DNA from: Cyanobacteria bacterium QS_8_64_29
GTDB taxonomy: Bacteria; Cyanobacteriota; Cyanobacteriia; Cyanobacteriales; Rubidibacteraceae
Assembly: GCA_003022125.1 (NCBI GenBank)
Contig: PXQH01000057.1
Span: forward strand, 18,627 to 60,737
DNA length: 42,111 nucleotides
Direction: 5' to 3'
The notes beneath the pieces were generated by a model. That model had not been told where the DNA came from, did not search any database, and saw only the letters and a list, made by a program, of their open reading frames with translations. Shown here piece after piece: positions 1-42,111 of this stretch; the first letter of the stretch is position 1; each line of letters opens with the position of its first letter. The position numbers and the translations under genes are program-made.

Positions 1-1
1 G

Positions 2-553
2 CGGCTGATCGAGGCCACGCGCAACATCCAGTTCGGCGATCCCATGGCGGCCGGCACCACCATGGGACCGCTCATCAACGAGCAGCAGTTCGAGCGCGTG
101 CAGCGCTACATCCAGGCCGGCGAGCGCGAAGGCGGCGCCCTGATTGCCGGCGGCAGCGGGTACGAGGCCGTTGCGGGCTACGAGCGCGGCCTGTTTGCCA
201 AGCCCACGATTTTCGATGCAGTCAGCCCCGATATGGCGATCGCGCAGGAGGAAATCTTTGGCCCCGTGCTATCGGTGCTGACTTTCCGCGACGAGGCTGA
301 AGCGCTCGCGCTCGCCAACAACACCACCTACGGCCTGACCGCCGCCGTTTGGACCAAGCACCTGGATACAGCCTTCCGCATGGCCAAAGGCATCCAGGCC
401 GGCACGATTTGGGTCAACACCTACCACAGCTCCGGTCTGGAGCCCACGCTCCCTTACGGCGGTTACAAGCAAAGCGGCTTGGGCCGCGAAATGGGCCAGC
501 CTGGCCTGGCAGAATACCTCGAGACCAAATCCATTCACCTCAAGCTGGGGTAG
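2..553 (+). CDS. Aldehyde dehydrogenase, C-terminal part (5' end outside window)
   Basis: This is the last 183 residues of an NAD(P)-dependent aldehyde dehydrogenase, which oxidises an aldehyde to its acid in the cytoplasm. The reading frame is open from nt 2, so the gene starts upstream of the window. Visible family hallmarks are the EEIFGPVL motif (the Glu that contacts the cofactor ribose), GTIWVNTYH, and the C-terminal PYGGYKQSGLGRE block with the oligomerisation tail. The NAD-binding glycines and the catalytic Cys/Glu lie outside the window. The GYKQSGLGRE signature is frequent in betaine-aldehyde dehydrogenases, but substrate cannot be settled from this fragment. The next gene begins 9 bp downstream on the same strand. 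Confidence 0.9.
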   Translation, partial: RLIEATRNIQFGDPMAAGTTMGPLINEQQFERVQRYIQAGEREGGALIAGGSGYEAVAGYERGLFAKPTIFDAVSPDMAIAQEEIFGPVLSVLTFRDEAEALALANNTTYGLTAAVWTKHLDTAFRMAKGIQAGTIWVNTYHSSGLEPTLPYGGYKQSGLGREMGQPGLAEYLETKSIHLKLG

Positions 554-562
554 CGGTCGGCG

Positions 563-970
563 ATGGGCTTTCGCTACGAGCGCACGGTCCGCCTGGCCGA
601 TACGGATGCAGCGGGGGTGGTCTACTTCGCGCGCGTCTTATCGATGTGCCACGAAGCGTACGAGGCCTCGCTGGAGGCAGCCGGGGTCCCGCTAGCCAGC
701 TGGATTCGCGAGGGCACGATCGCGCTGCCCATCGTGCATGCCCATGCCGATTTTTACCGGCCCCTCAGCTGCGGCGATCAATTGGCTATTGCCCTGGCGC
801 CGCAGCCGCTGGGCGATAGCGAGTTTGCGGTGGCCTATGAGCTCACCGGCCAGGAGCCGACTGGCCCCAAACTGGCTGAGGCCACCACCCGCCACGCCTG
901 CATCCAGCCCCAGCAGCGGCAGCGCATCCCCTTGCCAGTCGCCCTCTGGCAGTGGCTGCAAGCGGCTTAA
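563..970 (+). CDS. 1,4-dihydroxy-2-naphthoyl-CoA hydrolase (hotdog thioesterase)
   Basis: A 135-residue single hotdog-fold thioesterase of the 4-hydroxybenzoyl-CoA thioesterase type. In cyanobacteria this family releases 1,4-dihydroxy-2-naphthoate from its CoA ester in phylloquinone synthesis. The N-terminal block RLADTDAAGVVYFAR holds the catalytic Asp, and the length matches the family. The context supports the assignment strongly: it converges on menE, menC and menA, which make and consume the neighbouring intermediates. Its TAA stop shares four bases (TTAA) with the TAA stop of menE on the other strand. A generic acyl-CoA thioesterase role is the alternative, and is less likely given the neighbours. 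Confidence 0.88.
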   Translation: MGFRYERTVRLADTDAAGVVYFARVLSMCHEAYEASLEAAGVPLASWIREGTIALPIVHAHADFYRPLSCGDQLAIALAPQPLGDSEFAVAYELTGQEPTGPKLAEATTRHACIQPQQRQRIPLPVALWQWLQAA

Positions 971-2358
971 GAGCGCCCCCGCTCGAGCAGCTGGGCGATG
1001 CGGGTGCGATCGCGCTTGCCGCGATCAGTGCGGGGCAGGCGCTCGAGCGCGAGCCAGGTTTTGGGCCGCTTGCAGGCGCTGAGCCCGCGGGCGATGGCCG
1101 CGCGCAACCGCTCGGTGGTGACCTGGGGCGAGCGCGGTATGTAGGCGGCGGCCACGGCCTGGCCCCACACCGGGTCGGGCAGGCCCACCACGCAAGCTTC
1201 GCTGACGAGCCCAGTTTCGAGGAGCGCAGCTTCCACCTCCTCGGGGGCCACGCTCTCGCCGCCGGTAAGGATGGTCTGGCTGCGGCGGCCCACCCAATGC
1301 AGCCGGCCAGCGGCATCCAAATAGCCCCGGTCGTCGCTCAGAAACGGGTCGGGTGGGGAACCGGACTCGCCGTAATAGCCCAGGTAGAGCGAGCTAGCGC
1401 GGATGGCGATCGTGCCGGTTCGGCCGGGTGGCAGCACCGCACCGCTACCATCGCGCACGGTAATGCGCGCGTGGGGCAAGGCCCCACCGCTGCTGTTGCA
1501 GCCCGCCCCAAACGCCGCCGGCGCGAGCGCTGCCACTTGCGCCGCCGTCTCGGTCATGCCGTAGCTGGGGGCCAGCGGGATGCGCTGTGCCCGAGCGGCA
1601 GCCAAAAGCTCGGCCGAGGCCGGCGCTCCCCCCAACAGCACGGCACGAAAGCGGGCCAGCCAGGTGCCAGCGCCCGCCTCCAGCAGCCGCTGTAGCTGCA
1701 GTGGCACTAGCGACAGGAACTGACCCTCGGGGGCGATCGCAGCCCGCCGCTGGGGCGTTAGGGCCTTAAACGGCATCGCTGCGAACTGCCCGCCCGTGAC
1801 CAGCGCCCGCAGGAAGGGCATCAGGCCGCTGACGTGGTATAGCGGCAGGACGTCTAGGGTGTGGGCGGGGACACCTCCCCAATAGCGGGCGAATCCAGCC
1901 GCGGCCGCCATGAGCGTCTCCCAACTGTGCAGGGCAAAGCGGAGCGCCCCCGAGCTGCCGCCGGTGGGGATGGCAACTCGCGCCGCGCGCGCGGCAATGG
2001 CGGGCCGGGGCTCGCCGCCGGTGCGGGGCGCCAGCGGCAGCGCGCCCAAGGTCAAATCGGGCTGCACCCAGCGGCCCACCTGGGCTCGCTCGCGCTGGCC
2101 CCAACAGGGGTTGCCCAAAAACACGTGGCAGTCGGCCGCCACGGCCGCCAACAAGGCAGCCAGAAACCGGTACGGCCGCGGCTCCAGCAGCAACACCCGA
2201 GCCGGGCGGGCAGGTAGCTGCGCCAAGGCCGCGCCGTAGCGCTCGACCAGCGCCTCGAAGGTGGCGCCATCGCAACCGCTCAGCCATTGGCGATGGCGCT
2301 GCCGCTGCAAGCAGGCCCCGGGGGATGCCGTCACGAGCGTGCTGCTTCGCTCAGCCAT
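967..2358 (-). CDS. menE: o-Succinylbenzoate--CoA ligase MenE
   Basis: A 463-residue ANL-superfamily adenylate-forming ligase that activates o-succinylbenzoate to its CoA thioester. The motifs appear in order: the P-loop PTGGSSGALRF near residue 132; YGMTETAAQVA; DRGYLDAAGRLHWVGR with the Asp and Arg that hold the ribose and the hinge; GGESVAPEEVE; and a C-terminal GKRDRTRI supplying the catalytic Lys. At 463 residues it is compact, as is usual for MenE. It starts 28 nt inside the end of menC, so translation is probably coupled. A long open frame on the opposite strand (952-1695) is a GC-codon shadow. The identity rests on the motifs plus the neighbours menC and menA. Confidence 0.92.
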   Translation of the reverse strand: MAERSSTLVTASPGACLQRQRHRQWLSGCDGATFEALVERYGAALAQLPARPARVLLLEPRPYRFLAALLAAVAADCHVFLGNPCWGQRERAQVGRWVQPDLTLGALPLAPRTGGEPRPAIAARAARVAIPTGGSSGALRFALHSWETLMAAAAGFARYWGGVPAHTLDVLPLYHVSGLMPFLRALVTGGQFAAMPFKALTPQRRAAIAPEGQFLSLVPLQLQRLLEAGAGTWLARFRAVLLGGAPASAELLAAARAQRIPLAPSYGMTETAAQVAALAPAAFGAGCNSSGGALPHARITVRDGSGAVLPPGRTGTIAIRASSLYLGYYGESGSPPDPFLSDDRGYLDAAGRLHWVGRRSQTILTGGESVAPEEVEAALLETGLVSEACVVGLPDPVWGQAVAAAYIPRSPQVTTERLRAAIARGLSACKRPKTWLALERLPRTDRGKRDRTRIAQLLERGRS

Positions 2359-3254
2359 GGTTCCACACCAAAGCCCACGGCACGGTCGGCGCTGGCAATT
2401 TGGGCCGCTACCCGCAGGGCTGCCTGCCGGCCGGTGGCCGTCTCTAGGGCCGAGCTGGGCACGGCATCAATGGCGTGGGCCCGGCAAAACCGGCGCAGGC
2501 GCGCCGGCGAGCCGGCAACGGCCACCTTAACGGCCATGGGACCGCGCCAGCCGGCGCGGTGGCAAGCGGCCAAGCGCGCCAGCGTGGCAGCCGACTCATC
2601 CAGCGCCACGGCGGTGGCAAACTCTCCCTGCAGGGCTTGGAGATCCGGCCAGCGCTCGGGTGGCAGCGGCTGCTCCAAAAACTCCACAATCCCGGCGCGA
2701 TCGGCAGCTGCCAGCCACTGCCGGGCAGTCTCGGGCGTGAGGCTGCCGTTGGCATCGAGCCGCAGCCGCGCCGTTGCCGGTAGGGCTTGGCTCAGCCGCT
2801 CGAACTGCGCCAGCTCCACCGGCAGCGGCTGCGTGCCGATTTTGACCTTGAACGTGCGCGCGCCGCTTGCCCAGGCAGCCGGCCAGGCCTGCAAGGCTGC
2901 AGCGCCGCTGGGCAGCAGGTAGCTGTAGCGCAGCGCGGGCAACCCGCGCTCGGGCGATTGCAGCGCCGTCAGGGCCGATTCAAACCCAAACTGGCAGGCC
3001 GGCAACGCATCCGGGATGGCCGTGATCGCAGCCTCGGTGATGGCAGGCTCGGCCTGCCGGCAAAATACCAGCGCCTGGGCCTGGGTCTCGGAGCCAAAGC
3101 GCGGCAGCGGAGCAATCTCGCCCCATCCTACCCGTTCCGCCCCGTCGCTCAGCTGCACCCAGATGCCTTCGCGCACGGACCAGCTGCCCCGCGCGGTGGC
3201 CAGCGGTTGCTGCAGGGGGTGCCGGTAGGGTCGAACGTGCAAGCGGTAGGCCAT
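2331..3254 (-). CDS. menC: o-Succinylbenzoate synthase MenC
   Basis: A 307-residue enolase-superfamily enzyme that dehydrates SHCHC to o-succinylbenzoate. The expected catalytic set is readable: KVKIG (base Lys), LRLDANG, FLEQPL and VALDES (three metal-binding acids, Asp-Glu-Asp), and PMAVKVA (second Lys). The ATG at 3254 is chosen. A GTG one codon upstream (3257) is also possible. The ATG shares bases with the menA stop (TGATG), which indicates translational coupling menA-menC-menE. No key residue is missing. Confidence 0.94.
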   Translation of the reverse strand: MAYRLHVRPYRHPLQQPLATARGSWSVREGIWVQLSDGAERVGWGEIAPLPRFGSETQAQALVFCRQAEPAITEAAITAIPDALPACQFGFESALTALQSPERGLPALRYSYLLPSGAAALQAWPAAWASGARTFKVKIGTQPLPVELAQFERLSQALPATARLRLDANGSLTPETARQWLAAADRAGIVEFLEQPLPPERWPDLQALQGEFATAVALDESAATLARLAACHRAGWRGPMAVKVAVAGSPARLRRFCRAHAIDAVPSSALETATGRQAALRVAAQIASADRAVGFGVEPWLSEAARS

Positions 3255-4165
3255 CACGCCCAGACCAATCCGGCAAAGCCCAAGCTCAGCAGCATGCCGC
3301 TCCAGAAATGGAACTTGACGGCAATGAACTTGCAGCTGCGCACACGCTCGGGTCGGTGGTGGTAGCGCCGGACGTAACGCACCAAGCCGGCGGCAAACGG
3401 CAGGCTGCCTCCCGCAAGCAGGGCCGACGGCGGAAAGAGCCCCACCGCCACAAAGACTGCAACCAAAGCAAAAACCCCAGCCGTCAGCCCACCCAGGACC
3501 TGCGCGCCCCGGGCGGTCCCCAAGCGCACGATGGGCGATCGCTTGCCCGCGCGCTGATCGTCCTCAACTTGGTGAAAGTGCGAGCAGAACAGAATGATGG
3601 TTGTGGTTAGGCCGATGACGGTTGAGGCAGCCCAGGCAGCGCTCGAGAAGGCCTGCGCTTGGGCGTAGTAAGCCGCCGCAATCGCGATGGGGCCAAAGCA
3701 GACAAAGCAAATGGGCTCGCCCCAACCCCGATAGCCCAGCCGAAACGGCGGCCCCTGGTAGCTGTAGCCCAAGCTGCAAGCCAGCAAGACCAGGCCCAAA
3801 ACGGTGAGATCGCGCAACCACCACGCGATCGCGGCCAGTCCCAGCAGGGCGAGGATCAGGCAAGCTTGACTCACCCAGAACACCACCGATTTGCGGCCCG
3901 TGATGTTGACGACTGAGGTCTTTTTGTTGCGATCGACCCCCGTTTCGGCGTCAAAAACATCGTTGCTGAGATTGAGCCACGCAACAATCAAAACGGCGGC
4001 GGCTAAAAAGGTGGCAAAAACCCTAAAATTAAAGGCATTCGTCTCGGCGAATGCGATAGCACTGCCGACCGTAATGGGAACGATAGCAACACTATAAATT
4101 GGCGGCTTGATCGCCGCCCACCAAACACTAAAATCGATCCGATCGGTCCGCCGTTTGAGTGCCAT
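3254..4165 (-). CDS. menA: 1,4-dihydroxy-2-naphthoate phytyltransferase MenA
   Basis: A 303-residue polytopic UbiA-family prenyltransferase. In cyanobacteria MenA attaches the phytyl chain to dihydroxynaphthoate and sets up phylloquinone, the A1 acceptor of photosystem I. Two Asp-rich diphosphate/Mg sites are visible, NDVFDAETGVD near residue 67 and VEDDQRAGKRS in the second half, with about eight or nine hydrophobic segments around them. The start is set at the ATG at 4165 (MALKRRTDRIDF). The open frame runs 69 nt further up, but that extension lacks membrane-protein character. It is first of three coupled genes (menA-menC-menE) and divergent from menF. Confidence 0.93.
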   Translation of the reverse strand: MALKRRTDRIDFSVWWAAIKPPIYSVAIVPITVGSAIAFAETNAFNFRVFATFLAAAVLIVAWLNLSNDVFDAETGVDRNKKTSVVNITGRKSVVFWVSQACLILALLGLAAIAWWLRDLTVLGLVLLACSLGYSYQGPPFRLGYRGWGEPICFVCFGPIAIAAAYYAQAQAFSSAAWAASTVIGLTTTIILFCSHFHQVEDDQRAGKRSPIVRLGTARGAQVLGGLTAGVFALVAVFVAVGLFPPSALLAGGSLPFAAGLVRYVRRYHHRPERVRSCKFIAVKFHFWSGMLLSLGFAGLVWA

Positions 4166-4413
4166 CAACTGCAGCCTTTTGGCCGCTACTGCTCGTTGCG
4201 ATGGCAATGCCCGAGCGGAACCCAAGCCCCGCACGGTTCCCCGCCATTCGCTACAATTATTGCTACGCGAAGCTAGCTAGCAACCTGTCGCTTGGGGGAA
4301 AAAACGGCTCGAGCGAATCGCGCTGCTGCTCGTTTAGAGCACCCTTCTAGACCTACCATTCTGACGCCGCTCGAGCGGATGCGATTATAAAAAAATTTAC
4401 GACGGCTGGTGCC
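4166..4413. promoter_or_regulatory. menA / menF divergent intergenic region
   Basis: This 248-bp gap separates divergent menA and menF and must carry both promoters. On the plus strand a TATAAA at 4386-4391 lies 22 nt before the menF ATG and could be its -10 element; a partial -35 (CTGACG, 4361-4366) lies upstream with a long 19-nt spacer. On the minus strand an AT-rich patch around 4250-4265 could serve menA, but no clean hexamer pair stands out. I find no GTA-N8-TAC NtcA box. No RNA gene was recognised here. Confidence 0.35.
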
Positions 4414-5823
4414 ATGCCCGGTCTGCTGCACTCTCCCCATAGCCTTTCCCTCGAGTGCGATCTCGAGCGATCGCTGCGCTGCGCGCAGGCGATCGCCAAA
4501 AGTCAAAATGCCGAGCGCATCCTGAGCTTCGCCCAGACTGTCGAGCCCCGCGACCCGCTGGCTGCTTACCGAACCCTCGCGCGCGCGGCGGGGCCCACGT
4601 TTTTTTGGCAAAACCGCAGCCGGGGCGAAGCCCTGGCGGCCGGGGGGGCTGCCCGGTCGCTGGCAGCCGGGCCGGGCCACCGCTTTGCGCGCGCTCGCGC
4701 TTTCGTCCGGCGCTGCACCGACCGCCTGCTTCGAGCCGGCGAGCAGCCAGCTGCTGGGGCTGGCCCCTACTTTGCCTGCAGCTTTACCTTCTTTGCCCGG
4801 GGCCGCGGCCCCCGCGCGTTCCCGCCAGCCACTGTCTTGCTGCCCGCCATTCAGCTTGTTTGCCGGCCCCAGGGCTGTACGCTCGTGGCCAATGCCAGCA
4901 TTGGCCCCCACAGCGACCTGGATCGCATCGGCGCTTTGCTAGCGGCGCAATGGCAGGCCGTTTGCCAAGCGCCGCACAGCTTCCCCGATCCGCCCCTTGC
5001 CGAGTGCCGGTTGCAGGCCATCCCGCAATCGCCGGCTGCCTATAAAGGCGCCGTATCGCGCGCGCTGGCCGCCATCCGCAGCGGCAAGCTGCGCAAGATC
5101 GTCCTTGCCCACGCCTTGGAGGTGAGCTCGCCGGTCGCGCTCGAGCCGGTCGCCGCTCTGGAGCGCTTGCGGCAGCGCCATCCCGACTGCTATGTCTTTG
5201 CCACCCGCAACAGCCAGGGCGAGTCGTTTGTGGGCGCCAGTCCCGAGCGGTTGCTGAGCCTCCACGATGGGTGGCTGACCGCCGATGCGCTGGCCGGCTC
5301 GGCCCCGCGCGGCCGCGATGGCGGCGAGGATGCCGAGCGGGCCGCCCAGTTGCGTGCGAGCGCCAAGGAGCAGCGCGAGCACCGGGCCGTGAGCGATGCC
5401 TTGATCCAGCAGCTGCGCGCGCTGGGACTGAAACCGCTGCGATCGCCGCTGCAGCTGCGGCAGCTGTCTCAAATCCAACACCTTTGGACGCCCGTTCAGG
5501 CCCGGTTGGGCCCCAACCTCGATCCGCTCGATATTGCGGCCCGCTTGCATCCCACCCCGGCTGTAGCGGGAACGCCCACCCAGGCCGCTTGCGAGCGCCT
5601 GCACCGTTTTGAGAGCGGCGATCGCGGCCTCTACGCAGCCCCACTGGGGTGGGTCGACGGCCGCGGCAACGGCGAGCTGGTTGTCGGCATTCGCTCGGCC
5701 GCGATCGCGGGCCATCGGGCACGCCTGCATGCCGGTGCCGGCATTGTGGCCGGCTCGGACCCCGAGCGCGAGCTGGCCGAGGTGGAGCTCAAGCAGCGCT
5801 CGCTGCTGTCGGCGCTCGCCTAG
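4414..5823 (+). CDS. menF: Isochorismate synthase MenF
   Basis: A 469-residue chorismate-utilising enzyme that isomerises chorismate to isochorismate, the entry step of phylloquinone synthesis. The C-terminal half is a complete chorismate-binding domain: AVSRALAAIRSGKLRKIVLA, GASPERLLS, LAGSAPRG, HLWTPVQARL, HPTPAVAGTPT, and GIVAGSDPERELAEVELK with the Mg-binding glutamates. The N-terminal 200 residues are variable, as in other cyanobacterial isochorismate synthases. The PTPAVAGTP and AGAGIVAGSDPE blocks fit isochorismate synthase rather than anthranilate or aminodeoxychorismate synthase. Its TAG stop overlaps the stop of the convergent DUF4336 gene (CTAG). Confidence 0.93.
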   Translation: MPGLLHSPHSLSLECDLERSLRCAQAIAKSQNAERILSFAQTVEPRDPLAAYRTLARAAGPTFFWQNRSRGEALAAGGAARSLAAGPGHRFARARAFVRRCTDRLLRAGEQPAAGAGPYFACSFTFFARGRGPRAFPPATVLLPAIQLVCRPQGCTLVANASIGPHSDLDRIGALLAAQWQAVCQAPHSFPDPPLAECRLQAIPQSPAAYKGAVSRALAAIRSGKLRKIVLAHALEVSSPVALEPVAALERLRQRHPDCYVFATRNSQGESFVGASPERLLSLHDGWLTADALAGSAPRGRDGGEDAERAAQLRASAKEQREHRAVSDALIQQLRALGLKPLRSPLQLRQLSQIQHLWTPVQARLGPNLDPLDIAARLHPTPAVAGTPTQAACERLHRFESGDRGLYAAPLGWVDGRGNGELVVGIRSAAIAGHRARLHAGAGIVAGSDPERELAEVELKQRSLLSALA

Positions 5824-7043
5824 ACTTTCTCCCGGCGCGGTGGCAGCAGCCCGCGCCGCATTAGGCTGGCTTCAAGCGATTGGAGCACGGCCAAATCGGC
5901 CTCCGGTAGGGGTTGGCTCTCGGTGCCGGTGGGATCGGCCCCAAAAGCTGGCTCGCGCTCCAGAAACCCGAAGGCTTGCCGGAATTGGGACGGTGTGGCC
6001 TCAATGGGAGCCTGGAAGTGACAGGGCACGATGCGCTCGAAGGGCCAGCTGGCCACGCGATCGGCCCAGGCAATGGTCTCGGCTGGGGCGCGGTTGAGCA
6101 CCAGCGTTTGCAGGATGGGGGCCACAAGGGGAGCGCCGCCTCGCTGCAGGGCCCGAAACGACTGCTGCCAAGTCTCGTTCCAGCGCCACGGCAGGATCCC
6201 AAAGTAGGTCTTTTTGGAGCGATCCGGGGCGCGCAAGGCCTGGCTCAACGCCTGGCCCAGCGGGACGACCTCGGCTGGGCTGGGCCGAAAGTAGAGGGCA
6301 AACAGCACGATGCGCTGCCATCCCTTGCGGCGGCTCTCGGGTCCCTCAGCAACCGCGTCAAAGGCATCGTCGCGGGCGTGGAACATCAGCGGATCGGGAT
6401 TCAGCTGCACCACGGCCGGCGGTTCGCTCGGGACCGAGAGGAGGGTATCGGTCAGCAGCAGGGTCCGCGACGGCCGATGGAACAGCGCGACTTCCTCAAA
6501 CGGCCCGATGCCCAGCGAGATCGGGCCCAGCAGGGCGCAGTCGAATTCGTCGGCAAAGGGGGCTTGGCTGCTCGCTTGCGGCAGCAGCTGCGTCCGCTTG
6601 CCGGGCAGGCCCAGCCAACTCAGCGGCAGGTCGAGCGGAAAGCTCCACTGATCCGGCGCCACCAATACCTGCGCCCGGGGAAAGCGGCGCGCAAACGGGC
6701 CGACAAAAACCTTGTGTTCTACCCCTGAGCTCGTGGGCAGGATGATGTAGCGGACCTCGCCGTGGACAGCTTCCAGCTCGCGCATCAAGCGCACGCACTC
6801 GCGGGTGGGCGCAACGGGGGCATAAACCAGCAATCCCCCTGCCGCCAACCGGACCACCGTCATGCGGATGGGCACGACAACGTAGAAAATGCCCTGCAGC
6901 TGCTCGAAGCTCCAGATGGTCTCGCTAACGATTTCGCGGCGCAGCGTTTGCCGCTTGCCGTAGGGATAGAGCGGCACCGCCGGCCAAAACGGCCAGGCCA
7001 CATCGCCAGGCGAAACGCTGGGCGGAATGCGTTGCCCCCGCAT
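5820..7043 (-). CDS. DUF4336 domain-containing protein
   Basis: A 407-residue protein resembling the DUF4336 family found in cyanobacteria and plastids; function unknown. The typical opening WPFWPAVPLYPYGKR is followed by IWSFEQLQGIFYVVVPIRMT and LVYAPVAPTREC. The middle, with YIILPTSSGVEHK and later TDTLLSV, resembles a metallo-beta-lactamase-type fold, but I cannot see a full HxHxDH metal motif. The start is set at the ATG at 7043. A GTG at 7100 would add 19 residues with no family resemblance. It is convergent with menF and shares a four-base stop overlap. No signal peptide is evident. Confidence 0.75.
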   Translation of the reverse strand: MRGQRIPPSVSPGDVAWPFWPAVPLYPYGKRQTLRREIVSETIWSFEQLQGIFYVVVPIRMTVVRLAAGGLLVYAPVAPTRECVRLMRELEAVHGEVRYIILPTSSGVEHKVFVGPFARRFPRAQVLVAPDQWSFPLDLPLSWLGLPGKRTQLLPQASSQAPFADEFDCALLGPISLGIGPFEEVALFHRPSRTLLLTDTLLSVPSEPPAVVQLNPDPLMFHARDDAFDAVAEGPESRRKGWQRIVLFALYFRPSPAEVVPLGQALSQALRAPDRSKKTYFGILPWRWNETWQQSFRALQRGGAPLVAPILQTLVLNRAPAETIAWADRVASWPFERIVPCHFQAPIEATPSQFRQAFGFLEREPAFGADPTGTESQPLPEADLAVLQSLEASLMRRGLLPPRREKV

Positions 7044-7181
7044 GAGTGCGCTTTGGAAAGGCGCGCCTTGGGTTGGCTGCCCGTGCGGCTCGCGCCGCAC
7101 GCCACGGCAATCTTAGCGCCGCCTGCGGGCTGGCAGTCCCATTGCCTAGCATGGGGGCTGGATGAGACGGGGCCATCCGGC

Positions 7182-8126
7182 ATGAAGGCCGCACCGCCGC
7201 GGACCGAGCGGGATACGGTACCGCTAGCAGCCCACGATCTGTGGAAGTTTTACGGCGATCGCGCGGTCGTTCGGGGGATCGGTTTTGAGCTGGGCGCCGG
7301 CGAAGTCCTGGGGCTTTTGGGCGCCAACGGCGCGGGCAAAACCACCACAGTGGGCATGCTCTACGGCTCGGTAATCCCCAGCCGGGGATTCGTCCGCGTC
7401 GATCGCTACGAGGTGCGCCGCCAGGGACGGCAGGCGCGCTTTTTAATGGGGATCGTTACCCAAGAGGACAACCTCGATCCCGACTTTAATGTTTTTGAGA
7501 ACCTGGCCTACTTCGCCCACTACTACCGCATTACCGGTCGGGCCGCGCAGCACCGTGCGGGCGAGCTGCTCGCCCAAGTGGGCTTGCAGGCCTACAGCCA
7601 GTACCGGATCGACGAACTCTCGGGCGGGCTAAAGCGGCGGTTGGTGCTGGCGCGCGCGCTCATCAACCGCCCGCGCATCGTGTTTTTGGATGAGCCCACC
7701 ACCGGGCTCGATCCGGATGCGCGCCAGGACTTTTGGCGCGCCATTGCCCAGCTCCAGCAGAGCGGCTGCGGCATTGTGCTGACCACGCACTACATGGAAG
7801 AAGCGCAGCGGCTGTGCGATCGGCTATTGCTACTGCAGCAGGGTCAGGTTATTGATAGCGGCCCGCCCGAGGCGCTGATCGAACGCACGGTGGGGGAACA
7901 GGTCATTGAGGTGGCGGGGGTCAGCGAAGCCGAGCTGCAGCCGCTCGCCCGCCAGTACGGCAGCTGGTACCGGCCCTTTGGTAACGGTTACTTGCTAGGG
8001 GGGAGCGCCACCCAGCCCGAGGCGTTTTGGCGCTCGCTCAATGCCATTGAGGGCGCGCGCCCGCAGCGCCGCCGGGCCAACCTAGAAGATGTTTTCCTGC
8101 GCTTGACTGGAACGCAGCTGGATTAG
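7182..8126 (+). CDS. ABC-2 type exporter, ATP-binding subunit
   Basis: A 314-residue ABC ATPase that powers the permease encoded 5 bp downstream. The Walker A is GANGAGKTT near residue 48, the Q-loop is IVTQEDNLDPD, the signature is LSGGLKRR, the Walker B/D-loop is VFLDEPTTGLDP, and the H-loop is TTHYMEEAQ. The Q-loop type and the C-terminal domain of about 80 residues place it with the NodI/DrrA/CcmA-like exporters. The ATG at 7182 is chosen. The frame is open to 6762, but the extra sequence is the complement of the DUF4336 gene. The substrate is unknown; drug, lipid or polysaccharide export are all possible. Confidence 0.88.
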   Translation: MKAAPPRTERDTVPLAAHDLWKFYGDRAVVRGIGFELGAGEVLGLLGANGAGKTTTVGMLYGSVIPSRGFVRVDRYEVRRQGRQARFLMGIVTQEDNLDPDFNVFENLAYFAHYYRITGRAAQHRAGELLAQVGLQAYSQYRIDELSGGLKRRLVLARALINRPRIVFLDEPTTGLDPDARQDFWRAIAQLQQSGCGIVLTTHYMEEAQRLCDRLLLLQQGQVIDSGPPEALIERTVGEQVIEVAGVSEAELQPLARQYGSWYRPFGNGYLLGGSATQPEAFWRSLNAIEGARPQRRRANLEDVFLRLTGTQLD

Positions 8127-8131
8127 ATCGC

Positions 8132-8911
8132 ATGCAGAGCAATCCCGTGACCGCCTGGGGCGTGTACGCCGTTTGGCGGCGCCACGCGCGGGTGTATCAA
8201 AAAACGTGGCTGATCAACAGCCTGCCGCCGCTCTCGGAACCGCTGATTTATTTGGTGGCGTTCGGCTACGGTTTGAGCCCGCTGGTGGGTGAGGTCACCT
8301 ACCAAGCTCGTACGGTCAGCTACCTGACTTTTCTGGCGCCCGGCATGATGGCCGTTGCCGTGCTGTTCCAGTCGTTTTTTGAAGGGGCCTACGGCAGTTT
8401 CATTCGCCTGAGCTTTCAAAAAACCTGGCGCGCGCTGCTCACCTCGCCGCTGACCTTTACGGAAGTGTTTTTGGGGGACTTGCTCTGGGCCACCAGCAAA
8501 GGCATTTTGGCCGGCGTGCTGACCGGTTTGCTGGCTGCGGCTTGGGGATTGTACTCGCTGGGCGAGCTGGTGCTGTCGCTACCGACAATGGGGCTGGGCA
8601 GCCTGCTGTTTGCCGCAGCCGGTTTGCTGACGGCTGGGACCGTGCGAACGGTGGATCAGATCAACATTCCGGTCTTTACGTTTGTCGTGCCCATGTTTAC
8701 CTTCTGCGGCACCTACTTCCCGCGCGAGACGCTGCCCGCTGCTTTGGGGCAAATGGCTGCCGTTCTGCCGCTGTCGGCACTGGTGGACTTGCTGCGCTGG
8801 CCGCTGGGCGTGCCCGGTTGGTGGGGACTGTCGCTGGGATGGCTGTTGCTCTGGACGGCAGTATTGAGCGTACTGGCCTGGCGCCAGATCTATCCGCAGC
8901 TATTTCAGTGA
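8132..8911 (+). CDS. ABC-2 type exporter, permease subunit
   Basis: A 259-residue inner-membrane protein of the ABC-2 (NodJ/DrrB-like) family with about six hydrophobic segments. Examples are LIYLVAFGYGLSPL near residue 37, FLAPGMMAVAVLFQSF near residue 70, and FVVPMFTFCGTYFPRETLP around residue 190; the last block, with its FxGxxFP-like turn, is a hallmark of this permease class. The RLSFQKTWRALLTSPLT segment is the cytoplasmic coupling region. It follows its ATPase by 5 bp, so the two form one exporter, probably a dimer of each subunit. The cargo cannot be predicted. Confidence 0.87.
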   Translation: MQSNPVTAWGVYAVWRRHARVYQKTWLINSLPPLSEPLIYLVAFGYGLSPLVGEVTYQARTVSYLTFLAPGMMAVAVLFQSFFEGAYGSFIRLSFQKTWRALLTSPLTFTEVFLGDLLWATSKGILAGVLTGLLAAAWGLYSLGELVLSLPTMGLGSLLFAAAGLLTAGTVRTVDQINIPVFTFVVPMFTFCGTYFPRETLPAALGQMAAVLPLSALVDLLRWPLGVPGWWGLSLGWLLLWTAVLSVLAWRQIYPQLFQ

Positions 8912-8972
8912 GCGCAAGCCGCTGGTGGCGCGCTCTCGGTTACCTTGGAAACGGTCACTCAAGCGATCCCCT

Positions 8973-9113
8973 ATGGCAAATACCGAAGAGCGCAAGCGCC
9001 GGATCTTGGAACACGTCGAGCGCACGACCAATACCGCTCCTGGCAGCCGCACGAGCGACAGCCGCGGGCGCAAGGAACGCGTAATGGAACACATCAATCG
9101 CACCCGCGGCTAG
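8973..9113 (+). CDS. 46-residue basic protein with duplicated RKxRxxEHxxRT motif
   Basis: A very small gene reading MANTEERKRRILEHVERTT at its start and ending RKERVMEHINRTRG. The same motif, R-K-x-R-(I/V)-(L/M)-E-H-(V/I)-x-R-T, occurs twice, separated by a 20-odd residue Ser/Thr/Gly/Arg linker. I do not recognise a function. The two motifs look like short amphipathic, strongly charged helices, and the protein would be cytoplasmic and perhaps nucleic-acid or partner binding (inference). The ATG at 8973 is chosen over an in-frame ATG at 8925 because the extra residues show no motif. It sits 61 bp after the ABC permease and is followed within 30 bp by a perfect hairpin, so it is probably expressed as a defined transcript. 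Confidence 0.6.
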   Translation: MANTEERKRRILEHVERTTNTAPGSRTSDSRGRKERVMEHINRTRG

Positions 9114-9138
9114 CCGCGATCGCGCCGGCTGCGAATAA

Positions 9139-9172
9139 CAACGAGGGGAGCGCCGCGGCGCTCCCCTCGTTG
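9139..9172. terminator. Perfect 16-bp hairpin between convergent genes
   Basis: A perfect inverted repeat with 16-bp arms around a 2-nt centre, built on AGGGGAGCGCC and its complement. It lies between the stop of the 46-residue gene (9113) and the stop of ftsH (9191), which converge. There is no T-tract on the plus side (TTGGCGTTTGG follows) and only a short A/T run on the other side (GAATAACAA, read in reverse). It is best read as a bidirectional, possibly U-tract-independent, terminator or 3'-end stabiliser. It is the strongest hairpin I noticed in the window. Confidence 0.7.
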
Positions 9173-9190
9173 GCGTTTGGGCGCGATTCG

Positions 9191-11038
<1,848 letters not shown>

Positions 11039-11152
11039 AGAAAAACCTCCCTTGCTTGGCCCTATCTCAGCATGCTATCGAGCCCGCGATTGCACTCGGT
11101 GGGATGGGGCAACGGCCGGCGGGCAGCTGCCAAGATGGCTTATTAACTTATA
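11039..11152 (-). promoter_or_regulatory. ftsH leader with strong Shine-Dalgarno and AT-rich promoter patch
   Basis: The 114-bp gap between the pabC-like gene and ftsH holds, on the minus strand, GGAGG at 11046-11050 placed 7 nt before a GTG start. This decides the ftsH initiation site. About 100 nt upstream an AT-rich patch (11139-11156) contains TATAAG and TTAATA on the minus strand, candidates for a -10 element. That would leave a leader of roughly 90 nt. I see no clear stem-loop thermosensor. Confidence 0.4.
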
Positions 11153-11959
11153 TTAACGCGCTCGCTCAGAATGGCTGAAATATTGCCTGAGGGGCGCGAG
11201 CGCTGGGTGCTGGGGGTCAAAGCTCAGCTGCCGCTCGCTCCCCTCAACTGCGCGAATGGGGACCACTTCCACCACGCTGTTGGTGTGGGCCAGTGCTTGC
11301 AAGCCCTCAATAAAGGCGCCATCCCACTGGCACTGGCCGACCGACCACTGCTGCTGCTGCAACCACGTCCAAAGCTGCGATCGCGCCACGCCCGGCAGCA
11401 AGGAGCCCGCATCGGCTGGCGTCCACCAGCAGCCGTCCTGCCAGCCCCACAAGTTCCCCGTGCTGGTCTCCAGCCAATTGCCCTCACCATCGACCAGGAT
11501 GGCTTCTTGGGCGCCGCGCTTTTGCGCCTGGGTGCGGGCCCACCAAGCCGGCAGGTAGTTCCCGGTTTTGAGCTGGGGCAGCGCCCGCGCGCAGCCGCGC
11601 TGGGCCACCCAAGCGGCAATGCCTTGCTGTTGGCACTGGGCCAGATCGCCTGGCAGGGAGCGCCCCGCGATCCACTCCCGCCCGTCCGGAAACAGCACCA
11701 CCCGCAACACCGAGTAGCGCTCGCTCAGCGCTTGAGCCCCAGCCTGCAGGCGCTGCCAATCGGGCGGCTGCCACGCCAGCGCATCGACCCCGCGAGCCAA
11801 GCGCTCGCAGTGAGCCGCCCAGGCAGTGAGCGGATGGCCCAGCGACTGCCGGTAAACGCGGACGGTGCTAAACAGCGTGGCTCCGTACAGCAGCCCCGGA
11901 TCGTCGCCAGCCAGCGCCAGCGTGTTGCCTGACTGCAGCTGCCCGCAGTACCAAAACAT
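11153..11959 (-). CDS. pabC: Class IV aminotransferase, probable aminodeoxychorismate lyase
   Basis: A 268-residue PLP-dependent fold-type IV enzyme. PabC removes pyruvate from 4-amino-4-deoxychorismate to give p-aminobenzoate for folate. Visible elements are PGLLYGATLFSTVRV (phosphate/substrate cup), the PLP lysine in LPQLKTGNYLPAWWAR near residue 152, EAILVDGEGNWLETSTGNLWG (the Glu and Thr/Ser contacting PLP) and the C-terminal HTNSVVEVVPI. Branched-chain or D-amino-acid aminotransferases share the fold, but the short length and the LKTGNYLP block favour aminodeoxychorismate lyase. It lies upstream of ftsH on the same strand. Confidence 0.78.
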   Translation of the reverse strand: MFWYCGQLQSGNTLALAGDDPGLLYGATLFSTVRVYRQSLGHPLTAWAAHCERLARGVDALAWQPPDWQRLQAGAQALSERYSVLRVVLFPDGREWIAGRSLPGDLAQCQQQGIAAWVAQRGCARALPQLKTGNYLPAWWARTQAQKRGAQEAILVDGEGNWLETSTGNLWGWQDGCWWTPADAGSLLPGVARSQLWTWLQQQQWSVGQCQWDGAFIEGLQALAHTNSVVEVVPIRAVEGSERQLSFDPQHPALAPLRQYFSHSERAR

Positions 11960-12048
11960 GGCATCCTGCCCCCCTGCCAGTGCGACTGACGCGCGCTGCT
12001 CCCAGCCGCTACAACAGTAAGGTAGTTACGAACGAGCTGAGGCAATCG

Positions 12049-12528
12049 ATGGTTTCGCCAGCGCGCCCGCCCGTTTCCGAGCAATACCAGCCAGTGCAGC
12101 AAACCCTACAGGCCAGCTTGCACCAAGGCTGGCAGGCGTTTGTCAACAGCTCGGAGCTGCCGCTGCTGCAGGACTTTTTTGCCTTTTTGCAGCAAGCCGG
12201 CTTCGATGAGAGCTGCTACCGGCAAGCCATTCCCAACCCAGCCTACGACAATGCCGCTAAAGCCGTGGGCCGCCCGTTTCTGAGAGCAGCTCGCGAACTG
12301 GGCTTGCAGTTTGACGAGGTTTTCCCCGGTCGCTTTCCCGAGTCTCAAGAGCGCGACGCCACCGACTGCGAGGGACGCACGTTTTATTTGACGGCCTATG
12401 CCGGCGGCGAACCTTGGGGGCGGTTGGTGCTGACGTTCTGGCACTACCACCAGCGGCTGGCCTTTCCCTATCCGCCCGAGCTTGCCCTCGAGTCGCTCGC
12501 GCCAGCCGCCGGCGAGCCGGGCCAGTAG
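12049..12528 (+). CDS. Conserved hypothetical protein, 159 residues
   Basis: I do not recognise a named domain. The protein is soluble, without signal peptide or membrane segment. An N-terminal mostly helical half (LQASLHQGWQAFVNSSELPLLQDFFAFLQQ) leads to a C-terminal half rich in aromatics (YLTAYAGGEPWGRLVLTFWHYHQRL). The ATG at 12049 is chosen; the frame opens at 11980, within the divergent spacer to the pabC-like gene. Its last 61 nt overlap the 3' end of the convergent DUF3153 gene, the only long convergent overlap in the window. Codon bias (GC-ending codons, few stops in this frame only) supports it as real. Confidence 0.6.
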   Translation: MVSPARPPVSEQYQPVQQTLQASLHQGWQAFVNSSELPLLQDFFAFLQQAGFDESCYRQAIPNPAYDNAAKAVGRPFLRAARELGLQFDEVFPGRFPESQERDATDCEGRTFYLTAYAGGEPWGRLVLTFWHYHQRLAFPYPPELALESLAPAAGEPGQ

Positions 12529-13262
12529 CGGTACTTGAGGTAGAACCCAACTGCCGCCAGCAGCGCGATCGCGACAGCACCAATGCCCAGTGGCTCCGGG
12601 AGCCAGAACGTGGCGGCGATGGCGTTGCGCTGGCCAGGTTGCAGCTGCCAGACCAACGTCCCGTCGGCCTCGCGCTCGGGCGCTAGCTTCCCGCCACCGG
12701 CGGAATGGCTGGCGCCCCAGGGCGTACGCAACCGAACGGTCAAACCGTCCCACCCGCGGGCGCTCGGGTCTGCTGCCCCCTCGCGGAGCGGCATCTCGAG
12801 CGCGCGCAGGTCGAGGTTTAGCTGCAGGCGATTGCGCTGCAGCAGCAGCAGGTTGCTTTGCTGCAGCTCGATGCTCGCATCCAGCTGCGGCGCTTCCGGA
12901 GCCTGGCGATTGGGGTCGCCCCAGGCGGGATGGTAAAAGCGCTCGAATTGGCGCACCAGCTCTGGAGCGCTGGCAAAGGGAATGATCGCGCGCACTTCGC
13001 GCTGGGAGCGGCGTTGGGCCCGACCGCCCAAGCGCCGGGCCCGCCGCTCGATGCTGCGCAACCACTGCTGCGCTCGCTCGGGGCTCAGCTGCGCCAATTG
13101 CTCGCCCAGGCGGACGTGCTGCACCAAGGTCCCGCGGTGCGGACCCTGAAACTGCAGGCCCAGCTCATAGCGCGCGCAGCCCGATAGCAATAGGGCACTC
13201 AGCAGGACCAGCAGCAGCACGGCGCGCTGGGGACGGTTGCCATGGGAGATGGAGACGCTCAC
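12468..13262 (-). CDS. DUF3153 domain-containing lipoprotein
   Basis: A 264-residue probable lipoprotein. A basic N-terminus and hydrophobic run VLLLVLLSALLLSGC end in a lipobox with Cys at residue 28, so the mature protein is membrane anchored outside the cytoplasm. The body (RYELGLQFQGPHRGTLVQHVRLGEQL, later FASAPELVRQFERFY) matches my memory of the cyanobacterial DUF3153 family, whose function is unknown. A second hydrophobic helix near residue 225 (IGAVAIALLAAVGFYLKY) gives a C-terminal membrane span. It is the last gene of a seven-gene minus-strand run and lies 13 bp after the TPR-like gene. Confidence 0.75.
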   Translation of the reverse strand: MSVSISHGNRPQRAVLLLVLLSALLLSGCARYELGLQFQGPHRGTLVQHVRLGEQLAQLSPERAQQWLRSIERRARRLGGRAQRRSQREVRAIIPFASAPELVRQFERFYHPAWGDPNRQAPEAPQLDASIELQQSNLLLLQRNRLQLNLDLRALEMPLREGAADPSARGWDGLTVRLRTPWGASHSAGGGKLAPEREADGTLVWQLQPGQRNAIAATFWLPEPLGIGAVAIALLAAVGFYLKYRYWPGSPAAGASDSRASSGG

Positions 13263-13275
13263 CAGCTTGCCTCGC

Positions 13276-13797
13276 TCAAGACCACCACAATAATCCCATC
13301 AAACCCAGCACGCTCAACACCAGGGCAGCCCCAGTAAAGCGGTTGTCTTGCGTATTGACCTCGCTCCAATCGAGGGATTCAGGCTCGGACCGGGTGCCTC
13401 GGGCGCGCTGGCGCCGCAGGCGGCTGCTGCCACCGCGCCGATCGCGCGGCTCGCTATCGGCGAGGGCCGAAAAATCCGGCATTGAGGTCATCCAGCGGGC
13501 AGGCCGCTGCAGGGAAGGGGCTTCCAGGATGTAGCGCATGTCTTTGCCCTGCTTGCGAACGTTGGGACTGGGATGCTGCTGCAGGGCGCGGCACAGATCG
13601 AGCGCTGCTTGCGTTTGGCCAGCTGCCTGGTAGGCGGCTGCCAACCACAGCCGGGCTTCGCCGCCCGCGCGCGAGTGGCGGCGCGTGAGCTGGCTGGCCG
13701 CCTCCAAGCAGTCCACGCTGGCGCGATAGTTGCCTCGTTCGAAGGCCGTCTGGCCCGCTTGGAACGCTTGTTGGAAGTCGAGCTCCTGGGGCGCCAT
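13276..13797 (-). CDS. TPR-like protein with C-terminal membrane helix
   Basis: A 173-residue protein. Residues 1-75 (FQQAFQAGQTAFERGNYRAS, then EARLWLAAAYQAAGQTQAAL) carry two or so TPR-like helical hairpins with the typical Gly/Ala/Tyr pattern. An Arg/Ser-rich, likely unstructured middle follows, then a terminal hydrophobic helix, GAALVLSVLGLMGLLWW. It therefore looks like a tail-anchored adaptor facing the cytoplasm. The start is placed at the ATG at 13797. The frame extends to 14013, but that part is the shadow of argB. It lies 19 bp after argB. Function unknown. Confidence 0.7.
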   Translation of the reverse strand: MAPQELDFQQAFQAGQTAFERGNYRASVDCLEAASQLTRRHSRAGGEARLWLAAAYQAAGQTQAALDLCRALQQHPSPNVRKQGKDMRYILEAPSLQRPARWMTSMPDFSALADSEPRDRRGGSSRLRRQRARGTRSEPESLDWSEVNTQDNRFTGAALVLSVLGLMGLLWWS

Positions 13798-13816
13798 GGC
13801 GTCGCGCTCGCCTGTC

Positions 13817-14740
13817 TCATTCGGTCGTTGTGCCGGCTGGTGCCATCGGGTCGTGCTGCTGCGAGGCCACCAGCATGGAACCGATGCCCTCGTCGGTAAA
13901 AATCTCCAGCAGCAAGGCGTGTGGGATGCGGCCGTCGATGATGTGGGCAGCGCGCACCCCCTGAGCCAGCGATCGCACGCAGCACTGCACCTTGGGGACC
14001 ATGCCGCCGGCAACCGTCCCCTGCTCGATCAGGGTGCGGGCCTTGTGGATGTCGAGTTTGGGCACGAGCGTGGCCGGATCGCTGGGATCGGTCAGGATAC
14101 CGGGCGTATCGGTTAGCAAAATGAGCTTCTCGGCGCTCAGCGCCGCTGCCAACTCCCCGGCCACCGTATCGGCGTTGATGTTGTAGGCCTGTCCGTCCGC
14201 ATCGGCAGCAACGCTGGAGATGACCGGTACGTAGCCGCTGCCCACTAGCGACTCCACCAGCGCTGTATTGATGTGGCTGACCTCGCCCACAAAGCCAATG
14301 TCTGGCTGCTGCTGGGGACGTGCGCCAATGGAGTGACCGTCTTTGCCACAAAGGCCCACCGCCGAACCGCCGGCACTGTTAATGGCTGCCACCAGCTCCT
14401 TGTTGACCCGGCCCACCAGCACCATCTCGACGACCGCCATGGTGCTGGCATCGGTGACGCGCAGGCCGTTTTTAAACTGCGGCTCGATGCCCAGCTGTCC
14501 TAGCCAAGCGTTGACCTCGGGGCCGCCGCCGTGAACCACGACCGGGCGGGCCCCCACGCAAGCCAAAAAGACGATGTCTCGGATGACGCGCGCTTTGAGG
14601 GCTTCCTCCTGCATGGCGGCGCCCCCGTACTTGATGACGATCATCCGCCCGGCAAACTGCTGGATGTAGGGCAACGCCTCGCTCAGCACGCGCACCCGCG
14701 TTGCCTCGGCCTCGCCGATGTATTCGCGCTCGCCCACCAT
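13817..14740 (-). CDS. argB: Acetylglutamate kinase ArgB
   Basis: A 307-residue amino-acid-kinase-fold enzyme that phosphorylates N-acetylglutamate, the controlling step of arginine synthesis. The motifs are VIKYGGAAM (phosphate Lys), [42 protein letters not shown] and LTDTPGIL. The N-terminal extension of about 25 residues ([20 protein letters not shown]) is the helix typical of hexameric, arginine-inhibited enzymes. In cyanobacteria and plants these are relieved of inhibition by the PII protein, so regulation by nitrogen status is expected from family knowledge. A C-terminal tail of about ten residues is variable. Confidence 0.96.
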
Positions 14741-14799
14741 AGGGAATCGGCCCGCGACTGGGGTTTAGCCTAGCAAAGGCGAGCCGGCGCTCCGTGCCC

Positions 14800-15339
14800 T
14801 TACGGCTTGAGGACGCTGGCCATGCGCTCGATGGCCTGGGTGGCGATGCCATCGGGGGAGCAATCCGGCTCGATGGCAACGCGCAAATCGGCTTGCTGGT
14901 AGAGCGGACGGCGCTCTTCCAATAGCGAGGCCAAGCGCTCGACGGGGTTGGGGGCCTGCAACAGCGGCCGGGTGGTATCGCCCGCCAAGCGCTCAGCAAT
15001 GAGCTCGACTGGCGCATCCAACCACACGACCACGCCCTGCTGCAGGTACCCCCAGTTTTGGCGCCGCAGGACGATGCCGCCGCCTGTAGCGATCGCGCTG
15101 CGGGTCTCGGCAGCCAGTTCCTGCAGCACGCGCATTTCCCAATCGCGAAAGCCAGCCTCGCCCTCATCGGCAAAAATCTGGGGGATGGATTTGCCGGCCG
15201 AGCGCGAGACCAAAACGTCCGTATCGAAAAAGCGGTAGTGCAGCTGGCGGGCGAGCGCCTGCCCGACGCTCGTTTTGCCCGCCCCCATCATGCCGATCAA
15301 AAACACGTCCGTACCTTGTAGGGACTCGCGCATGGCCAT
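14800..15339 (-). CDS. aroK: Shikimate kinase AroK
   Basis: A 179-residue P-loop kinase that phosphorylates shikimate at O-3 on the way to chorismate, the precursor of aromatic amino acids and of the phylloquinone and folate routes also present in this window. The Walker A is GMMGAGKTSVGQ near residue 16. Asp pairs in FFDTDVLV, the substrate Arg in FRDWEMRVLQEL, the GGG loop in ATGGGIVLR, and the lid region around RPLLQAPNPVERL are all present. The start is ATG 15339 or ATG 15333. The open frame further upstream is the complement of the LapA-like gene region. It begins 4 bp after that gene's stop. Confidence 0.94.
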   Translation of the reverse strand: MAMRESLQGTDVFLIGMMGAGKTSVGQALARQLHYRFFDTDVLVSRSAGKSIPQIFADEGEAGFRDWEMRVLQELAAETRSAIATGGGIVLRRQNWGYLQQGVVVWLDAPVELIAERLAGDTTRPLLQAPNPVERLASLLEERRPLYQQADLRVAIEPDCSPDGIATQAIERMASVLKP

Positions 15340-15343
15340 TCCC

Positions 15344-15940
15344 CTAACGGCGGTTGGACGCTTCGCTGGTGTCGTCGTCCTCGGACTCGGCCGGCGGTTG
15401 GCTCCAGAGCGGCGGCCGAATGACGCGGTAGTTGGCATCGAAGACGCGATCGCGGGACGCCGAGGTCTCGGGCTCGCCAGGGGTAGGCTCATCCGCCTGG
15501 GCCGGTGGGGCGCTTTGAGAGCTCGATGGGCGCTCGGGCGGGGTCTCGATGTCCCAATCCTCGCTGCTGTCTCGCGTTTCGGTGTTGCCCCACTCGCTCG
15601 AGCTAGCAGCCTCGGCTGCTGGTGCGCCCGCTTGGGGCTCGCTCGCCGCCGGTTCTCGCGCAGGGCGGCCAGCTTCGGGCGAGGCGGGTTGGGGTTGCCT
15701 GGAGGCCCTACTGCGCGACTGCGGGCGCGGGATGGCATAGAGCAGCTGCAGCAGGATGCCAGTCACAAAGCCAGCGACCGCCGCCAGCAGCAGCCAGGCG
15801 CTAGCCGGCAGGGGCTGGGTCTGGAGCCCGCTCTCGCCGCGCCCCAACACCAGCGGCAGCTCGGGCGAGCGGTTCTGGATGAAAAAAATGCCCGCTGCCA
15901 GGCCGAGTGCCACCGTCAGGATCGGTTTCCAAAGCCGCAT
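15344..15940 (-). CDS. Two-helix membrane protein, LapA-like N-terminus
   Basis: A 198-residue protein. Two hydrophobic helices, LTVALGLAAGIFFIQN (about 8-23) and AWLLLAAVAGFVTGILLQLL (about 48-67), form a hairpin. The FFIQNRSPELPLVLG turn after helix 1 resembles LapA/DUF1049-type proteins. From residue 70 onward the chain is a low-complexity Pro/Ser/Glu/Ala region, presumably disordered and cytoplasmic, ending in a short conserved-looking DRVFDANYRVIRPP segment. Function unknown. It sits between ubiX and aroK on the same strand. Confidence 0.65.
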   Translation of the reverse strand: MRLWKPILTVALGLAAGIFFIQNRSPELPLVLGRGESGLQTQPLPASAWLLLAAVAGFVTGILLQLLYAIPRPQSRSRASRQPQPASPEAGRPAREPAASEPQAGAPAAEAASSSEWGNTETRDSSEDWDIETPPERPSSSQSAPPAQADEPTPGEPETSASRDRVFDANYRVIRPPLWSQPPAESEDDDTSEASNRR

Positions 15941-15985
15941 GGTGATAGCGCTCCCTCCACCCGCTACCGCAACGTTGCCTCAATC

Positions 15986-16591
15986 TTAGTGTCCCTGCCA
16001 GCGCTGGAGGGGGACGCAGTCGATGCCAAAGCGATCCAGGGCCCGCGCGACGACAAAATCGACCAAGTCTTCAATCGTTTGCGGTTGGTGGTACCAGCCC
16101 GGCATGGCGGGAACGATGGCAGCCCCCACTTCCGCCAGCGCCGTCAAGTTGCGCAGGTGAATCGCGCTCAGCGGTGTCTCGCGCGGCACCAGCGCGAGCG
16201 GGCGCCCTTCTTTGAGCTGGACTTCGGCGGCACGCTCGAGCAAATCGGAGCTAAACCCGGCTGCGATTTTGCCGATAGCGCTCATGCTGCAGGGAATGAC
16301 CAGCATGCCCAGGGTCCGAAAGGAGCCGCTGGCGATGGCGGCCCCTACATCGCTCCAGCGGTGGCAGTGCAGGGTCCCTGCGCGCTCGACTCCCGCCTGC
16401 TGGCGCCAGAATGCGGCCTGCCGTTCCGGGTCGGCTGGCAGGCGCAGGCCGCGCTCGGCCTCCCACACCATAAAGCTGGACTGGGAGGCCACCAGTTCGA
16501 TGGTGTAGTCTGCCTGGAGTAGGAACTTGAGGGCGCGCTCGGCATAAATGGGACCCGAGGCGCCGCTCACGCCAACGATCAGCGCGCTCAT
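15986..16591 (-). CDS. ubiX: Flavin prenyltransferase UbiX
   Basis: A 201-residue homo-oligomeric flavoprotein that prenylates reduced FMN to make prenyl-FMN, the cofactor of UbiD-type decarboxylases (plastoquinone head-group decarboxylation in cyanobacteria). The features are IVGVSGASGPIYAERAL (FMN phosphate loop), VIPCSMSAIGKIAAGFSSDLLERAAEV, RPLALVPRETPLSAIHLRNL (phosphate-binding Arg and Glu) and IVPAMPGWYHQPQTIEDLVDF. Length and motifs are canonical. Its ATG overlaps the TGA of the upstream RNase II-family gene (ATGA), so the two are likely co-translated. Confidence 0.95.
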   Translation of the reverse strand: MSALIVGVSGASGPIYAERALKFLLQADYTIELVASQSSFMVWEAERGLRLPADPERQAAFWRQQAGVERAGTLHCHRWSDVGAAIASGSFRTLGMLVIPCSMSAIGKIAAGFSSDLLERAAEVQLKEGRPLALVPRETPLSAIHLRNLTALAEVGAAIVPAMPGWYHQPQTIEDLVDFVVARALDRFGIDCVPLQRWQGH

Positions 16592-18879
16592 GCCTCGCTG
16601 GCCTGCACGCTTGCCTGGGCGCCATCGCGCTCGGATGCCTCGGCATCGGTGGCCTCGGCACCACCCACCGCGATCAGATCGATTTGCTGGCGGTAGTAAT
16701 CCACGCTTTTGACCTGCACCTGGACCCGAGCCCCCAGCTTGTAGGTGGTGCGGGTTTTGCGCCCGACGAGGCAGGCATGCCGGGCGCGGTATTCGTACCA
16801 GTCATCTTTGAGTGAGCTGACATGGACCAGTCCCTCGACCAGCAGCGCCTCGATCTCGACAAAGAAGCCGTAGGACTGGACGCCGGTGATGGGACCGACA
16901 AAGACCTCGCCCGTGCGCGCTTTCATCTGGGCAGCTTTTTGCAGGCCCACCAGGTCGGCTTCGGCGTCGGCAATCGTGCGCTCGCGCTCGCCGATTGGGC
17001 CGATCGCGCCGTGGAGGCGCGCTTCCAGATCCGAGTGCACGCGCGCGGGGAGCACGTTCCAGTTGATGCTGTCGTGATTGGCGCTTTTGCCCAGGTCGTA
17101 GCCTTCTTTGGCGCGGCGGTGGCGGCGATCGCGGCCGAACTCGAACAGGGTTTTGAGCGCGCGCTGGACCAGCAAATCGCCGTAGCGCTTGCCAGGGGCC
17201 GTGCAAGGGGCGTAGCCCTCGTCCTCGGCGAGGCCAAAGTAAAACTCGGGCGTTGCGCTCGCGCGCACGGGCTTGAGCGTCGAGCGCAGCAGGTGCGCCA
17301 GGACTTGGGGCGAGGGCGACTGGCTGAATTGGTGGGTAAAGGCCTGGTAGTCCTTGGGCTGCACGGTTTCTGGGTCCGAGAGGCTCAACGCCAGCCCCAG
17401 GTTGTTGCCCAGCCGGATGAGGTCGTTGAGCTCGCCGGGGGGCGGCGCGGACTGGGCCCGGTAGACGCCAGGCAGCGACAGCGCTTGCAAGTGCGCGGCA
17501 ACAGCGCGCCCCGCTAGCACCACCACCTCCCGCAGCAGCGCGCGCACGGGTAGGGCGCTCGAGGTGGCGATCGCGCCCAGGCGCCCCTCATCTTTAAACA
17601 GCGAGCGATCGTCGCCTAGCTCCAGCTCGAAACCGCCGCGCTGGAGCCGCTGGGCTTTGACCAGCGGCGATACCGTAAAAAAGAGCCGATCCAGCATCTG
17701 GATCGCCGCCGCTCGATCGGCGTTGCCTGACTCGCCCTGCCCTAGCAGGGATTGCGCCTGGGCAAAGCTGAGCTGGCGGTCGACGCGCACCACGCTGGGC
17801 GCGAGCTCGAACGACACGAGCCGGCCGGTCTCATTCAGCGTTAGCAAAGCGCTTACCGCCAGCCGATCGGTCTCGGGCTGCAGCGAGCTCTGCTGCAGCA
17901 CGGCCTCAGGGAGCATGGGCAGGACCAACTCCCCCAGATCGGCAGCCGTACCGCGCTTGCGGGCCTCGCGATCAATGGGCCCATCGTCGGGGACGTAGTG
18001 GGCCACATCCGCCATGTGGATGCCCAGCTGCCAGTCGCCGGTTGGCGCGGTCTCTAGGGTGAAGGCGTTCTCAATGAAGGGGGTCTCTGCCGAACGGGGC
18101 GCTTCCTCCAGCGCCAGCGTCAGCTGCTGGCGCAGGTCCTTGCGCTTTTTGATCTCGGGCCGATCGAGCCCCTCGCTCAGCGATTGGGCTGCCTCAGCGA
18201 CGGCGCTGGGGAACTGGCGGGGCAAGTTGTACTTGCAGCAGACCAGATCGGTGTCGGCGGCGGATTCGGGACTGTCGCCCAACACGCGCGTGACGCGCCC
18301 GAGCGGCGGAGTCTGCCCCAGCGGATAGCGCAGCACCTCCACATGGGCCAAGTGCTCGAGCGAAGCTTCCAAGTCGACATCGCCCGCCTCGAGCTCGAGC
18401 TCAAACAGCAAGCGATCGTCGAGCGGGACGGCCCTAAAGCCCGACTCCGAGCGCTGGATCCAAGCCAACAGCGACGGGTTGGCCCGCTCGAGTACGAGCT
18501 GAACCGAGCCTTCCGGCGAGCGGCGGCGGGTTGCTTCTTTGACCACTTTGACCAGCGCCCGATCGCCGTTCCAAGCGCTGCCGAGCTGGCTCTCGCGGAT
18601 GTAGATATCGTCGGCACTCTCATCATGTTCTGGAATGGCAAAGCAAAAGCCTTTGCTGGAGCAGCGCAGCTTGGCCTCGATTGCATCGGGTTGCGGCACG
18701 CGCCGGTACTTGCCGCGCTCTTTGGCGATCGTGCCGGTCCGCTCGAGGGCATCGAGCGCGATGTGGAGCTTTTGCAGGCTCTCCTCGTCCTGGCACTCGA
18801 GCTTTTTCTCCAGAACCTTGGGTGCAACGAGTTTGCTTTCGCTCAGCTGGGAGAGCAACGTCGCGATCGAAAATTCCAT
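16588..18879 (-). CDS. RNase II/R-family (RNB) protein with degenerate active site
   Basis: A 763-residue protein with RNase II/R architecture: N-terminal helical and cold-shock-like domains, a central RNB domain (about 240-600) and a C-terminal S1 domain (TGEVFVGPITGVQSYGFFVEIE). Around the active site the flanks align with the family (LGIHMADVAHYV, IDREARKRGTAADL, VLPMLPE). By hand alignment, however, the four metal-binding Asp positions (E. coli RNase R 272/278/280/281) are Arg262, Phe268, Glu270 and Asn271. The later conserved TSPIRRYxDL block reads TAPGKRYGDLL. It may be an RNA-binding or regulatory paralogue rather than a 3'-5' exonuclease. The start is ATG 18879; the 66 upstream codons lack resemblance. 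Confidence 0.85.
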   Translation of the reverse strand: MEFSIATLLSQLSESKLVAPKVLEKKLECQDEESLQKLHIALDALERTGTIAKERGKYRRVPQPDAIEAKLRCSSKGFCFAIPEHDESADDIYIRESQLGSAWNGDRALVKVVKEATRRRSPEGSVQLVLERANPSLLAWIQRSESGFRAVPLDDRLLFELELEAGDVDLEASLEHLAHVEVLRYPLGQTPPLGRVTRVLGDSPESAADTDLVCCKYNLPRQFPSAVAEAAQSLSEGLDRPEIKKRKDLRQQLTLALEEAPRSAETPFIENAFTLETAPTGDWQLGIHMADVAHYVPDDGPIDREARKRGTAADLGELVLPMLPEAVLQQSSLQPETDRLAVSALLTLNETGRLVSFELAPSVVRVDRQLSFAQAQSLLGQGESGNADRAAAIQMLDRLFFTVSPLVKAQRLQRGGFELELGDDRSLFKDEGRLGAIATSSALPVRALLREVVVLAGRAVAAHLQALSLPGVYRAQSAPPPGELNDLIRLGNNLGLALSLSDPETVQPKDYQAFTHQFSQSPSPQVLAHLLRSTLKPVRASATPEFYFGLAEDEGYAPCTAPGKRYGDLLVQRALKTLFEFGRDRRHRRAKEGYDLGKSANHDSINWNVLPARVHSDLEARLHGAIGPIGERERTIADAEADLVGLQKAAQMKARTGEVFVGPITGVQSYGFFVEIEALLVEGLVHVSSLKDDWYEYRARHACLVGRKTRTTYKLGARVQVQVKSVDYYRQQIDLIAVGGAEATDAEASERDGAQASVQASEA

Positions 18880-19145
18880 GCAGCTAGACCTTGATGTACC
18901 CGTGTGAAGCGAGGGGGAGCGGGCGGTTGGGGGTTGCCAGGGGCAACCCTGTGCCATTCCCGCCCGGCAATCGTTTAAGGCGCGGCTGGCGGCAACCGTA
19001 GCATCCGGAGGCAGCCGCTCGGCACTGCAACGGCCACTGCTCGTCCCGATTGCAGGCGCGTCCTGTGATCGCTGCAACCGGCCAGCCGCGGATGCGTTAC
19101 GCTATAAGTAACTATTTACCTCCATTATTCAAGTTTCGCTGTGGG
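18880..19145. promoter_or_regulatory. Divergent intergenic region of the RNB gene and the next plus-strand gene
   Basis: A 266-bp spacer between the RNase II-family gene (minus) and the hypothetical gene beginning near 19146 (plus). On the plus strand TATAAG at 19103-19108 is the best -10 candidate, within an AT-rich patch (19096-19140) that contrasts with the GC-rich surroundings. A small inverted repeat, GTTAC-N7-GTAAC (19096-19112), brackets it. No coding or RNA gene was recognised. Confidence 0.35.
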
Positions 19146-19862
19146 ATGGCAAGCGCTCCAGCTGCTTGCTCCATGTACCGCCAGTTTCGAACGGCCTATC
19201 CGCAAGGCGGGCTGACGAGCGAGCTGATCGCCATCGACCGCGGCCGGTATTTGGTGCGGGCGAGCGTTCGCGACGGCGATACCACGCTCGCGACCGGGCT
19301 AGCTGGGGCCGAGACGATCGAGCAAGCCGAGGACGAAGCGCGCCGCCGCGCGCTGGCTGCCCTCGCCCTTGAGAGTAAGGCAGAGGCGGCGGATCGAGCC
19401 CCTGATGCGGTATCGGCAGCAAGCCCCAGCACCCCCGAGCCTGCCCCACCGGCTGCAACCGATCCCCCCAGCCCGCCCGATCCGCCGTCGCTGGAAGCGC
19501 CCGTCCCGAACGCGTCGCTCGAGGCCGAAGCTGGTAGCAACGGCCATGCGAGCGTGGCAACCCCCGAAGCGCCTGCCCCATCTGCCCCCCAGGAGGCCCC
19601 ACCGCTAGAGGCCGAGGCGCCTGCGAGCGAGGCAGCGGCCCCGGCCGCCGATGGTGCCGAGTCCGAGTCCATCGATTTTTCCGATCTGATCGCCCGGACG
19701 GATGTGGAACTCAAACGCCTGGGCTGGACGCGAGAGCGAGGGCGCGATTACCTGCTCAACACCTACGGCAAGCGATCGCGCCAATTGCTCAGCGAGAGCG
19801 AACTGACGGCGTTTTTGCGCTACCTCGAGGCACAACCGTCCCCTGAAGAGGGAGCAAACTAG
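19146..19862 (+). CDS. Two-domain conserved hypothetical protein with Pro/Ala/Glu linker
   Basis: A protein of about 238 residues. A compact N-terminal domain ([20 protein letters not shown], then [10 protein letters not shown] and [17 protein letters not shown]) of about 70 residues is followed by a 110-residue linker almost wholly Pro, Ala, Glu and Ser. A C-terminal domain of about 55 residues ([20 protein letters not shown], then [14 protein letters not shown]) ends the protein. The N-terminal part resembles a conserved cyanobacterial family by memory; no function is known to me. The start could be ATG 19146 or ATG 19173, and the longer form is given. Its stop shares CTAG with the clpP stop. 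Confidence 0.65.
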
Positions 19863-20473
19863 CCAGCAGCGACGCCGGCCGGCGGGTTGCTAGCCGAGGG
19901 ACGCCGCTCGATGGTGCGATCAATCAGCCCGTACGCGCGCGCTTCTTCCGGCGACATGAAGAAGTCGCGCTCGGTGTCTTGCTGGATGCGCTCTAACGAT
20001 TGCCCGGTCCGTTGGGCGAGTTGCTGGTTGAGCTGGCGCTTGAGGTACAGGATCTCTTTGGCTTGGATGTCAATGTCGACGGCTTGGCCCTGAGCGCCGC
20101 CCAACGGCTGGTGGATCATGATGCGCGAGTGGGGCAAGCTCATGCGCTTGCCCGGGGCCCCGGTTCCGAGCAAAAAAGCCCCCATGCTGGCCGCCAGGCC
20201 CAAGCAAATGGTAGAGACATCCGGCCGAATTTGGTTCATGGTGTCGAAGATGCCCAGCCCCGCCGTGACCGATCCCCCCGGCGAGTTGATGTAGAGATAA
20301 ATATCTTGCTCGGGGTCCTCGGCCTCCAGATACAGCATCTGCGCGACGATGACGTTGGCAATTTCGTCGTCAACCTGCTGGCCGAGGAAAATGATGCGCT
20401 CGCGCAGCAGGCGCGAGTAAATATCAAAGGCGCGCTCGCCGCGGCCGGAGGTTTCGATGACGGTGGGAATCAT
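19859..20473 (-). CDS. clpP: ATP-dependent Clp protease proteolytic subunit ClpP
   Basis: A 204-residue serine protease subunit that forms the barrel of the Clp protease with an AAA+ partner. The catalytic triad is readable: Ser in GLAASMGAF near residue 101, His in [11 protein letters not shown] near residue 126, and Asp in TERDFFMS. The oligomerisation and hydrophobic-groove blocks [21 protein letters not shown] are intact. The N-terminus [21 protein letters not shown] is typical of the ClpP2 paralogue in cyanobacteria, by memory. The C-terminal 20 residues are low complexity. It lies downstream of psb27 on the same strand, with a 68-bp gap. Confidence 0.96.
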
Positions 20474-20506
20474 AGGGTCGGTTGAGCCTCGTGCGCTACC
20501 GCTTTG

Positions 20507-20512
20507 ATTGTA
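20507..20512 (-). promoter_or_regulatory. Candidate -10 element for clpP
   Basis: Minus-strand TACAAT lies 34 nt before the clpP ATG within the 68-bp psb27-clpP gap, a good match to a sigma-70 -10 hexamer in an otherwise GC-rich region. No convincing -35 is visible. It suggests clpP has its own start besides read-through from psb27. Confidence 0.3.
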
Positions 20513-20541
20513 GCGAGCAGTTCCCGCCGGAACGCCAGCGC

Positions 20542-20952
20542 TCAGCTATTGCGCTGCAGGGCACTTCGGACTTGGGCGAATTTGCGCTTGAGGCGCTCTT
20601 TGACCTCATCGGGGACGGGCCGTTGGGTTTTGCCGCTGTAGTGGCCGGCTAGCGTATTGAGCGCCGTGCGCATGGTGGTAAACGAGCGCAGGCCGGAGAC
20701 ATCTTCGTCGCGCCGGTACAGGGCGATGTATTCGTCGATCTGCTGGCGCGCCCGTTCTTGGAGCGCTTCCTTTTGCGGGTCGGAGTCGGGCGTATCGATG
20801 GCGCGCTCGAGCGCATCCACCACCTTGAGCGTGTCTTCGCGGTAGTCACCGCTCAACCCGACTGCGCTGTTGGTGCAGCCAGCAACGCCTACCGCTACCG
20901 CCAGAACCAGCACCAGCAGGCGCGCGATCGCGCTCCGAACGGACATAGCCAC
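20542..20952 (-). CDS. psb27: Photosystem II assembly lipoprotein Psb27
   Basis: A 136-residue thylakoid-lumenal lipoprotein that binds CP43 in assembling photosystem II and hinders premature attachment of the manganese-cluster proteins. A signal sequence with hydrophobic core [13 protein letters not shown] ends at a lipobox Cys near residue 26. The mature four-helix domain shows [53 protein letters not shown] and [16 protein letters not shown], as in known Psb27. The start is ATG 20952 or ATG 20946. Its neighbours clpP and, across a divergent gap, bioY are not PSII-specific. Confidence 0.93.
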
Positions 20953-21040
20953 TCCCCCAGAACGCTCTATTGGGCTCAGTTCGGCCTAATTCTATCGCAC
21001 CTGGTCGGTACAGGCTGGCAGCCGGGCGCTCTCCCGTGCT

Positions 21041-21667
21041 GTGCTAGGGTTGCTAGGTTGCACGCGGCCCAGGCATTGGATCGTGTCGGCTCTCCACCGG
21101 TTGCTGTGGGCGCTCATCGGTTTGATGCTGACGGTGGGCGGTACCTTCATTGAGGCCTTTGTTACCCCCTGGCCTTGGACGTGGGACGGCGCGCGCCCCC
21201 CGATCGCCTCGCTGGGCGTGAGCTGCCAGGTGGGGGCAGTCCTGTTGGTGGGATGCGCTGGGGGAGCCCAGGCAGGTGCTTGGTCCCAAATGGCCTATTT
21301 GGGCCTGGGGCTGGCCGGCATCCCGGTGTTTGCGCATGGCGGCGGGCTGGGCTATGTGACCGAGCCCACCTTTGGCTACCTGCTGGGCTTTGTGCCGGGG
21401 GCTTGGCTTTGCGGGCGCGTGGCCCGCAAGGACAAGCCGCCCCTGGAGCGCTTGGCCGCAGGCGCGCTGGTGGGGTTAGCGGCCATCCACGCTTGCGGAG
21501 TTGCTTACTTGCTGGGCAGCTACGGTCTGACGGCTGCTGACGGCGATCGCCTCCCGCTCGGCGCTGCGCTATCGCAGTACTCGCTCGAGCTATTGCCCGG
21601 TCAGCTAGCCGTTGCGTGTTCGGCAGTGGCGCTTGCCTTTGGGCTGCGCCAGCTACTGTTCTACTGA
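21041..21667 (+). CDS. bioY: Biotin transporter BioY
   Basis: A membrane protein of about 208 residues and the substrate-binding S component of an energy-coupling-factor (ECF) biotin importer. Six hydrophobic segments and BioY signatures are present: GAVLLVGCAGGAQAGAWSQM, YLGLGLAGIPVFAHGGGLGY, PTFGYLLGFVPGAWLCGRVA. The exact start is uncertain; the listed one is the longest, and a GTG at 21083 or an ATG at 21124 would trim the N-terminus. It is followed 37 bp later by lspA. The bioY-lspA order also occurs in Synechocystis (slr1365-slr1366), by memory. No ECF A/T genes are in the window, so it relies on modules elsewhere or works alone. Confidence 0.87.
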   Translation: MLGLLGCTRPRHWIVSALHRLLWALIGLMLTVGGTFIEAFVTPWPWTWDGARPPIASLGVSCQVGAVLLVGCAGGAQAGAWSQMAYLGLGLAGIPVFAHGGGLGYVTEPTFGYLLGFVPGAWLCGRVARKDKPPLERLAAGALVGLAAIHACGVAYLLGSYGLTAADGDRLPLGAALSQYSLELLPGQLAVACSAVALAFGLRQLLFY

Positions 21668-21704
21668 GGCCGACCGTTGCTACTTTCCCATTTGAGGAGC
21701 GCCC

Positions 21705-22181
21705 ATGCTGCCTGCAAGCGGAAACCGGCTGTTTTGGGCCACTGCCCTGCTGGGGGCAGTTGCTGATCGCATCGCCAAGTACTGGGTTACGCGCCATTTT
21801 GAGGTCTTGGGGCAGACGGTGCCGCTTTGGCCGGGCGTTTTCCACTTCACCTACGCCGTCAACCCCGGCGCTGCCTTTAGCTTGTTCGATGAGACCGGGG
21901 GGTGGCTGCGCTGGCTGTCGCTGGCTGTCAGCCTCGGGCTGGCGGGTTGGGCTTGGTTTGGGCCGCGCTTCAAGCGCCTGGAGCAGTTGGGGTACGGCGC
22001 GATTTTGGCGGGCGCGATCGGCAACGGCATCGATCGCTTTGCCTTTGGCTACGTCATCGACTTTTTGGATGTGCGCCTGATTGGCTTTCCCATCTTTAAC
22101 CTGGCTGACGTTGGCATCAATTTGGGCATTGTCAGCTTGCTAGCGAGCGCGCTCTGGGAGCGCTCGCCTCGCCACCGCTAG
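21705..22181 (+). CDS. lspA: Lipoprotein signal peptidase LspA
   Basis: A 158-residue inner-membrane aspartyl protease that removes signal peptides from lipidated prolipoproteins; substrates in this window include Psb27 and the DUF3153 lipoprotein. Four hydrophobic helices are visible. Conserved blocks are NPGAAFSLF, GAIGNGIDRFAFGYVIDFLD (first catalytic Asp) and FPIFNLADVGIN (second catalytic Asp). A GAGGAG ribosome-binding site at 21694-21699 lies 5 nt before the ATG. A GCGAGCGC/GCGCTCGC inverted repeat sits inside its last codons. Confidence 0.95.
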   Translation: MLPASGNRLFWATALLGAVADRIAKYWVTRHFEVLGQTVPLWPGVFHFTYAVNPGAAFSLFDETGGWLRWLSLAVSLGLAGWAWFGPRFKRLEQLGYGAILAGAIGNGIDRFAFGYVIDFLDVRLIGFPIFNLADVGINLGIVSLLASALWERSPRHR

Positions 22182-22193
22182 TTACCCATTGCC

Positions 22194-22899
22194 ATGGCTG
22201 CTGCCTTCGCTCGCTGCCTTCGCTGCGGACTCTATGGCACCGGCGGCGCCATCCTGCTGCTGGCGCTCAACTTGGGGGTGGTTTGGAGCCAAGTCTCGGT
22301 GCGGCCGCTGCCGGGCATTCGGGGAGAGCCGCTCTCGGCATTTGCCCCCGAACTGCGCCAGGCCGTCGTCGCCGCAGAAGACAGCCGCTACTACAGCCAC
22401 ATTGGCATCGATCCCATCAGCATGGCGCAAGCGGCCTGGGTCAACTGGCAGCAGCCTGGCATCCGCCAGGGCGGCAGCATGATCGTGCAGCAACTGGCGC
22501 GCACCCTCTACCCGAGCTATGTCGGCCGGCAGGATACCCTGGCGCGCAAGTGGCGCGAGAGCGCTGTGGCGCTCAAGCTGGAGGCCTTTTACAGCAAAAA
22601 GCGGTTGCTGCGCGCCTAATTTGAACCGCGTCTATTTGGGGCCCGATCTGGCTGGCTTTGACGAAGCAGCGCAGTTTTATTTCGAACGCACCGCTGCCGA
22701 TCTCAGTTTGGCCCGAGCGGCATTGTTGGTGGGCATGCTGCCGGCCCCCAATCGCTACAACCCCAAGCGCTACCCCGAGCGGGCCCGGCAGCAGCGCAAC
22801 CGCGTGATCGGCCGCATGGTTGAGGCGGGCATGCTCGCGCCGCGCCAGGCAGCTCAAGCGCGCACCGTTGGGGCTCGGCGATCACGCCCCGGCAGCTAG
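22194..22899 (+). pseudogene. GT51 monofunctional peptidoglycan transglycosylase, frameshifted
   Basis: A glycosyltransferase-51 domain gene that would polymerise lipid II into glycan strands, split by one extra base. Frame 1 (22194-22619) encodes an N-terminal TM anchor, the catalytic-Glu motif EDSRYYSHIGID, GGSMIVQQLARTLY and RKWRESAVALKLE, then stops at TAA 22617-22619 after KKRLLRA. The next frame continues at once with LNRVYLG, the rest of GT51 motif IV/V, through 22899. Removing one A at 22618/22619 restores AYLNRVYLG and a protein of about 234 residues. It follows lspA by 12 bp. It could be a recent mutation, a sequencing error or, less likely, programmed frameshifting. Confidence 0.85.
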
Positions 22900-23771
22900 G
22901 TCACCAAGTAGCGCCGGACGAATTGCTCCAGCGACTCCATTTGCAGGCCGAAGGTGGCCTCCAGCTCGCTGACCTCCTGCTGGGTGCAGAAAAACTCGTT
23001 GGCCGACAGGACCCGAAGCGTGCCCAGCGAGCGCTGCAGCTCCGGGTTGATAAGCCCCAAACCATCGCGCGCGCCGTCAAACAGCGCCAACGGCACGTTG
23101 ACCGTCCAGGGCTCGCGCTGGAACACCCGCGCAAAAATTTCGGGAATGTCACCGCGCTGCAGGATCTCGGGGCCACCGACGGCAAAGGTGCGATTTCGCG
23201 CCGCCTCAACCGTCACCGAGCGAGTGGCAATTTGGGCCAGATCGTCGGTGCTGACGATGGAGGTGCGGTTCTGCGGATCGCCGATGATGATGTAGAGCCC
23301 GGTATCGCGAAAGCGCTCGGCCAGCGGCAGCAAATTGGAGGCCAGCCCCGAGGGGCGAAGGATGGTGTAGTTGAGGCCGCTGGCTTGCAGGTACTTTTCA
23401 ACTTCGCGCTTGGCCTTGAACGTGGGCGAGTCTTGATAGCCGCGATCGGCGCCCAGCACTGAGATAAAGACAAAGTGCTCTACGCCGCTCTCGCGAGCGC
23501 GATCGATGAGCTCGATGTTGGCGCGGTAATCGAGCTGTGTGGCATCGCCGCCCGAGCCGTGGGCGCTAACAACGTAGCGCGCGCCCTGGCAGGCTCTGCG
23601 AATGGCTTTGTCTTCGCGCAGATCGCCGACAAAGATCTCGGCTCCGCGCCGCTCGAGCTCTTCATAGTGCGAGGTGAGCCGCACGAACGCCCGAACGGGC
23701 CGATCTGCGTCGCGCAGCTGTCGCACGATGCGGCGTCCGATTTGCCCGGTGGCGCCAGTAACTAGAAACAT
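22896..23771 (-). CDS. Atypical SDR / NmrA-like NAD(P)-binding protein
   Basis: A 291-residue Rossmann-fold protein. The dinucleotide motif VTGATGQIGRRIV opens the chain, followed by AFVRLTSHYEEL and AEIFVGDLREDKAI (second glycine-less cofactor segment), HFVFISVLGAD, a YTILRPSGLASNLLP block, and a variable C-terminal 100 residues. It lacks the classical YxxxK pair and so belongs with atypical SDRs such as NmrA/HSCARG or Ycf39 relatives, which often act as redox sensors or assembly factors. The precise role is unknown. It shares its TAG stop (CTAG) with the frameshifted transglycosylase and lies 51 bp after xth. Confidence 0.75.
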   Translation of the reverse strand: MFLVTGATGQIGRRIVRQLRDADRPVRAFVRLTSHYEELERRGAEIFVGDLREDKAIRRACQGARYVVSAHGSGGDATQLDYRANIELIDRARESGVEHFVFISVLGADRGYQDSPTFKAKREVEKYLQASGLNYTILRPSGLASNLLPLAERFRDTGLYIIIGDPQNRTSIVSTDDLAQIATRSVTVEAARNRTFAVGGPEILQRGDIPEIFARVFQREPWTVNVPLALFDGARDGLGLINPELQRSLGTLRVLSANEFFCTQQEVSELEATFGLQMESLEQFVRRYLVT

Positions 23772-23822
23772 GCTGGCCTGCGGTGAACGGCTTGGTTGTC
23801 GTTTAGCGAGCGCGGCGCTGCC

Positions 23823-24611
23823 CTAAAGCGCCACCACCACTGGAGCATGATCGCTGGGGCGCTCCCAGTGGCGCGGGGCAGCATCAATGTAGCAGTCGCG
23901 GGCGCGCTGGTAGAGCTCGGGACTAAGGTAGCAGTGATCGATGCGCCAGCCGCGATTGCCGCGGATGGCGCGGGTGCGGTAGTCCCACCAACTGTAGTGC
24001 CCTCTCTCGGCAGTGAACTTGCGGAAGGCATCGCCTAGGCCCAACGCCAGCACGGACTGCAGGGCCTCGCGCTCCGCAGGGGAGGCCATAATGCGATCGT
24101 CCTTACCGCGCGGATCGTGAATGTCGCGGCTCTCGGGCGCAACATTGAAATCGCCGCAGACGCAGAGCTGCGCGTTGCCTCCATGGCGCAGCTGCTGTAG
24201 GTAGTCGCGCAGCGCCGCCAGCCAACGCAGCTTGTAGTCGTACTTGTCGCTGCCAACGCTGGCGCCGTTGGGCACGTAGAGATTGACAATGCAGATCCCG
24301 GCAATCTCGGCCGCGATGGCGCGCTTTTGCGCGTCGAGCTCGGCGGCTCGCTCGCCCTCTAGAACGGATGAAAAACCCGTCAAGACGCGATCAGCAGGCG
24401 TTCGGCTCAAAATGGCAACGCCGTTGTTGGCCTTTTGGCCGAGGACGTAGGTATGGTAGCCCAGCGCTTCGAAGGGGGCGCGCGGGAAATCGGCATCGGG
24501 GACTTTGGTCTCTTGCAAGCACAGCACCTCGACGGGATGCTCCTGCAACCAGGCAGCGACTTGCTGCTGGCGCGTGCGGATGGAGTTGACGTTCCAGGTG
24601 GCGACCTGCAT
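23823..24611 (-). CDS. xth: Exodeoxyribonuclease III (AP endonuclease)
   Basis: A 262-residue Mg-dependent endonuclease/exonuclease/phosphatase-fold enzyme of base-excision repair. It cuts at abasic sites and trims 3' ends. The complete signature is visible: WNVNSIRTR (metal Asn), LQETKVPDADFP (metal Glu), GDFNVAPESRDIHD (Asp/Asn), WWDYRTRAIRGNRGWRIDH, and SDHAPVV (Asp-His). Length and motif order match ExoIII. It lies 12 bp after hisB on the minus strand and may be co-transcribed with it. Confidence 0.95.
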   Translation of the reverse strand: MQVATWNVNSIRTRQQQVAAWLQEHPVEVLCLQETKVPDADFPRAPFEALGYHTYVLGQKANNGVAILSRTPADRVLTGFSSVLEGERAAELDAQKRAIAAEIAGICIVNLYVPNGASVGSDKYDYKLRWLAALRDYLQQLRHGGNAQLCVCGDFNVAPESRDIHDPRGKDDRIMASPAEREALQSVLALGLGDAFRKFTAERGHYSWWDYRTRAIRGNRGWRIDHCYLSPELYQRARDCYIDAAPRHWERPSDHAPVVVAL

Positions 24612-24623
24612 GGCGCAATGCGG

Positions 24624-25268
24624 CTACAGCATGCCCTTGGAACTGGGAACCCGGGCTGCGCGGCGGGGATCGCGCTCGATGGCCATGCGCAGCGATCGCG
24701 CAAATGCTTTGAATGCGGCCTCGATGATGTGGTGCGAGTTGACGCCCGCCATTTGGCGTAGGTGCAGCGTCATGGGGGCGTGGTTGACCGCTGCTGCGAA
24801 GAACTCGCGCACCAGCTGGGTGTCGTAGGTGCCCACGCGCTCGGTGGGGATAGCCAGCTCGTAGCTCAGGTGGGGGCGGCCGGAGAAATCGAGAGCGACT
24901 TGGACTAGGGCTTCATCGAGCGGTGCCAAAAAATGCCCGAAGCGGTGAATGCCGCGCGCATCGCCCAGCGCCCGGTTGAGCCCTTGCCCGAGGGCGATCC
25001 CGACATCCTCGTTGGTGTGGTGGTCGTCAATGGCCCAATCGCCGCTCGCCTGCACGGTCAAATCCAGCAGCGCATGCGAGGCCAGCTGCTGCAGCATGTG
25101 GTCCAAAAACGGAATCCCGGTCGCAGCCTGGCAGCTACCTTGACCGTCGAGGTCGAGGCTGAGCGCGATCGCGGTCTCGCCGGTCGTGCGCTGCACCTGC
25201 GCCTGGCGCGCGGGCGGGGCGTGGCTAGCGGATAGTTGCGTTGGAGCGAGGCTGTCGCTGGCTGGCAT
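24624..25268 (-). CDS. hisB: Imidazoleglycerol-phosphate dehydratase HisB
   Basis: A 214-residue Mn-dependent dehydratase for the sixth step of histidine synthesis. The metal-binding motifs [13 protein letters not shown] and [15 protein letters not shown] are both intact, along with [26 protein letters not shown]-type sequence, and the [14 protein letters not shown] opening. The first 22 or so residues ([16 protein letters not shown]) are a non-conserved extension; an internal start is possible but no better codon stands out. It is a stand-alone dehydratase, not fused to a phosphatase. It lies 35 bp after fabI. Confidence 0.94.
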
Positions 25269-25303
25269 GGAAGCTCGTTGCGCAGAGGTGGCGGCACTAC
25301 GGC

Positions 25304-26080
25304 CTACATGCCCATAATGCTATAGCCGGCGTCGGCATACAGCACCTGGCCGGTAATGCCGCTGGCCAAATCGCTGGCCAAAAACGCTGCCACATTGCCC
25401 ACCTCGGCCTGGGTAACGGTGTGCTGGAGCGGTGCCGTTGCCTCCACGTGGCGGATCATCTCAGTGATGCCGCTCACGGCCGATGACGACAGCGTCCGCA
25501 TGGGCCCGGCCGAGATGGCATTGACGCGAATGTTGCGATCGCCCAGCTCGGCAGCCAGATAGCGCACGCTGCTCTCCAATCCAGCCTTGGCAACGCCCAT
25601 GACGTTGTAGTTGGGCACCACGCGCTCGCCACCCAAATAAGTCAAGGTAATGATGCTGCTGCCATCGCCCATCAGCGGTTTGGCTGCTTGGGCCAACTGC
25701 GTCAGCGAGTAGGTGCTGACTTCCATGGCTTTGAGAAACCCTTCCTTGGAGGTCTCGCTAAACGCGCCCGAGAGCTCTTCTTTATAGGCGAATGCCAGCG
25801 AGTGCACCAAAATGTCGATGCGATCCCACTGCCGGCCGATTTGCTCGAACGTTGCGCTCAGCTGGGCTTGGTTTTGAACGTCGCACGGCAGTAACAGGCT
25901 GGGCCCGAGCGGCTCGACCAACTCGCGGACTTTTTTCTCCATGCGCCCTTTGTCATCGGGCAGGTAGGTAACGCCGAGCTTTGCCCCCGCCTGATGGAGC
26001 TGCTGGGCGATGCCCCATGCGATCGAGCGGTTGTTGGCAATGCCGGTCACTAAAGCCGTTTTTCCCGTTAAATCCAGCAC
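25304..26080 (-). CDS. fabI: Enoyl-[acyl-carrier-protein] reductase FabI
   Basis: A 258-residue NADH-dependent SDR that completes each fatty-acid elongation cycle. It shows [20 protein letters not shown] (FabI-type cofactor loop with the IANNRSIAW signature), [16 protein letters not shown], and the FabI active site Y-x6-K in [14 protein letters not shown] near residue 157, then [13 protein letters not shown]. The C-terminal [10 protein letters not shown] is typical. It is first in the minus-strand run fabI-hisB-xth-SDR and divergent from ntcA across 239 bp. Confidence 0.96.
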
Positions 26081-26188
26081 AATGGCGCTCCGTCTCGGGC
26101 GATGCCTGCCAGGCCAGCGGCGGCGAGTATCTTACCATGAAAGGAGCAGGCGCCTATTGCCTGCGCGGCGGCTGGCAATGCTCGTGTT

Positions 26189-26202
26189 GTATCGGGCAAT
26201 AC
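26189..26202. promoter_or_regulatory. NtcA-binding site GTA-N8-TAC upstream of ntcA
   Basis: The sequence TGTATCGGGCAATACA contains a perfect NtcA consensus, GTA-N8-TAC, extended to TGTA...TACA. It lies 118 bp before the ntcA ATG. A hexamer CAGCAT (26225-26230) occupies the place of the TAN3T -10 box, exactly 22 nt after the site, the spacing of NtcA-activated (class II) promoters. This fits autoactivation of ntcA, which is known in other cyanobacteria. The same site faces fabI but is 112 bp from its start. Confidence 0.75.
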
Positions 26203-26319
26203 AGCGTTGGGAGCAGGCAAGCGGCAGCATCGATCGTGAGCGAGCGCAAGCGTGGCCGAATGGTGAGTCCATCCCAGACCCGGACGAACGCGCCCAACTC
26301 GCAGCCGCAACAGGGACCG

Positions 26320-27000
26320 ATGAACGCCTTTGTTGCCTCCCATCGCTCCCTCGAGACCGTTTTTCGCGAAATGGGCGGCGATGGCTTACCGCCTATCGTG
26401 GAGACCTTCGAGCGTGGCAAAACCGTCTTTTTTCCCGGGGATCCGGCCGAGCGCGTCTACTTTTTGCTAACCGGTGCCGTCAAGCTATCGCGCGTTTACG
26501 AAAGCGGTGAGGAAATTACAGTGGCGCTGCTGCGCGAGAACAGCGTTTTCGGCGTCCTATCGCTGCTAACCGGCCAGAACTCCGATCGCTTCTACCACGC
26601 CGTGGCGTTTACCCCCGTCGAGCTGCTGTCGGCCCCCATCGAGCGCGCCGAGCGTGCGTTCCACCAGAACCCCGAGCTGTCGCGGTTGATGCTGCAGGGA
26701 CTCGCCTCGCGCATCTTGCAGACCGAGACGATGATCGAAACCCTAGCCCACCGGGACATGGAGTCGCGCTTGGTGAGCTTTTTGCTCGTGCTGTGCCGAG
26801 ACTTTGGCGAGTCCACCCCGGATGGTAGCGTGCGCATCGACCTCAAGCTCTCGCATCAAGCCATTGCCGAGGCCATTGGCTCCACCCGCGTCACCGTGAC
26901 GCGCCTGTTGGGCGAGCTGCGCGAGCAAGCCCAAATCTCGATCCGCAAAAAACGCATTACCGTACACAATCCAGTAGCGCTCAGCCAGCAATTCAGCTAG
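26320..27000 (+). CDS. ntcA: Global nitrogen regulator NtcA
   Basis: A 226-residue CRP/FNR-family activator responsive to 2-oxoglutarate and PipX, controlling nitrogen assimilation genes. It shows the effector domain ([25 protein letters not shown] split into sensor strands), the [24 protein letters not shown] cup, the dimer helix [23 protein letters not shown], and the C-terminal [27 protein letters not shown], nearly invariant in the family. The start is set at ATG 26320, which gives the usual length. An in-frame ATG at 26260 would add 20 non-conserved residues. The NtcA box upstream suggests self-regulation. Confidence 0.96.
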
Positions 27001-27067
27001 CGCGGGCCCGGCCATCGGGACAATCGCTTACAGTGGAAGGGCGCGCCCAGCCGCTGCCACTGCCGCA

Positions 27068-28582
27068 ATGACCAGCGCCTACATCCTCATCGCCGCCGTT
27101 TTGCTTCTGGGGGGCGTGCTGGCGATCCTCGGCGATCACCTGGGGAGCAAAGTGGGCAAATCGCGGTTGCGGCTGTTCAAGCTGCGGCCGCGCCAAACGG
27201 CCATCGCCGCTACTTTCTTGACGGGCGTCTCGATTGCGGCGACCACGCTGGGCATCTTGTTCGCCACGAGCCAATCGCTGCGCCAAGGCGTCTTTCGACT
27301 GGATGAAATTCTGGCCAAGCGCCGGCAAGCCCAGCGCGAGCTCGAGCAAGCGCGCGACAAGCTCCAGAAGCTGGAGGAGCGCCAGCAAACCACCAACCGC
27401 GACTACCAGCACGCCCAATCGAAGCTGGATCGCACCTCCAAGCAACTCGACAAGCTCCAATCGCAAGTGGCATCGCTGCGCAGCGAGCGCCAGTCGCTAG
27501 TTGCCGAGCGCGATCGCCTAGCCAACAAAATTGAGAGCCTCGATGGCAAGCTCAAGCAGCGCGAGCAAAAGATCGCCCAACAACAGCAAAAACTGGAAGC
27601 CAGCCGAAACCGCCTGCAGGAACTGCAGGGGCGCCAAGAGCAGCTCAAAGCCCAAATCGAGCAGCGCGAACAGAAAATCGCGCAACAGCAACAAAAGCTG
27701 CAGGCAACCCGCGACCGCTTGCAAGCGTTGCGGGAGCAGCAACAACAGCTCAAAGCGCAAATCGAGCAGCGCGATAATAAAATCGCTCAGCTCGACGAGC
27801 AGATCGCCCAGAAAAACGAGACCCTCAAGCAGCGGCAAGCCCGCCTCCAAGACCTCCAACAAGAACTATCGCTACTGCAAAGGCGGGCGAGCCGCTTTCG
27901 CCAGGAGTACCAGACCCTGCGGCGGGGCGATGTGGTTTTGCCTAAAGATCGGGTGCTCGCTAGCGCCATTACGCGCATCGAGAAATCTAGCGACGCCCAG
28001 CAAATTGTCGACAAGCTGCTGCAGGAAGCCAACAAGCGCGCCTACCGCGCGACGCGTCCCAACAACAACCAGGTTGACGAGCGCGTCATTGCCATAACCA
28101 AGGCCCAGGTCAAAAACCTCAGGCAAAAAATCAGCGACGGTCGCGAATACGTGCTCCAAATCCGCTCGGATGGCAACTACGTCATGGGTGAGGACAAAGT
28201 GGGCGTTTTTACGATCGTGGCGCCCAACAAGCAAATATTTGGCGCAGGCGAGGCGATCTCGACCGTGTCGATCGACACGGAGCAAATGGGGCGCTCGCAA
28301 CTGCAAAACCGGCTCGACCGGTTGCTATCGGCCGCCAAGTTCCGCGCGCGCCGCTCTGGCATTCTAGGCGACGTTCGCGTCGAGACCGGTACGCTGGCGC
28401 TAACCAACTTTTTCGAGCGGCTCAACCAAGCCTCAGCCGGCCAGTTTGATCGCATCCAGGCCCAGGCGGCTCAGCCGGCCGAGACGGCCGGACCGCTCGA
28501 GCTCAAGCTGGTTGCGCTCAAAGATGGCAAAGTCGTTTTTAGTAGCTCGGAACTGGGAACCAACTCCCCCCAAGCCAGCTAG
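27068..28582 (+). CDS. DUF3084 membrane-anchored coiled-coil protein
   Basis: A 504-residue protein of the cyanobacterial DUF3084 family. Two hydrophobic segments open it (YILIAAVLLLGGVLAILGDH and QTAIAATFLTGVSIAATTLGILFA), separated by a conserved KSRLRLFKLRPRQ loop. Residues 75-285 form a long Gln/Arg/Glu-rich coiled coil containing two near-identical 35-residue repeats. The C-terminal 215 residues are globular (DVVLPKDRVLASAITRIE, DGNYVMGEDKVGVFTIVAPN, DVRVETGTLALTNF). It looks like an envelope-tethered scaffold; function unknown. It is followed 5 bp later by the YqgF-like gene. Confidence 0.85.
   Translation: MTSAYILIAAVLLLGGVLAILGDHLGSKVGKSRLRLFKLRPRQTAIAATFLTGVSIAATTLGILFATSQSLRQGVFRLDEILAKRRQAQRELEQARDKLQKLEERQQTTNRDYQHAQSKLDRTSKQLDKLQSQVASLRSERQSLVAERDRLANKIESLDGKLKQREQKIAQQQQKLEASRNRLQELQGRQEQLKAQIEQREQKIAQQQQKLQATRDRLQALREQQQQLKAQIEQRDNKIAQLDEQIAQKNETLKQRQARLQDLQQELSLLQRRASRFRQEYQTLRRGDVVLPKDRVLASAITRIEKSSDAQQIVDKLLQEANKRAYRATRPNNNQVDERVIAITKAQVKNLRQKISDGREYVLQIRSDGNYVMGEDKVGVFTIVAPNKQIFGAGEAISTVSIDTEQMGRSQLQNRLDRLLSAAKFRARRSGILGDVRVETGTLALTNFFERLNQASAGQFDRIQAQAAQPAETAGPLELKLVALKDGKVVFSSSELGTNSPQAS
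27557..27766 (+). repeat. Two tandem 105-bp coding repeats in the DUF3084 coiled coil
   Basis: Two adjacent 105-bp units (27557-27661 and 27662-27766) encode near-identical 35-residue segments starting QREQKIAQQQQKL and ending QLKAQIE. Thirty-five residues is five heptads, so the coiled-coil register is kept. A third, diverged copy starts at 27767 (QRDNKIAQLDEQI). The DNA has diverged more at third positions than the protein, so the duplication is not very recent. Confidence 0.85.
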
Positions 28583-28587
28583 CTGCC

Positions 28588-28989
28588 GTGATAGTAGGCT
28601 TTGACCCCGGCCGGGATAAATGCGGTTTGGCGCTAGCCGACGAGGCAGGCGAGCTGCGCGCGCATCAATCGGTTGGCTCGCAGGCGGTGCTGGCCGCGGT
28701 CGAGCGGTGGTGCCGCCACTATCCCATCGAGCGCATTGTCATGGGCAACGGCACTACTGCCGGTGAGTGGCAAGCTCGGCTGCGCGAGGGCCTGTCCCAT
28801 CCCGTGCCCATTACGCTGGTGGATGAACGCCACAGCTCGCTGGAGGCCCGTGATCGCTACTGGAAGCTGCATCCGCCCCGCGGGTTGCTGCGCCTCGTTC
28901 CGCGGGGGTTGCGCACGCCGCCTGGCCCCATTGACGGCATCGTCGCCTGGTTGCTGATCGAGCGCTACTGGCAGCAGGCAGATGCCTAG
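28588..28989 (+). CDS. YqgF/RuvX-like RNase H-fold nuclease
   Basis: A 133-residue RNase H-fold protein. The opening IVGFDPGRDKCGLALAD carries the first catalytic Asp. IERIVMGNGTTAGEW is the second strand block, TLVDERHSSLEARDRYW carries the Asp/Glu pair, and PPGPIDGIVAWLLIERY ends with the last Asp. The layout matches YqgF-type resolvase/pre-16S rRNA nuclease relatives, though the sequence is the divergent cyanobacterial form. The start is GTG 28588, five bases after the DUF3084 stop, so co-transcription is likely. Its stop shares CTAG with the DUF3146 gene. Confidence 0.75.
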   Translation: MIVGFDPGRDKCGLALADEAGELRAHQSVGSQAVLAAVERWCRHYPIERIVMGNGTTAGEWQARLREGLSHPVPITLVDERHSSLEARDRYWKLHPPRGLLRLVPRGLRTPPGPIDGIVAWLLIERYWQQADA

Positions 28990-29300
28990 AGCCGCGCCCG
29001 AATTTTGAACTCGTAATCGCCGCCGGGCTCGAGTTGGTAGTCGCAGCGCTCGAGGAAGCGACTCAGCGGCTCGCGGATCAGCGCCCGACCCAGCGAGGGG
29101 CGAACGAGCAACTGCCCGTCGCGAAAGCGCCACTGAAACTGCCAGCGGTAAGCCGCTGCCTGCACTTCACCCGCAATCTCCCCCTGTTGCAGCGACTGCC
29201 AGGTAATGCGGACGCGGGCGATGGTCTCGGGCAAGCGCTGGGCAGGCAACGTCGGTACGCTCCCAAAGCGGCTTTCCCTGGCAAAGGGTAGCAAAGCCAC
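28986..29300 (-). CDS. DUF3146 family protein
   Basis: A small protein of up to 104 residues. The conserved core (RLPETIARVRITWQSLQQGE, then AAAYRWQFQWRFRDGQL, RALIREPLSRFLERCDY, and LEPGGDYEFKIRARL) matches my recollection of the cyanobacterial DUF3146 family. The function is unknown. The frame starts at GTG 29300, but the family usually begins near LPET, so the first 20 residues may not be translated. No membrane segment. Immediately upstream lies the MITE-like element, which may have altered its promoter. Confidence 0.65.
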   Translation of the reverse strand: MALLPFARESRFGSVPTLPAQRLPETIARVRITWQSLQQGEIAGEVQAAAYRWQFQWRFRDGQLLVRPSLGRALIREPLSRFLERCDYQLEPGGDYEFKIRARL

Positions 29301-29313
29301 CGCCCGCCAGGGC

Positions 29314-29421
29314 TAATACCAATTTGAGCAGCGGATGCACGCTAACCAAAGGACATAACTCCCATATTGAAGGATTTTTGGAGATCGCAATCTAGTGCAC
29401 AAGCCACGAGAATTGGTATAA
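29314..29421. mobile_element. MITE-like element with terminal inverted repeats (putative)
   Basis: A block of about 106 bp, AT-richer than its surroundings, begins TAATACCAATT and ends AATTGGTATAA, so its outer 9 bp (ATACCAATT) are perfectly inverted. Further inside, TGCAC occurs at the same distance from each end (29336-29340 and 29395-29399, inverted), giving an imperfect terminal repeat of about 25 bp. There is no reading frame. Ends of this type occur on small non-autonomous elements in cyanobacterial genomes (by memory). I cannot identify a clear target-site duplication, and no second copy is in the window. Confidence 0.5.
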
Positions 29422-29433
29422 GATCGCTAACGA

Positions 29434-30945
29434 ATGCACTCGCACGCCGACCGATGGGGTGGAGGGGGTTTCGTGTCCGCGCCGTCTGCCCGCATTCCAT
29501 CCGGATGGGACCTGCAAGAGCTGGAGCAGGCCATTGCCAGCTTTGAGTCCATCCAGGCCGATCTCAACTACCAGCGAGCGCAGTCGGCGCTGCGCCGCCT
29601 GGTTCGCAACCTCGATCTGCGCCCCGAGGAGCGGACGGGGCTCGAGGCCGACATCGGCCAGCTCACGGCCCTGCTGGACAAGCTCGATCGCGCCAGCCTC
29701 CAAATTGCAGCTGTCGGCGCGGTGGGGCGTGGCAAGTCGGCCCTGCTGAATGCCCTGCTGGGCGAAGCGGCGTTCCAAACCGGACCGCTGCACGGCGTGA
29801 CGCAGGCGGTGGCCAGTGCCACGTGGCAGCAGTCGCGCCAGGCAGCCGGCCGCAGCGATCGCGAGGTCATTCGCTTAACCCGCACCAGCAGCGATCGCGC
29901 CCAGATCGAGCTGGTCGATACGCCCGGACTGGACGAGATCGACGGCGAGGCGCGCGAAGCCCTCACCCACCAGATCGCCCAACAAGCCGACCTGATCCTG
30001 TTTGTGGTCGCCGGGGATCTGACCCAGCTGGAGTACGATGCCTTGGCGCAGTTGCGCGCCTCGGGCAAGCCCATCCTGCTAGCGTTCAACAAAATCGACC
30101 AATACGCGCCAGCCGATCGCGACGCCATCTACCGCCAGCTGCGCGACGAGCGCCTCCGAGAGGTGCTCGCACCGGCGGAAATCGTGACGGTCGCTGCCGA
30201 CCCGCTCGCCACCGAAGCCGTGCGGCAGCCCGATGGCAGCCTCCACCTGGAGCGCCGCCGCGGCGCGTCCCAAGTCGAAGCCCTGCGGCAGCAAATCCTG
30301 GCACTGCTGGAGCGCGAGGGCAAATCGCTGGTGGCGCTCAACACCATGCTCTACGCTGATGGCCTCAGCGAGCGCCTCACCCAGCGCAAAATGGTGCTGC
30401 GCGCCGCGGCTGCCGACGAGCTCATCCGGCGAGGGGCCCTCACCAAAGCCACGGTCGTCGCGCTCAACCCTGTCACGGCCATCGACCTGCTGACCGGATC
30501 GGTGGTGGATGTCGCCACCATCCTGGCCCTGGCGCGCCTCTACGGCATTCCCATGACGCAGCAGGCAGCCGTGGGCCTGCTGCAGCAAATTGCGGTCAGC
30601 ATGGGCGGCATTGGAGCCGGCGACGTTCTGGGCACGCTGGGCCTGAGCTCGCTCAAGGGAGTTTTGGGCATCTCCGTGCCCGCCTCGGGGGGAGCAGCGC
30701 TGGCGCCTTACGCCTCGGTCGCGGTAACCCAAGCTGGCGTGGCGGGCGTTTCCGCGTACGCCATCGGCCACGCCAGCAAAACCTATCTCGCCAACGGTGC
30801 TTCCTGGGGACGGCACGGCCCCAAAGCGGCGATCGCGGCCATCCTGGACTCGCTCGACGAGCGCTCGATCCTGCACCGCATCAAGCACGACCTGGGCGAG
30901 CGGCTCCAGGCAACCAGCAGGCCCGCTCCTTCGCCGTCGTGCTAG
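29434..30945 (+). CDS. Era/dynamin-like GTPase with C-terminal DUF697-type domain
   Basis: A 503-residue protein. A helical N-terminus (about 25-90) precedes a G domain: G1 GAVGRGKSALLNALLG near residue 95, G3 DTPGLDEID near residue 165, G4 NKID near residue 217, and VTVAADP as the G5-like block. From about residue 300 a hydrophobic, Ala/Gly-rich region (KATVVALNPVTAIDLLTGSV, then multiple segments up to 460) resembles the DUF697/YcjF-type membrane-associated domain. Such cyanobacterial GTPases are thought to act at membranes, but the role is unproven. The start is ATG 29434, with a GTG 29473 alternative. Confidence 0.82.
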   Translation: MHSHADRWGGGGFVSAPSARIPSGWDLQELEQAIASFESIQADLNYQRAQSALRRLVRNLDLRPEERTGLEADIGQLTALLDKLDRASLQIAAVGAVGRGKSALLNALLGEAAFQTGPLHGVTQAVASATWQQSRQAAGRSDREVIRLTRTSSDRAQIELVDTPGLDEIDGEAREALTHQIAQQADLILFVVAGDLTQLEYDALAQLRASGKPILLAFNKIDQYAPADRDAIYRQLRDERLREVLAPAEIVTVAADPLATEAVRQPDGSLHLERRRGASQVEALRQQILALLEREGKSLVALNTMLYADGLSERLTQRKMVLRAAAADELIRRGALTKATVVALNPVTAIDLLTGSVVDVATILALARLYGIPMTQQAAVGLLQQIAVSMGGIGAGDVLGTLGLSSLKGVLGISVPASGGAALAPYASVAVTQAGVAGVSAYAIGHASKTYLANGASWGRHGPKAAIAAILDSLDERSILHRIKHDLGERLQATSRPAPSPSC

Positions 30946-30962
30946 GGGCGCGCAGCGCCGGG

Positions 30963-31556
30963 TCAGCCATCGGGGTTGGTTTCGCTCTCCGCTGAGGCCT
31001 TGGGGGCCTCCGGCTGCTTCCACCCAGCGAGCTCGCGCTCGACCGCCTTTTTAAAGTCATTGGCGACCAGCAGCACCGAGGGGTTGCCGTCTGCCTTTTG
31101 GGGATCGCGCAGGGCGTAGACGGATTGGCCTTCCAGGCCCGTGTTGCCCAGCACCAAAGTGTGGCGGCGATCGCCTTGGAGCTCGACTGTAATGCGGGCC
31201 AGCGGCTCGGTAAGGCCGTATGCCTCGCGCTTTTGCGGCGGCGCTGAGAAGCGGCGTTCGTAGGATTCGTTGGCGAGCAAATCGAGCAGAAACACCACGG
31301 TGGATTTAGAGGCCGGGACCTGCTCGGGGGCGAGCATCTGCCAGCCGGTGGGACTGTCATCGCTGCGCTCGAACTCGAGCGTGCGCTCGCGGGTTTTAAC
31401 GCGCAGACGCTGGACTTGGGCTTCCCTAAAGTCGAACAGTTGCTTGCGCGCTTGTTGGGCGGCTTGCTGCTGGGGCGCAATGTAGCCGGCGTAGACGGCA
31501 ACGCCGCCGCTGATCGCCATTGCCGCAATTGCCAGTCCCAGGGTCGTTCGCTGCAT
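30963..31556 (-). CDS. DUF4340 domain-containing protein
   Basis: A 197-residue protein. A single N-terminal membrane helix (TLGLAIAAMAISGGVAVYAGYI) is followed by an extracytoplasmic domain with the DUF4340 pattern: LFDFREAQVQRLRVKTRE, GWQMLAPEQVPASKSTVVFLLDLL, YGLTEPLARITVEL, HTLVLGNTGLEGQSVYAL. The start is at ATG 31556; the upstream open frame is the gldG shadow. It lies 7 bp after the GldG-like gene and is last in a four-gene ABC operon, so it is probably an accessory subunit of that transporter on the membrane's outer side. Confidence 0.82.
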   Translation of the reverse strand: MQRTTLGLAIAAMAISGGVAVYAGYIAPQQQAAQQARKQLFDFREAQVQRLRVKTRERTLEFERSDDSPTGWQMLAPEQVPASKSTVVFLLDLLANESYERRFSAPPQKREAYGLTEPLARITVELQGDRRHTLVLGNTGLEGQSVYALRDPQKADGNPSVLLVANDFKKAVERELAGWKQPEAPKASAESETNPDG

Positions 31557-31563
31557 GCTGTCC

Positions 31564-33099
31564 CTAGCGCCTGCGCCACCACGCGATCGCGGCCGCCAGC
31601 AGGCCCAAAACCGGCACTGCAATGAGGGCAGCCGCCCAAACGGTTGTTATCTGCCAGGGGACGAGGTTGAGCCGGCGGTTGGCGGGTTTGTTGGGCCGGA
31701 TGCCCAGTTCTTCTTCCTCGCTACCGCTCAACCAACCCACCACGTTGAGTAACACGTCGCTGTTGATCCCGCGGCCGCTACTCAAGACAGCATCCGTGGC
31801 AAACGCGGCACTGCCGATAGCAACCATGCGCGCCGGGCTCTGCCCCTCACCCTCAGCCTCGGCCTGCTCAAAAGCAATGCCCACGGTTAGCGGTCCGCGC
31901 GTGTCGCCCCCCTCGGCATCGAAGCTGACCTCTTCCTGTCGGGGATCGCTCTCCGCCCAACTCTGCTCGCTGGTTTGGAGCAGCGGAGTCGCACGGATGC
32001 CTTCTGTCTCGCTGGCGTTGAGCGGTTGCGCCAATGGGTAGAGCGAGACCCCCGCTAGGTCCTCGGTGATGGGATGGTCGCCGTAGTTGCGCACGAGCGC
32101 CAGCGCGTTGGCTTGACCGCGGCCGGAGGGGTCAATAATGATGCGCTCGTCTCGTTGCAGGCCCCAATCGGCCAGTAGCAGCCCCAAGCCAGGATCGGTT
32201 TGCGGCTGGAACGCCAGCAGCAGGCCACCACCGGCATTGAGGTGGTCGCGCAAGGCGCCCACCGCAGCTTCGCTCAGCGAATTCTGTGGACCCATGAGGG
32301 CGACAGTATCCGCTTGCTGCGGCACTCGATCGCCACTGTTGACCTCGTACCCCCGATTTTTGAGCCGGCTGACGGCCTGCGAGACGCTGCGGCGCCCGGA
32401 TTCTAGCGGGGCCTCGCCATGGCCTTGCAGCAAGTAGACGGACTGCGCCTGATCGCGCTGGATTTTGACGATGGCTTGGGTCAGTTGGGGCTCGGAGAGC
32501 TGGGAACCGCGGCCCAGCGTCTGCACCAACTGCCGCCGCTCGCCGTACTCGAGATAGACCTCACCGCGCTGGCTGACCCCAAACTGGCGAACGAGCCGGA
32601 CCCGCTTTTGGGGATCGACAAATTCGTAGTCAAACTTGTGGCTTTGGCGGTCGTACTTTTGCAGCAACTCGCGCGTATTGCTGCCCGGATTGGCGCTAAA
32701 GACCCATACCTTGAGCGGCTTTTGCAGGTTTTGGACGACCCGCTGGGATTGCTCGGCAAGCGTCAGCCGCTGGTTCTGGGTCAGATCGAGGCGGCCGCCA
32801 TATTGAGCGGCGGCAAAGTTGAGCGCCCCCAAGATCGCCAGCACCGCCAGCGTTGCCACCAAGGCGTTGCCCCCGGCCTGGGTGGAGCGCTGGCCCAAAA
32901 AGCGGCCCAGGGCCGCCGCGACCGCGCCCGGGCGGCGCCAAAAGGCGATCCCCACCAATAGGGCGACTGTCCCCACTCCCAGCAAGCTGGCTGCTGTGGG
33001 TACCCATTGGCCCGTTACCAGGCCCACCACCAAACCGGCCACTAGCAGTGCCAGGCCTACCAGCGACAGGTACTTGAGCGAGCTGCGGATCGCTTGCAT
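31564..33099 (-). CDS. GldG-like ABC transporter auxiliary protein
   Basis: A 511-residue membrane protein. Two or three N-terminal helices are followed by an extracytoplasmic domain of about 340 residues and a C-terminal helix (WAAALIAVPVLGLLAAAIAWWRRR). The block DLTQNQRLTLAEQSQRVVQNLQKPLKVWVF, split across two strands, plus VYLLQGHGEAPLES and VALMGPQNSLSEAAVGAL identify the GldG/ABC_transp_aux family, related to IFT52-type domains. GldG was named for Flavobacterium gliding; in cyanobacteria I know of no assigned role. It is encoded between the permease (9 bp upstream) and DUF4340 (7 bp downstream). Confidence 0.85.
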   Translation of the reverse strand: MQAIRSSLKYLSLVGLALLVAGLVVGLVTGQWVPTAASLLGVGTVALLVGIAFWRRPGAVAAALGRFLGQRSTQAGGNALVATLAVLAILGALNFAAAQYGGRLDLTQNQRLTLAEQSQRVVQNLQKPLKVWVFSANPGSNTRELLQKYDRQSHKFDYEFVDPQKRVRLVRQFGVSQRGEVYLEYGERRQLVQTLGRGSQLSEPQLTQAIVKIQRDQAQSVYLLQGHGEAPLESGRRSVSQAVSRLKNRGYEVNSGDRVPQQADTVALMGPQNSLSEAAVGALRDHLNAGGGLLLAFQPQTDPGLGLLLADWGLQRDERIIIDPSGRGQANALALVRNYGDHPITEDLAGVSLYPLAQPLNASETEGIRATPLLQTSEQSWAESDPRQEEVSFDAEGGDTRGPLTVGIAFEQAEAEGEGQSPARMVAIGSAAFATDAVLSSGRGINSDVLLNVVGWLSGSEEEELGIRPNKPANRRLNLVPWQITTVWAAALIAVPVLGLLAAAIAWWRRR

Positions 33100-33108
33100 G
33101 GGCGCTCC

Positions 33109-33909
33109 CTAGCGACGCGCAAAGCGCAGAATATCGATGGACTGGGCTGTTAGGAACAGCCCCAGCAGGATGTAGCTAACCAGCATGGCAATGCTGCCAG
33201 CACTCACCACCCCCTGCACCAAATCCTGATAGTGCTGCAGCAGCGACAGGTGACTCAGCAAATCCCCCAGCGGCCCGCCCACATTCTGGGCGATGGAATC
33301 TGCGACCCAAAGCAGTAGGACTAGGGCAAACGTCCCGATGGCGGCCAGCGTCGTGCTGCTAGTGAGCGAGGAGACAAATAGGCCCAGCGACAGGATGGCG
33401 GCCGCCAGCAAAATCAAAGCTGCGTTGGCCAGCAGCGGAATGTGCCAGGGCAGGGGCGGCTCGGCACCTCTGAGCACAACAGCTTGGTAGGCAAACAGCG
33501 GCAGGACCATGACCGTAAAAAACGCGATTGCCCCCAAAAGCTTGCCCAGGGCAACCGCCCAATTGGTCACCGGCGAGGTTGCTAGCAGCTCTAGCGTGCC
33601 GCGCTTGCGCTCCTCGGTGTAGGTCCCCATCGACAGCACGGGCAGCACGAACAGGATTAGCCCGCCCAGCTGGCGGAGAAATGTGGTTAGGAATTGAGAG
33701 GCAACGTCGACCGCTGGGGCATTTGCCCCTTGCTGCTCCAGCTGCGCGGCCCTTTGCAAAACCCCGCCCGGCCCTAGCAGAAGCGTGACGAAAAAATATC
33801 CCGCCAGCAGCCAAAAGAGCGTTGCAATGATGTAAGCCAGCGGCGAGGCCAGATAGCCTTGCAGCTCCTTGCGAAAGATGGCAATGACGTTGCCCAGGAT
33901 GGTGCGCAT
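33109..33909 (-). CDS. GldF-like ABC-2 transporter permease
   Basis: A 266-residue inner-membrane permease with about six helices. The opening IFRKELQGYLASPLAYIIATLFWLLAGYFF, read in two pieces, is typical of the GldF/NosY-like ABC-2 permeases, as is MGTYTEERKRGTLELLATSPV (the amphipathic coupling region). It overlaps nothing and lies 7 bp after its ATPase. Together with the ATPase, GldG-like and DUF4340 proteins it forms one membrane complex. Substrate unknown. Confidence 0.86.
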   Translation of the reverse strand: MRTILGNVIAIFRKELQGYLASPLAYIIATLFWLLAGYFFVTLLLGPGGVLQRAAQLEQQGANAPAVDVASQFLTTFLRQLGGLILFVLPVLSMGTYTEERKRGTLELLATSPVTNWAVALGKLLGAIAFFTVMVLPLFAYQAVVLRGAEPPLPWHIPLLANAALILLAAAILSLGLFVSSLTSSTTLAAIGTFALVLLLWVADSIAQNVGGPLGDLLSHLSLLQHYQDLVQGVVSAGSIAMLVSYILLGLFLTAQSIDILRFARR

Positions 33910-33916
33910 GGAATCG

Positions 33917-34897
33917 TTACCCGGTCGCAGTCCCTTCCGCCGTTGCGGGCGCCGTGCTGCCGGTGGCTGGCTCCTGCGTGGTTAGCTGCAAAAAGACATC
34001 CTCCAGGCTGGCGCGCGTGCGCCGCATTTCGTAGAGACCGGCACCGGCTTGTACTAGCGCGGCTGCCAGCTCGCGCCCAGGCTCGGCGCCCGCCTCGGCC
34101 ACTGCGCGCAGCACAGTCCGGTCGCTGGTATCGCCTCGCTCCACTTGCGCCACACCCGCCACGTTGGCCAGCCGGGGTTGCAGCTGCTCGAAGCTGCCGT
34201 CGGTTTCGATTTCGTAGCGGGTCCCGCCGGCTAGCCGGGACGTGAGATTGTCCGGGGTATCGGTGGCCACCACTGTACCGGCGTTGATGATGGTGACGCG
34301 ATCGCAGGTGGTGCTGACCTCAGGCAGGATGTGCGTGGAGAGGATGACGGTGCGATCGCCGGCCAGGGTTTGGATCAGGTTGCGCACGTCGATGATCTGG
34401 CGCGGGTCGAGGCCGATGGTGGGCTCGTCCAGGATGATGGCGGGCGGATCGTGAACGATGGCTTGCGCGATACCCACGCGCTGCTGGAACCCGCGCGAGA
34501 GCTTGCGGATGAGGACGTTGCGCTTCTCGGCCAGGTTGCAGCGCTCCATCGCCGAGGTAACTTGTTGCGCGCGATTGCGCCCGGGAACGCCTTTGAGCTG
34601 GGCCACAAAATGCAAAAAGCCGGCCACCGTCATGTCGTCGTAGAGCGGTGGCGTCTCGGGCAGATAGCCAATGCGGCGGCGCACCTCTAGCGCGGCGCGA
34701 TGGACGTCGTAGCCGGCGATGCGAGCGGTGCCGCTGGTAGCGGGCAGATAGCCGGCCAGGATGCGCATGGTGGTGGTCTTGCCGGCGCCATTGGGGCCCA
34801 GAAACCCCAAAATCTCGCCCTGCTGGGCTGTAAAGCTGACATCGTGCAGGGCGGCCGTCGTGCTGTAAACCTTGCTGAGGCCCTCGACTTCAATCAT
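33917..34897 (-). CDS. GldA-like ABC transporter ATP-binding protein
   Basis: A 326-residue ABC ATPase. The Walker A is GPNGAGKTTT near residue 38, the Q-loop is GYLPETPPLYDDM, the signature motif is LSRGFQQRVGIAQ (with R in place of the usual second G), the Walker B is IILDEPTIGLDP and the H-loop is STHILPEVS. A C-terminal domain of about 100 residues ends in ASLEDVFLQLT, usual for ABC-2 exporters. The start is ATG 34897; the frame opens at 35251, but that part is the panB complement. It is first gene of the Gld-like operon, 85 bp downstream of panB on the same strand. Confidence 0.87.
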   Translation of the reverse strand: MIEVEGLSKVYSTTAALHDVSFTAQQGEILGFLGPNGAGKTTTMRILAGYLPATSGTARIAGYDVHRAALEVRRRIGYLPETPPLYDDMTVAGFLHFVAQLKGVPGRNRAQQVTSAMERCNLAEKRNVLIRKLSRGFQQRVGIAQAIVHDPPAIILDEPTIGLDPRQIIDVRNLIQTLAGDRTVILSTHILPEVSTTCDRVTIINAGTVVATDTPDNLTSRLAGGTRYEIETDGSFEQLQPRLANVAGVAQVERGDTSDRTVLRAVAEAGAEPGRELAAALVQAGAGLYEMRRTRASLEDVFLQLTTQEPATGSTAPATAEGTATG

Positions 34898-34982
34898 GGG
34901 CGGTGCTGGCTCAGGTACCCAATTGCGGGGCCATTGTACATGCGGAACGTCCGACCGCAAGCTCAGCGGCCCTGTTGCCCGA

Positions 34983-35780
34983 TCAGGCGCGCTCGGTGCC
35001 ATCCGCCTCCGGAAACTGCTGCTGCCGCACGTCGCTGGCAAAGGCTTGGGCAGCTGCCTCGGCCTGCTGGCGCAGCTGGGCGTAGGCGCGGGCAAACGGC
35101 GGCAGCTGCTGCGATAGGCCCAGCAAGTCGCTGGTGACCAGGACTTGACCGTCGCAGCCGGGCCCAGCACCAATGCCGATGGTGGGAATGGCGAGGCGAT
35201 CGCGGATGCGGCCTGCCAGCGCGCTAGGCAGGTGCTCCAAGACCAGGGCAAACGCCCCGGCCTCGGCCAGGGCGTCGGCTTGTTGCACTAGGTGCTCGGC
35301 GCCGGCCTGGGTAGTGCCTTGCTGGCGGTGGCCCAATTGGTGGACCGATTGGGGCGTCAGGCCCAGATGCCCCAGCACGGGAATGCCGATCTCGACCAGG
35401 CGCGCCACCGTTTGCGCGATCGCAGGCGTTCCGCCCTCCAATTTGACGGCTTGGACGCCCGCCTCTTTGAGCGCGCGGCCGGCAGCCTGGATGGCTTGTT
35501 CGGGGCTGGCCTGATAGCTCAAAAACGGCAGATCACAAACCACCAGCGCGCGCTCGACGCCGCGACGCACGGCCGCCGCATGGTGCAGCATTTCATCCAG
35601 GGTGACGGCCAGGGTATTGGGATAGCCCAGGGCGTGGGTCGCGAGCGAATCGCCCACCAAAATCACATCGACCCCGGCGCGATCCAGAATTTGGCCCAGG
35701 GTGAAATCCCAAGCGGTGAGCGCGACGATGGGGCGCTGCTGCTGCTTCCACTGCGCTAGCTGCCGGATGGTGACTGCCAC
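34983..35780 (-). CDS. panB: 3-Methyl-2-oxobutanoate hydroxymethyltransferase PanB
   Basis: A 265-residue (beta/alpha)8-barrel enzyme that adds a hydroxymethyl group to 2-ketoisovalerate, the first committed step to pantothenate and CoA. Signatures are [21 protein letters not shown] (metal Asp), [34 protein letters not shown] and [19 protein letters not shown] (catalytic Glu region read as IGIGAG). Length and motif order are canonical. It lies 101 bp downstream of petF on the same strand and upstream of the Gld-like operon. Confidence 0.95.
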
Positions 35781-35880
35781 GATCGCGTCCTGAGAGCCCT
35801 GCGGGCATAATAAAGCAGGGCCTCAACCGAGGTCCCTGCCAGCTGCCGCAGCGGCGGCCCATACCGTTTGGGCGTTGGGC

Positions 35881-36180
35881 TTAGTAAAGTTCCTCTTCCT
35901 GGTGGGTGAGGATGGTGCAATCCGAGGTGGGATAGGCAACGCAAGTTAGCACGTAGCCTGCCTCGATTTGATCGTCGTCCAAAAAGGACTGATCCGATTG
36001 ATCGATTTCGCCTTCGAGAATCTTGCCGGCGCAAGTGGAGCAGGCACCCGCGCGGCAGGAGTAGGGCAGATCGATGCCTTCTTCCTCGGCAACATCCAGG
36101 ATGTATTCGTCGTCCGGAACTTCGATCGTTTCGTCTAAGCCTTCGTCTTCGTTGACAACGCGGACGTTGTAAGTTGCCAT
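35881..36180 (-). CDS. petF: Plant-type [2Fe-2S] ferredoxin
   Basis: A 99-residue acidic ferredoxin that accepts electrons from photosystem I and passes them to FNR, nitrite reductase, thioredoxin reductase and the bilin and haem-oxygenase enzymes. The cluster ligands are visible in [15 protein letters not shown] (three Cys) and [13 protein letters not shown] (fourth Cys), with the acidic C-terminus THQEEELY. The ATG at 36180 is chosen; the frame extends to 36267 without family resemblance. It is divergent from bvdR, and an AT-richer 316-bp region separates them. Its sequence is the major photosynthetic type rather than a heterocyst or minor paralogue. Confidence 0.95.
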
Positions 36181-36496
36181 AACTCGTTGCTCCTCGTTCG
36201 CTGTCGGGTTGCCAGGCTGCGTTTTACGCTCGCTGCTTGCAGCAACCCCATCTCTGATATTAGGCAAAATAGGCGCTCGTGTTGGGCAGCATTAGGAATG
36301 AGATTCTGGAGGCAAGTTTGGATAAGCCCTTCTTATGCAGTTTGCGCCGTCATTTGGGCTATCTCTTGGCTCGATCGGTCGCCAGAAATACCATCTGGTG
36401 GGGCTTCTGCACCCAATATTGATTGGGTTAAGTCTCGGTATTAGCATTAGTTATTTTTATAAAGCAGGTAATGATTCGTCTTTAGAGGGAACGACC
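36181..36496. promoter_or_regulatory. petF / bvdR divergent promoter region
   Basis: This 316-bp non-coding region is markedly AT-richer than the rest. For petF (minus) a TAATAT hexamer at 36257-36262 is a good -10 and would give a leader of about 70 nt. For bvdR (plus) TATAAA at 36458-36463 lies about 33 nt before the GTG start. An 18-bp palindrome (36411-36428) sits between them. I see no GTA-N8-TAC box. A frame open from 36335 into bvdR exists but the residues are unlike any BvdR N-terminus. Confidence 0.5.
36411..36428. promoter_or_regulatory. Operator-like palindrome upstream of bvdR
   Basis: ACCCAATATTGATTGGGT is a perfect 7-bp inverted repeat around a 4-nt centre. It ends 29 nt before the candidate bvdR -10 (36458), roughly where an activator or an overlapping repressor would bind. 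It has no T-tract and is too short for a strong terminator. The binding protein is unknown. Confidence 0.4.
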
Positions 36497-37495
36497 GTGG
36501 CTTCATTGCTACCTTCGCCGCTCCAGCCGCCCGTTCGCATGGCGCTGGTGGGGACTGGCTTTGCCGCCCAACGCCGGGCCGAAGCGCTGCACGCCGATGC
36601 CCGAGCGCGCTTGGTCGCCGTTGCCGGCCACACCCCCGACAATACCCGCGAGCTGGCGCAAGCCTACGGGGCGCGCGTTGCCGAGTCCTGGCAGGCGGCA
36701 GTGGCCGATGCCGAGGTTGATGCCATCGGCATCGCGACCGTCAACCGCGACCACGCCCCCATTGCCCGCGCCGCGCTAGAGGCGGGCAAGCACGTGGTGG
36801 TGGAGTACCCGCCTGCGCTCGATCCCGACCAAGCCCAGGGGCTGGTTGCCCTGGCGCGGCAGCGGCAGCTGCTGTTGCACGTCGAGCACATCGAGCTGCT
36901 GGGCGGGGTCCATCAGGCAGTCCGCCGCTACCTACCCGAAGTTGGCACGCCGGTTTACGCGCGCTACCTCACCCTAGTGGCCCAGCAGCGCACCTCGCGC
37001 CCCTGGAGCTACAGCCATAGCCTGTTTGGGTTCCCGTTCAGCGGTGCACTCTCGCGCTTCCACCGCTTGATTGACCTGTTTGGGACGGTCCGGGCAGTCA
37101 GCTGTCAGGCCCGCTACTGGCCCAGCGCCGATCCCGATTTTTACAACGCGTGCTTTTGCCACGCCCAGCTGCGCTTTGGCAGCGAGCTCATTGCCGAGGC
37201 GGGTTATGGCAAAGGCAATGCCATCGGCACCAGCTGCCGCACCCTGGAGCTGCACGGCACCCAGGGCACGCTGGTTTTTGAAGGCAGCGAGGGCGCGCTC
37301 ATCCGCAACGGCGATCACATGCCCATCGAGGTTGAGAGCCGCCGCGGCCTGTTCGCGCGCGACACGACGGCGTTTTTGGACGCGCTCGTGGGGCAACAAC
37401 CGCTCTATCTCAGCCCCGAGCGCAGCTGCTACGCGCTGCAGGTGAGCGATGCCGCCCGCCGCTCCGCCGAAACCGGGCAAACGGTTGCGCTCTAG
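36497..37495 (+). CDS. bvdR: Biliverdin reductase BvdR
   Basis: A 332-residue NAD(P)H-dependent reductase that converts biliverdin IX-alpha to bilirubin; in Synechocystis the bvdR gene (slr1784) affects phycobilisome content. An N-terminal Rossmann motif, ALVGTGFAAQRRAEAL, is followed by GKHVVVEYPPAL and the strongly conserved HVEHIELLGGVHQAVRRYLP, FGFPFSGALSRFHRLIDLFGTV and SRRGLFARDT blocks of cyanobacterial BvdR. The start is GTG 36497, with AGAGGGA about 9 nt upstream, giving the usual length. It is divergent from petF, whose product feeds the haem oxygenase and bilin reductases that share the substrate. Confidence 0.9.
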   Translation: MASLLPSPLQPPVRMALVGTGFAAQRRAEALHADARARLVAVAGHTPDNTRELAQAYGARVAESWQAAVADAEVDAIGIATVNRDHAPIARAALEAGKHVVVEYPPALDPDQAQGLVALARQRQLLLHVEHIELLGGVHQAVRRYLPEVGTPVYARYLTLVAQQRTSRPWSYSHSLFGFPFSGALSRFHRLIDLFGTVRAVSCQARYWPSADPDFYNACFCHAQLRFGSELIAEAGYGKGNAIGTSCRTLELHGTQGTLVFEGSEGALIRNGDHMPIEVESRRGLFARDTTAFLDALVGQQPLYLSPERSCYALQVSDAARRSAETGQTVAL

Positions 37496-37642
37496 CGCGC
37501 GACCATTGAGCTAGAGACAGCCCGACCGATTCCCCATGACGGCCACCCACTGCGATGGCGCAACCACCGCCGACATTGGCGGCACGCGCCGCACTACCGC
37601 TGGTCCTGGCAGGGGCAGCCGCTAGCCGTCGCCTACGAAACC

Positions 37643-38443
37643 TTGGGCCAAGGCGAGCCGCTGCTGCTGCCGGCGTTCAGCACGGTTGCCTCGCGCGGGG
37701 AACTGCGCGGGCTAGCCCAGCGCCTGGCTGCTGGATTTGGCGTCGTGGCGCTCGATTGGCCGGGCTTGGGCGACTCGGATCGCCCGCCGCTGGCCTATAC
37801 CCCCGAGCTGTACCGGCAGTTCCTGCAGGATTTTGGGCGCGAGGTGCTGGCGGCGCCCGTGCCGGTCGTGGCACCCGGTCAAGCGGCCGGCTACGCCATC
37901 GCGCTGGCCGAGCGCCAGCCACCGCTGGCCTCGCAGCTGGTGCTGGTGGCACCCACTTGGCAAGGTCCGCTGGTGGCCATGAGCGGCCAGCGCCGCCGTT
38001 GGCACGCGCTCGTCCGCCGCTTGGTGCGGGCGCCCGGGATTGGCAGCGCGCTCTATGGGCTCAACACGCTACCGGCCTTTTTGCGCGCCATGTACGCCGG
38101 CCACGTCTACTGCGATCACCAGCAGCTAACGCCAGCCTTCATCCGCGCCAAGCAGCAGATCGCGCGCCAGCCGGGCGCCCGGTTTGCCCCGGCGGCGTTC
38201 GTCACCGGCGCCCTGGATCCGGTTGCCGAGTGCAGCGCGGCGCTCGCTCGCCTGCAGCCGCCGCCGTTGCCAACCCTCGTGCTGGTGGCCGAGGATGCCC
38301 TGCGCCAGTCCCGGGCGAATATGGAAGCGCTGGCAGCGCTGCCCGAGGTGCAGTCAGCACGCATCCCGGGCGCGCTGGGCGCGCACGAAGAGTTCCCCGA
38401 GGCCACCTTTGAGGCCATGCGGGGATTTTTGCCGCTGGCTTAG
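37643..38443 (+). CDS. Alpha/beta-hydrolase-fold protein lacking the nucleophile Ser; start uncertain
   Basis: A protein of at least 266 residues with an alpha/beta-hydrolase fold: LLLPAFSTVASR, VALDWPGLGDSDRP, a nucleophile-elbow segment reading VVAPGQAAGYAIALAE (Ala where GxSxG has Ser), a helical cap, and a C-terminal GAHEEFPE with a His. The only start in frame is TTG 37643, yet the frame is open from 37496 and the preceding codons (WSWQGQPLAVAYET) look like a genuine family N-terminus. The nearest ATG (37537, reading MTATHCDGATT) is in another frame. A small frameshift or a non-standard start is likely. It follows bvdR on the same strand. The substrate is unknown. Confidence 0.7.
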   Translation: MGQGEPLLLPAFSTVASRGELRGLAQRLAAGFGVVALDWPGLGDSDRPPLAYTPELYRQFLQDFGREVLAAPVPVVAPGQAAGYAIALAERQPPLASQLVLVAPTWQGPLVAMSGQRRRWHALVRRLVRAPGIGSALYGLNTLPAFLRAMYAGHVYCDHQQLTPAFIRAKQQIARQPGARFAPAAFVTGALDPVAECSAALARLQPPPLPTLVLVAEDALRQSRANMEALAALPEVQSARIPGALGAHEEFPEATFEAMRGFLPLA

Positions 38444-38757
38444 CGCTTCTGCTCGCCCAGGTTCTGGCGGTTGCGATTGGGAAACCAGCTGGCAATGCCG
38501 CGCAGCAACATGCCGGTGCCGGTTGCCATCATCAGCAGCAATCCCAAGCCGTTGAGCAGCACGTAAATGGGCTCCAGGAAGTCCCCCAGGTACTCGCCCT
38601 CGTGGATGGTCATCAAAAAGCTGACGCGGTCGTTATCGATGCCGAACCAGTCCTGGCTCAGCCGGTAGGTAATGCCGGTGGCTGCCGTGACCAAAAGCGG
38701 CAGCAGCACGATGGGCGCAATGCGGCGGTGGAGCTGGCGCAGCGCGCGCGGGGTCAT
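38440..38757 (-). CDS. Small PepSY-type two-helix membrane protein
   Basis: A 105-residue membrane protein. An N-terminal LRQLHRRIAPIVLLPLLVTAATGITYRL, read in two parts, matches the first helix of PepSY-TM proteins. A short extracytoplasmic stretch (FLMTIHEGEYLGDFLEPIYV) and a second helix (LLNGLGLLLMMATGTGMLL) follow. The HEGEYLG motif is typical of this family of short cyanobacterial proteins; their role is unknown. The start is ATG 38757. Its TAA stop overlaps the TAG of the convergent hydrolase-fold gene (TTAG). Confidence 0.75.
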   Translation of the reverse strand: MTPRALRQLHRRIAPIVLLPLLVTAATGITYRLSQDWFGIDNDRVSFLMTIHEGEYLGDFLEPIYVLLNGLGLLLMMATGTGMLLRGIASWFPNRNRQNLGEQKR

Positions 38758-38821
38758 GGTCGGTGCCGGGTAGGGAACGCCGCGCCCGATCTTAGCGAGC
38801 CGTGCCGGTTGCAACCGGCGA

Positions 38822-40018
38822 TCACCGCTGGGGCACCAGGGCAGCCGCAATGCGCTCGCTGGCCATGCGCGCCCCCGAGAGGTTGCGCGCCACCGGCCCC
38901 AGCTGCAGGGCCGCCAGACCGCCCATGACATGCAGCTGGCACCCCGGCCAGCGCAGCTGCTCGTCTAGCACCGGCAACCCGCCCACCAGTGGCGCGGGAT
39001 GGGCCGCGCGGACTCCTTGCAGCAGCGGCAGTTGGGCGGCATCGAAGCTCTCGCCCGTTGCCAGCCAGACGCGGTCCGCGATCCGCTGGCGGCCGTCGCT
39101 GCAATGCAGCTGCCAGCGTTGGCCCTGCCAGCGGGCCTCGCTGACCTCACAGGGAGCGGCGATCGCCAGCTGCCGGTCCTGCTGGGCATGCTCCAGCCGG
39201 GCCATGACGCCGGGCGGTACCGATCCGCCCCCGCGCGCTTGCGCAATGACGGCCCGCCGCGCTTGCCAATCGGGCTGGGCCCGGAAGGCGCGCAGCCGCT
39301 TGGGCCCCAGCCAGCCCGGATCGGTATCGAATTGTCGGACGCGCAGCGCGCGCCGCACTAGCAGCATGACCTGGGCGCCGCGCGCGATCGCGCCCAGGGC
39401 CAGCCGGCCGGCCGTTTGCCCGCCGCCCACGATCGCTACGCGCTCGCCGGCTAGCGGCAGCTGGCGCAGATCGAGCTGGTAGGCGTGGCGCAACCGCTCG
39501 GGGGGATAGGCAGTTGGGATGCGCCGCACCCACTCGGGCCAGGCCAGGCGTCCGCCGCCTACGGCCAGCACCACCCGGCGGGCCGCGATCACCGCGCCAT
39601 CGGCCAGGGGCAAGCGGAAGCCGCCCTCAACCGAAACGATATCGCTCACCCAGCCGGCTCGAAGCTGCTGGGCCAACTGCCAGCGACCGATGGCATGCCG
39701 GCAAAAATCGTTAAACAGGGCGGTGCTGGGGCGCTGGTAGGGCGCATGCAGCTCGCTGGTGCGGTTGCGGGCGCGGGCAAAGGCGCGCAGCGCCCGCGCC
39801 TCCGGGTGGGGATGGTGGACCGAGGGCGATCGCAGCTGCGGAATGCCCAAGGCAGCAAACCGCTGCCGCCACTGCTGCAGCCAATCGCCGCTAGGGTCGA
39901 GCGCGACGAGCTGATTGCGATCCACCCCTGGCTCGCACAGCAAGCGCAGGGTTAGGGTCAGCGCGTGCGGCCCAGCCCCCACAATGGCAATGTCAGTCTG
40001 GCGTGGCGCGGCAGGCAT
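38822..40018 (-). CDS. FAD/NAD(P)-binding oxidoreductase, lysine/ornithine N-monooxygenase-like
   Basis: A 398-residue flavoprotein. An FAD Rossmann motif, DIAIVGAGPHALTL, opens the chain, LRSPSVHHPHPEARAL follows (the substrate/flavin loop typical of N-hydroxylating monooxygenases), then the NAD(P) Rossmann motif RVAIVGGGQTAGRLALG near residue 193, and a C-terminal ATGESFDAAQLPLL block. The order FAD-NADPH-FAD fits a class B monooxygenase or a SidA-like enzyme. No siderophore genes are nearby, so the substrate is open. It lies 17 bp after the DUF3747 gene on the minus strand. Confidence 0.72.
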   Translation of the reverse strand: MPAAPRQTDIAIVGAGPHALTLTLRLLCEPGVDRNQLVALDPSGDWLQQWRQRFAALGIPQLRSPSVHHPHPEARALRAFARARNRTSELHAPYQRPSTALFNDFCRHAIGRWQLAQQLRAGWVSDIVSVEGGFRLPLADGAVIAARRVVLAVGGGRLAWPEWVRRIPTAYPPERLRHAYQLDLRQLPLAGERVAIVGGGQTAGRLALGAIARGAQVMLLVRRALRVRQFDTDPGWLGPKRLRAFRAQPDWQARRAVIAQARGGGSVPPGVMARLEHAQQDRQLAIAAPCEVSEARWQGQRWQLHCSDGRQRIADRVWLATGESFDAAQLPLLQGVRAAHPAPLVGGLPVLDEQLRWPGCQLHVMGGLAALQLGPVARNLSGARMASERIAAALVPQR

Positions 40019-40035
40019 GCAAGCCGGCGCAGCGG

Positions 40036-41274
40036 CTAGCGCTCGACGAGCTCAGCCTTCATGCCCTGGTCCTGCAGCTTTTGCAGCAGGGCTTGGGCGT
40101 TGCTTTTGCTTTGGAACGCCCCCGCCTGCATGGCCGGTTTGCCTTGGTGGGTGGTGCTAAAGGCCTCGGGGGCTAGCGATTTTAGCTGCGATTTTTGCTG
40201 GGCCCCCTCGGGCATGACGATGACCTCGTAGGCCGTGCTGGCCGAGCCGCCGCCGCTATTGCCCTGGGGGATGGCGGTATCCGGGACCGGCACGGGCTCG
40301 CGCTTGGGAGCGCTACCGTCCTCCAGGTTGTCGACTAGCTGCGCTAGGGACCGATCAGAATTGCCTGTGTCCTTGGCGCTCGAGCTGGGTGGCGAAGGCA
40401 GCCGGCTCGAGCGGGAAGCAACTTGGCGAGCCCCGTCTGAGCTACTTTCAGTGCTTTCGGCGTTGGCTGAGGACGGCGATGCCTCCGACTGGGAGGCTGC
40501 TTGGCGATCGCTTGCCGAACTCGCTTTAGAGCCTTCTTGCGAGCCTTTGCCCGTTGAGGCTGCCTCATCCGAGTCGGCATCGGCCTGCCAGGTCAGGACC
40601 TTCTCGTCGCTCGGGTCGCTGTCCTCGGCCGGTGCTCCATCAGAAGAGGCTGCAGCCGAACTGGCTCCCTCAAGCGATGCCGTTCGGGTGCCATCGCTAC
40701 GCATGGGCGCCGGTTGGGGATGGGCCAAATAAAAGTGCCCGAGCGTTTCCCCCTGATAGGTGCGCTTGGCAAAGCGCCACTGCTCGTCAAGAAAGATTTT
40801 GAGGTAGCCCTCGCCTAGGCCGCGGGTGCTGCCAATGTGGATGGGTTGGCGATCCGCGCTGCGCGGATCGGCCATCAGGTGCAGTGCCCCATCCCGCCGG
40901 ACGATCTCCAGTAGGTATTTTTGACCCAGATCGGTGCCGTTGCGCCGGAGGGAGTAGCCGTTGCTATCGGTGGCGCGCCCGCAAATGCCGCTAAAGTCAA
41001 ACTCATTAAGTAGCGGCTTGACGCGAACGGGTGGGCTATCGGGCGAGCCCTGGGTCGCCCAGCACTGGCGCTTGTCGCTTTGCTGCTCCAGGATAATTAG
41101 GCTGTACTTGTCTTTGTTTTTGCCGTAGGGCTCTGCAATGGCAATTACTTGACTGCGCTGGAGCTTTTGGGCGCCAAAGTCGGGGCCGGCTGCCTGCGTG
41201 GGGCCTGCTAGGGCCAGGGCAGAACCAGCCGCCGTGACAAGGGCCGCCAGCCGGCGGGGGTGTAGCGCCTGCAT
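40036..41274 (-). CDS. DUF3747 protein with C-terminal SPOR-like domain
   Basis: A secreted or periplasmic protein of about 412 residues. A signal peptide (LAALVTAAGSALALAGPTQAA) is followed by a DUF3747-type domain (VIAIAEPYGKNKDKYSLIIL, FDFSGICGRATDSNGYSLRR, YLLEIVRRDGALHLMADP) to about residue 185. A long Ser/Ala/Glu-rich spacer runs to about residue 340, and a C-terminal SPOR-like domain (VIVMPEGAQQKS, MQAGAFQSKSNAQALLQKL) ends it. SPOR domains bind denuded glycan strands of peptidoglycan, suggesting envelope or division-site location. The start is ATG 41274; an upstream in-frame ATG at 41301 is also possible. Confidence 0.8.
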   Translation of the reverse strand: MQALHPRRLAALVTAAGSALALAGPTQAAGPDFGAQKLQRSQVIAIAEPYGKNKDKYSLIILEQQSDKRQCWATQGSPDSPPVRVKPLLNEFDFSGICGRATDSNGYSLRRNGTDLGQKYLLEIVRRDGALHLMADPRSADRQPIHIGSTRGLGEGYLKIFLDEQWRFAKRTYQGETLGHFYLAHPQPAPMRSDGTRTASLEGASSAAASSDGAPAEDSDPSDEKVLTWQADADSDEAASTGKGSQEGSKASSASDRQAASQSEASPSSANAESTESSSDGARQVASRSSRLPSPPSSSAKDTGNSDRSLAQLVDNLEDGSAPKREPVPVPDTAIPQGNSGGGSASTAYEVIVMPEGAQQKSQLKSLAPEAFSTTHQGKPAMQAGAFQSKSNAQALLQKLQDQGMKAELVER

Positions 41275-41369
41275 CCCAATCCCCTCACGTGCGGTCGCCA
41301 TTATTCCATCTAGAAGGATTTTGCCCCATCGAGTTCCTACGTGTCAGGGCGATTGGTCCCCACTGCTGG

Positions 41370-42020
41370 CTAGCGCGATTGGCCGAGCGATTCTGTTTGG
41401 CGAGGCGGCACGAGCTGGGGCAGCAACAACCCCGAGCGGCGCCGGTAGGCCTCAAACCCTTCGTAGCGCGCGAGGGAGCGATCCTTTTGCCGCATGTTGG
41501 GCAGCCAAAGGCCAGCGATGGTACCCGCCAGGATGAGATAGGGCAGCCAATGGTTGGCCAGCATGGCAAAGCTGAGGTAGATGAGTAGCTCGCCCAAATA
41601 ATTGAGGTTGCGCGTGCGGGCGAATAGGCCTTGTTGGACCAGCCCGGACCGGTACTGGAGGCTGTAGTACTTTTGGGCGTCGCTGGCAAAGTGCAGAAAC
41701 ACGCCTATTAGGTTGAGGGCCACAGCCAGCGCTAGCAACCATGGCGGCAGATCGACCCCGCGGCCGGTCAGCAGGTAGGGCGCCACCCAGTAAAGCGACA
41801 GAATGACCAGCGCGATCGCGGCCGCTCCTGGCACCACCGATTGGTTCCAGCGCTTGTCGGGATAAATCGCGTCTTTGAGCACCCAGAGGATGCCGTAGGT
41901 GCCGTGCAGGGCCAGATAAATCCAGGCTGTCGGGGTGAAACAGTTGTAGGCCACCATTAGGGCCGCGACAACAATAAACGTGACGCCTTTGTGCGCATCA
42001 ATGAGGTATCTGACTTTCAT
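41370..42020 (-). CDS. DUF1295 / isoprenylcysteine-methyltransferase-like membrane protein
   Basis: A 216-residue polytopic protein with about six helices. The C-terminal half carries the family core: VFLHFASDAQKYYSL, ARTRNLNYLGELLIYLSFAMLANHW in two parts, then YEGFEAYRRRSGLLLPQL. This is the cofactor-binding region shared by ICMT, phospholipid methyltransferases and steroid 5-alpha-reductase-like DUF1295 proteins. It therefore probably acts on a membrane lipid or prenyl substrate, by reduction or methylation. The start is ATG 42020. It precedes DUF3747 by 95 bp on the minus strand. Confidence 0.75.
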   Translation of the reverse strand: MKVRYLIDAHKGVTFIVVAALMVAYNCFTPTAWIYLALHGTYGILWVLKDAIYPDKRWNQSVVPGAAAIALVILSLYWVAPYLLTGRGVDLPPWLLALAVALNLIGVFLHFASDAQKYYSLQYRSGLVQQGLFARTRNLNYLGELLIYLSFAMLANHWLPYLILAGTIAGLWLPNMRQKDRSLARYEGFEAYRRRSGLLLPQLVPPRQTESLGQSR

Positions 42021-42031
42021 GGCGATCGCGG

Positions 42032-42111
42032 CTAGGACTGCGTTGGCTGCTGCTCTTGCAAGATGCGATCCAGCAACAGTTGCATCACCTGCTGCTGCAG
42101 TTGCGAGTCGT
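42032..42111 (-). CDS. C-terminal fragment of an unidentified protein
   Basis: The last 25 or so codons of a minus-strand gene enter from the right edge. They read QLQQQVMQLLLDRILQEQQ and end PTQS before a TAG at 42032-42034, 11 bp before the DUF1295 start. The segment is Gln-rich and helical. The product cannot be identified from this end. Confidence 0.5.
   Translation of the reverse strand, partial: DSQLQQQVMQLLLDRILQEQQPTQS

Follow-up and report, generated by a model that had tools for sequence, protein, structure and literature searches.

Zam, a known cyanobacterial RNase relative with a decayed cutting site, and graded decay of that site across the family

The Zam proteins are an RNB family found across cyanobacteria, with degenerate active sites and conserved CSD1, CSD2 and S1 domains (PMC9145284). 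According to the parts of that work cited here, "most", not all, Zams are without the four acids of the metal site, and C73 and C79 form a redox-active pair that is required in vivo. In PCC 7002, the gel mobility of Zam is redox-dependent, Cys mutants lose function, and deletion of zam lowers phycocyanin synthesis. The need for a redox-active disulfide in vivo and the acetazolamide resistance that follows zam deletion are described for both PCC 7002 and PCC 6803. Thomas et al. proposed that Zam is a catalytically inactive RNB protein, maybe kept for RNA binding or regulation (PMC9145284). In the cited sections, purified PCC 7002 Zam displayed neither nuclease nor RNA-binding activity, and since the purified protein aggregates, Thomas et al. 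urge caution on these negatives. Conversely, passages of a review state that Anabaena Alr1240 degrades unstructured RNA like RNase II, and that it complexes with RNase E and stimulates it (PMC10989914). According to Thomas et al., the protein in the Alr1240 study is Zam. RNase II is itself a known RNase E partner (PMC10783494). Among the matches listed from the open-access literature, we found no further paper on Zam active sites beyond PMC9145284.

A second group of proteins resembles Zam from a distance. The fungal Ssd1 pseudonucleases belong to the RNase II family, have lost catalysis and conserve their cold-shock domains (PMC8934651, PMC8097288, in part). Fungal Dis3L2 has lost its active site on at least four occasions, with conservation of its cold-shock domains (PMC8097288); in yeast, Ssd1 uses its surface, not the internal path, to bind RNA (PMC8934651). 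Ssd1 descends from Dis3L2 and is a lineage separate from Zam, and structural alignment places 7am1 at 18% identity to the protein described here.

The window, by which we mean the whole 42,111-nt stretch of DNA that was analysed, encodes a protein of 763 aa on the minus strand (16588-18879, start ATG at 18879), delimited by its open reading frame, translation and Pfam matches. Residues M1 and F3 are invariant among 46 aligned Zams. The domains, all on the minus strand and all above their Pfam cut-offs, are a CSD1/OB domain (OB_RNB, residues 70-127, 18499-18672), CSD2 (PF17876, residues 171-224, 18208-18369), the RNB domain (PF00773, residues 246-578, 17146-18144, E 7.3e-63) and S1 (PF00575, residues 654-735, 16675-16920). 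By sequence, RNase R chains are the closest solved relatives. The structure predicted from the 46 aligned Zams (mean pLDDT 91.2, pTM 0.87) has the RNase II/R fold as modelled, with RNase R as the top PDB hits: 8cdu_C (Z 43.2, rmsd 3.8, 628 aligned) and 5xgu_B (Z 40.8, rmsd 3.5, 598 aligned). These domain and fold matches bear out the original prediction of an RNB-family protein that retains S1 and the RNB fold. RNase R of E. coli (5xgu), B. subtilis (8cdu) and M. genitalium (7dcy) has the same fold and domain order. The E. coli and B. subtilis enzymes also carry four catalytic Asp and TSPIRRY, both of which are absent from the window protein. It falls short of the cut-off for the RNase R equivalog TIGR02063 (397.1 vs 597.85 bits) and for TIGR00358, the VacB/RNase II 3'-5' exoribonuclease superfamily (297.4 vs 368.6 bits).

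Two readings of the metal site were made, one from a MAFFT alignment that sets the window protein against portions of RNase R from E. coli and B. subtilis, the other from a profile HMM built on 18 RNB proteins of the active type. In both, the ALE of the window protein falls on the family TID, making Glu258 (18106-18108, minus strand) the residue at the first catalytic Asp position. Phe268 (18076-18078) lies at the second position by alignment, and Glu270 and Asn271 (18067-18072) lie at the third and fourth; the profile HMM reproduces the mapping of Glu258, Glu270 and Asn271. Profile-profile comparison of Zams with active RNBs gave a probability of 100. In the predicted structure, strand 255-258 ends at residue 258. 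The original prediction, from a hand alignment, had named Arg262, Phe268, Glu270 and Asn271 at the four positions. Three of the four agree with our alignments, and the loss of metal-site Asp stands at those positions; Arg262 (18094-18096) was misaligned, lying four residues past the right column, and the correct codon for Glu258 sits just outside the interval 18061-18105 first given for the site. With Glu258 as the first-site residue, the four positions show two Asp-to-Glu changes, one Asn and one Phe.

The rest of the active site is altered as well. The TSPIRRYxDL block has become TAPGKRYGDLL (residues 560-570, 17170-17202, minus strand), as predicted, and within it Lys564 (17188-17190) occupies the position of the catalytic RNB Arg. 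In place of four catalytic Asp and a catalytic Arg, the window protein has E, F, E, N and K564. Asp314 (17938-17940) aligns with the Tyr of the RNase R GTSVYFPS block. At positions one and three, every one of the 22 non-Zam RNB rows of the alignment carries Asp. In E. coli RNase II, changing Asp209 to Asn is enough to kill activity while RNA binding is kept, and Arg500 is part of the active site (PMC3293843, cited parts). This was the only paper on metal-site Asp mutants found among the matches listed from the open-access literature. Glu259 and Glu265 were considered as compensating acids and rejected; judged by eye, their loop varies in length and letters among Zams.

The window protein is Zam. 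It has the CSD1-CSD2-RNB-S1 order, degenerate metal-site acids and, in CSD1, the published redox pair Cys73 (18661-18663) and Cys79 (18643-18645, both minus strand; role from PMC9145284), each of which is Cys in 179 of 182 genomes. In a quick tree, 58 Zam representatives and 8 other RNB rows were split by a branch with support 100. Its E-F-E-N state is identical to that of the Zam L020 in genome G058. Compared with the Zam of PMC9145284, the window protein shows the same order of domains, a decayed RNB site and Cys73/Cys79, and its genome likewise has a second RNB gene (Rnb). No substantive difference was seen; the window only adds Asp in place of the RNB Tyr and the overlap of 4 nt with ubiX. 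A promising-looking lead is in this way settled as a published family. The decayed site had been reported in 2022 (Thomas et al., PMC9145284), and the original prediction was largely correct.

Two RNB genes were found in the genome of the window. A search for a second, intact RNB gene had been suggested, and the search recovered L001, which shares the RNB domain with the window Zam but differs from it in a D-E-D-D site and TSPIRRYADL. We take L001 to be the orthologue of Sll1290, the Rnb of Synechocystis. Sll1290 is an RNase II-like enzyme (PMC3293843, cited parts). The 2012 abstract of the same paper gives Synechocystis a single RNase II-family member, and the later review lists both sll1290 and sll1910 (PMC10989914, cited parts). 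L001 scores only 189.4 bits against TIGR00358, below its cut-off; since its site looks intact, this score reflects likeness to RNase R and not activity.

Zam matches (E 1e-30 or better) occur in 186 of 386 genomes of the phylum, and all 186 belong to the window's class. Of the genomes with no match, the 20 that are listed fall outside this class; a further 180 are unlisted. The RNB domain itself turned up in 194 of these 386 genomes. Our census took one Zam each from 182 of the 186 matching genomes, leaving four out. The site could be read in 181; the exception, L342, has a frame of 273 aa. None of the 181 has acids at all four positions. Three acids are present in 4, two in 55, one in 70 and none in 52, counts to be read with the first- and second-position columns uncertain in the Zams with the strongest decay (family f25, x-P-L-P), which offer little to anchor the alignment. 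The Glu-Asn pair at the third and fourth positions is common (71 of 181), and the exact E-F-E-N combination is found in 7. When six stretches were compared by mean column entropy in 149 Zams, CSD1 (0.58 bits) and S1 (0.64) varied least and the active-site stretch, at 2.35, varied most; RNB reached 1.93. This pattern agrees with the published one (PMC9145284, cited parts).

Some Zams keep much more of the site. Asp-Asp occupies the third and fourth positions in 9 of the 181, with the catalytic Arg in 8 of these 9. Three of the 9 are D-A-D-D, with Asp at three of the four positions, and a search of genome contigs added two further D-A-D-D loci, L110 and L111. Both redox Cys are kept in all 11 Asp-Asp Zams. 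We note that the D-A-D-D proteins L113, L145, L146, L110 and L111 each have both the catalytic Arg and the two redox Cys. The two D-A-D-D proteins that were scored, L113 and L145, exceed the TIGR00358 cut-off of 368.6 (445.9 and 446.3 bits) and fall below that of RNase_R (563.9 and 582.2 vs 597.85 bits). Together, these scores and site states indicate that Zams range from proteins close to RNase R to others whose site has decayed completely, a modest addition to the published picture. Zams of the D-A-D-D or Asp-Asp type may still be able to cut RNA. It is tempting to read the family as a graded series, in which a minority are redox-gated RNase R enzymes with Asp-Asp, the Cys pair and usually the Arg, and most, the window Zam included, have lost catalysis. 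We hold this reading only tentatively and would sooner bet against it. If it is true, the Cys switch arose on or alongside an active enzyme and then outlived the activity, much as fungal Dis3L2/Ssd1 kept a function independent of the nuclease after catalysis had gone. Orthologues of Zam that retain three of the four Asp give a natural comparison for asking at what point, and for what reason, the nuclease disappeared. The same comparison bears on the conflict between the Anabaena protein, reported active, and the inactive PCC 7002 protein.

Several independent losses of the catalytic site were considered, and neither the gene tree nor the Rpo tree, both with weak backbones, shows them. The quick Zam tree was built without the active-site columns from 58 representatives of 220 aligned Zams (below 68% identity, rows under 600 aa dropped), and includes 4 of the 11 Asp-Asp proteins. 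On it, a single clade (support 91) holds the rows that lack Asp-Asp, and one change suffices for the Asp-Asp state. On a RpoB/RpoC1/RpoC2 tree of 30 genomes and two outgroups, with RpoC1 missing in three genomes, the same state needs two changes; a single clade of genomes without Asp-Asp was not rejected on the Rpo data (p-AU 0.256). The Zam gene data did not reject the window's order, including the Asp-Asp family f4, as one clade (p-AU 0.496); of the 33 rows counted in that order, 10 were assigned by hand from record titles or by judgement. If the taxonomy holds and f4 belongs inside the window's order, at least two losses follow.

What does the window Zam do? From its residues we infer that it no longer degrades RNA. 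We think it likely that this RNase R-like protein with its decayed site has lost RNA degradation and instead binds RNA or RNase E under redox control. In this organism, such a protein would switch its binding of RNA or RNase E with redox state and without catalysis. The redox and phenotype steps would carry over by orthology from PCC 7002 and the RNase E step from Anabaena, while the connection between redox and RNase E was proposed by Thomas et al. By analogy, Zam plausibly works like fungal Dis3L2/Ssd1, as a separate lineage. Two published results count against parts of this model: the PCC 7002 protein showed no RNA binding, which weighs on the RNA-binding step, and the RNase II-like activity of Alr1240 weighs on the non-catalytic reading. 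The retention of much of the metal site in some Zams of the census also speaks against full inactivity. The original prediction of an inactive RNB protein kept for RNA binding or regulation is in line with the proposal of Thomas et al. for Zam, and is tempered by the activity that the review reports for Alr1240.

That activity is also an argument that the window Zam could be a weak exoribonuclease, with Glu258 and Glu270 holding metal and slow hydrolysis persisting. Two of its four positions are still acidic, and Glu-Asn recurs in 71 of the 181 genomes. Even so, we regard slow hydrolysis as unlikely. The other two positions are Phe and Asn, Lys replaces the catalytic Arg, the single Asp209-to-Asn change abolishes RNase II activity, and PCC 7002 Zam was without activity in the cited sections of PMC9145284. 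The TIGR00358 score below cut-off points the same way, though the active-looking L001 is also below it. A further point against is that 52 of 181 Zams have no acid at any of the four positions. Decay of the whole gene into a pseudogene would explain the missing catalytic residues, and seems extremely unlikely for a full-length frame with every domain in place and with strong conservation of CSD1 and S1 throughout the class.

The gene context suggested a further role. Immediately downstream of zam lies a UbiX-family flavin prenyltransferase gene (15986-16591, minus strand; Pfam Flavoprotein; TIGR00421 168.5 bits, cut-off 108.9), whose start shares 4 nt (ATGA) with the end of zam. The overlap raises the idea that Zam regulates or partners UbiX. 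We surveyed the best 80 loci, which are the nearest relatives and not an even sample, and 75 of them had more than 700 nt downstream. A ubiX start on the same strand lies within 400 nt in 18 of the 75 and within 500 nt in two more; the remaining 55 have no ubiX that close. The commoner neighbour is an slr1353-family gene divergent from zam (19173-19862, plus strand in the window; NCBIfam NF058667 189.3 bits, cut-off 100; start set by eye, on a Met close to the family match), with a relative upstream in 55 of the 69 loci with room. The passages of PMC9145284 cited here do not mention ubiX. A UbiX partnership is very unlikely, and we rejected ubiX as a functional clue because its neighbourhood is not conserved. 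Co-translation of zam and ubiX, which had been predicted, remains plausible in the window genome given the overlap, but the general link fails and it is no family trait. We favor redox-switched binding as the function of the window Zam.

Several Zams are unusual in other ways. A contig titled Candidatus Gracilibacteria holds a cyanobacterial-type Zam (L053, 57% identity) and is probably a mis-binned MAG contig. The Crocosphaera MAG MO_202.B2 has two distinct Zam loci (L062 and L075), a duplicate gene or a mixed bin. In genome G241, downstream of the 273-aa frame of L342 come an internal stop and another stretch that matches, possibly a broken zam. A separate 177-aa frame (G129:C6:1830271-1830666) has 67% identity to residues 618-743 of the window Zam and lies about 3 kb from a full-length zam, as if the S1 part had been duplicated. 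Finally, the Zams of genus g11 (L128, L129, L130 and L246-L248) carry a long, acidic-looking insert in the former active-site loop.
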